This document shows, one piece after another, positions 1 to 38,714 of a DNA stretch of 38,714 nucleotides. Each line of letters starts with the position of its first letter. The first letter of the stretch is position 1. This DNA comes from a virus: the IMG/VR virus record IMGVR_UViG_3300042879_006171, positions 1 through 38,714 of that record. One strand, written 5' to 3'. A program made the translations under genes and the position numbers. The notes under the pieces were generated by a model. The model worked only from the letters and a program-made list of their open reading frames with translations. It did no database searches and was not told the origin of the DNA.

Positions 1-127
1 GGGCACGTGATCGAGCGGGTCTGCGAGGACCGCTTCGACAAGGGCACCGACGGCGAGCGGAATCACGCCGGCGTCGAGGCCCTCGACGGCGCGGTGGTGG
101 TGGTCTGGCTCGACTCCGGGGTGCTCT
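1..127. repeat. Left copy of 127-bp terminal direct repeat (circular overlap)
   Basis: These 127 bases are identical to bases 38588-38714. The reading frame of the tail gene that begins at 38285 continues without a break from the right copy into the left copy, so the window is one circle of 38587 bp with an overlap. An overlap of exactly 127 bases is what a de Bruijn graph assembler leaves at k=127, so it is more likely an assembly overlap than a biological terminal repeat. The molecule could be circular or circularly permuted. Confidence 0.93.
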
Positions 128-2862
128 ACGCGCGCCGGTGGACTGCGGCCGACGACGGGTGGGAGGGCGCCGCCGTCGTGGTCGCCGACGGCACCGCGGC
201 GCTCGGCGACACCGGCGCCGCTCCGCAGCTGGTGTCTGGCCTCTGCGACGTGACCCGTCTCGGCGATGGGCGGCTGCTTGCCGTCTTCGCCGTCAAAAAC
301 ACCGATGCCGACTGCGACATCGGCACCGCGGTCTCCGCGGATCACGGGGCGTCGTGGACGGTCACCAGTTGGGCGGCCTCCGACACCCCCATGCCGGGGA
401 CCGCGAGCCTGGAGAGCCTCAGCGCGAAGGCCGACCCTGGCCGGGGCACCGTGCTGGTGCTGGTCCGGGTCGACTACACGGTGTCGTCGACCGCGTACAC
501 GGGGTGGTACCAGTACGCCTCAGCCGACGAAGGCGGGAGCTTCGAGCTCGTGGACGACCCCACGGCCGTCGCGCTCTCGCCGTCGGTGGAGCACCCCTCC
601 ATTGTCGCGGTGCCGGAGGCCGCCGGGGGCGGCCACGCCGTGATCTTCAAGGCCTCCTCGTCGCTCGCCTGCATCCGGCTCGCCTCCCCCTACCAGGTCG
701 CCCGCGACGTCGTCGCCCAGCGCGTCACCGTGCTGGTCTCCCTTGTCGGCGGCACGGTGGCGGCCTGGGCGGACCCCGACGGCACGCTGTGGGCCGCCGG
801 GGGCCCCAGCACCGGCCGCACACGGCTGGCGTGGTCGCGAGACGGGGGCGCGTCCTGGACCACCTTCACCACGCCTCTCTTCGACAGCGGCGCCGGCATC
901 GGCTCCGGCTGGGACCGGCTCCTGGTCGTGCCCCGCACCGAGGATGGCGCGGGGCTCCTCATCTTCGCGACCGACACCTCGATCAGCGCCCGCCCGGCTC
1001 AGCAGCTCGCCGTGCTCGAGGCCGGCGGCTGGCGCCACCTCTGCCAGCCGCGGGTAGCCGGGGGCTGGCCGGGGGAGCTGCGCGCCTGGGGCGCCACGTG
1101 GGCGGCCTGGGCGACCCCGCCCGACGCGGGGTGGACCCTCGACGGCACGGCCGGCACCCTCGCCACGGCGGGCGACTGGGGCCTCGCGCTGTCCGGCGCG
1201 TCGAGCGCCTACGAGCTCGCGCTCCTGTCGGCGTCGTCTTCGACCGGCGCGATCATGCACGCCGAGGTCCGGGGGGTCACCTCGACCACCGCGGACCTCG
1301 CCTGCCACCTGCGACTGGAGGTGGCCGGGGCCGCGGTGCAGCTGCGCATCGGCACCGGCTCCCTTGTGCTCTACGACGAGCACGGGGCCGCGTCTCTCGG
1401 CTCCGCCTCGGTGTCGATGTCCGGGCGCATGCACCTGCGGCTCGCGCTGCGCGGCACCACGGCCGCGGCCTACTACCGGGCGGACACCTCGCTCGCCTGG
1501 ACGCTGGTCGCGACGGGCACCGTCACCGTTTCCGGGGCCTCCCCGAACCAGGCCTCCTGGGGCCACGGGCCGACGGTGTCTTCGCCCGTGTCCACCTGGC
1601 TGCGCGTCTCGGTCTGCGAGGACGCCGGCTACGGGGCCGCGGCGCGGGTGACCGACTCCCCCGCCTACGGCACGCTGCTCACAGGCGCGCCGGACTCCCT
1701 CCCCGGGGCCCCGCTGCCTGCGGCGCCCGGCTACCTCGGGCTCCCCGAGGGCGTGCACGTCTGGGCCTCCGGCGGGCCCGCGCGCCGCGGCGATGCCTGG
1801 GACGTCGAGCTCTCCGACGCCTACCCGGCCGCCCACCTGCTCAGCCGCCCGCGCGGGCAGGTCTGCCGCACCTCCGGGACGGGGGCGGCCCGGTGGGTGT
1901 GGGAGCCCGCCGGCGGGCAGGTCCACCACCCCGGAGGGATGGCCGTTGGGCTCGCCGTCTTCGGCGCCAACTGGGGCGGCTGCGAGCTCCAGGGCTGGGA
2001 CGGTTCCGCCTGGCAGACCGTGGCCAACCTCGACCTGACGATCGCGGGGGTCGCCTACACCCGCTCCGGCGACACCATCCGCATCGCCGCGGGCGCCACC
2101 GCGGGGCCGCAGCGGCGCGCTCTCGACCTCATCGGCGCCACCGTGCGGCTGGCCTCCGGGGTGCTGCGGCGGGTGCGCGCCGCGACGGGGGGCACCACCA
2201 CCCCCGGGACGCACACGCTGACCCTGCAGCTCGAGGGCATCACCGGCTCCGAGCCGACCAGCGGCACGGCCGTCATCGGGCTCCGCGACGGCGCGACGGT
2301 GAAGCTCGGGCACGTCACTGGCTACTCGAAGTGGGCGCTCTACGTGCCCTCGGGCTCGAGCGTCGACGGGTGGTGGGAGGCCTCGCGCGTCGTCATCGGC
2401 GCCGTGCACGTGCTCGGCAGCCGGTACAGCAACGGGCGCGTGGTGGCCCACACGCCGCAGGTGGACGTCGTCGAGGTGCCCGGCCTGCGCTCCGGCTACC
2501 AGCTGCACGCGCCGCTGCGGCGGATCGACGTGGCGTGGGTGGAGGGCGTCCCCACCCGCCAGGGGCAGACCGACCCCGCCTGGATCTCGGCCGGCGGCAC
2601 GGCCGTCGCCGGCGCGGGCGACTTCGGCGTCGTCGAGGCCCTGACCCACTCGCACGGCGGCCGGCTCGGGCAGCTCGTCTACCTGCCGCGGCTGGTGCAC
2701 GACCCCGACGCAGTCTCGGCGCAGGAGGTGCAGGTCCGGGGCCGCGGCTTGGCCGTGCTCGGCACCCTCGACGGGGAGCCCGTCATGGAGAACGTCCTCG
2801 GCGACGAGGAAGGCGACGAGGTCCTGCGCGTGTCCGGCCTCACGATCCTGGAGGACCCGTGA
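1..2862 (+). CDS. Large tail-tip protein with sialidase-like Asp boxes (C-terminal 953 codons; starts at 38285)
   Basis: This is the downstream part of a gene whose real start is the ATG at 38285. Joined across the circle junction it encodes 1054 residues. Three Asp boxes (S-x-D-x-G-x-x-W/F), the beta-hairpin signature of sialidase and BNR propellers, lie near full-length residues 213 (SADHGASW), 275 (SADEGGSF) and 380 (SRDGGASW). The remainder looks beta-rich, with many Gly, Thr and Ser and no clear coiled coil. It follows the tape measure gene directly and overlaps the next tail gene by 4 bases (GTGA), so a tail-tip or receptor-contact role is likely. Asp boxes indicate fold and do not prove glycosidase activity; I did not find a convincing catalytic set. 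A GTG at position 7 is only an internal codon. Confidence 0.8.
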   Translation, partial: GHVIERVCEDRFDKGTDGERNHAGVEALDGAVVVVWLDSGVLYARRWTAADDGWEGAAVVVADGTAALGDTGAAPQLVSGLCDVTRLGDGRLLAVFAVKNTDADCDIGTAVSADHGASWTVTSWAASDTPMPGTASLESLSAKADPGRGTVLVLVRVDYTVSSTAYTGWYQYASADEGGSFELVDDPTAVALSPSVEHPSIVAVPEAAGGGHAVIFKASSSLACIRLASPYQVARDVVAQRVTVLVSLVGGTVAAWADPDGTLWAAGGPSTGRTRLAWSRDGGASWTTFTTPLFDSGAGIGSGWDRLLVVPRTEDGAGLLIFATDTSISARPAQQLAVLEAGGWRHLCQPRVAGGWPGELRAWGATWAAWATPPDAGWTLDGTAGTLATAGDWGLALSGASSAYELALLSASSSTGAIMHAEVRGVTSTTADLACHLRLEVAGAAVQLRIGTGSLVLYDEHGAASLGSASVSMSGRMHLRLALRGTTAAAYYRADTSLAWTLVATGTVTVSGASPNQASWGHGPTVSSPVSTWLRVSVCEDAGYGAAARVTDSPAYGTLLTGAPDSLPGAPLPAAPGYLGLPEGVHVWASGGPARRGDAWDVELSDAYPAAHLLSRPRGQVCRTSGTGAARWVWEPAGGQVHHPGGMAVGLAVFGANWGGCELQGWDGSAWQTVANLDLTIAGVAYTRSGDTIRIAAGATAGPQRRALDLIGATVRLASGVLRRVRAATGGTTTPGTHTLTLQLEGITGSEPTSGTAVIGLRDGATVKLGHVTGYSKWALYVPSGSSVDGWWEASRVVIGAVHVLGSRYSNGRVVAHTPQVDVVEVPGLRSGYQLHAPLRRIDVAWVEGVPTRQGQTDPAWISAGGTAVAGAGDFGVVEALTHSHGGRLGQLVYLPRLVHDPDAVSAQEVQVRGRGLAVLGTLDGEPVMENVLGDEEGDEVLRVSGLTILEDP

Positions 2863-4508
2863 TCCGCCCCGAGCTGGTCCTGGTGCTGCTCGGGCTGGGC
2901 GTCGACCGAGCCTGGGGCGTCGTCGCCGGGGCGCTTGCCCACCCGCTGCGGGGGCCGCTCGACGTGCACCCCGGCCTCGTCGTGGACCCCTACCGCTCCA
3001 TCGCGGTCGAGGGCGAAGCCACCGCCCTCGCCGACGTGCCGGTGCAGGTCCTTGGCGCGGTCGAAGACCTCGGGATGACGCCCGCTCGCCTTGCTCGCGC
3101 GCTGCCGGGCCTGCGCGCGGAGCTGTGGCTCGTCTGGCCGGCGGGTCGCTGCGAGCAGCTCGTCGCCGGCCGCCTTGAAGAGGCTCGCGTCGAGCCGCAC
3201 CGGCTGACCGGTACGCTGCGGGCGTGGACTCCGTTCTGGGTGCGCCAGGCGCCCCTCCTCGAGGCCGGCGCGGTCGTCGGGCCTGCGACCTGGCCGCGCA
3301 CCGACGCGGCCCGCGTGGCTCAGGGGGACGCCGGCTACGTCGGGTCCACCGTGGCGCGCGACCCCGGTGTCGAGGGCCAGCCGTACCCGGTGATCATCGG
3401 GGCCCCCGCGGTGGACGTGCCCCTGCAGGCGCTCGGCGGCGGCCTCACCTCCTCGCTGCCCTGCGCGCCGCAGCTTGTCGTCGAGGTGACCGACAGCGCG
3501 ATCACCGCCGCCGACTGCACCATCCTGATCGCGGGGCACCCGATCGAGGCCTCGACCATCCGGCGGGTGGCCCGGGACGCGAACGGCGCCACCCTCGTCG
3601 AGGACGTCGCCGTGCGGACCCGCTACGACTCCGCGGGGCGCCAGGTCGCGGTGTGCTCGCCGGGCTCCGCGCTGGCCATCCCGGCCGAAGGCGGCACCGA
3701 GGCCTGGACGGTGCTGCCGGGCCCGGCGGGCACCGGGCTCGGCATGCCCTCCCCGTTCTCTCCTGGGCCTCTGCGCCGCGCGGGGGAGGTGCTGCGCTGG
3801 GCGCTGCAGCGCTCCGGCCTGCCGCTCGATCCCGCGGGCATGGTGCTGCCCAGCCTCGACGCCTACCTGATCGACGTCGCGGTGTGGGAGCAGGTCGGCG
3901 CGCTCGACTTCGCCCGCGCGCTGCTCCGCTGGCTGCCCGCGGAGCTGGTGCAGGGTCCTCGAGGGCTGCGCATCGTGCCGTCCGTGCGCCTCGGCGCGCT
4001 GCCCCCCTCCGCGGCGCGCTGGACCTGGACGGTCGGCGCGGGCGTCACCCGCCTCGAGGCGCCGCTGTCGGCGGCCGCGGCCCCGCCCTCCCGGATCTCG
4101 GTCGGCTACGCGGTCGACGCCCGCGCCGGGCGGTCCACCCGTTGGGTGCACGTCTGCGCGCCCGGCGACCCGCTGCTCAGCGGCAGCGACGCGGTGGCCT
4201 CCCCGCTCCTCGCGGAAGCGCGCGTGCTCCCGGGCCAGGAGGGCGAGGTCGAAGTGCTCGACGGCGCGCCCACCTCCGACGCCGCGACGGCGCTTCGCAT
4301 GGCCCTTGACGTCGCGGAGCGCGCGCGCGCCAGCTGGTCCGCGGTCTACGCGGTCTGGCTCGACGAGGGCCTGGCCGCTGGGCTGCCGCGCGCCGGAGAC
4401 CTCGTCCACCTCGTCGACGGGGAGCTCGGGTGGGACGTGCTGGCGCAGGTCCTCTCCGTCGAGTACGCTGGGAGCGTGATCAGGGTCGGGCTGCGCTGGC
4501 CCGGCTGA
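2859..4508 (+). CDS. Tail-tip / baseplate-hub-like protein (549 aa)
   Basis: The frame is open for a long way upstream, but that part is a shadow of the previous gene. The start chosen is the GTG that overlaps the previous stop (GTGA), giving 549 residues. The protein begins with hydrophobic residues (VIRPELVLVLLGLG). Its C-terminal half has the pattern of a phage tail-hub protein: a domain with repeated beta strands, then a final stretch (GDLVHLVDGELGWD) typical of the OB-like ends of such proteins. It lies between the Asp-box tail protein and the tube-like protein, so a structural role in the tail tip is likely. I cannot assign it to a named family from sequence alone. No enzymatic motif was seen. 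Confidence 0.65.
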   Translation: MIRPELVLVLLGLGVDRAWGVVAGALAHPLRGPLDVHPGLVVDPYRSIAVEGEATALADVPVQVLGAVEDLGMTPARLARALPGLRAELWLVWPAGRCEQLVAGRLEEARVEPHRLTGTLRAWTPFWVRQAPLLEAGAVVGPATWPRTDAARVAQGDAGYVGSTVARDPGVEGQPYPVIIGAPAVDVPLQALGGGLTSSLPCAPQLVVEVTDSAITAADCTILIAGHPIEASTIRRVARDANGATLVEDVAVRTRYDSAGRQVAVCSPGSALAIPAEGGTEAWTVLPGPAGTGLGMPSPFSPGPLRRAGEVLRWALQRSGLPLDPAGMVLPSLDAYLIDVAVWEQVGALDFARALLRWLPAELVQGPRGLRIVPSVRLGALPPSAARWTWTVGAGVTRLEAPLSAAAAPPSRISVGYAVDARAGRSTRWVHVCAPGDPLLSGSDAVASPLLAEARVLPGQEGEVEVLDGAPTSDAATALRMALDVAERARASWSAVYAVWLDEGLAAGLPRAGDLVHLVDGELGWDVLAQVLSVEYAGSVIRVGLRWPG

Positions 4509-4517
4509 GGAGCCCCG

Positions 4518-5045
4518 ATGCCGTCCGTCTCGACCTCCACGACCGCCGTCCTCGAGCTCGAGGACGGCACCTCCCCCACCCCGGTCACGATCGAGGTCTA
4601 CCCCCAGGAGGGGGACGTCGTCATCACGCCGGGCGACGATGTGGTCGTGGAGCTGAAGCACCGTGGGCGGCCGATCTCCAACGGGGAGGGTGTCATCCTC
4701 CAGGAGAAGGGCTACCTGCGTCTGACCTTCTCCCTCTACGCGCACGACTTCGCCGACGACGACGAGAAGCTCGACGCCTGGCTGCGGTGGATGCGCAAGA
4801 CCGACGACAGCTCCGCCACCGCGGTGGCCGGGGCGGCCACCTCGACCACCACCCGCACCGACCTGACGGCGACCGTGAACGCGCTGTGGTACCCCCACGG
4901 CAAGGTCACCGGCCGCAGGTTCTGCCGCTGCGCCCACATGAAGTTGGTGCGGCGGTCGATCGAGGAGGCCGCCGACGGCTCCAAGATCACCGTCGAGCTC
5001 GCCAGCGTCTCCAGCTCGATCGAGAGCTGGGGCACCGTCGCCTGA
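4518..5045 (+). CDS. Tail tube-like structural protein (175 aa)
   Basis: The ATG is preceded by GAGGAG at good spacing, 9 bases after the previous stop. The 175-residue product is rich in beta-strand-like segments, with a long acidic turn (DFADDDEKLD) near residue 78. Size and texture suit a small major tail tube protein, and the next gene looks like a tail assembly chaperone, which normally follows the tube gene. No other tube candidate lies between the neck genes and the tape measure gene. The assignment rests mainly on this context. The motif LEDGTSPTP near residue 14 also occurs in the connector-like protein at 34164. It could instead be a tail-tip accessory protein. Confidence 0.45.
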   Translation: MPSVSTSTTAVLELEDGTSPTPVTIEVYPQEGDVVITPGDDVVVELKHRGRPISNGEGVILQEKGYLRLTFSLYAHDFADDDEKLDAWLRWMRKTDDSSATAVAGAATSTTTRTDLTATVNALWYPHGKVTGRRFCRCAHMKLVRRSIEEAADGSKITVELASVSSSIESWGTVA

Positions 5046-5068
5046 TCTGACCTCCCCCGGAGCTGACG

Positions 5069-5365
5069 ATGAGAACCTTCTTGCCCGGCCTCCTTGGCCT
5101 CGACCTGCTCTCCCAGCGGATGGACACCGACCAGCAGGGCGCCCTCGCCCTCGCGGTGCGCTGCCACCGCGAGGGCGGGCTGCCCCGCCCCATCGCGCCC
5201 AGCACCATCGACGAGCTTCTCGTCGAGGCGCGGGCCTGGCTCGCGGCCGAGGCCGAAGAGGGGCGCGACCCCTCCACCGCCGACGTCGCCGCGGCGTTCG
5301 AGTTCCTGCGCGGCTCCAGCCGCGAGGTCAAGCAGCTGGTCCCCACGATGCCCTCGCAGACCTGA
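5069..5365 (+). CDS. Tail assembly chaperone-like protein, short form (98 aa)
   Basis: This small, mostly alpha-helical, acidic protein starts at an ATG preceded by GGAGCTGAC, a start signal reused several times in this genome. It lies immediately after the tube-like gene, where siphophages carry the chaperone (lambda G) that wraps the tape measure protein during tail assembly. The -1 frame is open through the whole gene with no ATG or GTG start of its own, and runs 173 bases past this stop to 5538. A run of four C at 5341-5344 lets the proline codon CCC re-pair perfectly after a one-base slip. A short form plus a frameshifted long form is the classic G/GT arrangement. The family call rests on context and organisation, not on a recognised domain. 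Confidence 0.55.
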   Translation: MRTFLPGLLGLDLLSQRMDTDQQGALALAVRCHREGGLPRPIAPSTIDELLVEARAWLAAEAEEGRDPSTADVAAAFEFLRGSSREVKQLVPTMPSQT

Positions 5366-5538
5366 TCTGCGAGGGCTACCGCGCGACTGGCGACCCCCTT
5401 CACGTCTTCACCCTCACCCCCCTGCAACAGCAGTACCTGGCCGCCGCGCGGCGTCGCCTGCAGGCGGCGGAGCTCGCGGCCAGCGACAAGCCCGAGGACC
5501 GCGCACAGGCGCGGGCGATTCTCGCCGAGCACGTGTAG
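5341..5538 (+). CDS. Frameshift extension of the chaperone-like gene (long form about 156 aa)
   Basis: If the ribosome slips back one base at CCC (5342-5344), reading continues as CAC GAT GCC CTC and stays open to the TAG at 5536-5538. That adds 64 codons to 92, or about 156 residues. The added segment is helical and charged (TLTPLQQQYLAAARRRLQ, then a Glu/Ala/Arg-rich end), like a coding tail and unlike random frame. It has no ATG or GTG start, so independent translation is unlikely. The slip site is not a textbook X-XXY-YYZ heptamer, and the exact position is inferred. A sequencing indel that split one 156-residue gene is the alternative. Confidence 0.5.
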   Translation, partial: PHDALADLICEGYRATGDPLHVFTLTPLQQQYLAAARRRLQAAELAASDKPEDRAQARAILAEHV

Positions 5539-5586
5539 GCCGCCCTCTCTTCAGCCCCGCGCGCGGCCCGCGGGCAGGAGCTCCCG

Positions 5587-6168
5587 ATGCGCACCAAGGT
5601 CATCGCCGCCGACTACACCCCCTCCCTCGCGGACCTGCGCCACGGGGTCATCCTGCTCGTGACCGCGGCCGTCGAGATCACGCTGCCGGCGCTCAGCGGC
5701 GAGGACTTCGTCGCGCAGATCAAGGCGCTCGTCTCCGGCGTGACGGTGATCTCGGCCGCCGGCCTCGAGGTCGGCGAGTACGCGACGGGGGGCGACCCCG
5801 TCACCCTCACCGAGACCACCTCGGCGGTGACCCTCAGCGTCGGCGAGTACCGGCGCTACGTCTGGAGCGGCAGCCGGCCCAAGGGCTGGGTGCTGCTCGA
5901 CCGCAGCTGCCCGCCGTCGACGCTCCGTCTGAGCAGCTCGGAGTTCTCGCTCATCGGCACCGGCGACGGCACGGCGGTCAACTTCGATCTCCCCAGCGCG
6001 GGCCTCGCCGCCGTCTACCCCTTCGTGAACGGGGCCCCGGTGGCGCCCTCGGCCTACTCGGTCTCCGCGGGCGCCGGCACCGGCGGGGTCGACCGCCTGG
6101 TCTTCAGCACCGCGCCCACGACCGGGCACCAGATCCTCGCCGCGTGTTTCCGCAAGACCGCCGCCTGA
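5587..6168 (+). CDS. Tail fibre-like protein (193 aa)
   Basis: The ATG is preceded by AGGAG. The first 100 residues look beta-rich. The second half, from about residue 118, has the pattern GTGDGTAVNFDLP, then a hydrophobic strand leading to FVNGAPVAPSAY, then LVFSTAPTTGHQI. This short sandwich pattern (GDGT..F.LP, V.VNG, TAP..G..I) is common in phage tail fibre and spike repeats that bind surface polymers. It opens a run of small structural genes between the chaperone-like gene and the lysis genes. Role inferred: fibre or tail decoration. No catalytic motif seen. Confidence 0.5.
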   Translation: MRTKVIAADYTPSLADLRHGVILLVTAAVEITLPALSGEDFVAQIKALVSGVTVISAAGLEVGEYATGGDPVTLTETTSAVTLSVGEYRRYVWSGSRPKGWVLLDRSCPPSTLRLSSSEFSLIGTGDGTAVNFDLPSAGLAAVYPFVNGAPVAPSAYSVSAGAGTGGVDRLVFSTAPTTGHQILAACFRKTAA

Positions 6169-6185
6169 TCGGCTGAGGAGGCAGC

Positions 6186-6515
6186 ATGGCCGTCGATCAC
6201 AGCGGCATCGCCCGCCGACAGAACACCTCGCGGCGGGTGGCGCTCGACGCCACCGCGGGCGAGGTCGTCGAGGTCTCCACGCCCGGGTGGGCGCAGGAGC
6301 TGATGGTGCAGTTCTTCGAAGACTCCGCCGGGGCCACCCCGGCCGCCGGCAAGATCGCCTTCGAGGGCACCGACGGCGCCGCGGTCGGCAACGACTTCAT
6401 GCCCGTCGCCTCCGGCGTCGGCGCGGTGCTGCGGCTCGTCGGCCCCGCGCAGATCTTCTTGGCCGGGCCTGCCGCCGGCTACGCCTTCATCACCTACTCC
6501 GCGCGGAGCGCCTGA
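6186..6515 (+). CDS. Hypothetical small structural protein (109 aa)
   Basis: The ATG follows a strong GAGGAG site. The product is beta-rich, with a balanced charge and no membrane segment, ending FITYSARSA. It shares its last base with the next gene's start (TGATG), so it is translationally coupled to it. Its place between fibre-like genes suggests a virion part. I do not recognise a family. Confidence 0.6.
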   Translation: MAVDHSGIARRQNTSRRVALDATAGEVVEVSTPGWAQELMVQFFEDSAGATPAAGKIAFEGTDGAAVGNDFMPVASGVGAVLRLVGPAQIFLAGPAAGYAFITYSARSA

Positions 6516-6796
6516 TGCGCGCCTCTCTGCGCCGCCTGGCCGTGCTGCTCCTGCAGCCTGCGCCGCCGACCGTGCCCGCGCTGGTGCGCGAGCTCGAAGA
6601 GGCGCTCGACTGGTCCGCCGTGCTCGGGCCCCGCGCCGGCGCCCTCGTCGACGCGGCCGACCGGCCCATTCTCCAGGCGGTCGCCCGCTTCCTCGTCGAG
6701 CTGCACGGCGAGCTCGGCGAGCGCGCCGCCGAGCTGCAGGCCGAGCGCGAGGAGCGCGCGGGCAAGGGCGCCACCACGCCCGCCGGGGCGGCCTGA
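6515..6796 (+). CDS. Hypothetical helical protein (93 aa)
   Basis: The ATG overlaps the previous stop (TGATG) and its own stop overlaps the next ATG in the same way. The first 12 residues are basic and hydrophobic (MRASLRRLAVLLLQ). The rest is predicted helical, with a Glu/Ala/Arg-rich end (residues about 65-85) that could form a short coiled coil. No family recognised. It might be a tail fibre assembly factor or linker judging by position, but that is a guess. Confidence 0.55.
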   Translation: MRASLRRLAVLLLQPAPPTVPALVRELEEALDWSAVLGPRAGALVDAADRPILQAVARFLVELHGELGERAAELQAEREERAGKGATTPAGAA

Positions 6797-7872
6797 TGCC
6801 GCGCCTCGTGTACGCGCCCGCCGGCGAGGGAGAAGCGGTGGCGGCGGCGCCGGTGCAGCCGCCGTCCGCGACGTCCGAGCACTGCGCCTACGACGCAGCG
6901 CCCGCCAACTACACCTTCGGGGTCTTCACCGACCCCGATGGCCTGATCGACAACTACCTGTCCGAGATCGTGAACGTCTCGGGGACGGCCAGCGCGAGCG
7001 GCACGGGGCGCGGGGCCTACTCGTACAGCGGGGTCGGAGCCGGCAGCGCCTTCGTGCACGTGCTGCACGCGCGCGACGCCGACGACAACATCCTCGCGAC
7101 CGCCGTCCACGCCGTGGCCGTTGCCGACCTCGGCGGCGCCTTCGACTGGGTGCAGGCCGCGGTGCTGGACTTCGCGGCTGCGACCATCGCCGGGCCCTGG
7201 ACGACCGGCACGCAGACGGTCACGGGCGCCTCGGCGTCCACGATCGGCGTGATCGTCACCCGCTCGGGGACCACCGACGGAACGGTCGCCGTCACCGCGG
7301 ACGGGCTCGACACGGGCGCGACCAGCGGCACCGGCAACGTCAACAGCGTGGTGGACCTCCAGCCGTACCTGAGCGCCAACAACGCCTGGTTCACGGACGG
7401 ACCCGGCGTGGTGGTGGTCCAGGCCTGCTACAAGCTGTCGCAGCTCACGGGCTCCGGTGCGTACTGGGCGGTCGGGGTGACGAACAAGACGCTGCAGGGG
7501 CAGGCCTTCTGCGGCGTCGCCTGCAACTGGTCCGCCGGCAACGTCGTGGTCACCACGTACTATGACACCGTGTCGGGGGTAACCCTGTACAGCGGTGCGG
7601 TCCCGACGGACTGGCGGCTGACCGTGATGATCTACCAGGGCCGCACCTCGCGGGTGCTCTTTGAGCCCGGCGTGTCGACGCTCACCGAGCAGCCACCGGC
7701 CTCCGGCTACTCCTTCACGGGGCAGCCCGTTCTGGCCGCGAACACCGCGCAGTTCTTCGGCGACGTCAGCGGCGCCGACTTCGGGTGGCTCACGTCGATC
7801 CGGAGCAACGGGGCCGTGGCCGACGTCACCTGCACCGACATGGCCGTCTGGCGCCTCGAGGACGTCTCATGA
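6796..7872 (+). CDS. Putative tail fibre / receptor-binding protein (358 aa)
   Basis: A secreted-type composition marks this protein: many Gly, Ser, Thr, Asn, Tyr and Trp, few Lys, and a string of short beta-strand-like segments. From about residue 120 a jelly-roll-like pattern appears, resembling carbohydrate-binding or lectin domains (VQAAVLDFAAATIAGPW, later WRLTVMIYQG and FGWLTSIRSNG), ending MAVWRLEDVS. As the largest gene between the fibre-like gene and the lysis genes it is a good candidate for the host-binding protein. Base use is less GC-extreme than in neighbouring genes, with more AAC and TAC codons. The stop overlaps the next ATG (ATGA). Confidence 0.5.
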   Translation: MPRLVYAPAGEGEAVAAAPVQPPSATSEHCAYDAAPANYTFGVFTDPDGLIDNYLSEIVNVSGTASASGTGRGAYSYSGVGAGSAFVHVLHARDADDNILATAVHAVAVADLGGAFDWVQAAVLDFAAATIAGPWTTGTQTVTGASASTIGVIVTRSGTTDGTVAVTADGLDTGATSGTGNVNSVVDLQPYLSANNAWFTDGPGVVVVQACYKLSQLTGSGAYWAVGVTNKTLQGQAFCGVACNWSAGNVVVTTYYDTVSGVTLYSGAVPTDWRLTVMIYQGRTSRVLFEPGVSTLTEQPPASGYSFTGQPVLAANTAQFFGDVSGADFGWLTSIRSNGAVADVTCTDMAVWRLEDVS

Positions 7873-8096
7873 GCATCGCCGCCTGCCGCGCCGAGTACGC
7901 CGGGCCCGCCTCCACCATCGACGGCGACGAGATGGTCATTCTCACCGTGTACCTGCGCAAGGACACGGCCGAGCAGCTCGCGCTCGCGACCGACCCCGCC
8001 GCGGCCTCCACCCCGCCGGCGGCGGACTGCCGCGCCGTCGCCCGCCCGATCGGACTGGCCCTGCGCGACGCGGGTCTCGCCGCGGGACCGACCTGA
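7869..8096 (+). CDS. Hypothetical small protein (75 aa)
   Basis: The start ATG overlaps the previous stop (ATGA) and the stop overlaps the next ATG (TGATG), so it is embedded in a coupled string. The product is short, soluble and acidic to neutral, with an alanine- and proline-rich middle. No family is recognised. The context is between a receptor-binding candidate and the endolysin. Confidence 0.55.
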   Translation: MSIAACRAEYAGPASTIDGDEMVILTVYLRKDTAEQLALATDPAAASTPPAADCRAVARPIGLALRDAGLAAGPT

Positions 8097-8629
8097 TGCG
8101 CCAGATCACCCGCATCGCGGTCCACCACACCGCCTCGGCCACCACCACCACGGCGGCCGAGGTGGAGCGGTGGCACCGTGCGCGCGGGTGGTCCGGCATC
8201 GGCTACCACGCGCTCATTCGGGAGACCGCGCTCGGCGCCTGGTGCGTCGAGCGGGGCCGCGCGGAGGAGCGGCCCGGCGCCCACGTCGCCGGGCACAACG
8301 CGGACTCCCTCGGCGTCGCGGTCGCCGGGGACTGGTCGGCGGGGCCCCCGCCGACGCCCGCGCTGGCGCTCCTGGGCGTCGTCTGCGCGGACTGGTGCCG
8401 CCGCTACGGCCTCGCCCCCGAGGCCATCCTCGGCCACGGGGAGCACTCCGGGGCCTCGACCGCATGCCCCGGGCAGACGCCCATCCCCTGGCTGCGGGCC
8501 CGCGTCGCGCAGCTCCTTGAGCTCCCGAGCGGAGACCTGGAGACGCGGCTCTGGTCCTCGGCCGAGCCGATCGAGCTCTCCACGCTGGCCGCCGCCCGCG
8601 CGGCTGCGGCCGCCCGCGGTGGCCGGTGA
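8096..8629 (+). CDS. Endolysin: N-acetylmuramoyl-L-alanine amidase (amidase_2 / T7 lysozyme-like, 177 aa)
   Basis: This enzyme cleaves the bond between N-acetylmuramic acid and L-alanine in peptidoglycan at host lysis. The amidase_2 signature is visible: an N-terminal strand ending in His-His (residues 10-11, IAVHHTAS), the motif WSGIGYHALI (residues 32-41), and the zinc pair His114 and Cys124 in ILGHGEHSGASTACPG. The catalytic domain covers about residues 1-145; the remainder is a short helical tail with no obvious cell-wall-binding module. There is no signal peptide, so it needs a holin or another exit path. The length matches single-domain phage amidases such as T7 lysozyme (about 150 residues). 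The next two genes are a membrane/coiled-coil protein and an overlapping small protein, together a lysis cassette. Confidence 0.9.
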   Translation: MRQITRIAVHHTASATTTTAAEVERWHRARGWSGIGYHALIRETALGAWCVERGRAEERPGAHVAGHNADSLGVAVAGDWSAGPPPTPALALLGVVCADWCRRYGLAPEAILGHGEHSGASTACPGQTPIPWLRARVAQLLELPSGDLETRLWSSAEPIELSTLAAARAAAAARGGR

Positions 8630-8931
8630 CCGACTGGCCGACGGCCGTCGCGGCGGGCGGCCTCCTGGTCGGCTGCCTGGCGGTGGCCCAGCGCGTCTGG
8701 GAGCTGTGGCGCCAGCTGCGGGCGCACACGGCCGCCCAGGTCCGCGAGGAGGTCCGCGTCGAGCAGCTCGCCGCGGAGGTGGCTTCGCTCCGTCTCTCCC
8801 AGCAGGGCCAGGCCCGCGAGCTCGCCGAGCTGCGCGCCGCCCTCGACGAGGTGTCCCATGTCCAGCACCCAGAGCTCGCCCGCATCCGGGCAAGTCTTGA
8901 CCGGATCGAGCAGCACGTCCACCCGCGCTGA
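8626..8931 (+). CDS. Membrane-anchored coiled-coil protein, lysis cassette (101 aa)
   Basis: The GTG start overlaps the amidase stop (GTGA). Residues about 5-25 form a hydrophobic segment (AVAAGGLLVGCLAVAQ) suited to one membrane span, followed by a long charged helix with heptad character to the end. One N-terminal membrane span plus a coiled coil is the shape of an inner-membrane spanin (Rz type) and of some holin-like proteins. Position right after the endolysin supports a lysis role. Spanin would imply a Gram-negative host, but a matching outer-membrane lipoprotein is not clear here. Confidence 0.5.
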   Translation: MTDWPTAVAAGGLLVGCLAVAQRVWELWRQLRAHTAAQVREEVRVEQLAAEVASLRLSQQGQARELAELRAALDEVSHVQHPELARIRASLDRIEQHVHPR

Positions 8932-9061
8932 GCAGGCGCAGGCCATCCGCGGCGCGATCGCCGACGCCCGCGAGGCCGTCGGCCGGGTCGCCGCGTCGCA
9001 GGCCCGCGTGGCCGTCATCCTCGGCGCCGCGGCCACCGTGGCCGCTCACGGAGGGCAGTGA
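8858..9061 (+). CDS. Hypothetical protein overlapping the coiled-coil gene (67 aa)
   Basis: This reading frame starts at an ATG preceded by GAGGTG and overlaps the previous gene by 74 bases in another frame, a layout seen in Rz/Rz1 spanin pairs. However, the product has no lipobox cysteine. It begins Ser/Thr-rich and ends with a mildly hydrophobic helix (VAVILGAAATVAA). It may be a small membrane protein of the lysis cassette. The stop overlaps the next start. The start and function are uncertain. Confidence 0.45.
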   Translation: MSSTQSSPASGQVLTGSSSTSTRAEQAQAIRGAIADAREAVGRVAASQARVAVILGAAATVAAHGGQ

Positions 9062-9402
9062 TGGGAGAGCACATCGAAGACGCGGGCGTCGAGGCCCGCC
9101 GCAGCCTGCCGCCCGCCCGCCTCCTGCTCGGGTGGCGGCTGTGGGCCGGAAGCGGCCGCAGCCCGGCGGGCCCCCGCTGGCACGCCGCGGCCCACGACAC
9201 CGAGCTGCTCCCCGTCGGCACCCGCGCCGCGGTGGAGGACCTCCTGCGCCAGGGCGCCTACGCCGCGGCCCGCGCCGAGATCATGGCCTCCCCGGCCGCG
9301 GCGGCGCTCACCAGGATCGAGGGCGTGATGACCGGCCTCGGCTACGCCGACCCGTGGGCGGTCATCGCGGCGGCCTGGGACCGGACGCTCCCGGCCGGCT
9401 GA
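9061..9402 (+). CDS. Hypothetical protein, last gene of rightward late operon (113 aa)
   Basis: The ATG at 9061 is preceded by GGAGG at good spacing; an in-frame GTG three bases earlier overlaps the previous stop but sits too close to that site. The protein is alanine- and arginine-rich and mostly helical, with tryptophans at both ends and no membrane span. No family recognised. Its end overlaps the convergent minus-strand gene at 9362-9613 by 41 bases. Confidence 0.5.
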   Translation: MGEHIEDAGVEARRSLPPARLLLGWRLWAGSGRSPAGPRWHAAAHDTELLPVGTRAAVEDLLRQGAYAAARAEIMASPAAAALTRIEGVMTGLGYADPWAVIAAAWDRTLPAG

Positions 9403-9613
9403 GCCGGCCGATCACGACGCCCGCGGCGAGGGCCGCGCAGGCGATCGCCCACCACGCCCTCCGGCCGCGGGATGCCCGCAGCGCCAGGAGGGCGACGTCC
9501 ACCGCGAGGGCCAACTCGTCGAGGCTCGGGGCGTCGGCGCGCGCGATGTGGCCGCGCACCCGGCGGAGGGCGACGGCCAGGAGCAGGTGCTCGACGTCGT
9601 CGAGGAGGCGCAC
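9362..9613 (-). CDS. Small membrane protein (83 aa)
   Basis: The only usable start is GTG at 9613. The first 50 residues are an amphipathic helical region (LLDDVEHLLLAV, then ALAVDVALLALRAS). A single strongly hydrophobic segment (AWWAIACAALAAGVVIG) lies near residues 53-69, followed by a basic tail, which suggests one membrane span. It converges on and overlaps the late plus-strand operon. Function unknown; lysis, exclusion or a minor lysogen function are all possible. The strong hairpin upstream (9696-9715) may separate it from the leftward operon. It may not be a real gene. Confidence 0.4.
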   Translation of the reverse strand: MRLLDDVEHLLLAVALRRVRGHIARADAPSLDELALAVDVALLALRASRGRRAWWAIACAALAAGVVIGRLSRPGASGPRPPR

Positions 9614-9695
9614 GACTTCCCCGGGCGTGCGGCCCCCCGGGCGTCGATGACGCCCTGGTGCCTCCGTCGCCGCCCGGGGGGCTCTGGGGAGCGTA

Positions 9696-9715
9696 CCGCG
9701 GCCCGGGGGCCGCGG
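9696..9715. terminator. Perfect 9-bp hairpin, terminator candidate
   Basis: CCGCGGCCC and GGGCCGCGG form a perfect 9-bp stem around a GG centre. It begins 4 bases past the stop codon of the minus-strand gene ending at 9720, where a leftward terminator would lie. There is no T-tract on either side, as is common in very GC-rich genomes, so it may act as a Rho-independent-like structure, a pause site or an RNA-end protector. Confidence 0.45.
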
Positions 9716-9719
9716 CAGC

Positions 9720-9977
9720 TCAGCGCAAGCAGAAGGGCAGCGCCGCCCCGGCGATGGCGAGCAGCAGCCCGTAGACCGCCGACCGCGTGATCCAGGAGCG
9801 TGCCCAGCGCACGTCCTCCGCGATCTGCCGCTGCAGCGTCAGCTGCTCTTCGTGCGCGTCGCGCAGCTCGCGCAGCTTGATCAGCACCAGGTCCTCCGCC
9901 GAGGCGGGGGCGCTCGCGATCGGCTTGTCGCCGCCCGCGTCCTTGATCATCTTCCTGACTTCGTCAGCTCCAGCCAT
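9720..9977 (-). CDS. XhlA-like coiled-coil protein with C-terminal membrane span (85 aa)
   Basis: The ATG is preceded by GGAGGG. The protein has a polar N-terminus, then a coiled-coil-like helix (LVLIKLRELRDAHEEQLTLQ), and a single C-terminal hydrophobic segment (AVYGLLLAIAGAALPFCL) that runs to the end. This layout resembles phage XhlA-type haemolysin/holin-accessory proteins, which are about 80-90 residues. Unlike those, it lies on the strand opposite the endolysin. Family assignment is by shape only. Confidence 0.5.
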   Translation of the reverse strand: MAGADEVRKMIKDAGGDKPIASAPASAEDLVLIKLRELRDAHEEQLTLQRQIAEDVRWARSWITRSAVYGLLLAIAGAALPFCLR

Positions 9978-10023
9978 GTGCCCTCCAGGCGGAGAGGCCC
10001 TAACGGGCCCCCGGCTGGGTCGG

Positions 10024-10482
10024 CTACCTCGCGGCCCGATCGAGGACGGCGAGGGCCCAGGCGTCGAGGTCCACCCCCGCCGCCCGCGCAGCGGCCCGGC
10101 AGCGCTGCTCGAGCTCGCGGTCGAGCACCAGCACCAAGCTGCGCCGCGGCCGACCGCCGGGGCCCCCGGGCCCGATGCCCATCGTCCGGCCGAGGTGGCG
10201 GGCGTCCGCCGTCCCGAGGCCGATGGCGGCCGCGGCCTCCGGCCAGGTCGCGCCGGCCTCGAGCTGGGCGCGGAGGGCCCCCGGGTCGCCGCGGATGCGG
10301 CGCCAGTGCACCGGCGGGTGCGTGCCGGGGGGCACGCGGGCCCAGACGATCGTCTGCGCGTCGTCGAGCCAGGCGACGTCGATGCCGTCGCCGGACGTGC
10401 CCAGGGCAGCGCAGAGCTCCAGGCGCGCGGCCTGCAGCGGGGCCTCGCCGAAGCGCGCGGCGAGGGTGCGGAGGTGGATCAC
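10024..10482 (-). CDS. Hypothetical, possible DNA-binding protein (152 aa)
   Basis: The start is the GTG overlapping the upstream gene's stop (GTGA); the frame is open further upstream only as a shadow. Residues about 88-112 (ATWPEAAAAIGLGTADARHL) look like a helix-turn-helix of the kind that reads conserved repeats in DNA. The C-terminal 40 residues (SLVLVLDRELEQRCRAAARA) resemble the helical end of small ribbon-helix-helix or resolvase-like proteins. I do not recognise a family. It is translationally coupled to the 157-residue protein before it. Confidence 0.5.
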   Translation of the reverse strand: MIHLRTLAARFGEAPLQAARLELCAALGTSGDGIDVAWLDDAQTIVWARVPPGTHPPVHWRRIRGDPGALRAQLEAGATWPEAAAAIGLGTADARHLGRTMGIGPGGPGGRPRRSLVLVLDRELEQRCRAAARAAGVDLDAWALAVLDRAAR

Positions 10483-10952
10483 GAGGCCATCCGGTCGTGG
10501 GAGGTGGACACCCGGCGCACCTCGGCGTCGGGGAACAGGTGGGCGTTGGTGTAGGCGCGGAGCAGCCAGCTGCGCTGGTAGACGTCGCTCCGCAGCGCCC
10601 AGCGGTACGGCTCCTGCCAGCGCCAGCGGCCGGGAGCCTGGTCCCAGAGGCGACCGGGCCGGCCGGACCGTCCGCGGGCCCGCCCGTGGACGTAGGCGCC
10701 GCCGGGGGGCGCGATGTCGCGGAGCCAGCGGCTGATCTCCGCGGGCGGGCGGGGGTCGAAGGCCAGCACGTGCAGGTGAGCGACGACCGGCATCCGGACC
10801 GCGAGGTCCGGCCGGCCCCTCGGCATGAGCGCCACCGACCAGTCGATCGGGTAGCGCTCCGGGTCGCCCTGGCCAGAGCGCGCGGCCTCGAGGCCAAGGT
10901 CCCACTCCGGGTCGCGGCCCCGGAGGTGGGCCATCGCGGCCTCAGCCGACAC
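10479..10952 (-). CDS. Hypothetical protein with His-hydrophobic-His motif (157 aa)
   Basis: The GTG start at 10952 overlaps the preceding gene by 11 bases and has GAGGG upstream; an ATG six codons later is possible. The protein is Trp- and Arg-rich. Residues about 58-64 read AHLHVLAF, a His-Leu-His triad on a beta strand as in HUH endonucleases (Rep, relaxase, IS200-type transposase). Tyrosines lie 30 and 60 residues later (AYVHG; VYQRSWLLRAY), but the lysine-bearing motif III of Rep proteins is not evident. I would not assign an HUH function on this alone. Confidence 0.55.
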   Translation of the reverse strand: MSAEAAMAHLRGRDPEWDLGLEAARSGQGDPERYPIDWSVALMPRGRPDLAVRMPVVAHLHVLAFDPRPPAEISRWLRDIAPPGGAYVHGRARGRSGRPGRLWDQAPGRWRWQEPYRWALRSDVYQRSWLLRAYTNAHLFPDAEVRRVSTSHDRMAS

Positions 10953-11148
10953 GCCAGCCCTCGGGCAGCTCGTCGAGCTCGTCTTCGTCGACGTGCACCG
11001 TGACCGCGATGCGCTCGCGGTCCGGGTCGGCCCAGCGGGCGGCGAGGCCCTCCAGGCCCAGGGCCTCGGCGAGCTCCGCGGCGGCGGCAGAGAGCATGTC
11101 GTCGTGGTCGTCGAAGCGGTCGGCGATGGTCGTGAACGTCGTGGGCAT
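10942..11148 (-). CDS. Small acidic hypothetical protein (68 aa)
   Basis: The start chosen is the ATG giving MPTTFTTIADRFDD, preceded by GAGGTG; an upstream GTG in frame lacks a site. The product is acidic, with alternating strand-like ends (IAVTVHVDEDELDEL) and an Asp-rich helix. It begins with the same MPTT as the gene at 11605, and both starts sit in similar base contexts. No family is recognised. Small acidic phage proteins of this kind often bind host proteins or mimic DNA; that is only a general possibility. Confidence 0.5.
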   Translation of the reverse strand: MPTTFTTIADRFDDHDDMLSAAAAELAEALGLEGLAARWADPDRERIAVTVHVDEDELDELPEGWRVG

Positions 11149-11183
11149 GCGGCACCTCAACTCTCAGGGAATCGTTACAGGTT

Positions 11184-11210
11184 GCCCCGCCGGCACCGCG
11201 CCGGCGGGGC
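11184..11210. terminator. Perfect 11-bp hairpin, terminator-like
   Basis: GCCCCGCCGGC and GCCGGCGGGGC form a perfect 11-bp stem with a 5-base loop, the strongest short hairpin I noticed in the window. It lies between two minus-strand genes, 24 bases past the stop of the upstream one (11234). There is no T-tract; on the minus strand a pyrimidine-rich stretch precedes it. It could attenuate leftward transcription after the integrase region. Confidence 0.55.
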
Positions 11211-11233
11211 GGGAAAGAAGAGGGGGTCGTGGC

Positions 11234-11605
11234 TCAGACGGCCACCGTCCAGCCGCGCGCCTTGACCTCCTGCTCGGCGTCGGCCAGGGCGGCGTCGTTG
11301 AAGCCGTGCGGGCGGGTGGGGCCGGTCCACAGAACGTGGCCGTTGCGGGCCTTGAGCACGCCGTGGCAGCCGAAGTTCTGTCCGACGGGCTCGACGCTGA
11401 TGCGCACGGTGCGCGACGGCTGCCAGCCGGCCTCCCGCCGGGCGCGCGCGATCTGGCGGGGCGTGAGGCTGTGGTTGATCGTGAAGTGGCCGGCGATGTC
11501 GTCCCAGACGCGCACGGTGCCATCGGAGTCCACGGTGGCCTGGTAGATGCCGCGCTCGGAGGTGAAGGCGTTGCGGACGGTGACGGTGTCGGAGGTGGTG
11601 GGCAT
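11234..11605 (-). CDS. Hypothetical protein, 123 aa
   Basis: The ATG is preceded by AGGAG. The N-terminal half has alternating strand-like segments (TVRNAFTSERGIYQATVDSD, GTVRVWDDIAGHF), and the middle has a helix (TPRQIARARREAGW) resembling a short helix-turn-helix. It is the first gene downstream of the integrase in the leftward direction, across a 341-base gene-free region. No family recognised. It could be a lysogen-expressed protein with its own promoter. Confidence 0.55.
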   Translation of the reverse strand: MPTTSDTVTVRNAFTSERGIYQATVDSDGTVRVWDDIAGHFTINHSLTPRQIARARREAGWQPSRTVRISVEPVGQNFGCHGVLKARNGHVLWTGPTRPHGFNDAALADAEQEVKARGWTVAV

Positions 11606-11946
11606 CGGGCACTCCTGAGGGGCCGGCGGGGGAGGTGCTGAGGAGCCAGCGCCGCCGGACACCCACCATGTACCCGGGCCCCCGCGCGCCCGCACCAAGT
11701 TTCCGCGGGAACCTGAAAGAATGGCGGGCGCGCGCAAGCGGGCGCGCGCCGGTGCGCCGGGCGCCACCCCTACCCGGTAGGGGCGCCGGCCAGGAAGCCC
11801 TACCGCTGGGCCGCCCAGGCGCTACCGGTCGCGGCGTGGTGTGCGTGCTGGTGCTGGTTCTCGCCGGTTGTCGCAGTACGCCCGCTACTACGAGCACCCG
11901 CGCGGGGCCGGCGTTCTCGCCGACCGGTAGGGGCAGCCGGTAAGGG
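11606..11946. other. Gene-free region beside integrase, candidate attP
   Basis: This 341-base stretch holds no convincing gene, is adjacent to the integrase stop and is the largest gene-free segment here. It contains a 17-bp palindrome (11767-11783), further CTACCG/CGGTAG motifs at 11799-11804, 11822-11827 and 11925-11930, and an interrupted palindrome TTCCGCGGGAA (11701-11711). Phage attachment sites usually sit next to int and carry clustered integrase arm sites, so this is the best attP candidate. The core cannot be named without the host junctions. A plus-strand frame ending at 11943 carries a lipobox-like segment (VLVLAGC) but has no ribosome binding site. Confidence 0.45.
11767..11783. 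repeat. 17-bp palindrome CCCCTACC-C-GGTAGGGG
   Basis: The two 8-base arms are perfect around one central C. Related sequences occur at 11798-11805 (CCCTACCG), 11821-11829 (GCTACCGGT) and 11923-11933 (ACCGGTAGGGG), so GGTAGGG-type words recur in the gene-free region beside the integrase. Likely integrase arm or core binding, or a regulator site. Confidence 0.5.
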
Positions 11947-13041
11947 TCAGCGGCGGGGCCGCAGCGGCAGCACCTGGCCGGCCGGGGCCTCTCCGAGCTG
12001 CACCCGGCCGACGGCGGCGACCAGGTCGGAGGCCTGCACCCGGCGGTAGTGCGCGAGCATTACCGACGGGGAGTGGCCGAGGAGGGCGGCGGCGGTGGCG
12101 ATGTCGACGCCCGAGCGGGCGAGCTGGTCGACCGCCAGGCGCCGCATGCCGTGCACGCTGAAGGGCTCGACCTCGCAGGCGAGGCAGGCTTCGCGCAGGT
12201 GCGCGTGCACCCGCCGCGGGCGCGCCAGGTGGCCCGTCCACGGCGGGGCTGCCTCGATCGCGGCGCGGGCTGCCCGGGGCAGCGGGAGGCGGCGCGTGCC
12301 GGTCTTGCCGCGCAGGGTGATCCAGCCGGGGGCCGTGGCGAGGTCCACGTCGCCGAGCTGCAGCGCGGCGACCTCGCCCACCCGCGCGCCCAGCGCCCAG
12401 GCGAGCCGCAGCGCCAGCCCCGCACGGGACGATCGCTGCTCCACAAGCTCGACCACGCGCTGAACCTCGTGGGGTTCTGGCGTCCGCCGCTCGGACGGCG
12501 GCACAGCCAGGCGCACGGGGGGCAGGTCGGCCGCGTCGACGAGGCCCACCCCGTGGCCCCAGCGCCAGGCCATGCGCACGATCAGCAGGACCTGCGCGGT
12601 GGCCCGGGGCCCGCGGCCGCTGCGATCGCGGAGCTCTTCGAGAGTCCGGGCGCCGACCCGGTCGAGCAGCACCGCGCCGACAACAGCGGCCGCCCGGCGG
12701 GCGTTGTCGACGTAGTGGGCGAGGGTCGCAGGGCGCAGGTCCCGCCGCGCCTCCTGGGCGCCAGCCCAGCACTCCAGGAGGTCTCCCAGCGTGGCCACCG
12801 GCGGCGCGGCGGGCGGGCCTCCGACCTGCAGATGCAGGCCTTCGGCGAGCAGAAGGGCCGCCCGCTGGACGGCCTCCCCCTGCGGGATGCGCTCCCCCCG
12901 GACCCGCGCCAGCGAGCGCGTGGACATCCGCCCGCGCTCGCCCTCCGGGTACCACTCGACCCGCCAGCGGTAGGCGGGCCCGTCGCCGGCGATGGCGCGA
13001 AGGCGGAGGGGGCCGAGGTCGACGACGGGGCGGGAGGGCAT
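11947..13041 (-). CDS. int: Tyrosine recombinase (phage integrase, 364 aa)
   Basis: Catalyses site-specific recombination between phage attP and host attB, forming a 3'-phosphotyrosine intermediate. The catalytic set is complete and well spaced: Arg220 (WALGARVGEVAAL), Lys246 (LRGKTGTRR), His297-x-x-Arg300 (VHGMRRLAVDQL), His323 (LLGHS) and nucleophile Tyr332 (AHYRRV). A core-binding domain covers about residues 83-170 and an N-terminal region of about 80 residues could bind arm sites. The length is usual for the family. The ATG is preceded by GGAGCTGACCCCC. It is the last conserved gene of the leftward operon, 28 bases after the kinase-like gene, and next to the candidate attP. It shows the phage is temperate. 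Confidence 0.95.
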   Translation of the reverse strand: MPSRPVVDLGPLRLRAIAGDGPAYRWRVEWYPEGERGRMSTRSLARVRGERIPQGEAVQRAALLLAEGLHLQVGGPPAAPPVATLGDLLECWAGAQEARRDLRPATLAHYVDNARRAAAVVGAVLLDRVGARTLEELRDRSGRGPRATAQVLLIVRMAWRWGHGVGLVDAADLPPVRLAVPPSERRTPEPHEVQRVVELVEQRSSRAGLALRLAWALGARVGEVAALQLGDVDLATAPGWITLRGKTGTRRLPLPRAARAAIEAAPPWTGHLARPRRVHAHLREACLACEVEPFSVHGMRRLAVDQLARSGVDIATAAALLGHSPSVMLAHYRRVQASDLVAAVGRVQLGEAPAGQVLPLRPRR

Positions 13042-13069
13042 GGGGGTCAGCTCCGGGCGGGCGCGATCG

Positions 13070-13771
13070 CTATCGCAGGCGCTGCGATCGCAGCCCGCGG
13101 CGCCAGGCGGGCGCGGCGGCGAAGATCAGGCCGCGGACGGCGGCGGCGAGGTCGTCGGTGGGCCGGGTGCCGTCGAGGACGTGCACCCCGGGCAGCTCCC
13201 CAGCCAGCCGGAGGTAGGCCTCGCGGACCGGGGCGAGGTCCGTGCCGCGGTCTTCGTCGAGGCGGTCCCAGGCGGCCGCGCGGGCTCGCCGCCGCTCGGC
13301 CGCGAGCTCGACGGGGACGTCGAGGATCACGGTGACCGAGCCGGGCGGGATGAGCGCGAGCAGCTGGTCGCGGATGACCGCGTGCGGGCGCTGGTACGCG
13401 CACGTGGACAGCGGACCGCGGTCGTGGAACTGCACGGTCACCCAGCCCGGAGCCTCGGTGTCCGCGCGCTCGTCGATGGGCGACAGGAGGTGGAAGGCGC
13501 CGCAGAAGTCGAGGAGGTGCGCGACCGCGCGGGAATCCGGCCCAGGGTGGATCAGCCCCGCCAGCTTCAAGCACCTCGCGAAGTCGCGGCTGGGCCAGCT
13601 GCGGGGCCCGTTGAACCAGCTGCAGGCGATGCGCGACTCCACGGGCCATGCCCAGGGGTACAGGCGCTTGATCAGGGTGCTCTTGCCCGCCCCGTCGATG
13701 CCCTCGACGTAGACGGGGAGCGGGAGGCCGGGGCGCTCGGGCTGGGGGGTGTCCGGGTGCCAGGTGATCAT
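13070..13771 (-). CDS. Thymidylate kinase-like nucleotide kinase (233 aa)
   Basis: Likely phosphorylates a deoxynucleoside monophosphate, usually dTMP to dTDP. A P-loop lies at residues 24-32 (GIDGAGKST), the DR motif with the thymidylate kinase context at residues 117-127 (DRGPLSTCAYQ), and a lid-like Arg-rich segment follows (AERRRARAAAW). A strand ILDVPVELA comes just before, as in the family. The length is near the usual 200-230. The start is the ATG directly after GGAGCTGACG, in which TGA is also the stop of the upstream excisionase-like gene. A supply of nucleotides for phage replication, or a modified-base pathway, are both possible. Substrate unproven. Confidence 0.85.
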   Translation of the reverse strand: MITWHPDTPQPERPGLPLPVYVEGIDGAGKSTLIKRLYPWAWPVESRIACSWFNGPRSWPSRDFARCLKLAGLIHPGPDSRAVAHLLDFCGAFHLLSPIDERADTEAPGWVTVQFHDRGPLSTCAYQRPHAVIRDQLLALIPPGSVTVILDVPVELAAERRRARAAAWDRLDEDRGTDLAPVREAYLRLAGELPGVHVLDGTRPTDDLAAAVRGLIFAAAPAWRRGLRSQRLR

Positions 13772-13773
13772 CG

Positions 13774-14028
13774 TCAGCTCCGAAGGGCCCGACGGGGCCC
13801 GGTCCAGGTGCGGGTGGCGGGGGCCGCGGCGGGGGCCGCGACTCCGAAGACGGCGTCCGAGACGTCCCCCCAGCGCCACAGCCGGGCCCGCCCGGGCCGC
13901 GCGACCGGGAGCCCGGCGAGGAGCTCGAAGGCGCGCTCGGAGCCCACGTGCAGCTCGGCCTTCACGCGGGCCAAGGTGACCATGGAATCGCGGGTCAGGG
14001 GCGCGGGCGGGGGTGCGGGGCGGGGCAT
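13774..14028 (-). CDS. Excisionase-like / small HTH DNA-binding protein (84 aa)
   Basis: Residues about 16-60 resemble the winged helix-turn-helix of phage excisionases and terminase-associated MerR-type proteins: VTLARVKAELHVGSERAFELL, then a turn and the wing-like LWRWGDVSDAVFG. A Pro/Ala-rich ends both sides. It sits just before the kinase and integrase on the leftward transcript, where a recombination directionality factor is often found. The region in front of it carries clustered GTTTCC repeats that it may bind. An alternative start is the ATG at 13983 (MVTLARVKAEL). Its stop TGA lies inside the GGAGCTGAC start signal of the kinase gene. Confidence 0.55.
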   Translation of the reverse strand: MPRPAPPPAPLTRDSMVTLARVKAELHVGSERAFELLAGLPVARPGRARLWRWGDVSDAVFGVAAPAAAPATRTWTGPRRALRS

Positions 14029-14212
14029 GGGCGGGGTCCTCGTCGCCGGTGGATGCGTTTCCAGGTCGTGGAAACCGCGTCTGAGGATGGTGAGGAAGTC
14101 GAGAATGCCGTTGCCGTCGACGTGGAAGAAGACGGCGGGCAGGAATTGCCGTTGCCATCGCGTTTCCCGGCGATGGCGGCGGTTTCCACGGTCCGGGAAA
14201 CCGTGGAGGAGG
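14029..14212. promoter_or_regulatory. Intergenic cluster of GTTTCC inverted repeats
   Basis: In 184 bases there are five GTTTCC-type half sites: GTTTCCA 14057-14063, its inverse TGGAAAC 14069-14075, GTTTCCC 14162-14168, GTTTCCA 14182-14188 and the inverse GGGAAAC 14195-14201. Two convergent pairs form near-palindromes of 19 and 20 bases. The region is also less GC-rich than its surroundings. It divides the leftward operon in front of the excisionase-like gene, and one more GTTTCC occurs beside the integrase (11699-11704). It may be an operator/promoter for the xis-int segment, excisionase sites, or a small origin. Confidence 0.5.
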
Positions 14213-14710
14213 TCAGGTGCTGGTGCCCGGTCCCTCGAACGGCACCAGTGGCGTGCTGCCCTTCACGTACAGCGGGTGCCGCGGCTGCCCGCCCTGCGTG
14301 AGCCCCAGGTGCAGGAGCGGAACCTCCGTCGCCCGGGCCAGCTCGAGAACGAGGCGCACGCGGTCGGGACAGCGCGAGCCGTGCGACCCCCAGCCAAGCA
14401 CGACGGCAGCGGACGTACGGCACAGCTCCGTGATCGCGGCGTCCGCCAGGTCCGGGTCGCCCAGGCGCTGAGCCTCTGGGGCCGCCCAGAGCGCCGCGGG
14501 GTCGGTGGCCCGCAGCGGGTACAGGTTCGCGACCCGCAGGCCGCTGGCGCCCCAGCTTCGCGAGAACGCGAACACCCGGCGGATGGTGGGATCATCGCGA
14601 TCGACGTCCGCGGTGGACGGGTTCAGCATGATCCAGCCCAGGATGTTGACCGCGCGCGTGGGCGGCAGCAGACGATCGAGGTGGTAGCGGTAGAGGCCGG
14701 CGGGCGTCAT
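14213..14710 (-). CDS. DUF1643 domain protein (165 aa)
   Basis: The family is recognised by the motif string LGWIMLNPSTADVDRDDPTIRRV followed by FSRSWGASGLRVANLYPLRATDP (shown here in part) and the later GWGSHGS. The whole chain fits one DUF1643 domain, typical length about 160 residues. The family's biochemical role is not established; it is frequent in phages and plasmids. The ATG overlaps the upstream stop (ATGA). Downstream comes the regulatory repeat cluster. A role in nucleotide or base metabolism would fit the kinase and ASCH neighbours but is speculation. Confidence 0.85.
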   Translation of the reverse strand: MTPAGLYRYHLDRLLPPTRAVNILGWIMLNPSTADVDRDDPTIRRVFAFSRSWGASGLRVANLYPLRATDPAALWAAPEAQRLGDPDLADAAITELCRTSAAVVLGWGSHGSRCPDRVRLVLELARATEVPLLHLGLTQGGQPRHPLYVKGSTPLVPFEGPGTST

Positions 14711-15714
14711 CGCGCACCCCCCGCCGGCTCTTCGCCGGGGGTCGGCACGGGCTCCAACCGCTGCACCGACGCCGGGCCCAGGTACCGCACGCCCTCCAGC
14801 CCGGGCCCCAGCACGGCCGGAGGCTCGCACCAGCGGAAGGTCTGCGTGCCGCGGAAGCGGTCGACGGGGTAGAGCTCACCGACCTGCCCGTCGACGTCGC
14901 GGTACCACCCGGGCGGGCGCCACGGGGACGCCGCGGCCGGGGTCGGCGCGGGGGCCTCGGGGGGCTCTTCGGCGGTGTCGGCCGTGGGGTCGTCGAGCTC
15001 GGCCTCCCACGGCCGGGTGCCGTCGGTGGAGTAGCCGCGGGCCATCCCGCCGGGGGTCGGGACGGGGACGCCGACCGGGTAGAAGCCGACGGCCAGCATC
15101 GCGGCGTCGACCTCGGCCGAGCGGCCCTCGGCGACGGTGACGCGCGCCTCGGCGTCGCCGAAGCCGTCCCACCACCGCGCCTCGATGGCCGCGCCACTGG
15201 CCTGCAGCCGGTCGAGGGTGCCCTGCACGTCAGCGTCGGCTTGGCCCAGCCGGCGCAGGCGGTCCTGCGCGTGCGCCAGCTGCGCCTCCCGGGCCTCAGC
15301 GCGGATGCGCAGGCGGGAGGCCTCGGCCTCCAGCGCGGCGATGCGCTGGTCCAGCGCGCCGAGGGCCTCGGTCAGCACCTCCGCGCCGTGGTCCGCCACC
15401 GGCGCGAGGTCGCGGCCGCAGGACAGGCAGCACATGTCCTCATCACAGGTGGTCTGCGCCTCACGGCAGGCCGTGCAGTAGCCGGTCACCGTCGAGGCCT
15501 GCTCAGCTTCGACGACGCGGCGGCGGAGCTCGGTGAACTCGTCGCGCACGACGTAGACGATCCCCATCGCCGTTCCCTCAGTCTGCCCGAGGAGCTCGTC
15601 GAGGTTGGCTTCGATCCCGTCCATCAGGTCGTTGGTGCTGTGGGTGCCGAAGTCGTCGAGCACAGGCGACTCGGCGGGCGCCTCGGTGATGGCGTCGATG
15701 TGGTCGTAGGTCAT
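14707..15714 (-). CDS. Zinc-ribbon and coiled-coil protein, unknown (335 aa)
   Basis: The ATG is preceded by GGAGCTGACCCC. Residues about 78-98 carry four paired cysteines (YCTACREAQTTC then MCCLSCG), a zinc-ribbon-like site. A long coiled coil follows (about residues 110-170: Ala/Glu/Arg-rich with heptads), then a Pro-rich linker and a C-terminal part with WRPPGWYRDVDGQVGEL. I recognise no family. It overlaps both neighbours by 4 bases (ATGA at each end), so it is made with the DUF1643 protein. It may scaffold a nucleic-acid complex. Confidence 0.65.
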   Translation of the reverse strand: MTYDHIDAITEAPAESPVLDDFGTHSTNDLMDGIEANLDELLGQTEGTAMGIVYVVRDEFTELRRRVVEAEQASTVTGYCTACREAQTTCDEDMCCLSCGRDLAPVADHGAEVLTEALGALDQRIAALEAEASRLRIRAEAREAQLAHAQDRLRRLGQADADVQGTLDRLQASGAAIEARWWDGFGDAEARVTVAEGRSAEVDAAMLAVGFYPVGVPVPTPGGMARGYSTDGTRPWEAELDDPTADTAEEPPEAPAPTPAAASPWRPPGWYRDVDGQVGELYPVDRFRGTQTFRWCEPPAVLGPGLEGVRYLGPASVQRLEPVPTPGEEPAGGAR

Positions 15715-15896
15715 GGGGTCAGCTCCAGTGCGATCAGGGTGACCGGCGATGCCGGGATGCGGGGGGGCTCGGGGTCGGGCTTGGCGGAGTCGAGGTAGCG
15801 ACGGGCGATGCGCAGCTGCCGCCGGACGTCCGGGGTGACGTGCATGTGGGAGAGCTCCTGCACGACGGTCTCGAAGCGGGCGAGGTCGACCTTCAC
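15711..15896 (-). CDS. Small hypothetical protein (61 aa)
   Basis: The start is a GTG overlapping the ASCH gene stop (GTGA). The 61-residue chain is helical with a basic middle (VRRQLRIARRYLDSAK). Its last codons (Leu-Glu-Leu-Thr-Pro) are GAG CTG ACC, which form the GGAGCTGAC start signal of the next gene. It therefore couples ribosome flow onto the next gene. No family recognised. Confidence 0.5.
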   Translation of the reverse strand: MKVDLARFETVVQELSHMHVTPDVRRQLRIARRYLDSAKPDPEPPRIPASPVTLIALELTP

Positions 15897-16339
15897 GGGG
15901 CCTCCCCGGCCTCGCGGAGCAGCTCCGCGACGGCGTCGGCGAGCACTGGCTCCGGGCGCCACAGGCCCTGCCGGCCGATCGCGGGGATGGGCTCGGGCAG
16001 CTGCAGCACCCGGTCGATCATCCAGCACCAGGGGCCGATGGCGAAGGCGTCGATGACCTGGTCGACGGGGAGCGCGCGAGAGACGCGGGCCACGCCGAGC
16101 GCGAAGCCGCGGTGGTGCCGGCCCCCGAGCAGCGGCTGCAGGCGGGGGTAGGCGTGCCCGAGCTCCAGGACGGCGTCATCGTCGAGCCGGAGGCCTGCGT
16201 GGATGATCACCCACATCGGCCGCGGGTCGGGGCCGCGCAGCTGAACAGGCGCCCAGGTGCGGTTCTCGACCCGCTTGTGGCCCTGGGCGACCAGCGTGGC
16301 CCAGGGCTGGTGGAGGGTCAGGGCGGGGATGGGCGTCAA
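15893..16339 (-). CDS. ASCH domain protein (148 aa)
   Basis: ASCH is a PUA-like fold that binds RNA or modified bases; members include an N4-acetylcytidine amidohydrolase (YqfB). The signature ALTLHQPWATLVAQGHKRVE near residues 6-25 followed by NRTW is clear, with the conserved Lys and Glu. A later strand WVIIHAG and a helix-rich end agree. The start is unusual: no ATG or GTG is available near the family's N-terminus, so a TTG at 16339 that overlaps the upstream stop (TTGA) is the best choice, with a GGGGTG upstream. Role in this phage unknown; a nucleotide-handling function is plausible. Confidence 0.75.
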   Translation of the reverse strand: MTPIPALTLHQPWATLVAQGHKRVENRTWAPVQLRGPDPRPMWVIIHAGLRLDDDAVLELGHAYPRLQPLLGGRHHRGFALGVARVSRALPVDQVIDAFAIGPWCWMIDRVLQLPEPIPAIGRQGLWRPEPVLADAVAELLREAGEAP

Positions 16340-16926
16340 GCCGCACCCCGCAGCCGGCCGAGGAGCTCGGCCGCGACCGCCCGGGCGCTGCGCCCGTCGC
16401 CCTCGACCACCACGGGGCCCACCGACACCACCACCCGCACCTGCACCTGCCCGCCGAGACCCGGGTGCAGGAGGTCGAGCTCCTCGCGGACCATCGCCCC
16501 CAGCCGGGCGGCGGGGGACGGCGGCGGAGGCGCCGGCAGCGGGGGACGCCCCGGCGGGCGGGCGGGGAGCGGCGGGGGCTGCGGCGCGGGCGGGGTGCGC
16601 GCGGCGAGGGGGAGCTGCGCGGGGGCGCGCGGGGCCTCGGCGAGGGGCACCAGGCGCCACTGCCAAGCCGCGCGCCCGCCGCCCTGGGGGTCGGCCCGGC
16701 GCTCGACCCGGAGGCCGGCCTCGGGCACGTCCCCGGCGTGCACGGCCGCGAGGCCCCGGGCGATGGCCGCGCCCTGGACGCGGTGGGGCGCCCCGATGCG
16801 GTCCGAGAGAACCCGGGCCAGCGCGGCCCCGGAGCGCAGACCGACGAGGCGGGCGAGCTCCGGGGTGAGGGTGATCCAGCGCGAGGCGGAGGCGCCCCGG
16901 AGGCCGGAGAGGTCGTGTCGGCTCAT
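16336..16926 (-). CDS. Hypothetical protein with Pro-rich linker (196 aa)
   Basis: The start ATG overlaps the previous small gene's stop (ATGA). Two folded parts are likely: residues 1-115, basic and helical, with a DNA-associated texture (RWITLTPELARLVGLRSGAA), and residues about 150-196 with strand-like VQVRVVVSVGPVVVEG. A 30-residue Pro/Pro-Arg linker (PPAPQPPPLPARPPGRPPLP) lies between them. No family recognised. Confidence 0.55.
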   Translation of the reverse strand: MSRHDLSGLRGASASRWITLTPELARLVGLRSGAALARVLSDRIGAPHRVQGAAIARGLAAVHAGDVPEAGLRVERRADPQGGGRAAWQWRLVPLAEAPRAPAQLPLAARTPPAPQPPPLPARPPGRPPLPAPPPPSPAARLGAMVREELDLLHPGLGGQVQVRVVVSVGPVVVEGDGRSARAVAAELLGRLRGAA

Positions 16927-17096
16927 GGTGTCGGGTTCCAGTCGATCGTGAGGTGGAGGACGCCCAGGCGGACCGCGACCCGGGCGAGGGAGGTGGCGGG
17001 GGTGGCGTCCGCGGCCAGCGCCCGGCGGGCCCCCAGCGCCGCGAGGGCGCCCAGGAGCGGGGGCAGGCAGGGGGTGAGCAGGTCGAGCAGCGTCAC
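16923..17096 (-). CDS. Small hypothetical protein, 57 aa
   Basis: A short GTG-initiated gene with a strong GGAGG site six bases upstream. Its 57 residues start with a hydrophobic segment (TLLDLLTPCLPPLLGALAAL) and end LHLTIDWNPTP. Its stop overlaps the next ATG (ATGA), which supports that it is translated. It could be a peripheral membrane or helper protein. No family recognised. Confidence 0.55.
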   Translation of the reverse strand: MTLLDLLTPCLPPLLGALAALGARRALAADATPATSLARVAVRLGVLHLTIDWNPTP

Positions 17097-17183
17097 GCGG
17101 TCCTCCGGAGGTAGTGGCCGGTCCAGCTCTGGGGTCGGCGCGCCCGTCCGGCCGGGTCCGGGCGCGCAGGGGGTGGGAGGGGG

Positions 17184-17855
17184 TCAGCGGGTGCGGGCGG
17201 CGTACTTGGCGGCGATGGCTGCGCGGGCGCCTTCCTGCACCTGGAAGGCGTCGCCGAGGGTGCGCAGGCCCGCGCGCTCGAGCAGCGGAAGCATCGCGCC
17301 CAGCACGTGGGCGGTGGCGAGGGCGTCGGCGCCCGCGTCGTGCGCGCCGTCGAGCTGCACGCTGAGGTGCGCGGCGACGTCGACGAGGCGGTGCCGGCGC
17401 AGGCCGGGCAGCACCCGGTGGGCCAGGAGCATCGCGTCGAGGGCCAGGGGCGGCTCGGCGCTGCGCGGGAGGCCCTGGGCCTGCCGGATGAAGTGGACGT
17501 CGAAGGCGAGGTTGTAGCCGGCGGAGACCCGCCGGCCGACGGCGTCGCGGAAGGCCGGCCACACCGCCCCCCAGCCCGGCAGCTGGCCGGCGGCGCGCAG
17601 CTCCGCGAGCCGCTCGGTGGTGATGCCGTGCACGCGGGACGCGGCGACCGGCACCTCGCAGCACGGGTCCACCATGGACCGGTAGACCACGGCGGGCACG
17701 TCCTCGCCGAGGGCGTGGTGCACCACCGCCACCTGCAGGATGCGGGCCCCGCCCTCCCAGGGATCGAGGCCGGTGGTCTCCAGGTCCCAGACCGCGAGGG
17801 GCAGGCCACGGAGCGGGGTCTCGGGCGGGAGGCCCTGGGGGAGGCGGGGGGTCAT
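17184..17855 (-). CDS. DEDDh 3'-5' exonuclease, DnaQ-like (223 aa)
   Basis: Removes nucleotides from 3' DNA or RNA ends with two metal ions. All three motifs are present: ExoI Asp24-x-Glu26 (VWDLETTGLD), ExoII Asp119 (GYNLAFD), ExoIII His172 and Asp177 (AHDAGAD), in the order of the DnaQ epsilon family. About 150 residues of the domain plus a helical tail. The ATG overlaps the Sak4-like gene's stop (ATGA), a common recombination gene pair: ATPase that anneals or pairs strands plus nuclease. Proofreading for a host polymerase is less likely because the phage has no polymerase here. Confidence 0.9.
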   Translation of the reverse strand: MTPRLPQGLPPETPLRGLPLAVWDLETTGLDPWEGGARILQVAVVHHALGEDVPAVVYRSMVDPCCEVPVAASRVHGITTERLAELRAAGQLPGWGAVWPAFRDAVGRRVSAGYNLAFDVHFIRQAQGLPRSAEPPLALDAMLLAHRVLPGLRRHRLVDVAAHLSVQLDGAHDAGADALATAHVLGAMLPLLERAGLRTLGDAFQVQEGARAAIAAKYAARTR

Positions 17856-18829
17856 CGCGCCTCCGGCGCGGCCGGGGTGGCCGCGACCGGCTGCAGCGCC
17901 GCCCGCACCGCGGGGTCGTTGCGCACCGTGCGGTACGCCGCAGCCAGCGCGGCGCGGTCCAGCTCGGCCAGCGGCTTCCCGTGCGCCTCGACGAGCCAGG
18001 CATCCAGCCGCTCGGGGTCCACACCCAGCTCGGCGAAGGCGTCGCCGGCGCTGGCCGGCTTCTTCTGCTCGCCGCGCCAGCGCGCGGCGCGGTCCTCCCA
18101 GCGCATCGCCGTCATCAGCGCCTTCGCGCTCACGTCCAGCTCGGCGGGCAGCGGGTACCGCGACTTCGCGTCGAAGGCCGGCTCCTTCTGCGTGAAGAGA
18201 CGGCGGACGGCCGCCACCGCCTTCCCCTTGTCGGTGGCCTCGACCCGGCGCTTGCCGGTCTTCACGGTGGTGTCCCAGCCGGCGAAGAGGACCAGGTCCG
18301 CCCAGGCGCTGATCAGGGCCGCGCTCTTCTGGTGCATGCGCGGCTGGTAGCGGTCATACGAGGGCCCGCTGGGGTCGTTGAAGGCCTTGACCTCGCTGTG
18401 CCCGATGAGGAGCACCGCCACCCGCTGGCGCAGGCGCAGCGCGTCGAGGTCGCGGAGCAGGTCCGACCAGGCCTCGGCGGCGGCGGTGTAGCCCTTGCCG
18501 AAGCCGCCGCCGACGTCCTCGATCGACGAGGCGCCTGCCTGGTCGCAGAGCCAGGCGTGGAGCATCTGCTCCATGCGGGTCACGGAGTCGATCACGATGG
18601 TCTGGTAGCCCTCGGCGCCCCCGGTGAGCTCGCGCACGGCGGAGCGCAGCTCCGGCCAGCTGGCGATCTGGACGCGGTCAAGGCTCAGGTCGCCCGCGCC
18701 GTCCTCGGAGGAGAGGAAGAGGGCGCCGGGGAGGCCGGCCCCGAGGGTGGTCTTGCCGATGCCCTCCTGGCCGTACAGGAAGGCGCGGGCGGGGTCCTCT
18801 TGGGGGCCCCGCTGGATCTTGAGGCTCAT
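17852..18829 (-). CDS. AAA/RecA-like ATPase, Sak4-type recombinase (325 aa)
   Basis: Walker A lies at residues 20-28 (GQEGIGKTT) and Walker B at 77-81 (TIVID). The texture, with a long core and a C-terminal helical region, matches phage Sak4/AAA_24 ATPases, single-strand annealing or RecA-like proteins that drive phage recombination and repair. The N-terminus MSLKIQRGPQEDPARAFLYG is typical of this family. The ATG is preceded by GGAGCTGACCAC, formed within the last codons of the upstream gene (ATGA overlap). With the exonuclease downstream and the RuvC-like and RdgC-like proteins on the other strand, the phage has its own recombination kit. Confidence 0.75.
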   Translation of the reverse strand: MSLKIQRGPQEDPARAFLYGQEGIGKTTLGAGLPGALFLSSEDGAGDLSLDRVQIASWPELRSAVRELTGGAEGYQTIVIDSVTRMEQMLHAWLCDQAGASSIEDVGGGFGKGYTAAAEAWSDLLRDLDALRLRQRVAVLLIGHSEVKAFNDPSGPSYDRYQPRMHQKSAALISAWADLVLFAGWDTTVKTGKRRVEATDKGKAVAAVRRLFTQKEPAFDAKSRYPLPAELDVSAKALMTAMRWEDRAARWRGEQKKPASAGDAFAELGVDPERLDAWLVEAHGKPLAELDRAALAAAYRTVRNDPAVRAALQPVAATPAAPEAR

Positions 18830-19182
18830 GTGGTCAGCTCCAGGGCGGCCCGCTCGAGGGCCGCGGCGGTGGTGGTGTCGCCCTCGCTCCGGGCGAGGTC
18901 GGCGAGGTCGGAGAGCAGCCGGGCAGCGAGCGCCCGGGCGGTGGGGACGGAGACGGGGGGCCGCGCCAGGGCGGCCTCGGCGAGGGGGTGCCCGTCGGGC
19001 ATCGCGGCGTAGAGGCCGGCGATGTAGACGGCGTGGCCGAGGCCCCAGGCGCGGCCCCGGAGCTCGATCGCGCGCTCCGCCGGCTCCCCCTCGGGCAGGG
19101 GGCGGGCGGCCGAGACCGACCAGCTGCCGGCGAGCTCGCGGAGGCGGAGGAGGATGGCCTCGGCGGCGCGGGGGGCGCTCAC
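18826..19182 (-). CDS. Hypothetical helical protein (118 aa)
   Basis: A GTG start overlaps the upstream stop (GTGA). The chain is Ala/Leu-rich, helical, with no membrane span or cysteine pairs. Its last codons Glu-Leu-Thr-Thr supply the start signal of the Sak4-like gene. It may be a partner of the recombinase, by position. No family recognised. Confidence 0.55.
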   Translation of the reverse strand: MSAPRAAEAILLRLRELAGSWSVSAARPLPEGEPAERAIELRGRAWGLGHAVYIAGLYAAMPDGHPLAEAALARPPVSVPTARALAARLLSDLADLARSEGDTTTAAALERAALELTT

Positions 19183-19460
19183 GGGGTCACCGAAAGCGCG
19201 GCGCGCAGCGCGAGGGTCAGGGCTTCGAGGCGCTCAACGGTGAGGGTCTCGTCGGCGTCGAGGCCCAGGGACTCGGCCCAGGCGAGGAGGACCCCGTTGG
19301 CGGCCATCGCGCTGTTGGCGTGCTGGCCGGCCAGGACGCCCTCCAGGCGCTCCCGGGCCTCGGCGAGCTCGCGCTCGAGCTGAGCGATGCGGGCGTGGGC
19401 GGGCGCAGCCGCGGTCTCCCACAGGCCCGGGGTCTGCGTCGTGGTGGTGATGCGGTGCAT
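19179..19460 (-). CDS. Hypothetical coiled-coil protein (93 aa)
   Basis: ATG start sharing one base with the upstream stop. Residues about 20-50 form a coiled coil (IAQLERELAEARERLEGVLA), followed by a helix (LTVERLEALTLALRAALSV). Helical small early protein; no family recognised. It ends with a GTGA overlap onto the next gene. Confidence 0.5.
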   Translation of the reverse strand: MHRITTTTQTPGLWETAAAPAHARIAQLERELAEARERLEGVLAGQHANSAMAANGVLLAWAESLGLDADETLTVERLEALTLALRAALSVTP

Positions 19461-20017
19461 CAGCCCTCCCCGCCAGCCCGACGGCGGGCGGCCTTGTCGT
19501 GGTAGACCGCGCGCTGCCGGGCGCGCTCCCGCTCCATCCGGCAGTGGTCGCAGTAGCGGCGCTGCATCGGAGCCAGCACCGGCAGCGGCTCCTGGCAGCC
19601 CTGGCACACGCGCGAAGAGGGCTCCACCGTCTGCGCGCGAGCCCGCGCCCCGGCCTTCGACCGAGCCTCCGCGGCGCGGTTCCGCTCGGCCGCGCACGGC
19701 CGGCAGTACCTCCGGCTCTGGTGCGGGGGCGTGACGTCGATGCGCTCCCCGCAGCACAGGCAGGGCGCGGTCGTCGGCACGGGGGTGCCGGGGACGCGGG
19801 GCGGCCGGGCGGCGAGGTCTCGGGCCTCCCGCGCCGCCGCGGGGGCGCTGGGCCGGCCCGGGGGCTCCACGGCGAGGCCCTTCTCGCGGACCTTCAGGAC
19901 GAGGCACCTGGGCGAGCACTCCCGCCGGTACGCGGGCATCCCCTGCCCGCAGACCGGGCAGGCCTTCGTCGCCTCCGGGGGCGTGCTGCCCCAGGAGGTG
20001 TCGCGGGCGCGGTTCAC
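19460..20017 (-). CDS. Triple zinc-ribbon protein (185 aa)
   Basis: Three C-x2-C plus C-x-x-C pairs are visible: CPVCGQG with CSPRC (residues about 20-38), CLCCGERID with YCRPC (about 86-108), and CQGCQEP with YCDHC (about 139-159). Each looks like a small zinc ribbon similar to viral or transposon zinc fingers. The regions between are Ala/Arg-rich and probably flexible. A GTG start overlaps the previous stop (GTGA), with GGTGAGGAG upstream. Zinc ribbons of this kind bind nucleic acid or protein; a repressor or antirepressor role in the early leftward operon is a guess. Confidence 0.6.
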   Translation of the reverse strand: MNRARDTSWGSTPPEATKACPVCGQGMPAYRRECSPRCLVLKVREKGLAVEPPGRPSAPAAAREARDLAARPPRVPGTPVPTTAPCLCCGERIDVTPPHQSRRYCRPCAAERNRAAEARSKAGARARAQTVEPSSRVCQGCQEPLPVLAPMQRRYCDHCRMERERARQRAVYHDKAARRRAGGEG

Positions 20018-20361
20018 TCCTCACCGCCGTCGAGCTCGTCGAGCTCGTCGAGCGCGCCCCAGGCCGTCAGCACCATCGCCGCAAGCGCGATGCCGGGCGT
20101 GGGCCCCGTGATCGTAGCGGTCACCCCGAGGAGGCTGAGCTCCACCTCATGTTCGTCGTCATCGGTGCACCGCTCCTGCAGGTCGGTGCCCGCCGCGCGG
20201 AGGTGCTCCCGCAGGAGCTCGTGGAAGGGCTCGGTCTCCAGGTCCCGGCCGGTGGCCGGCCCGCCGGCCCAGCGCGGGTCGCGGACGAGCAGAGAGACGA
20301 TGTGGCCGGCCAGATTCTGGCCGGGCGCGGGGACGGGGGAGGCGGTAGGCTGGTCGGGCAT
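20014..20361 (-). CDS. First gene of leftward operon, hypothetical (115 aa)
   Basis: The ATG is preceded by GGAG. The protein is acidic, with a Glu/Asp-rich end (LDELDELDGGEE) and a middle ELLREHLRAAGTDLQERC. No family recognised; the first genes of phage early operons often encode host takeover or recombination-associated small proteins. Two operator-like inverted repeats lie 21-60 bases upstream, so its expression is probably the main target of the phage repressor. Confidence 0.55.
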   Translation of the reverse strand: MPDQPTASPVPAPGQNLAGHIVSLLVRDPRWAGGPATGRDLETEPFHELLREHLRAAGTDLQERCTDDDEHEVELSLLGVTATITGPTPGIALAAMVLTAWGALDELDELDGGEE

Positions 20362-20381
20362 CGCGGGGGCTCCTGGCGTCG

Positions 20382-20396
20382 GTTCCTGTCAGGAAC
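20382..20396. promoter_or_regulatory. Operator-like site O1, GTTCCTGTCAGGAAC
   Basis: Perfect 7+1+7 inverted repeat (GTTCCTG-T-CAGGAAC), 21 bases upstream of the first leftward start codon. Helix-turn-helix repressors of the XRE type bind such two-fold sites. It is closely matched by sites at 20407-20421 and 20957-20971. Confidence 0.7.
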
Positions 20397-20406
20397 TATC
20401 GCCGAG

Positions 20407-20421
20407 GTGCCTGCCAGGAAC
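20407..20421. promoter_or_regulatory. Operator-like site O2, GTGCCTGCCAGGAAC
   Basis: The same 15-base pattern as O1 with two changes (G for T in the left arm and C for T at the centre). Its centre is 25 bases from O1, about two helical turns, so repressors on both sites could cooperate. Confidence 0.65.
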
Positions 20422-20579
20422 GCCCGCGACCGCGCAGCGTTACAAACGGTGACAACCGGAGACCGGATGCCTGCCCCTCAAACCAGCGGTGAACTTCGTG
20501 CCCTTGCGCTTCTTGCGCCGTCGTGGGCACTTTGGCCCGCGGTGGTCTACCTGCGCGCGATCGTGACCGTCCGGAGCAG

Positions 20580-20903
20580 CTACCGCAGGTGGCGGGCCAG
20601 GATGTCGAGCTCGGCCTCCCAGATCTGAAGCTGGTGCGGCTCAAGCGACCCGACGACGGCCCTGAACTTGTCCAGGACGCGCTGCGCGTCCGGGCTTAGC
20701 GCAGGGCGGTCGGAATGGTCCTCCAGCTGCAGATTGACGCCAACCGCGGCGGCGTAGCGCTCGACGTCCGAGAGCTTGGGGTCACGCCTTCCAGCTTCGA
20801 TGTGCGAGACCATCGGCCGCGACAGACCAACGCGGCCGGCGACCTCGGTGACGGTGACGCCGCGCTCTTCTCTGGCGCGACGCAGGCGGTTCATGATGCT
20901 CAT
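20580..20903 (-). CDS. XRE-family helix-turn-helix repressor (107 aa)
   Basis: Likely maintains lysogeny or regulates the early promoters. Residues about 6-60 are a standard XRE/lambda-repressor HTH: LRRAREERGVTVTEVAGRVGLSRPMVSHIEAGRR in part, with the recognition helix RPMVSHIEAG. A helical C-terminal part (LEPHQLQIWEAELDILARHL) may dimerise. No LexA-type cleavage domain, so induction would not be by RecA self-cleavage. The chosen start is the ATG at 20903 (MSIMNRL); the ATG three codons later is possible, and neither has a strong site. It lies divergent from the second regulator at 20977. Confidence 0.85.
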   Translation of the reverse strand: MSIMNRLRRAREERGVTVTEVAGRVGLSRPMVSHIEAGRRDPKLSDVERYAAAVGVNLQLEDHSDRPALSPDAQRVLDKFRAVVGSLEPHQLQIWEAELDILARHLR

Positions 20904-20939
20904 GCGCGCCGGATACCCGGCCAGCGCTTGCGCGGTCCG

Positions 20940-20954
20940 GTTCCCAGTGGTAAC
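20940..20954. promoter_or_regulatory. Weak operator-like site O4, GTTCCCAGTGGTAAC
   Basis: An imperfect inverted repeat sharing GTTCC on the left and AAC on the right with the O1 consensus. It lies 17 bases (centre to centre) from O3 in the divergent gap. It may be a weaker site or chance. Confidence 0.35.
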
Positions 20955-20956
20955 CA

Positions 20957-20971
20957 GTGACTGACAGGAGC
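20957..20971. promoter_or_regulatory. Operator-like site O3 in divergent regulator gap
   Basis: The minus strand reads GCTCCTGTCAGTCAC, matching O1 at 12 of 15 positions. On the plus strand it contains AGGAG, the ribosome binding site of the gene starting at 20977, so binding here could block both transcription and the start region. The repeat ties the divergent gap to the leftward promoter operators. Confidence 0.6.
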
Positions 20972-20976
20972 GACCC

Positions 20977-21231
20977 ATGGTCCGACACCTCCGAGAACGG
21001 CTGCGAATCAGCCAGGGCGAGCTGGCCCGCCGCGTCGGCGTGACCCGCTCGTACATCACCAAGATCGAGAGCGACGCGAAGCTGAACGTCAGCTCCGAGG
21101 TGGCGGGCAGGCTGGTGCAGGAGCTCGGCGTCGCGGAGGACGACGAGGATCGTCTGCGCCTGCTCGATCACCTGCTCAGCCTCGCCGCTGAGCCTACGCC
21201 CCCCGCGCCCGGCGATTGCGCCGCGGCCTGA
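20977..21231 (+). CDS. XRE-family helix-turn-helix regulator, Cro-like (84 aa)
   Basis: Diverges from the repressor gene across a 73-base gap. The HTH is clear in residues 3-50 (RERLRISQGELARRVGVTRS, then YITKIESDAKLNVSSEVAG). Size and placement suit Cro, which binds the same operators and favours lytic growth. The ATG is preceded by AGGAG. It starts the rightward early transcript toward the replication genes. Which of the two proteins is repressor and which Cro is inferred from position only. Confidence 0.8.
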   Translation: MVRHLRERLRISQGELARRVGVTRSYITKIESDAKLNVSSEVAGRLVQELGVAEDDEDRLRLLDHLLSLAAEPTPPAPGDCAAA

Positions 21232-21241
21232 TCTTCTTCTC

Positions 21242-21310
21242 GCTGCCGGGCCGGGCCTCATTGAAGCTCGACCATCCCCGCACCCCCGCGGCCCCTCCTG
21301 GCCCGGCAGC
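21242..21310. repeat. 11-bp inverted repeat with 47-base spacer
   Basis: GCTGCCGGGCC (21242-21252) and GGCCCGGCAGC (21300-21310) are perfect inverse copies. They sit just after the Cro-like gene stop, in a gene-free 172-base stretch. A long hairpin or a terminator/antiterminator site in the rightward early transcript is possible. Confidence 0.4.
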
Positions 21311-21403
21311 TCCTCTCCACCTGGCCCGGGCGTCCGCCCTCCCGTGCACCCGCTCCGACTCCTCGCGGACGCCCGGGCCTCTTCTCCCTCGACCGGAGCA
21401 GCG

Positions 21404-21610
21404 ATGATCCCCCTCCACGACTACCGCGGCCTCTTCAACGAGATTGAGCGGCTGGCCCGCGCCGGGAACCAGCTCCTGGCCCGCCGGCTGCTGACCGCGC
21501 TGGGCGACGACTGGGAGCCGCACTGCAACCCCGACCTCTTCGGCGGCGCGGTGAACGCCCGCATCGCCGCCGACATCGCCTGCGGCGCCCGCGTCGCGCC
21601 CCCGGCCTGA
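21404..21610 (+). CDS. Small hypothetical protein (68 aa)
   Basis: The start ATG has GGAG upstream; the frame is open earlier only as noise. The chain is helical (YRGLFNEIERLARAGNQLLA in part) and ends with small hydrophobics. It sits between the regulator and the coiled-coil gene. No family recognised. Confidence 0.55.
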   Translation: MIPLHDYRGLFNEIERLARAGNQLLARRLLTALGDDWEPHCNPDLFGGAVNARIAADIACGARVAPPA

Positions 21611-21707
21611 TCACCCGTCCCGCCCCCCGGGCGTCCGGCGTCCGCCATCGGCCCTGAACGCCCTGTCCCCCTCGCCGCTCCCGCCGGGCCCGCTGGCCAT
21701 CGGTACT

Positions 21708-21727
21708 CCCCTCCTGGCCCGGAGGGG
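21708..21727. terminator. Hairpin CCCCTCC-loop-GGAGGGG
   Basis: A 7-bp perfect stem with a 6-base loop (TGGCCC) lies in the 195-base gene-free stretch 21611-21805. No T-tract follows. It could be a weak terminator between the small gene and the next rightward operon, or a structure in its leader. Nothing else convincing was seen in this stretch except the start signal at 21796-21804. Confidence 0.35.
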
Positions 21728-21805
21728 GCGGCCTCCCCCCCGAAGCGCTGCTCGCCCTGGCCCCGCGGTGGGGCCGGGTGGGCGTGCGCGTGCCCGGAGC
21801 TGACG

Positions 21806-22636
21806 ATGACCGAGACCGAGACCGTGCCCGACGAGGTCCCCGCTGCGCCCCCCGTGCTCGAGCAGCTGCCGCCGGCGACCGCCGCGGGCGGGTCGCTCTT
21901 CGCCGATGCCGCGGGCCTGCAGGCCCGCGCCGCCAGCGAGCTGCTGCAGGAGGTGCGCGAGGCGCTGAAGCAGCTTCGCGGCGCGCACCTCTACAGCCAC
22001 GAGCCCTGGCGGACCCCCGACAACGGCGCGCAGGCCATGGTGCTGGTCCGGCTGCCCCAGATCATCACCTCGCAGCTGGGCATGGTCATGCTGCAGCGGG
22101 TCTTCAGCCGCATGGACGCGCTCTGCGACCGGGTGGAGGCCGCGGAGGCGCGGGCCTCGAAGGCTGAGCTGCGGGCCGGCTACGCCTGCGCCGACGAGCA
22201 GGCGCAGCGCCAGTGGAAGGAGGCGGCCGATCGGGAGGCCAACAAGCAGTACGAGCGGGCCAGCCGCCTGGAGGCGGAGCTTGCCCAGGCCCGCGAGGAG
22301 CTGCTCGCCCGGGAGCATCTCCTCGGCGACATCCGTCACGCCGAGTACCAGGTGCAGGTCCTCGGCGAGCGCGTCGACCGGCAGGCCGAGGAGCTCCGGC
22401 GGGCGCGCATCGACGCGGCCCTGGTCTACGCCGACCGGGTCGCGGCCGACCCCCTGTGCGTCGGGGCCACGGGCCAGGAGGCCCAGGAGCTCGCGGCCCG
22501 CGCCTGCTACCGGGCGGGCACGTACTACACCCGCTCCGAGGCCCAGCGCGCGATGGCCCGGGTGGCCGGGCTGCCGGTGCCGGGGGCCCCGCGGCGGGTG
22601 CGCGGCCGGGGCGGCCGGGGTGGGCGTCGTGGCTGA
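21806..22636 (+). CDS. Coiled-coil protein, unknown (276 aa)
   Basis: The ATG is preceded by GGAGCTGACG. A disordered acidic start (MTETETVPDEVPAAPP) precedes a helical body. Residues about 105-200 form a long coiled coil (AAEARASKAELRAG, then EREELLAREHLL-like heptads), and the end is Gly/Arg-rich (RGRGGRGGRRG), which can bind nucleic acid. The stop overlaps the methyltransferase-like gene's start region. No family recognised; its position at the head of the replication/recombination operon suggests a DNA-linked role. Confidence 0.55.
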   Translation: MTETETVPDEVPAAPPVLEQLPPATAAGGSLFADAAGLQARAASELLQEVREALKQLRGAHLYSHEPWRTPDNGAQAMVLVRLPQIITSQLGMVMLQRVFSRMDALCDRVEAAEARASKAELRAGYACADEQAQRQWKEAADREANKQYERASRLEAELAQAREELLAREHLLGDIRHAEYQVQVLGERVDRQAEELRRARIDAALVYADRVAADPLCVGATGQEAQELAARACYRAGTYYTRSEAQRAMARVAGLPVPGAPRRVRGRGGRGGRRG

Positions 22637-23261
22637 GCGCCTCGCCCACGACGCCTACTACACCCCCGTCGACCTGGCGGAGGCCATCGTCGGCGCGCTG
22701 GGCGTGCTCCCCGGGCAGAGCGCCCTGGAGCCGAGCTGCGGCGGCGGCGCCTTCGTCCGCGCGCTGCAGGCCCGGGGCCTCGCGGTCGACGGGGTCGACG
22801 TAGACCCGGGCGCCCCGGGCCTGCGGGAGGTCCGGCAGGGCCTGGTCGGCGACTTCGCGCTCGTCGACCTGGCGTCCATCGCGCCCCCGGCGGGCCGCTG
22901 GGACTGGGCGGTCACCAACCCCCCCTTCTCGGCCATCGACGCCCACCTCGCGCGCTGCTTCGCCCTCGCCGACGCGGTGGCCCTCGTCGCCCGCGTGACC
23001 TGGCTGGGGGCGCGAGAGCGGGCCGGCGACATCGACGCGATGCGTCCGGACCGGGTGCTGCTCCCCGCGCCTCGGCCGAGCTTCTTGAGCGGGGGCGCCT
23101 CGGATCAGGCGCCCGTCGTGGTGCTGATCTGGTACCGCGTGGGCTCCCCGGCGGCGCTGACCCGCTGGGAGACCCTCCTCTGGCGCGACGTCAAGGGCCA
23201 GGGCCGGGCGCTGCCGCTGCAGGACGCCCGCCTGACGTGGGACGCCCGGGGGCGGCGGTGA
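22629..23261 (+). CDS. N6-adenine DNA methyltransferase-like protein (210 aa)
   Basis: The AdoMet-binding strand-loop LEPSCGGGAFVRAL (about residues 35-48, with the Gly-rich turn) and the N6 motif IV TNPPF (about residue 97) mark a class I methyltransferase that acts on adenine N6. The early DAYYTPVDLAEAIV is typical of Eco57I-like enzymes, where a tyrosine-rich YYTP segment precedes motif I. It is short for a stand-alone enzyme with a target recognition domain, so specificity may be limited or it may act with another protein. No restriction gene lies next to it, so self-protection or regulation is more likely than restriction. GTG at 22629 is the best start; GTG at 22620 is possible. Confidence 0.75.
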   Translation: MAERLAHDAYYTPVDLAEAIVGALGVLPGQSALEPSCGGGAFVRALQARGLAVDGVDVDPGAPGLREVRQGLVGDFALVDLASIAPPAGRWDWAVTNPPFSAIDAHLARCFALADAVALVARVTWLGARERAGDIDAMRPDRVLLPAPRPSFLSGGASDQAPVVVLIWYRVGSPAALTRWETLLWRDVKGQGRALPLQDARLTWDARGRR

Positions 23262-23350
23262 AGGCGGCGCGGGTGGCCGTGGTGGCCCTCTGCGCTGGGT
23301 GGTGGCTGGGCGAGCTCGTCGCCCGGCTGTGGATCGTGATCTGGAGCTGA
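23258..23350 (+). CDS. Tiny hydrophobic protein (30 aa)
   Basis: A GTG overlapping the methyltransferase-like stop (GTGA) begins 30 codons, mostly hydrophobic (VAVVALCAGWWLGELVARLW), ending IVIWS. It could be one membrane span. The coupling argues for translation, but such a short frame could be chance. Confidence 0.35.
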   Translation: MKAARVAVVALCAGWWLGELVARLWIVIWS

Positions 23351-23380
23351 TGGATGGGCCGGGAGGCCCAGGGAGGACCG

Positions 23381-25072
23381 ATGGCGATGTTCAAGCAGGG
23401 CAAGGCGCTGAAGGCGCACCTCTACGACCCCGCGGGGTCGTGGACCAACGGGGTGGACCTCGCGGCCGCGCTGCGCCGCGTGGTCGAGGGCGGCACCGAC
23501 GTGCTGCTGCCCTCGACCCCCGACGACGACGGCGAAGACGTCGCCGGCGTGCCTGAGCTGCGGTGGCTCGGCAACGGGCCGACCTGCAGCCGGTGGTACC
23601 TCCCCGGCCGGCGCGACTGGGGCGACGACCCCCGCCGCGGCGCCATCGTCGAGGCGGGCAGCTGGAACGTGGTCGGACGGGTGACGTGGAAGCGGGTGCC
23701 CCCGCCGCGCTCCGTGGTCCGCGAGATCGCGCTGCACCGGGTGCCCGTGGTCCGCCGGGATGCCGGGGTCGACGAGGCGCGGGAGCGGCGCGAGCGGGTC
23801 GAGGAGGCCCTCTTCGACGAGCTCACCCGCGCGTCTATCCCCGTCGCGAGCTTCGCCTGGGTCGCGCTGTCGACGACCGGGCGCCTGGTCCTCGCCGGGC
23901 CGGGTGGCGACCGCGACCAGGCGCTGGCGGAGCTCCGCGGCCGGCTGTCGGCGGTCGTGGGGGTGCAGCCCGCGGAGGTCCGCTTCGTGCCCCGCCTCTC
24001 CGCGCTGCCGGAGGTCGTCGGCGGCGACCTTCTGGCCCGGATCAGCAAGGCCTGCGTCGAGTGCCAGGTGCTCTACTACGTGCCGGAGGGCGCTCGGGAA
24101 GGCGGCCTCGACCCGATGCACTGCAGCCGGGCCTGGGCGCTGTCGATGGGCGGCACGCTGCGGCTCGGGGGCGCGGACGGCTCGCTCTCCGCCACCGGCG
24201 GCCTGGCCGACCGGGTGGGCGCCCGGCTGGAGGAGCTTCACGGCTCCGGCGGCCTGCTCGAGGCCGCGGGCCCGGTGGGGCGGCTGGCGATCGTGGTCCG
24301 CGAGCTCACCGGCTCGGAGCTGGAGTACACGATCGTGCTGGCCGGCGACGGCACGATCGCCCAGGCGATGTCGCACTGCGCGCCCGCCGACGAGGGGGGT
24401 GCCACCGACCGCGCGGCCGAGCTGGCGGGCGAGGCCCTGATCGACCTCTCCGACCTGGAGCACGTCTACGACATCGTCGACGGGCTGCGCCGGACGCTGG
24501 TGCGGCAGCTCGACCTCGCGGCGGCCGATCACGGCTGGCTGCTTGCGCCCCTCGACGAGTACGCGGTCGAGCACGTTCGCTACGTCAGCGGCGTCGACGA
24601 GGGCAGCAACCGGCTGCGGCTGCCCCCGGTGCCCCCGCGGGAGGGGGTGGTCGACCGGGTCGCGCTCACGCGCACCGAGGCCGCGGTCACCTTCGCCGAG
24701 GCCGTCGCGGGCCTCCAGGAGGGCGGGAGCACGAGGGTGACGATGGAGTTCGTGACCCCCGCCGCGCCCCCCGCCGCGCCCCCGGCGCCCCGCGCTGCTC
24801 GGCCGATGGGCATGTGCCGGACCTGCGAGCGTTCGATGGAGCTCGGCGAGGACTGGCGCCTGCCCCCGCACGACTGGCGGCGGGCCCGGTGCGCCGGGTC
24901 CGGCTCGCAGGTGCGGCCGGTCGGGGGCGACTCCGCGGCCGCGCCGGCCGTTCCCCCGACCCCGCCGTCGAAGAAGAAGGCCAAGGTCGAGGACACCGGC
25001 GGCCGCGTCTTCGTCGCCCCCCCCTCGCCCGCCCCCGACGCGGGCGACGACCTGCCCTGGGGGGCCCCGTGA
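23381..25072 (+). CDS. RdgC-like recombination protein with SSB-type tail (563 aa, tentative)
   Basis: The start is the ATG with GGGAGG six bases upstream; an in-frame ATG at 23354 is earlier. Residues about 150-215 resemble the RdgC ring-protein pattern: a hydrophobic strand FAWVALSTTGRLVLAG, then a helix QALAELRGRLSAVVGVQP. RdgC is a DNA-binding ring protein that affects RecA. Near residue 478 there is a cysteine set (MCRTCERS and RCAGSG) and a Lys-rich stretch. The last residues GDDLPWGAP resemble the acidic SSB C-terminal tail (DDDIPF) that recruits repair proteins. The sequence between is divergent, so this call is tentative. Confidence 0.4.
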   Translation: MAMFKQGKALKAHLYDPAGSWTNGVDLAAALRRVVEGGTDVLLPSTPDDDGEDVAGVPELRWLGNGPTCSRWYLPGRRDWGDDPRRGAIVEAGSWNVVGRVTWKRVPPPRSVVREIALHRVPVVRRDAGVDEARERRERVEEALFDELTRASIPVASFAWVALSTTGRLVLAGPGGDRDQALAELRGRLSAVVGVQPAEVRFVPRLSALPEVVGGDLLARISKACVECQVLYYVPEGAREGGLDPMHCSRAWALSMGGTLRLGGADGSLSATGGLADRVGARLEELHGSGGLLEAAGPVGRLAIVVRELTGSELEYTIVLAGDGTIAQAMSHCAPADEGGATDRAAELAGEALIDLSDLEHVYDIVDGLRRTLVRQLDLAAADHGWLLAPLDEYAVEHVRYVSGVDEGSNRLRLPPVPPREGVVDRVALTRTEAAVTFAEAVAGLQEGGSTRVTMEFVTPAAPPAAPPAPRAARPMGMCRTCERSMELGEDWRLPPHDWRRARCAGSGSQVRPVGGDSAAAPAVPPTPPSKKKAKVEDTGGRVFVAPPSPAPDAGDDLPWGAP

Positions 25073-25488
25073 GCGGCTTCGTCTTCGTCTCGGTCCCGCT
25101 GGGCGACCAGCTGGCGGCCGAGCGCGCTGAGGCGCTGGTGCAGCTCGCCATCGCGATGGGGCGGGCGCCCATCCTGCCCCCAGCGGCCCTGGAGAGCGAG
25201 GGCCGGTACAGCCTGGCCAAGCTCGTCGGCGCCTCGTCGCACGGTCGGATCTGGCTGCTGCAGCGCGACGACGGGCGCCTGCCCCCCGTCCAGGACATGG
25301 AGCTCCGGGTCTGGCGCATGCAGGCGCCCCCGGCCCGCGCCCGTCTGGCGGAGCCGGAGCTCGCGCTGAGCTGGGGCGGCTGGCGCGCGCGCTTCGCGCG
25401 GGCTGGGATCGAGGACGTCTGGCTGGGCACCAGGCCCGCGTCGGTCCGCGTCCCCCACCTCTCCGTGATCGAGGGGGACTCCCCGTGA
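25069..25488 (+). CDS. Hypothetical, possible deoxyribosyltransferase-like fold (139 aa)
   Basis: A GTG overlapping the previous stop begins the gene. The pattern VFVSVPLGDQ near the N-terminus, then GRAPILPPAAL, then GRIWLLQRDDGRL and a closing MELRVWRMQ, resembles the phage DUF4406/DUF7768 group related to nucleoside deoxyribosyltransferases. The likeness is by pattern only. It overlaps the resolvase gene by 4 bases. Confidence 0.4.
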   Translation: MSGFVFVSVPLGDQLAAERAEALVQLAIAMGRAPILPPAALESEGRYSLAKLVGASSHGRIWLLQRDDGRLPPVQDMELRVWRMQAPPARARLAEPELALSWGGWRARFARAGIEDVWLGTRPASVRVPHLSVIEGDSP

Positions 25489-26039
25489 GCAGCCGGTGGG
25501 CGCTCGGGGTGGACCCCGGCTCCGAGGGCGCGGCCGCCCTCGTCGAGCTCGGGCGCGCCGGCGCCCACCTTCGGGGCCTCTGGATCGTCCGCCAGCCGGA
25601 GGCGCGGTGGCACCGCTGGGCGATCCAGGCCGCGACGGAGGCCCGGGCGCGGGTCCCCGCCGGGCACGACCTGCGCGCCTTCGTCGAGCGCCCCCCGGCC
25701 ACCTTCCGCGCCGGCAGCATCCCCGGCCTGAAGCGGGGGCACCGCGCCTGGGCTGGCCTCGGCGCGTGGCAGGGCGCGTGGCGGGGGCACCTGGCCGCGC
25801 AGGGGTGGGCGGTCGAGCAGGTCGAGGTGCGCGACTGGATCGCCTCGACCGGCGTCGCGAAGAGCAAGGCCAAGGCGGGCGGGGAGGCCGGGCGCGTCCG
25901 CGAGGCCGACTTCCTGGTCTACGACTCGGGCCCGGCCCTCGCCGAGATCGTCCGCGTCAAGCTCCGGGGCGATGCCGCGGAGGCGGTCCTGATCGCGCTG
26001 CACGGCTGCCTTTCGCAGCCGCGCCGGGGGGCGGCATGA
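25485..26039 (+). CDS. RuvC-like Holliday junction resolvase (184 aa)
   Basis: Cuts branched DNA, and in phages resolves recombination and replication intermediates. RNase H-fold acidic residues appear in order: Asp10 (LGVDPGSEGAA), Glu68 (FVERPPA), and Asp163 with Glu166 (GDAAEAVLIALHG). Length and spacing fit phage RuvC/RuvC-like proteins. A GTG overlaps the previous stop. It belongs to the rightward early recombination and replication cluster. Confidence 0.8.
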   Translation: MSSRWALGVDPGSEGAAALVELGRAGAHLRGLWIVRQPEARWHRWAIQAATEARARVPAGHDLRAFVERPPATFRAGSIPGLKRGHRAWAGLGAWQGAWRGHLAAQGWAVEQVEVRDWIASTGVAKSKAKAGGEAGRVREADFLVYDSGPALAEIVRVKLRGDAAEAVLIALHGCLSQPRRGAA

Positions 26040-26377
26040 GCGTCTCCCTCGCCCTGCTCTCGACGGCCTGCGGCCTCATCGCCGGCGTGCTCCTCACGCT
26101 CGCCCTGCAGGAGCACGTCTACCGGCGGCGCAAGCCCCCCGCCGCGGGCCTCGCCATGCTCCCCCGCCCCCCCGCCGCGGCCGACCCGCGGGTCGTCGAG
26201 CTCTTCGAGGACGGCGCGGCCTTCGCCCGCGACGAGCACTGGGAGGCGGCCGCCTACGTCGCCATCCGCCGTGGCCAGTACGTCTACGCCTTCCGCCGTG
26301 GTGACGCGCTTCACGCTGATGCCCGGCTGTTTCACGCGCTGCATGCCCTGCAGCGCGAGCTCGAGTGGAGTCGGTGA
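26036..26377 (+). CDS. Membrane-anchored small protein (113 aa)
   Basis: ATG overlapping the resolvase stop (ATGA). An N-terminal hydrophobic segment (LALLSTACGLIAGVLLTLAL) is followed by basic residues (YRRRKPP), so it is anchored with a cytoplasmic C-terminus or is a signal anchor. The rest is polar, with repeated AFARDEHWE and VYAFRRGDAL. No family recognised. It is out of place among DNA enzymes, so a membrane-linked role in replication or exclusion is possible. Confidence 0.5.
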   Translation: MSVSLALLSTACGLIAGVLLTLALQEHVYRRRKPPAAGLAMLPRPPAAADPRVVELFEDGAAFARDEHWEAAAYVAIRRGQYVYAFRRGDALHADARLFHALHALQRELEWSR

Positions 26378-27678
26378 TGGGATGGATCCCCGTGGACACG
26401 AGCTGGTGGGAGGGCGTGGTCGACGCCCTGATCACCGCCGCTGCGACCTGGCCGGAGGGCGCCCAGCTGGCCGACCTCCGGTGGTGGGAGGACCAGGTGC
26501 GCATGGGCCGCGCGCTGGTGCCCTCGCGCCGGGCGCTGGCCGCCCGGTGGCGGGTCTCGGAGCGCCGGGTGCGCGACCTCCTGGCCTCGCTGTCGTGGCG
26601 GGACCAGCGGGCCGCGTCCGCGCTCGGCGACGCCCCCTTCTGCGCAGAATGCGCGCCAGCTGCGGATGGCCCACGACTGGCCCAGCCGCGGCCCAGCTGC
26701 GGCCCAGCGGCTCGCCGAGAAGCCGCACGGCCACGGGTAGACACCCCTGTCAGCGGCCCACTCTTGGCCCAGCGGTGGCCCAGCGGTGGCCCAGCGCCTC
26801 TCCACGATCAGCCGCTGCGGCCAATCGTGGAGGCCTCTCACACTGCACAGATCACACACACCTCATGCGCTCCTTCGGAGCGCAGCGCGCCGGAGCCGGA
26901 GCCGGTCCAGGTGTCGCTGCCCTTGCGGCCCCGCATCCGGGCCGCCACCGAGGGGGACGCGCCGCGGGTGGAGCCCGCCTCCCGCCCCCGGCGGCGCCCC
27001 GTGCCGCTCTCGGCGGAGGCCCGGGAGACCTGGGCCGCCCTGCAGGCGGAAGCCCGCCGGCACGACCCCGCGTGGCGGGAGGTCGCCGTCGACCCGCACG
27101 CCGCGTCCCTGCTCGCGGCGCTGCGGCTCGCCGGACAGGCCGGCGCCCCCGCTGGCCTCGGCGCGGGCGAGGCCCTGCTGACCGCGTGGCGGTGGTGGTG
27201 GACGGGCCCGGAGCGCTACTGGCGCGAGCGCCGCACGGGCGCCGACGCGCTGCTCACCCTCCTGCGGCCGGCGACGCTCGGGCAGCACGGGGTGCTCGAC
27301 CGCGCCCTCGACTGGGCGGCGCGGGCCCGGCGCCCCCGGCCGGAGGCCCCGCCCGCCGCCGCCTGGAGCCCGCCAGCGGCCGCGGTGCCGCCGACCCAGG
27401 CCGGCGCCTGGACGCAGCTCGACGAGGGCGCCAGGGCGGCGCTGCGTGCGCGGGCGGAGGCGGAGCTCGGCGCCGGGCTCCAGGCCTGCACGGACCCGGT
27501 TAGCTGGCGGGAGCTGGTCGAGCTCCGGGCGGCCGCCCTGGCCGGGGGCGCGGTCATCCCCACCCCGGCAGTGTGGTCCCCCCCCCCACCCCGGGGGCCC
27601 CAATCATGTCCGGTCTCGCGCGCGACCCAGTCTCAAAAACCTGATCTCCACGGCGCCGTCGACGGCCGCGCCGCCTGA
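26377..27678 (+). CDS. Replication initiator-like protein containing putative origin (433 aa)
   Basis: The start is the ATG with GGAG seven bases upstream and an ATGA-type overlap; GTGs at 26365 and 26374 are possible. The N-terminal 75 residues form a winged helix-turn-helix (RRALAARWRVSERRVRDLLA), as in phage replisome organisers (lambda O/DnaD-like). The middle is long, low-complexity and poorly conserved-looking, and the C-terminal half is helical. In that middle the DNA carries 11-bp direct repeats (26668-26711 and 26755-26798), followed by a locally AT-richer stretch, the arrangement of the lambda origin inside gene O. I infer that this protein starts replication at its own gene. It ends close to the packaging genes. 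Confidence 0.65.
   Translation: MGWIPVDTSWWEGVVDALITAAATWPEGAQLADLRWWEDQVRMGRALVPSRRALAARWRVSERRVRDLLASLSWRDQRAASALGDAPFCAECAPAADGPRLAQPRPSCGPAARREAARPRVDTPVSGPLLAQRWPSGGPAPLHDQPLRPIVEASHTAQITHTSCAPSERSAPEPEPVQVSLPLRPRIRAATEGDAPRVEPASRPRRRPVPLSAEARETWAALQAEARRHDPAWREVAVDPHAASLLAALRLAGQAGAPAGLGAGEALLTAWRWWWTGPERYWRERRTGADALLTLLRPATLGQHGVLDRALDWAARARRPRPEAPPAAAWSPPAAAVPPTQAGAWTQLDEGARAALRARAEAELGAGLQACTDPVSWRELVELRAAALAGGAVIPTPAVWSPPPPRGPQSCPVSRATQSQKPDLHGAVDGRAA
26668..26711 (+). repeat. Iteron array 1: four 11-bp repeats GGCCCA
   Basis: Copies begin at 26668, 26679, 26690 and 26701, exactly 11 bases apart. The last three start GGCCCAGC; the first reads GGCCCACG. Eleven bases is about one helical turn, so a protein could bind each on one face. 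Because 11 is not a multiple of 3, successive copies fall in different codon frames, so the constraint is on DNA and not on the protein. Confidence 0.7.
26755..26798 (+). repeat. Iteron array 2: four 11-bp repeats GGCCCA
   Basis: Copies begin at 26755, 26766, 26777 and 26788, again 11 bases apart, with GGCCCAGC in the last three and GGCCCACT in the first. It lies 87 bases downstream of array 1 and in the same codon phase, with matching peptide (GPRLAQ... against GPLLAQ...). The two arrays together look like initiator binding sites. Confidence 0.7.
26819..26872. other. Locally AT-richer stretch next to iterons
   Basis: From about 26821 to 26870 the sequence is close to 42% A+T by hand count, against a visibly much lower average here, with CACACTGCACAGATCACACA inside. 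Lying just after the iterons, it could be the DNA-unwinding element of an origin. Confidence 0.5.
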
Positions 27679-27687
27679 GAGTGCCCG

Positions 27688-28377
27688 ATGCGCCGGACTC
27701 CCGCCGCTTCGCCGCCCTCGACCCCGCCCGCACCCGCGCGCAGGAGCTCGAAGGCCTCCACCGCCGCCTCTGACGCCGCTCGCCTCCGCGAGCTCCAGGC
27801 GCGGGTGCGGTGGTGGACCGCGCACCTCAAGCGCTTGGCTGGCGAGGTCGAGGACGCCAGCGGCAAAAGGGTCTCGGCCGCCCGGGCCGCCGACGTGTAC
27901 CAGGCGCGCCGCGCGCTCGAGGAGGCCATCGACGCGGTGCACGCGCACCGTGAGGCGCAGCGCCTGGCCGCCGAGCACGACCCGGAAGCGCGCGCCGCGC
28001 GGATGACCGCGATGGCGCTGGCCGCCGGCTCGCACGTTGCCGCGGGCGCGCATGAGCGCCAGCTCCAGACGCTCCGGGCCGCACGGGAGGACGCCGAACG
28101 CGCGGCGCAGGAGGCAGCCGCCGCCCGCACCACGCCCACCGTCGCCTTCGAAGCGCTGATCGAGCGCTGCGTCTCCCTGCCCGACGCGCTGCGCCGGCGA
28201 CTCGCCGACGCCCTGGGCGCGACCGTCCACGTGGTGGCGCCCCCCGCCCCGGCCCCCGCGCCCGACGAGGCCGAAGCGCCCGAGGCGCCGCCCGCCGCGC
28301 CCACGCCGGCGGTGATCCGCCCCGCGGCTCCGCCGAAGACCGGCCCGACGATGCCGGAGCCTCGGCGGCAGGTGTGA
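27688..28377 (+). CDS. Putative small terminase subunit (229 aa)
   Basis: Directly precedes and overlaps the large terminase gene (GTGA), where the small subunit is expected; small terminase recognises phage DNA and stimulates the motor. The protein is mostly helical, with Glu/Ala/Arg-rich coiled-coil regions (about residues 35-150) and a Pro/Ala-rich end. An N-terminal HTH is not obvious. Start at ATG 27688 with a weak GAGAG upstream. Assigned mainly by position. Confidence 0.55.
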   Translation: MRRTPAASPPSTPPAPARRSSKASTAASDAARLRELQARVRWWTAHLKRLAGEVEDASGKRVSAARAADVYQARRALEEAIDAVHAHREAQRLAAEHDPEARAARMTAMALAAGSHVAAGAHERQLQTLRAAREDAERAAQEAAAARTTPTVAFEALIERCVSLPDALRRRLADALGATVHVVAPPAPAPAPDEAEAPEAPPAAPTPAVIRPAAPPKTGPTMPEPRRQV

Positions 28378-29870
28378 GCGAGGACGCGGTCTTCGCGGCC
28401 CTGGACGCCCTCGACGGCTTCGAGGTCGCAGCCGAGCGCGACCCCCTCGAGCTGCACCAGCCGACCATCCCGCAGCTCGCGCTCTACCGCTGCGCCGACC
28501 GGCGGGTGCTCCTGCGCACCGGCAACCAGATCGGGGGCAAGACCACCGCGGCCTGCGTGCTCGCCCTGTGGTGGGCGACGTGGCGGCACCCCTACCAGCG
28601 CACCCCTCGCCGCGCGGTGCACGTGCTCTTCGTCTGCGTGTCGTGGACGCAGAGCCTGGCGATCCAGGGGAAGCTGTGGGCGCTCTGCCCGAAGCAGAGC
28701 TTGAAGCCCGGGCAGAGCTTCGACCCGACGACCGGCTTTGGGACCAAGGCGCCCGCCCTGGAGTTCGTGAACGGCTCCGTGATCTCGATCCGCACCGAGA
28801 ACCAGGGCGCCAAGCAGCTGGCCGGCAGCACGGTGGACCTGATCATCTACGACGAGCCGCCGAAGAGCCAGCGGCTGTACTCCGAGCTGGACATGCGCCT
28901 GGTGCGCAAGGGCGGCACCATGGTGCTGACCATGACGCCGGTCAACGCCCGGATCGACTGGCTGCGGGAAATGGCCGAGGCCGGCAAGATCACCGACCTG
29001 CACTTCCGCGGCGACCCGGCCAACTGCGTGCTGCCCGACGGCACCTTCCTCACCGTGCCGAACAAGGACACCCTCCAGCCGGAACCGATGGACGCCGCCT
29101 GGTTCGAGCGCCACCGCTGGGGCACCGACCCCCGCGAGGAGCCGGTCATCATCGACGGCGAGTGGGAGTTCCGCGCCGTCAAGCGCTTCTTCGAGGGCTG
29201 GGACCCGTCCCGCTTCGTGGTGCCGCAGCTGCTCGACAGCGCCGTCGGGCCGGGAGAGCGCACCGTGACCCTGCGGCTCGGCGTCGACTACGGCGACGAC
29301 CGGCTGCGCACCGCCGCCGTGCTCATCGCCATCTACGAGGACCTCGAAGACGACCGCGAGACGCGCCTGTGGGTGCTCGGCGAGTACGTGCCCGACCGCG
29401 CGACCAACGTGGAGCAGGATGCCGAGGGCATCCTCGGCATGCTGGCCGCGCTGGGCTTGCGGTGGTCGGACCTCTCCGAGGCCTACGGCGACAAGAAGTA
29501 CACCGACGCCAGCGGTCAGCAGGTCAAGAAGTCCAACGGCCTGCTCGGCGGTGCTCTGGCGCGGCAGCTCGGCCACGCCGGCGGGATCATCCGGCCGCCG
29601 CTGCTCGGAGCGAAGCGGGTGAAGGGGGTAGGGCGTCTCGGCAGGGATGGCGCGCTGTTCCCCTCTGCGCGCTGGCTGCACGACATCATGCTGAGAGGCC
29701 AGCTGTGGGTGGACCGCAGCTGCGTGCGGGTGCTGAAGGCCTTCGACACCTGGGACGGCACGGAGAAGCACGAGACCAAGGACGCGCTGGACGGCGTGCG
29801 CTACGCGGCCGTGCAGTCCTGGGCCCGCCGGCGCGTGCGGAAAGCCGCGCCACAGGCGCGCCTTTACTGA
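28374..29870 (+). CDS. terL: Large terminase subunit, ATPase-nuclease (498 aa)
   Basis: Motor that pumps DNA into the prohead and cuts it. Walker A lies at residues 50-58 (GNQIGGKTT), Walker B near 158-162 (LIIYDEPP), with motif III near MVLTMTPVN. The C-terminal nuclease has the first acidic residue in LGVDYGDD (about residue 305). The length is standard. A GTG overlaps the small-terminase-like stop. It is followed 27 bases later by the portal gene. The nuclease and ATPase parts are both complete, so packaging is active. Confidence 0.95.
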   Translation: MSEDAVFAALDALDGFEVAAERDPLELHQPTIPQLALYRCADRRVLLRTGNQIGGKTTAACVLALWWATWRHPYQRTPRRAVHVLFVCVSWTQSLAIQGKLWALCPKQSLKPGQSFDPTTGFGTKAPALEFVNGSVISIRTENQGAKQLAGSTVDLIIYDEPPKSQRLYSELDMRLVRKGGTMVLTMTPVNARIDWLREMAEAGKITDLHFRGDPANCVLPDGTFLTVPNKDTLQPEPMDAAWFERHRWGTDPREEPVIIDGEWEFRAVKRFFEGWDPSRFVVPQLLDSAVGPGERTVTLRLGVDYGDDRLRTAAVLIAIYEDLEDDRETRLWVLGEYVPDRATNVEQDAEGILGMLAALGLRWSDLSEAYGDKKYTDASGQQVKKSNGLLGGALARQLGHAGGIIRPPLLGAKRVKGVGRLGRDGALFPSARWLHDIMLRGQLWVDRSCVRVLKAFDTWDGTEKHETKDALDGVRYAAVQSWARRRVRKAAPQARLY

Positions 29871-29897
29871 TCTCCGCCTCCGTGGTATCCGTGGGGC

Positions 29898-31367
29898 ATG
29901 CTCACCGCGCTGCCCCCCAGCGGGCGCCCCATCACCGAGCTCGAGCACACGCAGCTGCGGCTGCGCCTGATCGAGGGCCACGCGCAGGAGGACCTGCACC
30001 TGCACGTGGTGCGCACCGTGGGCGCCGTGCGGGCCGCCGCGTGGGGCAGCCCGAGCCGCACGGCAAACCCGCTGCGCGACCTCGCGTCGGCGGTGGCGGT
30101 GCTCTACGACGAGGAGCCGCTCGTCGCCCACCCGCAGGCGCCCCAGCCGGTGGTCGAGGACTTCGTGGAGCGCCTGCGGGTCTCGGGCCTCTGGCAGGTC
30201 CTCGCCGAGGCGCAGTTCTTGACCGAGGCGCTCAACGAAACGGCGGTGGCGGTCGAGCTCGACGAGGACACCGGCGGGCTGCTCTGGCGGGTCATCACCC
30301 CGGACCTGCTCGACGGCCAGGCCGAGGTGGGCCGCCCAGGCCACCCGGCGCTCCTGCGCGAGTGGCGGCCGCGGGTCAACGCCCGGGGCCGCTCCGGCGA
30401 CGTGGACTGGTTCGTCGACGTCTGGGACCTTCGCGACCGCGACCGTCCCGTCTTCAGGATCGAGGACGCCCGCGGCAACGACGTCACCGGCGACTACGTC
30501 GAGGGCGGTGCCCGCGAGGGGGACGCCTACCCCTGGCGATACGCGCCCTCCCCGCGCTTCTCCCGCGGGCGCCCCTTCATCCCGATCAGCCTTCGGCACA
30601 GCCGGAGCAGCCCACGCCGCCTCTTCGCGCCCTTCTTCCGCGTCGAGACCGTCGACGGCACGCTCGACGCCGGCGCGCTGGGCGGGCAGAAGAAGCACGT
30701 GGCCTTCCAGGCCAGCTTCCCGCTCACGCTTCTGGTCGGCGGGCGCCTGGTGTCGGGCGTCACCGAGCAGACCGACTCGAAGGGGCAGCCCATCGCGCGG
30801 GCCCCCACGCTCGACCCTGCGGCCATCCATGAGGTCGAGCCCACCGAGCCAGGGCAGCAGGCGAGCGTCCAGGTGGTCCGCAACGAGACCGACCTCCTCA
30901 TGCTCCAGGAGTACGGGGAGCGCGAACAGGCCGGCCTCGCCACCCCCTGGGGCCTCACCCCCGCCGACTTGCAGCGGACTGCCGCCGACGCCCGCAGCGG
31001 CGTGGCGCTCGCGATCAGCGGGGAGGGCCGCCGCCGGATGCAGGCCGCTCGGGCGCCGGTCTACCGCCCGGAGGACGAGCGGCTCCTCGGCATCGCCGCG
31101 GCGCTTCTGCGCTCGCGGGGCATCGCGCCGCAGCTGCCGGACCGCGGCTGGGTCGTGACCCACCGGCTGTCTCCGCTGTCGCCGCAGGAGCGCGCGCAGC
31201 GGCAGGCCGAGGCCGAGTCCCTGTACGATCGCGGGCTGATCACCCGCGCCGAGTTCCGGTCGATGGTGATGGGGGAGCCCCTCGCTGTCGCCGCCCGCGC
31301 TCTTGACCAGGCGCGCACCGAGCGCGCCCCCGCCCCCACGCCGCCGGCCTCTGCCGGTAGGAGCTGA
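29898..31367 (+). CDS. Portal protein (489 aa)
   Basis: Forms the twelve-subunit ring at the capsid vertex through which DNA moves. Position between large terminase and scaffold/capsid, length and texture support it: a beta-rich wing (LWRVITPDLLDGQ, VDWFVDVWDLR), then a long helical crown with many Gln and Arg (ERAQRQAEAESLYDRGLI). C-terminal Ala/Pro-rich tail. The stop TGA lies inside the start signal of the scaffold gene (GGAGCTGAC). Confidence 0.75.
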   Translation: MLTALPPSGRPITELEHTQLRLRLIEGHAQEDLHLHVVRTVGAVRAAAWGSPSRTANPLRDLASAVAVLYDEEPLVAHPQAPQPVVEDFVERLRVSGLWQVLAEAQFLTEALNETAVAVELDEDTGGLLWRVITPDLLDGQAEVGRPGHPALLREWRPRVNARGRSGDVDWFVDVWDLRDRDRPVFRIEDARGNDVTGDYVEGGAREGDAYPWRYAPSPRFSRGRPFIPISLRHSRSSPRRLFAPFFRVETVDGTLDAGALGGQKKHVAFQASFPLTLLVGGRLVSGVTEQTDSKGQPIARAPTLDPAAIHEVEPTEPGQQASVQVVRNETDLLMLQEYGEREQAGLATPWGLTPADLQRTAADARSGVALAISGEGRRRMQAARAPVYRPEDERLLGIAAALLRSRGIAPQLPDRGWVVTHRLSPLSPQERAQRQAEAESLYDRGLITRAEFRSMVMGEPLAVAARALDQARTERAPAPTPPASAGRS

Positions 31368-31368
31368 C
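31360..31368 (+). promoter_or_regulatory. Start signal GGAGCTGAC containing the portal stop codon
   Basis: The nine bases serve as Shine-Dalgarno for the scaffold ATG at 31370, and their TGA is the portal stop. The same word precedes starts at 5069, 21806 on the plus strand and 13041, 13771, 15714, 18829 on the minus strand. It matches the anti-Shine-Dalgarno partner GGAGGTGA with one mismatch. Confidence 0.7.
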
Positions 31369-31369
31369 G

Positions 31370-31996
31370 ATGGCCGATGCCCCCGCCCCCGCCCCGGCGC
31401 CCGCGCCGGGCCCCGCCCCCGCACCGAGTCCGGCGCCTGCCCCCGCGCCCGCGCCGGCACCGGCGCCGTCCCCCGCGCCTGCCCCCGCGCCCGCCGGCGC
31501 CGGCTTCGACCCTCGCGGCTGGGTGCCGCTCGACCGCTTCAGCGAGGTCAACGAGCGCATGAAGGCGGCGGAGCAGAACGCCGCCACCGCGCGCGCGGAG
31601 GCGGAGGCGGCCAAGGCGGCGCGGGCGGAGCTCGAGCGCAAGCTCAGCGTCACCACCGTGCGGGCCGAGCTGGGGGTTGACGACGAGGACGACGCCGACC
31701 GCGTCCTCAGCGCCTTCGACAAGGCGCACGCGAAGGTCGACGCCGCCAAGCGGCCGAAGCTCGCCGACTGGGTGCGGACCGAAGAGGGCCAGGCCGCCCT
31801 CCCGAAGTCGATCAAGGCCGCCTACGGCCAGGCCTGGAGCGCCAAGGTCCAGGACACCGGCACCGGCGGGCGGCAGCCGCGCACGTCGGCCGGCACGGCC
31901 GAGCCCCCGGCGTCCGGCGCGGGCCGCGACCCCTTCGAGTCCGCCACCCCCGAGCAGCTGGCGGCCGCGCTGAAGAACCTCAAGATCCGGTTCTGA
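31370..31996 (+). CDS. Scaffolding protein (208 aa)
   Basis: Directs capsid assembly and leaves the prohead. The first about 45 residues are repeats of Ala-Pro (PAPAPAPAPG...), coded by tandem CCCGCC/GCGCCC, which is probably flexible. Then a coiled coil (about residues 55-95: SEVNERMKAAEQNAATAR in part) and a helical body with many Lys, Asp and Glu, ending ALKNLKIRF. That composition and its place between portal and capsid gene are standard. The Ala-Pro region is unusual in scaffolds and may be variable between relatives. Confidence 0.75.
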   Translation: MADAPAPAPAPAPGPAPAPSPAPAPAPAPAPAPSPAPAPAPAGAGFDPRGWVPLDRFSEVNERMKAAEQNAATARAEAEAAKAARAELERKLSVTTVRAELGVDDEDDADRVLSAFDKAHAKVDAAKRPKLADWVRTEEGQAALPKSIKAAYGQAWSAKVQDTGTGGRQPRTSAGTAEPPASGAGRDPFESATPEQLAAALKNLKIRF

Positions 31997-32136
31997 GCCG
32001 CCGCTGGCGCGTGCGCCTGCGCTTCGCTACGATGTCCGCTGACAGGGCCCGCACACGGCGGGCCACCCCCGCGGGTCGCCTCCGACATCGGGCGTAGGGG
32101 GAGAGCAAGGAAACCCCTACTCTCCAGGAGGCCCAC
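31997..32136. promoter_or_regulatory. Capsid gene leader with two hairpins
   Basis: A 7-bp stem (GGCCCGC/GCGGGCC, 32046-32064, 5-base loop) and a second stem (GTAGGGG 32094-32100 with CCCCTAC 32114-32120) lie before the capsid start. The second is next to the AGGAGG site (32126-32131), and GGAGAG with CTCTCC could pair as an alternative. A TACGAT at 32028-32033 could be a -10 element. Such leaders often give high or controlled expression of the capsid gene. No gene in it. Confidence 0.45.
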
Positions 32137-33090
32137 GTGGCCGTCACCTACACCGCGCAGGCCGCCACCGATGGCGCCCTCTACAGCACCAAGCTCGCCC
32201 TCACCCTGATCCTGGCCGCGATCGAAGACGGCGCGATGCTGCTGGGGCACCCGAGCGTCGTCGACGCCTCCGAGCTGCTTCCCGAGAACTGGTGGGTCGG
32301 TCTCATCCCCGGCGGCGCCGTCACGATCCCGGTCGACATGGTCACCCCGCTGATGTCCTCGACGGCGGAGACCACGGACATCGCGGGCGCGACCACCATC
32401 GACCTCCAGGCCAGCAAGAGCATCTCCACCGGGGCCTACGACCTGGTCTTTGGCGTCAGCAACGAGCTGCGCCGGCGCGACGCCTCCGGCCGCTACCAGG
32501 TGGTGCCCATCGCGGGCTCCATCCTGCGCAGCGCCAACTACACCGCCACCAGCCTGATCTGCGCGCTCGCGACCTCCGCCTCGACCACGGTCGGAGCCTC
32601 CGGTGACCCGCTCACCTGGGACGTGATCCAGGAGGCCGCCGACGGCATCATGATCACCGGGCTCAACCAGGCCGGGGGCGGGGTCGTCTGCATCCTGCAC
32701 CCCCGCCAGTGGGCGGCCGTGAAGCGGGACCTCGCGAGCTCGAGCGGCGCGCGCGCCAACCGGCGCGAGCTCGACGCCTTCCAGGCCGCGGTGGCCGTCG
32801 GCTACCAGGGCACGGTCGACAACATCGAGATCTGGACCTGCGACCGGGTCACCGAGTCCGGCGGGGACTACTCCGGGATCATGTTCGCGCGGGGCGGCGT
32901 GGTCACCGCGGTCGTGCCCCCGGCCGACCCCTTCCCGGGCCAGACCGTGGTGCTGCAGACCCCCCTCGTGGCGGTGACGGCGCAGTACGACGCCACCGAC
33001 AAGAGCGGCAAGCTGATCGGCGACATGACCATCGGCGTCAGCATCCTGCACCAGGAGCTGGTGCGCGAGATTCTGTCCATCGGCGACTGA
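32137..33090 (+). CDS. Major capsid protein, HK97-like (317 aa)
   Basis: Builds the icosahedral shell. A GTG preceded by AGGAGG gives 317 residues. The centre has the HK97-fold texture: LTWDVIQEAADGIMITGLN, then GGGVVCILHPRQWAAVKRDL, and later GTVDNIEIWTCDRV and FARGGVVTAVV. The N-terminus has no long delta domain, in keeping with a separate scaffold. The last strand ends ILHQELVREILSIGD. The family is inferred from pattern and position. Confidence 0.8.
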   Translation: MAVTYTAQAATDGALYSTKLALTLILAAIEDGAMLLGHPSVVDASELLPENWWVGLIPGGAVTIPVDMVTPLMSSTAETTDIAGATTIDLQASKSISTGAYDLVFGVSNELRRRDASGRYQVVPIAGSILRSANYTATSLICALATSASTTVGASGDPLTWDVIQEAADGIMITGLNQAGGGVVCILHPRQWAAVKRDLASSSGARANRRELDAFQAAVAVGYQGTVDNIEIWTCDRVTESGGDYSGIMFARGGVVTAVVPPADPFPGQTVVLQTPLVAVTAQYDATDKSGKLIGDMTIGVSILHQELVREILSIGD

Positions 33091-33165
33091 GCCGCCTGAA
33101 GCCCGCGCCGCACCCGCGCCGCGGGCACCCCACCCCAGCCCTCGGGTTCGCCCCCAGGAGCCGTG

Positions 33166-34164
33166 ATGTCCCTGCACCCGACCCCCTCCGCGCGGCGCAT
33201 GCCGCACCAGGGCGCCGCCAAAGCGCCCGGCCTGCGTCTGCCCACCGGGCCCGCGTGGGTGGCCCTGGTCCACCCCGCGATCTGGGAGCCCGTCGAAGAC
33301 GACGAGGGGCGCTGGCACGTGCTGCCGTCGGCCATGCAGCTCATGCTCATGCCGGGCTGCAACGGCGTGAAGGAGGGCCGCGACGTCGAGGGCCGCCGCG
33401 TGCCCTCTGCGCGGGACGCGGTGCACGACCTCTCCCGCGACGGCTACGTCGAGGTGCCGCCGCTGCAGGTCACCGCCTTCGGGCGCGTCCACCCCGACTA
33501 CTGCGTCCGCTACCAGGTGGTCGGCGGCACCACGCACCTCTGGGCCTGGGTCCGGCCCGAGATCGCGGCCGGCGGGCGGTCCGCCACCCGGGTCGACCGC
33601 AACGCTAAGGTGGCCTTCCTCACCTGGTGCCGCGACGAGCTCCTGGGCATGAAGGGCCCGGAGCAGGACGTCCTGGAGAGCCTGCAGAGCAAGGCCCTCG
33701 CTGAGGCCCGCCGCCTGGTGGTCCAGGCGCGCACCAACCCCGCCAAGGCCGAGAAGCTGGCGCGGGTGGCCCGCCGCCTGCGCGGGCTTGGCTGGGATCA
33801 AGGCATCGACTTCGAGCAGCCCGCCGCCCAGCCGCCGGTGCAGCGCGCGCCGGTCGACCCCTTCGGCGGGGTCAGCCTGGAGCAGGCGCTGCGCGATCCG
33901 GCGCTGCGCTCGCAGCTGCTCGCGATGCTCCAGCCGCAGGCGCCCGCCCCGGCCTCCGCCCCTGCCGCCCCGCCCGCGTCCGAGGTCTCCGTCAGCTCCG
34001 GCGGGCGCGGTGCGGCGGCGGTCCTGGAGTCGCCGGCGTCGCCGCCGGAGCCGCGGGGGCACCTCGAGGAGGCAGACGGGTCCGAAGAGGCCCTGCCCGC
34101 GGATGACGGCGGGGAGCTCGACCCGCCCCCGCCCACCCCGCGGCCGCTGCGCCGGAGGACCTGA
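33166..34164 (+). CDS. Hypothetical head-associated protein (332 aa)
   Basis: The ATG 33166 sits five bases after AGGAG; the GTG just before it is too close. Residues 1-210 are folded (beta-rich then helical with Arg and Ala; VLESLQSKALAEARRLVVQA), and residues 210-332 are Pro/Ala/Glu-rich and probably disordered. No family recognised. It lies between the capsid and the connector-like gene, so a head decoration or connector role is likely. The stop shares a base with the next ATG. Confidence 0.55.
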   Translation: MSLHPTPSARRMPHQGAAKAPGLRLPTGPAWVALVHPAIWEPVEDDEGRWHVLPSAMQLMLMPGCNGVKEGRDVEGRRVPSARDAVHDLSRDGYVEVPPLQVTAFGRVHPDYCVRYQVVGGTTHLWAWVRPEIAAGGRSATRVDRNAKVAFLTWCRDELLGMKGPEQDVLESLQSKALAEARRLVVQARTNPAKAEKLARVARRLRGLGWDQGIDFEQPAAQPPVQRAPVDPFGGVSLEQALRDPALRSQLLAMLQPQAPAPASAPAAPPASEVSVSSGGRGAAAVLESPASPPEPRGHLEEADGSEEALPADDGGELDPPPPTPRPLRRRT

Positions 34165-34937
34165 TGGCCTCTTCCGTCGTGACCCTCGACACCGGCGGGC
34201 CCGCGGAGCTGCTCCGCGGGCAGACGTCCACACTCACGGTGACCCCGTGGCTCGAAGACGGCACCTCGCCGACGCCGGGGGCCTGGACGGCCGAGCTCTG
34301 GCTCGACGAGGTCCGCCTCCTGAACACCTCCGGGACCGGCGCCGTGTCCTGGGCGCTGGCGGTGCCGAGCACCTACGCGCTCCGCGACGACTACCAGATC
34401 CGGTGGTCGGTCACGATCGCCGGCGTGGTGCACCAGATCAGGCAGGCCGCGCTGGTCTGCCGGTCGGTGGTGCGCCCGACGCTGGCGCCTCGGGACATCT
34501 ACCTCCGCTTCCCGGCGCTGAACCCGAACGCGCAGGGCCCCGTCGTGGTCTTCGAGGCGGGCCAGTCCGTGATGACGGTAGCCGCCGAAGCGTGGCGCGA
34601 GGTCCTCGCGGGGCTGCGCAACCGCGGCCAGCGGCCGCACATGGTGGTCACGGCCGAAGACCTGCAGCCGGTCCACCTCGCGATCACGCTGCAGCGCCTG
34701 GCCGAAATGCTTGCCGCGACCCTCGACGGCGGGCCCTACCTGGAGCTCGCCACGCGCTACGGGGCGGAGGCGGACCACAAATGGAAGACGCTGACGATCA
34801 CGGTGGCCCCCGATGAGCAGACGGAGGGCCGCGCGCGGCGCGTGAAGGCCGCGCCGCTCATCGGCGGCGCCTACGACGCGCCGGTCAACCGCTACCATGG
34901 CGAGCCCGGCTTGGGCCGCTCCGGCGGGCTGCGCTGA
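34164..34937 (+). CDS. Head-tail connector-like protein (257 aa)
   Basis: The first 95 residues look Ig-like (VTLDTGGPAELLRGQTSTLT, WTAELWLDEVRLLN), and the remainder is helical (AEAWREVLAGLRNRGQRP, LQRLAEMLAATLDGG), as in head-tail adaptor proteins that contact the portal. LEDGTSPTP at residue 29 repeats a motif of the tube-like protein. It overlaps both neighbours by one base. Assignment by order and shape. Confidence 0.45.
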   Translation: MASSVVTLDTGGPAELLRGQTSTLTVTPWLEDGTSPTPGAWTAELWLDEVRLLNTSGTGAVSWALAVPSTYALRDDYQIRWSVTIAGVVHQIRQAALVCRSVVRPTLAPRDIYLRFPALNPNAQGPVVVFEAGQSVMTVAAEAWREVLAGLRNRGQRPHMVVTAEDLQPVHLAITLQRLAEMLAATLDGGPYLELATRYGAEADHKWKTLTITVAPDEQTEGRARRVKAAPLIGGAYDAPVNRYHGEPGLGRSGGLR

Positions 34938-35404
34938 TGGCCGCGCGCTTCTCGGGCGACCACGCCGGGCTTCGCGCCGCGGTGCTCGACGCCCTGCTCG
35001 CGGACGCCGACCTCGCACCGCGGGTCAGCTACGACCCGCCGGACCTCATGGCCGCGGCGCCGGACGCCGGGCAGGCTGGCCGGATCTACGTCGGCTTCGG
35101 GAACGGCCGCGTGCCCAGCGCGCAGCGCGGGTACCGCGAGGGGGACGCGGTGCTCGCCACCGCGGTGCTGGCGGTGCACGCCTGGTCGAGGCGCCAGCCG
35201 ACCGACAAGATCCGCACCAGCACCAGCACCGAGCACAGCTACGACACCGCGCTGAAGCTGGTGTCGGCGCTGACGCGGGTGGTGGTCGGCGCGGGCGTCG
35301 GCTTCCGCGAGGTCTCGCACGTGGTGCTGGCCGAGGGCAACTGGTACCAGGTGCAGCTTCAGATCACGCTGGACTGGGACTTCGTGCTGCCGGCAGGCGC
35401 GTGA
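34937..35404 (+). CDS. Tail terminator / neck-like protein (155 aa)
   Basis: ATG sharing its first base with the previous stop. The chain alternates strands and helices: an N-terminal helix (HAGLRAAVLDALLADADLA), then strands VLATAVLAVHAWSR, and a final pair WYQVQLQITLDWDFVLP. This is the look of tail terminator proteins (lambda gpU-like), which cap the tail tube. Its place before a gp10-like gene supports this. No specific family recognised. Confidence 0.5.
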   Translation: MAARFSGDHAGLRAAVLDALLADADLAPRVSYDPPDLMAAAPDAGQAGRIYVGFGNGRVPSAQRGYREGDAVLATAVLAVHAWSRRQPTDKIRTSTSTEHSYDTALKLVSALTRVVVGAGVGFREVSHVVLAEGNWYQVQLQITLDWDFVLPAGA

Positions 35405-35790
35405 GCGGCGCCATCATCACCGGGCCGCTGGCGCGGCCAGAGCTGATCATCCGGGCGGTGCGAGACCGGGTCGGCCAGCTCGTCACCGGTGACGCAGAGG
35501 AGGTGATCGCGAGGGCCCGGGTGCGCTGGCCGGTGCGCACCGGCAAGAGCGCCAAGGGCCTCTTCCTGACCGACGTCTCGGCCGGCTCCGTCGTCGGCTA
35601 CCGGCTCGGGAACAGCGTGCCCTACGCACGCTTCATCCAGAGCATGAAGGTGGGCAAGAAGAACGAGGGCATCTGGCGCCCGGTGATGACCCGCGAGCTC
35701 GGCGACCCGGTGCGCGCCGCGCGGCGCACCCTGCCCCCACGCGCGGCCGAGGTGGCCGCCGCGGTGGTGGAGGACCTCGCGGGGCGCTAA
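35401..35790 (+). CDS. HK97 gp10-like tail completion protein (129 aa)
   Basis: A GTG overlaps the previous stop (GTGA). The pattern VRWPVRTGKSAKGL, then SAGSVVGYRLGNSVPYARFIQ, is the common gp10 signature: a short helix, a basic TGKSxKGL and a NxxPYAxFIE-like strand. These proteins join head and tail. It is followed by the tape measure gene with no chaperone or tube gene between them. Confidence 0.75.
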   Translation: MSGAIITGPLARPELIIRAVRDRVGQLVTGDAEEVIARARVRWPVRTGKSAKGLFLTDVSAGSVVGYRLGNSVPYARFIQSMKVGKKNEGIWRPVMTRELGDPVRAARRTLPPRAAEVAAAVVEDLAGR

Positions 35791-35816
35791 GCCGGGCGGA
35801 GGCCCAGGAGGGCGGC

Positions 35817-38285
35817 ATGGCTGATTCCGTCGTCTCGCTGGGCATCGACCTCAGCCCGTTCGAGACCGTGCTCAAGCAGGGCCTCGACGGTTTGGGCAAG
35901 GGCGCCCAGCGCGCCATCGCGCAGGCGAAGGCCGCCGCAGCCCAGGCCGCTCGGGAAGCGACGAGCGCCTTCAAGATCCAGCTGCAGCTGCAGCAGCAGG
36001 CGGCGCGCGATCAGGCCGCGGCCGCGCGCGACCAGCTGCGCGCCGAGAAGGACCTGCAGCGCGAGGCCCAGCGGACCGCGGCTGAGAAGGCGCGCGCGGC
36101 CTCGGCGCTCGCCACCCTGGCCGCCGGCCGAACCGAGACGGAGGCGCTGACCCACGCCTTCCAGGAGCAGATCAAGGAGATCGCTCGGCTGGTGGAGCTT
36201 ACCGGCGACCAGGAGGCCGGCGCGAAGGCCGCGGCCGCCGCCGCGGCCAAGCATGAAGCCGCGATGCGGCGGCTGACCGACGCGACGGTCGACAGCGCCA
36301 GCGGAACGGAGCGGGCGGCGGGAGCCAGCTACGCGCTGCGCCAGCAGGCGCAGAGCCTGCAGAAGAACCTGATGGACGTGGTGCAGAGCCTGATCGCCGG
36401 GCAGTCGCCGATGACGGTGCTGTCCCAGCAGGGGCCTCAGCTCGCCGAGGCCTTCGCGCAGGCCGGGGACTCGGCGGGGCTGCTCAAGTCCGCCTTCGGC
36501 GGCGTGGCCGGCGCGGTGGCTCCGCTGGCAAGCGCGCTGGCTGGTGCTGCGGTCGCCGGCGCCGCGCTGGGCACCGCCTACGCCGTCGTCGCCAACCACA
36601 CCGAGCAGCTGCAGACCGGGCTGATCAACCTGCGCGCCCAGGTGGACGCCTCGCGCCGGGCCATCGCCTCCGCCGCGGAGGCAGCGGCCGCGAACGCCGA
36701 GGCCCTGCGGGGCATGCAGGCCGCGGCAAAGACGGCGCAGGACGACCTGCGAGTGCTCGTCGGCACCACCTCGCGGCACGAGGTCGAGCTGCGGCGGCAG
36801 ATCGCGGCGATCGAGGACAGCACCAAGGCGCAGGTCCTCGACAACGCCCGGCGGCTGACGGCCGCCCAGCTTGCGCTCGAGCACGAGCGCGCCCTCTACG
36901 CCAACCGCGACGCCTCGATCACCGAGCGAGCCGAGGCCTCCAAGCGGATCAAGCAGCTCGAGAAGACCATCGCGGTCGAGAAGGCGGCGCTCGCCAGCGC
37001 CAAGCAGGCGGTGGCACAGCAGAAGGAGGCCGCCGCCCTCACGGCCGAGTACAACACCGAGCTCGAGGAGGCCGAGCGCCGGATCGAGCAGCGAGAGGAG
37101 GCCGAGAGCGCCGCCCGCGACGCCGCACAGCGCCGGGCCGACGCGGAGCGGGACGCCGCCGACGCGGCGAAGAAGCTGGCCGACGAGGAGGCCAAGGCTG
37201 CCGCCGCCGCCCGCGAGTGGGCCCGCGAGCAGGGCATGGTCGCGGCCGCGGCGCAGGAGCTCGGGCGCCTGGGCCCGGAGATCGAGTCGCTGATCGCGAC
37301 CCTGGAGGGGGCCACCGCGGCGCAGCTCACCCGCGAGATCCAGGCCGCCGAGGTGGCCGTGGCCGAGGTCACCCGCACCATCCGCGACGGCTTCCGCGAG
37401 GAGCTGCGCGGCGCCTACGCCGAGGTCCGGGGGCTCGGCACGGAGCTTGCGCAGTTCGGCGGCGTAGACCTTGGGGGCGGCGCCGTCAGCGCGCTGCTCG
37501 ACGTCGCCAAGCAGGCCGTCGAGGCGGAGCGCGAGGCCCTCTCCTCTGTCGCCGACGCCCGGGCCGAGCTCCGCGCCGCGATGGCCTCCGGCGACGCCGG
37601 CGCCATTGCCGAGGCCCGCGAGGGGCTCCGGGCGGCGCGGTCGGAGCTTGAGGCGGCGCGCCCGGCCGCCTTCGTGCAGGAGCTCGTGAAGGGCGCCGCC
37701 GACATGGTCAAGGGCATCGTCGACGCGCTGCCCGCGGTGGTGCGCGGGCTCACCGCGGCGGCGCCGCGGCTGATCACCTCGCTGGTCGACGGCATCCCGA
37801 AGCTGGTGCAGGGCCTTGCGCGGGCCGCGCCCGAGATCGCGATCAACCTGGCCTCTGCCCTGGCGATCGAGCTGCCGATCCAGCTGATCGCCCAGGCGCC
37901 GAAGATCGTCCGGGCGCTGGCGCTCTCCATCGGCGAGGGCTTCGTCGCGGCGGCGAAGCGCATCCGCCGCGTGATCGGCGACATCTTCCGCGAGATCGCA
38001 ACGGCCGGGCGCGCCGACACCCGCACCTTCGGCGACACCCCGGGCCCCGTGCGGGTCGGGCCCCGCGGCGCGCGGGTGTCGCCGGGCGACGTGGTGGTCG
38101 CGGCGCGCACGCGCCAGGGCCTTGAAGCCCAGCTCGGCGCCCGCAGCTCGGCGTCGTCCCCCACGGCGGTGCAGGTCGTGCTCGACGTGCGGGACGGGCC
38201 CGTGCGCCTCGGGCTTGCGACCGCCGCGCAGCGGCAGCCCGTCGACCTCTCCTTCGCGCGCCAGCGCAGCCCGTGGGGGTCCTGA
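35817..38285 (+). CDS. Tape measure protein (822 aa)
   Basis: Sets tail length and forms the channel of the tail. Very Ala- and Glu-rich, mostly coiled coil, with a lambda-type motif MTVLSQQGPQLAEAFAQAG near residue 200 followed by a hydrophobic, glycine-rich stretch (LASALAGAAVAGAALGTAYA) that may be a membrane span. Another hydrophobic helix region lies near 630-700 (INLASALAIELPIQLI). The ATG has AGGAGG. At roughly 1.5 angstroms per residue it predicts a tail near 120 nm. It ends with a one-base overlap onto the tail-tip gene at 38285. Confidence 0.88.
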   Translation: MADSVVSLGIDLSPFETVLKQGLDGLGKGAQRAIAQAKAAAAQAAREATSAFKIQLQLQQQAARDQAAAARDQLRAEKDLQREAQRTAAEKARAASALATLAAGRTETEALTHAFQEQIKEIARLVELTGDQEAGAKAAAAAAAKHEAAMRRLTDATVDSASGTERAAGASYALRQQAQSLQKNLMDVVQSLIAGQSPMTVLSQQGPQLAEAFAQAGDSAGLLKSAFGGVAGAVAPLASALAGAAVAGAALGTAYAVVANHTEQLQTGLINLRAQVDASRRAIASAAEAAAANAEALRGMQAAAKTAQDDLRVLVGTTSRHEVELRRQIAAIEDSTKAQVLDNARRLTAAQLALEHERALYANRDASITERAEASKRIKQLEKTIAVEKAALASAKQAVAQQKEAAALTAEYNTELEEAERRIEQREEAESAARDAAQRRADAERDAADAAKKLADEEAKAAAAAREWAREQGMVAAAAQELGRLGPEIESLIATLEGATAAQLTREIQAAEVAVAEVTRTIRDGFREELRGAYAEVRGLGTELAQFGGVDLGGGAVSALLDVAKQAVEAEREALSSVADARAELRAAMASGDAGAIAEAREGLRAARSELEAARPAAFVQELVKGAADMVKGIVDALPAVVRGLTAAAPRLITSLVDGIPKLVQGLARAAPEIAINLASALAIELPIQLIAQAPKIVRALALSIGEGFVAAAKRIRRVIGDIFREIATAGRADTRTFGDTPGPVRVGPRGARVSPGDVVVAARTRQGLEAQLGARSSASSPTAVQVVLDVRDGPVRLGLATAAQRQPVDLSFARQRSPWGS

Positions 38286-38714
38286 TGGCCCGCCTCGACC
38301 TCGACGACGCCCTCGCCGGCTTCCTGGTGCCGGACCCGCTGATCACGGCGGCCACGCTGACCGAGGCGCCCGCAGGCGGCTCCCCGCGGCCGGCCACTCC
38401 GCAGCCCACCTCGCCCGACCCTGCCACGACGCGGGGCCCCGACCTCGAGCTCCACGCCGCGTGCCCAGGCGGCGGGCAGACGGGGGACCTGGCCGTGCGC
38501 GTCGCCCGCGGCGGGCTGCCGGGGCGGGGCGCCGAGGTCGTGGTCGAGGTCGACGACGGGGGCACCCGCCGCTGGCTCGGCTGGGCGGGGCACGTGATCG
38601 AGCGGGTCTGCGAGGACCGCTTCGACAAGGGCACCGACGGCGAGCGGAATCACGCCGGCGTCGAGGCCCTCGACGGCGCGGTGGTGGTGGTCTGGCTCGA
38701 CTCCGGGGTGCTCT
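38285..38714 (+). CDS. N-terminal part of the Asp-box tail-tip protein (continues at position 1)
   Basis: An ATG overlapping the tape measure stop begins the 1054-residue tail-tip protein; its first 101 codons lie before the repeat and then the frame enters the repeated 127 bases, which continue at position 1. The N-terminal 60 residues are Pro/Ala/Thr-rich (PRPATPQPTSPDP) and may be a flexible link to the tail. Confidence 0.85.
   Translation, partial: MARLDLDDALAGFLVPDPLITAATLTEAPAGGSPRPATPQPTSPDPATTRGPDLELHAACPGGGQTGDLAVRVARGGLPGRGAEVVVEVDDGGTRRWLGWAGHVIERVCEDRFDKGTDGERNHAGVEALDGAVVVVWLDSGVL
38588..38714. repeat. Right copy of 127-bp terminal direct repeat
   Basis: Identical to bases 1-127. 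Trim one copy to obtain the 38587-bp circle. The shared segment lies inside the coding frame of the tail-tip protein. Confidence 0.93.

Follow-up and report, generated by a model that had tools for sequence, protein, structure and literature searches.

In lambdoid phages the origin of replication lies in the middle of the O gene and consists of iterons and an AT-rich tract (PMC7466680). The SPP1 initiator gp38 binds direct repeats of oriL within gene 38, beside an AT-rich unwinding element (PMC6316719). The Rep protein of pSK41 binds four boxes inside rep by its N-terminal winged helix-turn-helix (wHTH), and the origin-encoded central part of the protein serves as a linker; the chimeric Rep of pPR9, with a phage-like HTH_36 N-terminus, makes a working replicon (PMC5703833). 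A search of the open-licence literature yielded no paper on 11-bp direct repeats at phage origins.

The window analyzed here is the whole 38,714-bp stretch of an IMG/VR virus record, with a mean GC content of 75.6%. With a probability of roughly 0.8, its region 26602-26901 is a lambda-type iteron origin embedded in, and bound by the product of, its own initiator gene. The gene, delimited by its open reading frame and codon-position GC, spans 26377-27678 on the + strand and encodes a putative replication initiator of 433 aa; its ATG at 26377 shares bases with the stop codon of the ORF before it (TGATG). About 290 bp into the coding sequence, a lag-11 scan detected two arrays of four 11-bp iterons, both on the + strand: array 1 at 26668-26711 (units starting at 26668, 26679, 26690 and 26701) and array 2 at 26755-26798 (26755, 26766, 26777 and 26788). 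An earlier note on this DNA had listed eight GGCCCA starts with exact 11-bp spacing, and every one of them is where it was said to be. The arrays have the highest lag-11 identity of any 66-bp stretch in the 38.7-kb window, the raw lag-11 match of the gene (27/33) is the highest among the 30 window genes scanned, and GGCCCA at 11 bp, with 6 pairs, is the top combination of hexamer and spacing (spacings 7-59). The first unit of either array is degenerate outside GGCCCA (CGAC, CTCT). From start to start the arrays are 87 bp apart and thus do not share one 11-bp ladder. Because 87 bp is a multiple of three and the encoded peptides (GPRLAQPRPSCGPA and GPLLAQRWPSGGPA, 29 residues apart) are related, the two arrays probably go back to an in-frame duplication of a single block. 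No viral match was obtained for TGGCCAAC at 11-bp spacing, and an idealised array compared with phages by BLAST returned incidental matches only.

The earlier note had also proposed that the periodicity constrains the DNA rather than the protein and had called for a codon-shuffle test. When the gene was resampled synonymously according to the phage's own codon usage, none of 5000 recodings reached the 6 GGCCCA pairs observed at 11 bp, the maximum being 3; permutation of codons within the gene likewise gave at most 3 pairs in 5000 trials. The word indeed cycles through all three codon frames within an array, as had been claimed. Furthermore, third-codon GC falls to 0.68-0.76 over 26602-26901, the outer bounds of the proposed origin, compared with 0.92-1.0 before and after; the final 25-codon block near the end of the gene is also low (0.64). 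The codon-shuffle excess and the drop in third-codon GC together imply a constraint on the DNA itself that extends over the arrays and the AT-richer stretch that follows.

This AT-richer stretch, a candidate DNA-unwinding element of 50 bp at 26822-26871, is real, as had been noted from the letters, but modest: its GC content is 56% against the window mean of 75.6%, with a 50% core at 26836-26865. It belongs to the lowest 0.01% of 50-bp windows, and minima of similar depth occur at about ten other sites of the window. Between the last iteron and the stretch lies an imperfect palindrome (26800-26832; 16-nt arms, 88% complementary), and a perfect 8-bp hairpin is located at its far edge (26866-26884). 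The single-strand DNA fold of 26745-26885 is more stable than that of shuffles (z = -3.2). Perfect palindromes with arms of at least 9 number 31 in the window against 16-20 in shuffles, so that such arm lengths are not rare here.

The 433-aa protein has no significant match in Pfam, PHROG, NCBIfam, PDB sequences, phage tblastn or IMG/VR; a PHROG match at E = 0.0045 fell on its linker, and no Pfam RepA_N or HTH_36 model matched it up to E = 10. That no sequence relative was found, among which array conservation in close kin could be followed, counts against the origin reading. With hhalign, a profile (A3) of 16 N-terminal domains of genes for DnaD-like helicase loaders, replication initiation proteins and protein O matched residues 46-73 of the protein (E 5.9e-5, probability 65%, 28 residues matched), placing a helix-turn-helix (HTH) core at 26512-26595 (+ strand). 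The profile score was 30.2, whereas the best of twenty other window proteins scored 17.0 and none of 200 shuffles reached 30.2. The fold of the HTH core is widespread, and the match therefore shows kinship of the DNA-binding part only. An AlphaFold model made without alignment is helical and of medium confidence (mean pLDDT 69), its helices at 51-58 and 62-70 forming an HTH arrangement, and Foldseek with this model found nothing significant, with no match below E = 1. Thus, of the winged HTH ascribed to the N-terminus in the earlier note, the HTH core stands by its match to the initiator profile, but the call depends on 28 residues and a medium-confidence model; these two points and the lack of a Foldseek match are counted against the origin reading.

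When IMG/VR was searched for related arrays within genes, an initiator-like gene with repeats of GGCCAACGAAG came up, and its protein led to annotated phage genes for DnaD-like helicase loaders, replication initiation proteins and protein O. We applied the same shuffle test to 18 such relatives (significance at P < 0.05), of which one (L159) had been found via its array and the rest via protein similarity alone, a few of them being near-duplicates. A DNA-level lag-11 signal was detected in 15 of the 18, at codons 107-131, directly after the wHTH domain. One relative was borderline (P = 0.06), and the 11-bp period was absent from two, Vibrio 1.108 and PhiSepi-HH1, one of which has a 23-bp period instead. 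The relatives with the 11-bp repeat come from phages of Listeria, Bacillus, Staphylococcus, Lactobacillus, Vibrio, Pseudomonas, Cellulophaga and Klebsiella, and from HK620, and the repeat word varies by lineage (CTAACAAACAG in Listeria, ACAAATCAACA in Staphylococcus, CCATCAAGTGT in Lactobacillus and GTCCAGCCGAT in Klebsiella phages). HK620 served as a positive control: its 11-bp units (TACCAGCAGAT and variants) form two arrays of three, at 1220/1231/1242 and 1286/1297/1308, which match the position of the annotated rep_origin (1218-1313) and have AT-rich DNA behind them. The period that the earlier note proposed to look for in homologous genes is present in most members of this distant family.

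An independent profile search of about 900 genomes of four phyla gave 15 strong and 58 weak matches. Five of the 15 strong matches carry the 11-bp period, all at codons 110-124, the others having periods of 12, 22 or 24 bp or none; among the weak matches, which are other wHTH proteins, 4/58 passed the threshold and 0/58 did so within codons 100-140. In the O/DnaD-like genes L207 and L227, and L224, L225 and L228, the period at the DNA level is 12/24 or 22 bp and not 11 bp. Iteron spacing varies within the O/DnaD-like family, 11 bp being common and not universal.

The likeness to lambda O had been proposed from the sequence alone, and it gains from the alignment of the HTH to the O/DnaD-like profile and from the 11-bp repeats that this family carries at the equivalent place, including the HK620 origin. 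Like the lambdoid O genes (lambda, the Stx phages P27/933W, HK620), the window gene has iterons after the HTH and then AT-rich DNA, and HK620, with two arrays at 11-bp spacing, is the closest match to its two-array plan. Unlike the lambdoid O proteins, the window protein is beyond the reach of ordinary sequence search. Its iteron word is GGCCCA-based, each array has four units where HK620 has three, the AT bias is weak (56% GC), and a palindrome lies between iterons and AT-richer stretch. The DnaD-like initiators of Listeria, Bacillus, Staphylococcus and Vibrio phages share the 11-bp repeat (codons 107-131) followed by AT-rich DNA, but mostly have a single array and AT-rich words, and are not closely related to the window protein in sequence. 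SPP1 gene 38 with oriL resembles the proposed origin in having repeats in the initiator's own gene beside an AT-rich unwinding element; SPP1 also has a second origin, and the likeness is one of layout, repeat sequence and spacing aside. Similarly, the RepA_N initiators (pSK41) and pPR9 Rep match the proposed plan in their N-terminal wHTH, boxes in rep and origin-encoded linker, whereas these systems are Firmicutes plasmids with another repeat type, and the likeness is again one of layout.

The arrays, the DNA-level constraint, the AT-richer stretch, the HTH match and the layout of the relatives, including an annotated origin, all lead to the reading of the region as an in-gene origin. Such an origin would occupy about 200-300 bp within 26602-26901 and be built as in lambda O. 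The N-terminal HTH (core codons 46-73) would bind the 11-bp iterons, and with one iteron per helical turn the initiator subunits may line up along the same side of the helix, both four-unit arrays together giving an initiator-DNA complex. The AT-richer stretch at 26822-26871 would then melt, the C-terminal part of the protein would recruit a helicase or helicase loader, and replication would start at the arrays, the array-encoded peptide presumably acting as a linker between the two domains. The system is best read as a divergent addition to the known in-gene iteron origins of lambda O/DnaD-like type.

Judged from its sequence, the phage is temperate, with genes for an integrase (11947-13041), an exonuclease (17184-17855), a Sak4-like protein (17852-18829), a repressor-like protein (20580-20957) and a resolvase-like protein (25485-26039), and this gene set counts in favour of the origin reading. 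A methyltransferase gene lies near 22.6 kb, the gene for the large terminase subunit begins at 28374 and a tape measure gene is at 35817. The array gene is 3' of the resolvase-like gene and adjoins the terminase genes; it does not follow directly after the repressor region, and this placement is counted against the reading, as is the absence of any recognised helicase or helicase loader in the window. A 572-aa protein encoded between the methyltransferase and resolvase-like genes (23354-25072) matched nothing in Pfam, PHROGs or NCBIfam and is a candidate for the missing partner, a helicase or a primase. No relatives of the window terminase were found in IMG/VR. The cumulative GC skew of the window has its maximum near 26 kb and its minimum near 10 kb, which was also counted against the origin reading, but the skew is uninformative for the origin because third-position skew mostly tracks gene direction. 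Around 26-27 kb the GC skew turns from positive to negative and the AT skew from negative to positive among genes of the same direction; this change may mark an early/late gene border as much as an origin.

An N-terminal HTH is common in small terminase subunits, and with the large-subunit gene starting at 28374, about 1.6 kb downstream of the arrays, the repeats might be considered a packaging start, a pac or cos-type site whose direct repeats are bound by an HTH-bearing terminase small subunit. We consider this unlikely: the gene that contains the arrays encodes a 433-aa protein with an HTH of its own that matches initiators, the relatives sharing the layout are replication genes, and no match to a small terminase subunit was obtained for the gene at 27688. 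Somewhat less probable still is an autoregulatory operator, in which the HTH protein would be a transcription regulator binding repeats in its own gene. An HTH protein and phased in-gene repeats would also fit repression via cooperative binding. Against it stand the location of the arrays, about 290 bp into the coding sequence and not where a promoter would be, the match of the protein to an initiator profile, and the AT-richer stretch that follows the arrays, as suits an origin.

The repeat word itself occurs in other settings. TGGCCCA, three times at 11-bp spacing, was found in 12 viral contigs from IMG/VR and in at least 119 genome stretches. Of these 131 loci, 64 are within 400 bp of a tRNA gene, which is nearly always upstream and mostly for Met, Arg or Val, and in about 20 tRNA-adjacent loci inspected, a related tyrosine integrase is 0.5-0.9 kb off in several (L017, L025, L039, L082 and L132). 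In the series L017-L135 (e.g. L025, L039 and L132) the arrays have diverse spacers and are typically 50-200 bp from tRNA-Met/Arg/Val, in many bacteria, mostly Betaproteobacteria. To judge from this sequence context, the tRNA-side arrays are probably integrase arm sites. At first sight the arrays elsewhere resemble support for an origin; we did not count them as such, as about half are beside tRNA genes and several near an integrase. Since word and spacing also occur at integrase-associated sites, the iteron word is not origin-specific, which counts against the origin reading and leaves its case to the gene and the layout. The same loci, with at least three copies at 11 bp near tRNA genes in 64/131 and a tyrosine integrase close to several, raise the possibility that the window arrays are integrase or excisionase arm sites of the phage attachment region. 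There is little chance of this, since the window integrase (11947-13041) is 13.6 kb from the arrays and has no such array beside it, no tRNA gene was found in the window, and attachment sites are seldom buried in a phage replication gene.

Periodic words of this kind also accompany another DNA-binding fold. At L148 and L156 the coding sequence of a small ribbon-helix-helix-like gene contains GGCCCAAACAG eight times with a spacing of 11 bp, and in two IMG/VR contigs (L007 and L012) a TGGCCCA array at 11 bp stands just upstream of a ribbon-helix-helix-like gene, perhaps as its operator. Two related viral contigs (L014 and L015) have intergenic TGGCCCACATA arrays in AT-rich DNA, outside any wHTH gene.

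A protein-level repeat, to which the related peptides 29 residues apart could point, or chance in GC-rich DNA is already contradicted by the codon-shuffle result (0/5000 synonymous recodings reach the observed count, with the word in all three codon frames per array) and has a negligible probability.

By the origin reading, a phage whose replication proteins are otherwise unrecognisable gains a probable initiator and origin. As a tentative generalization, which we hold at somewhat under even odds, initiators of the lambda-O/DnaD-like fold from very different hosts may share one origin design, with 11-bp iterons in the linker codons behind the wHTH and a word that is free to vary; the window would be its GC-rich extreme, with an as yet unnamed protein family, a four-unit array present in duplicate and, ahead of a weak unwinding element, a palindrome. 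The locus indicates that an origin can be detected where the initiator protein cannot, and it suggests, with the comparison of relatives, a testable rule: to search the linker codons past the HTH domain for an 11-bp period at the DNA level. This rule could find origins in many phages with initiator genes labelled only as hypothetical or helicase loader, and the wider interest of the finding lies in an 11-bp design common to phages.
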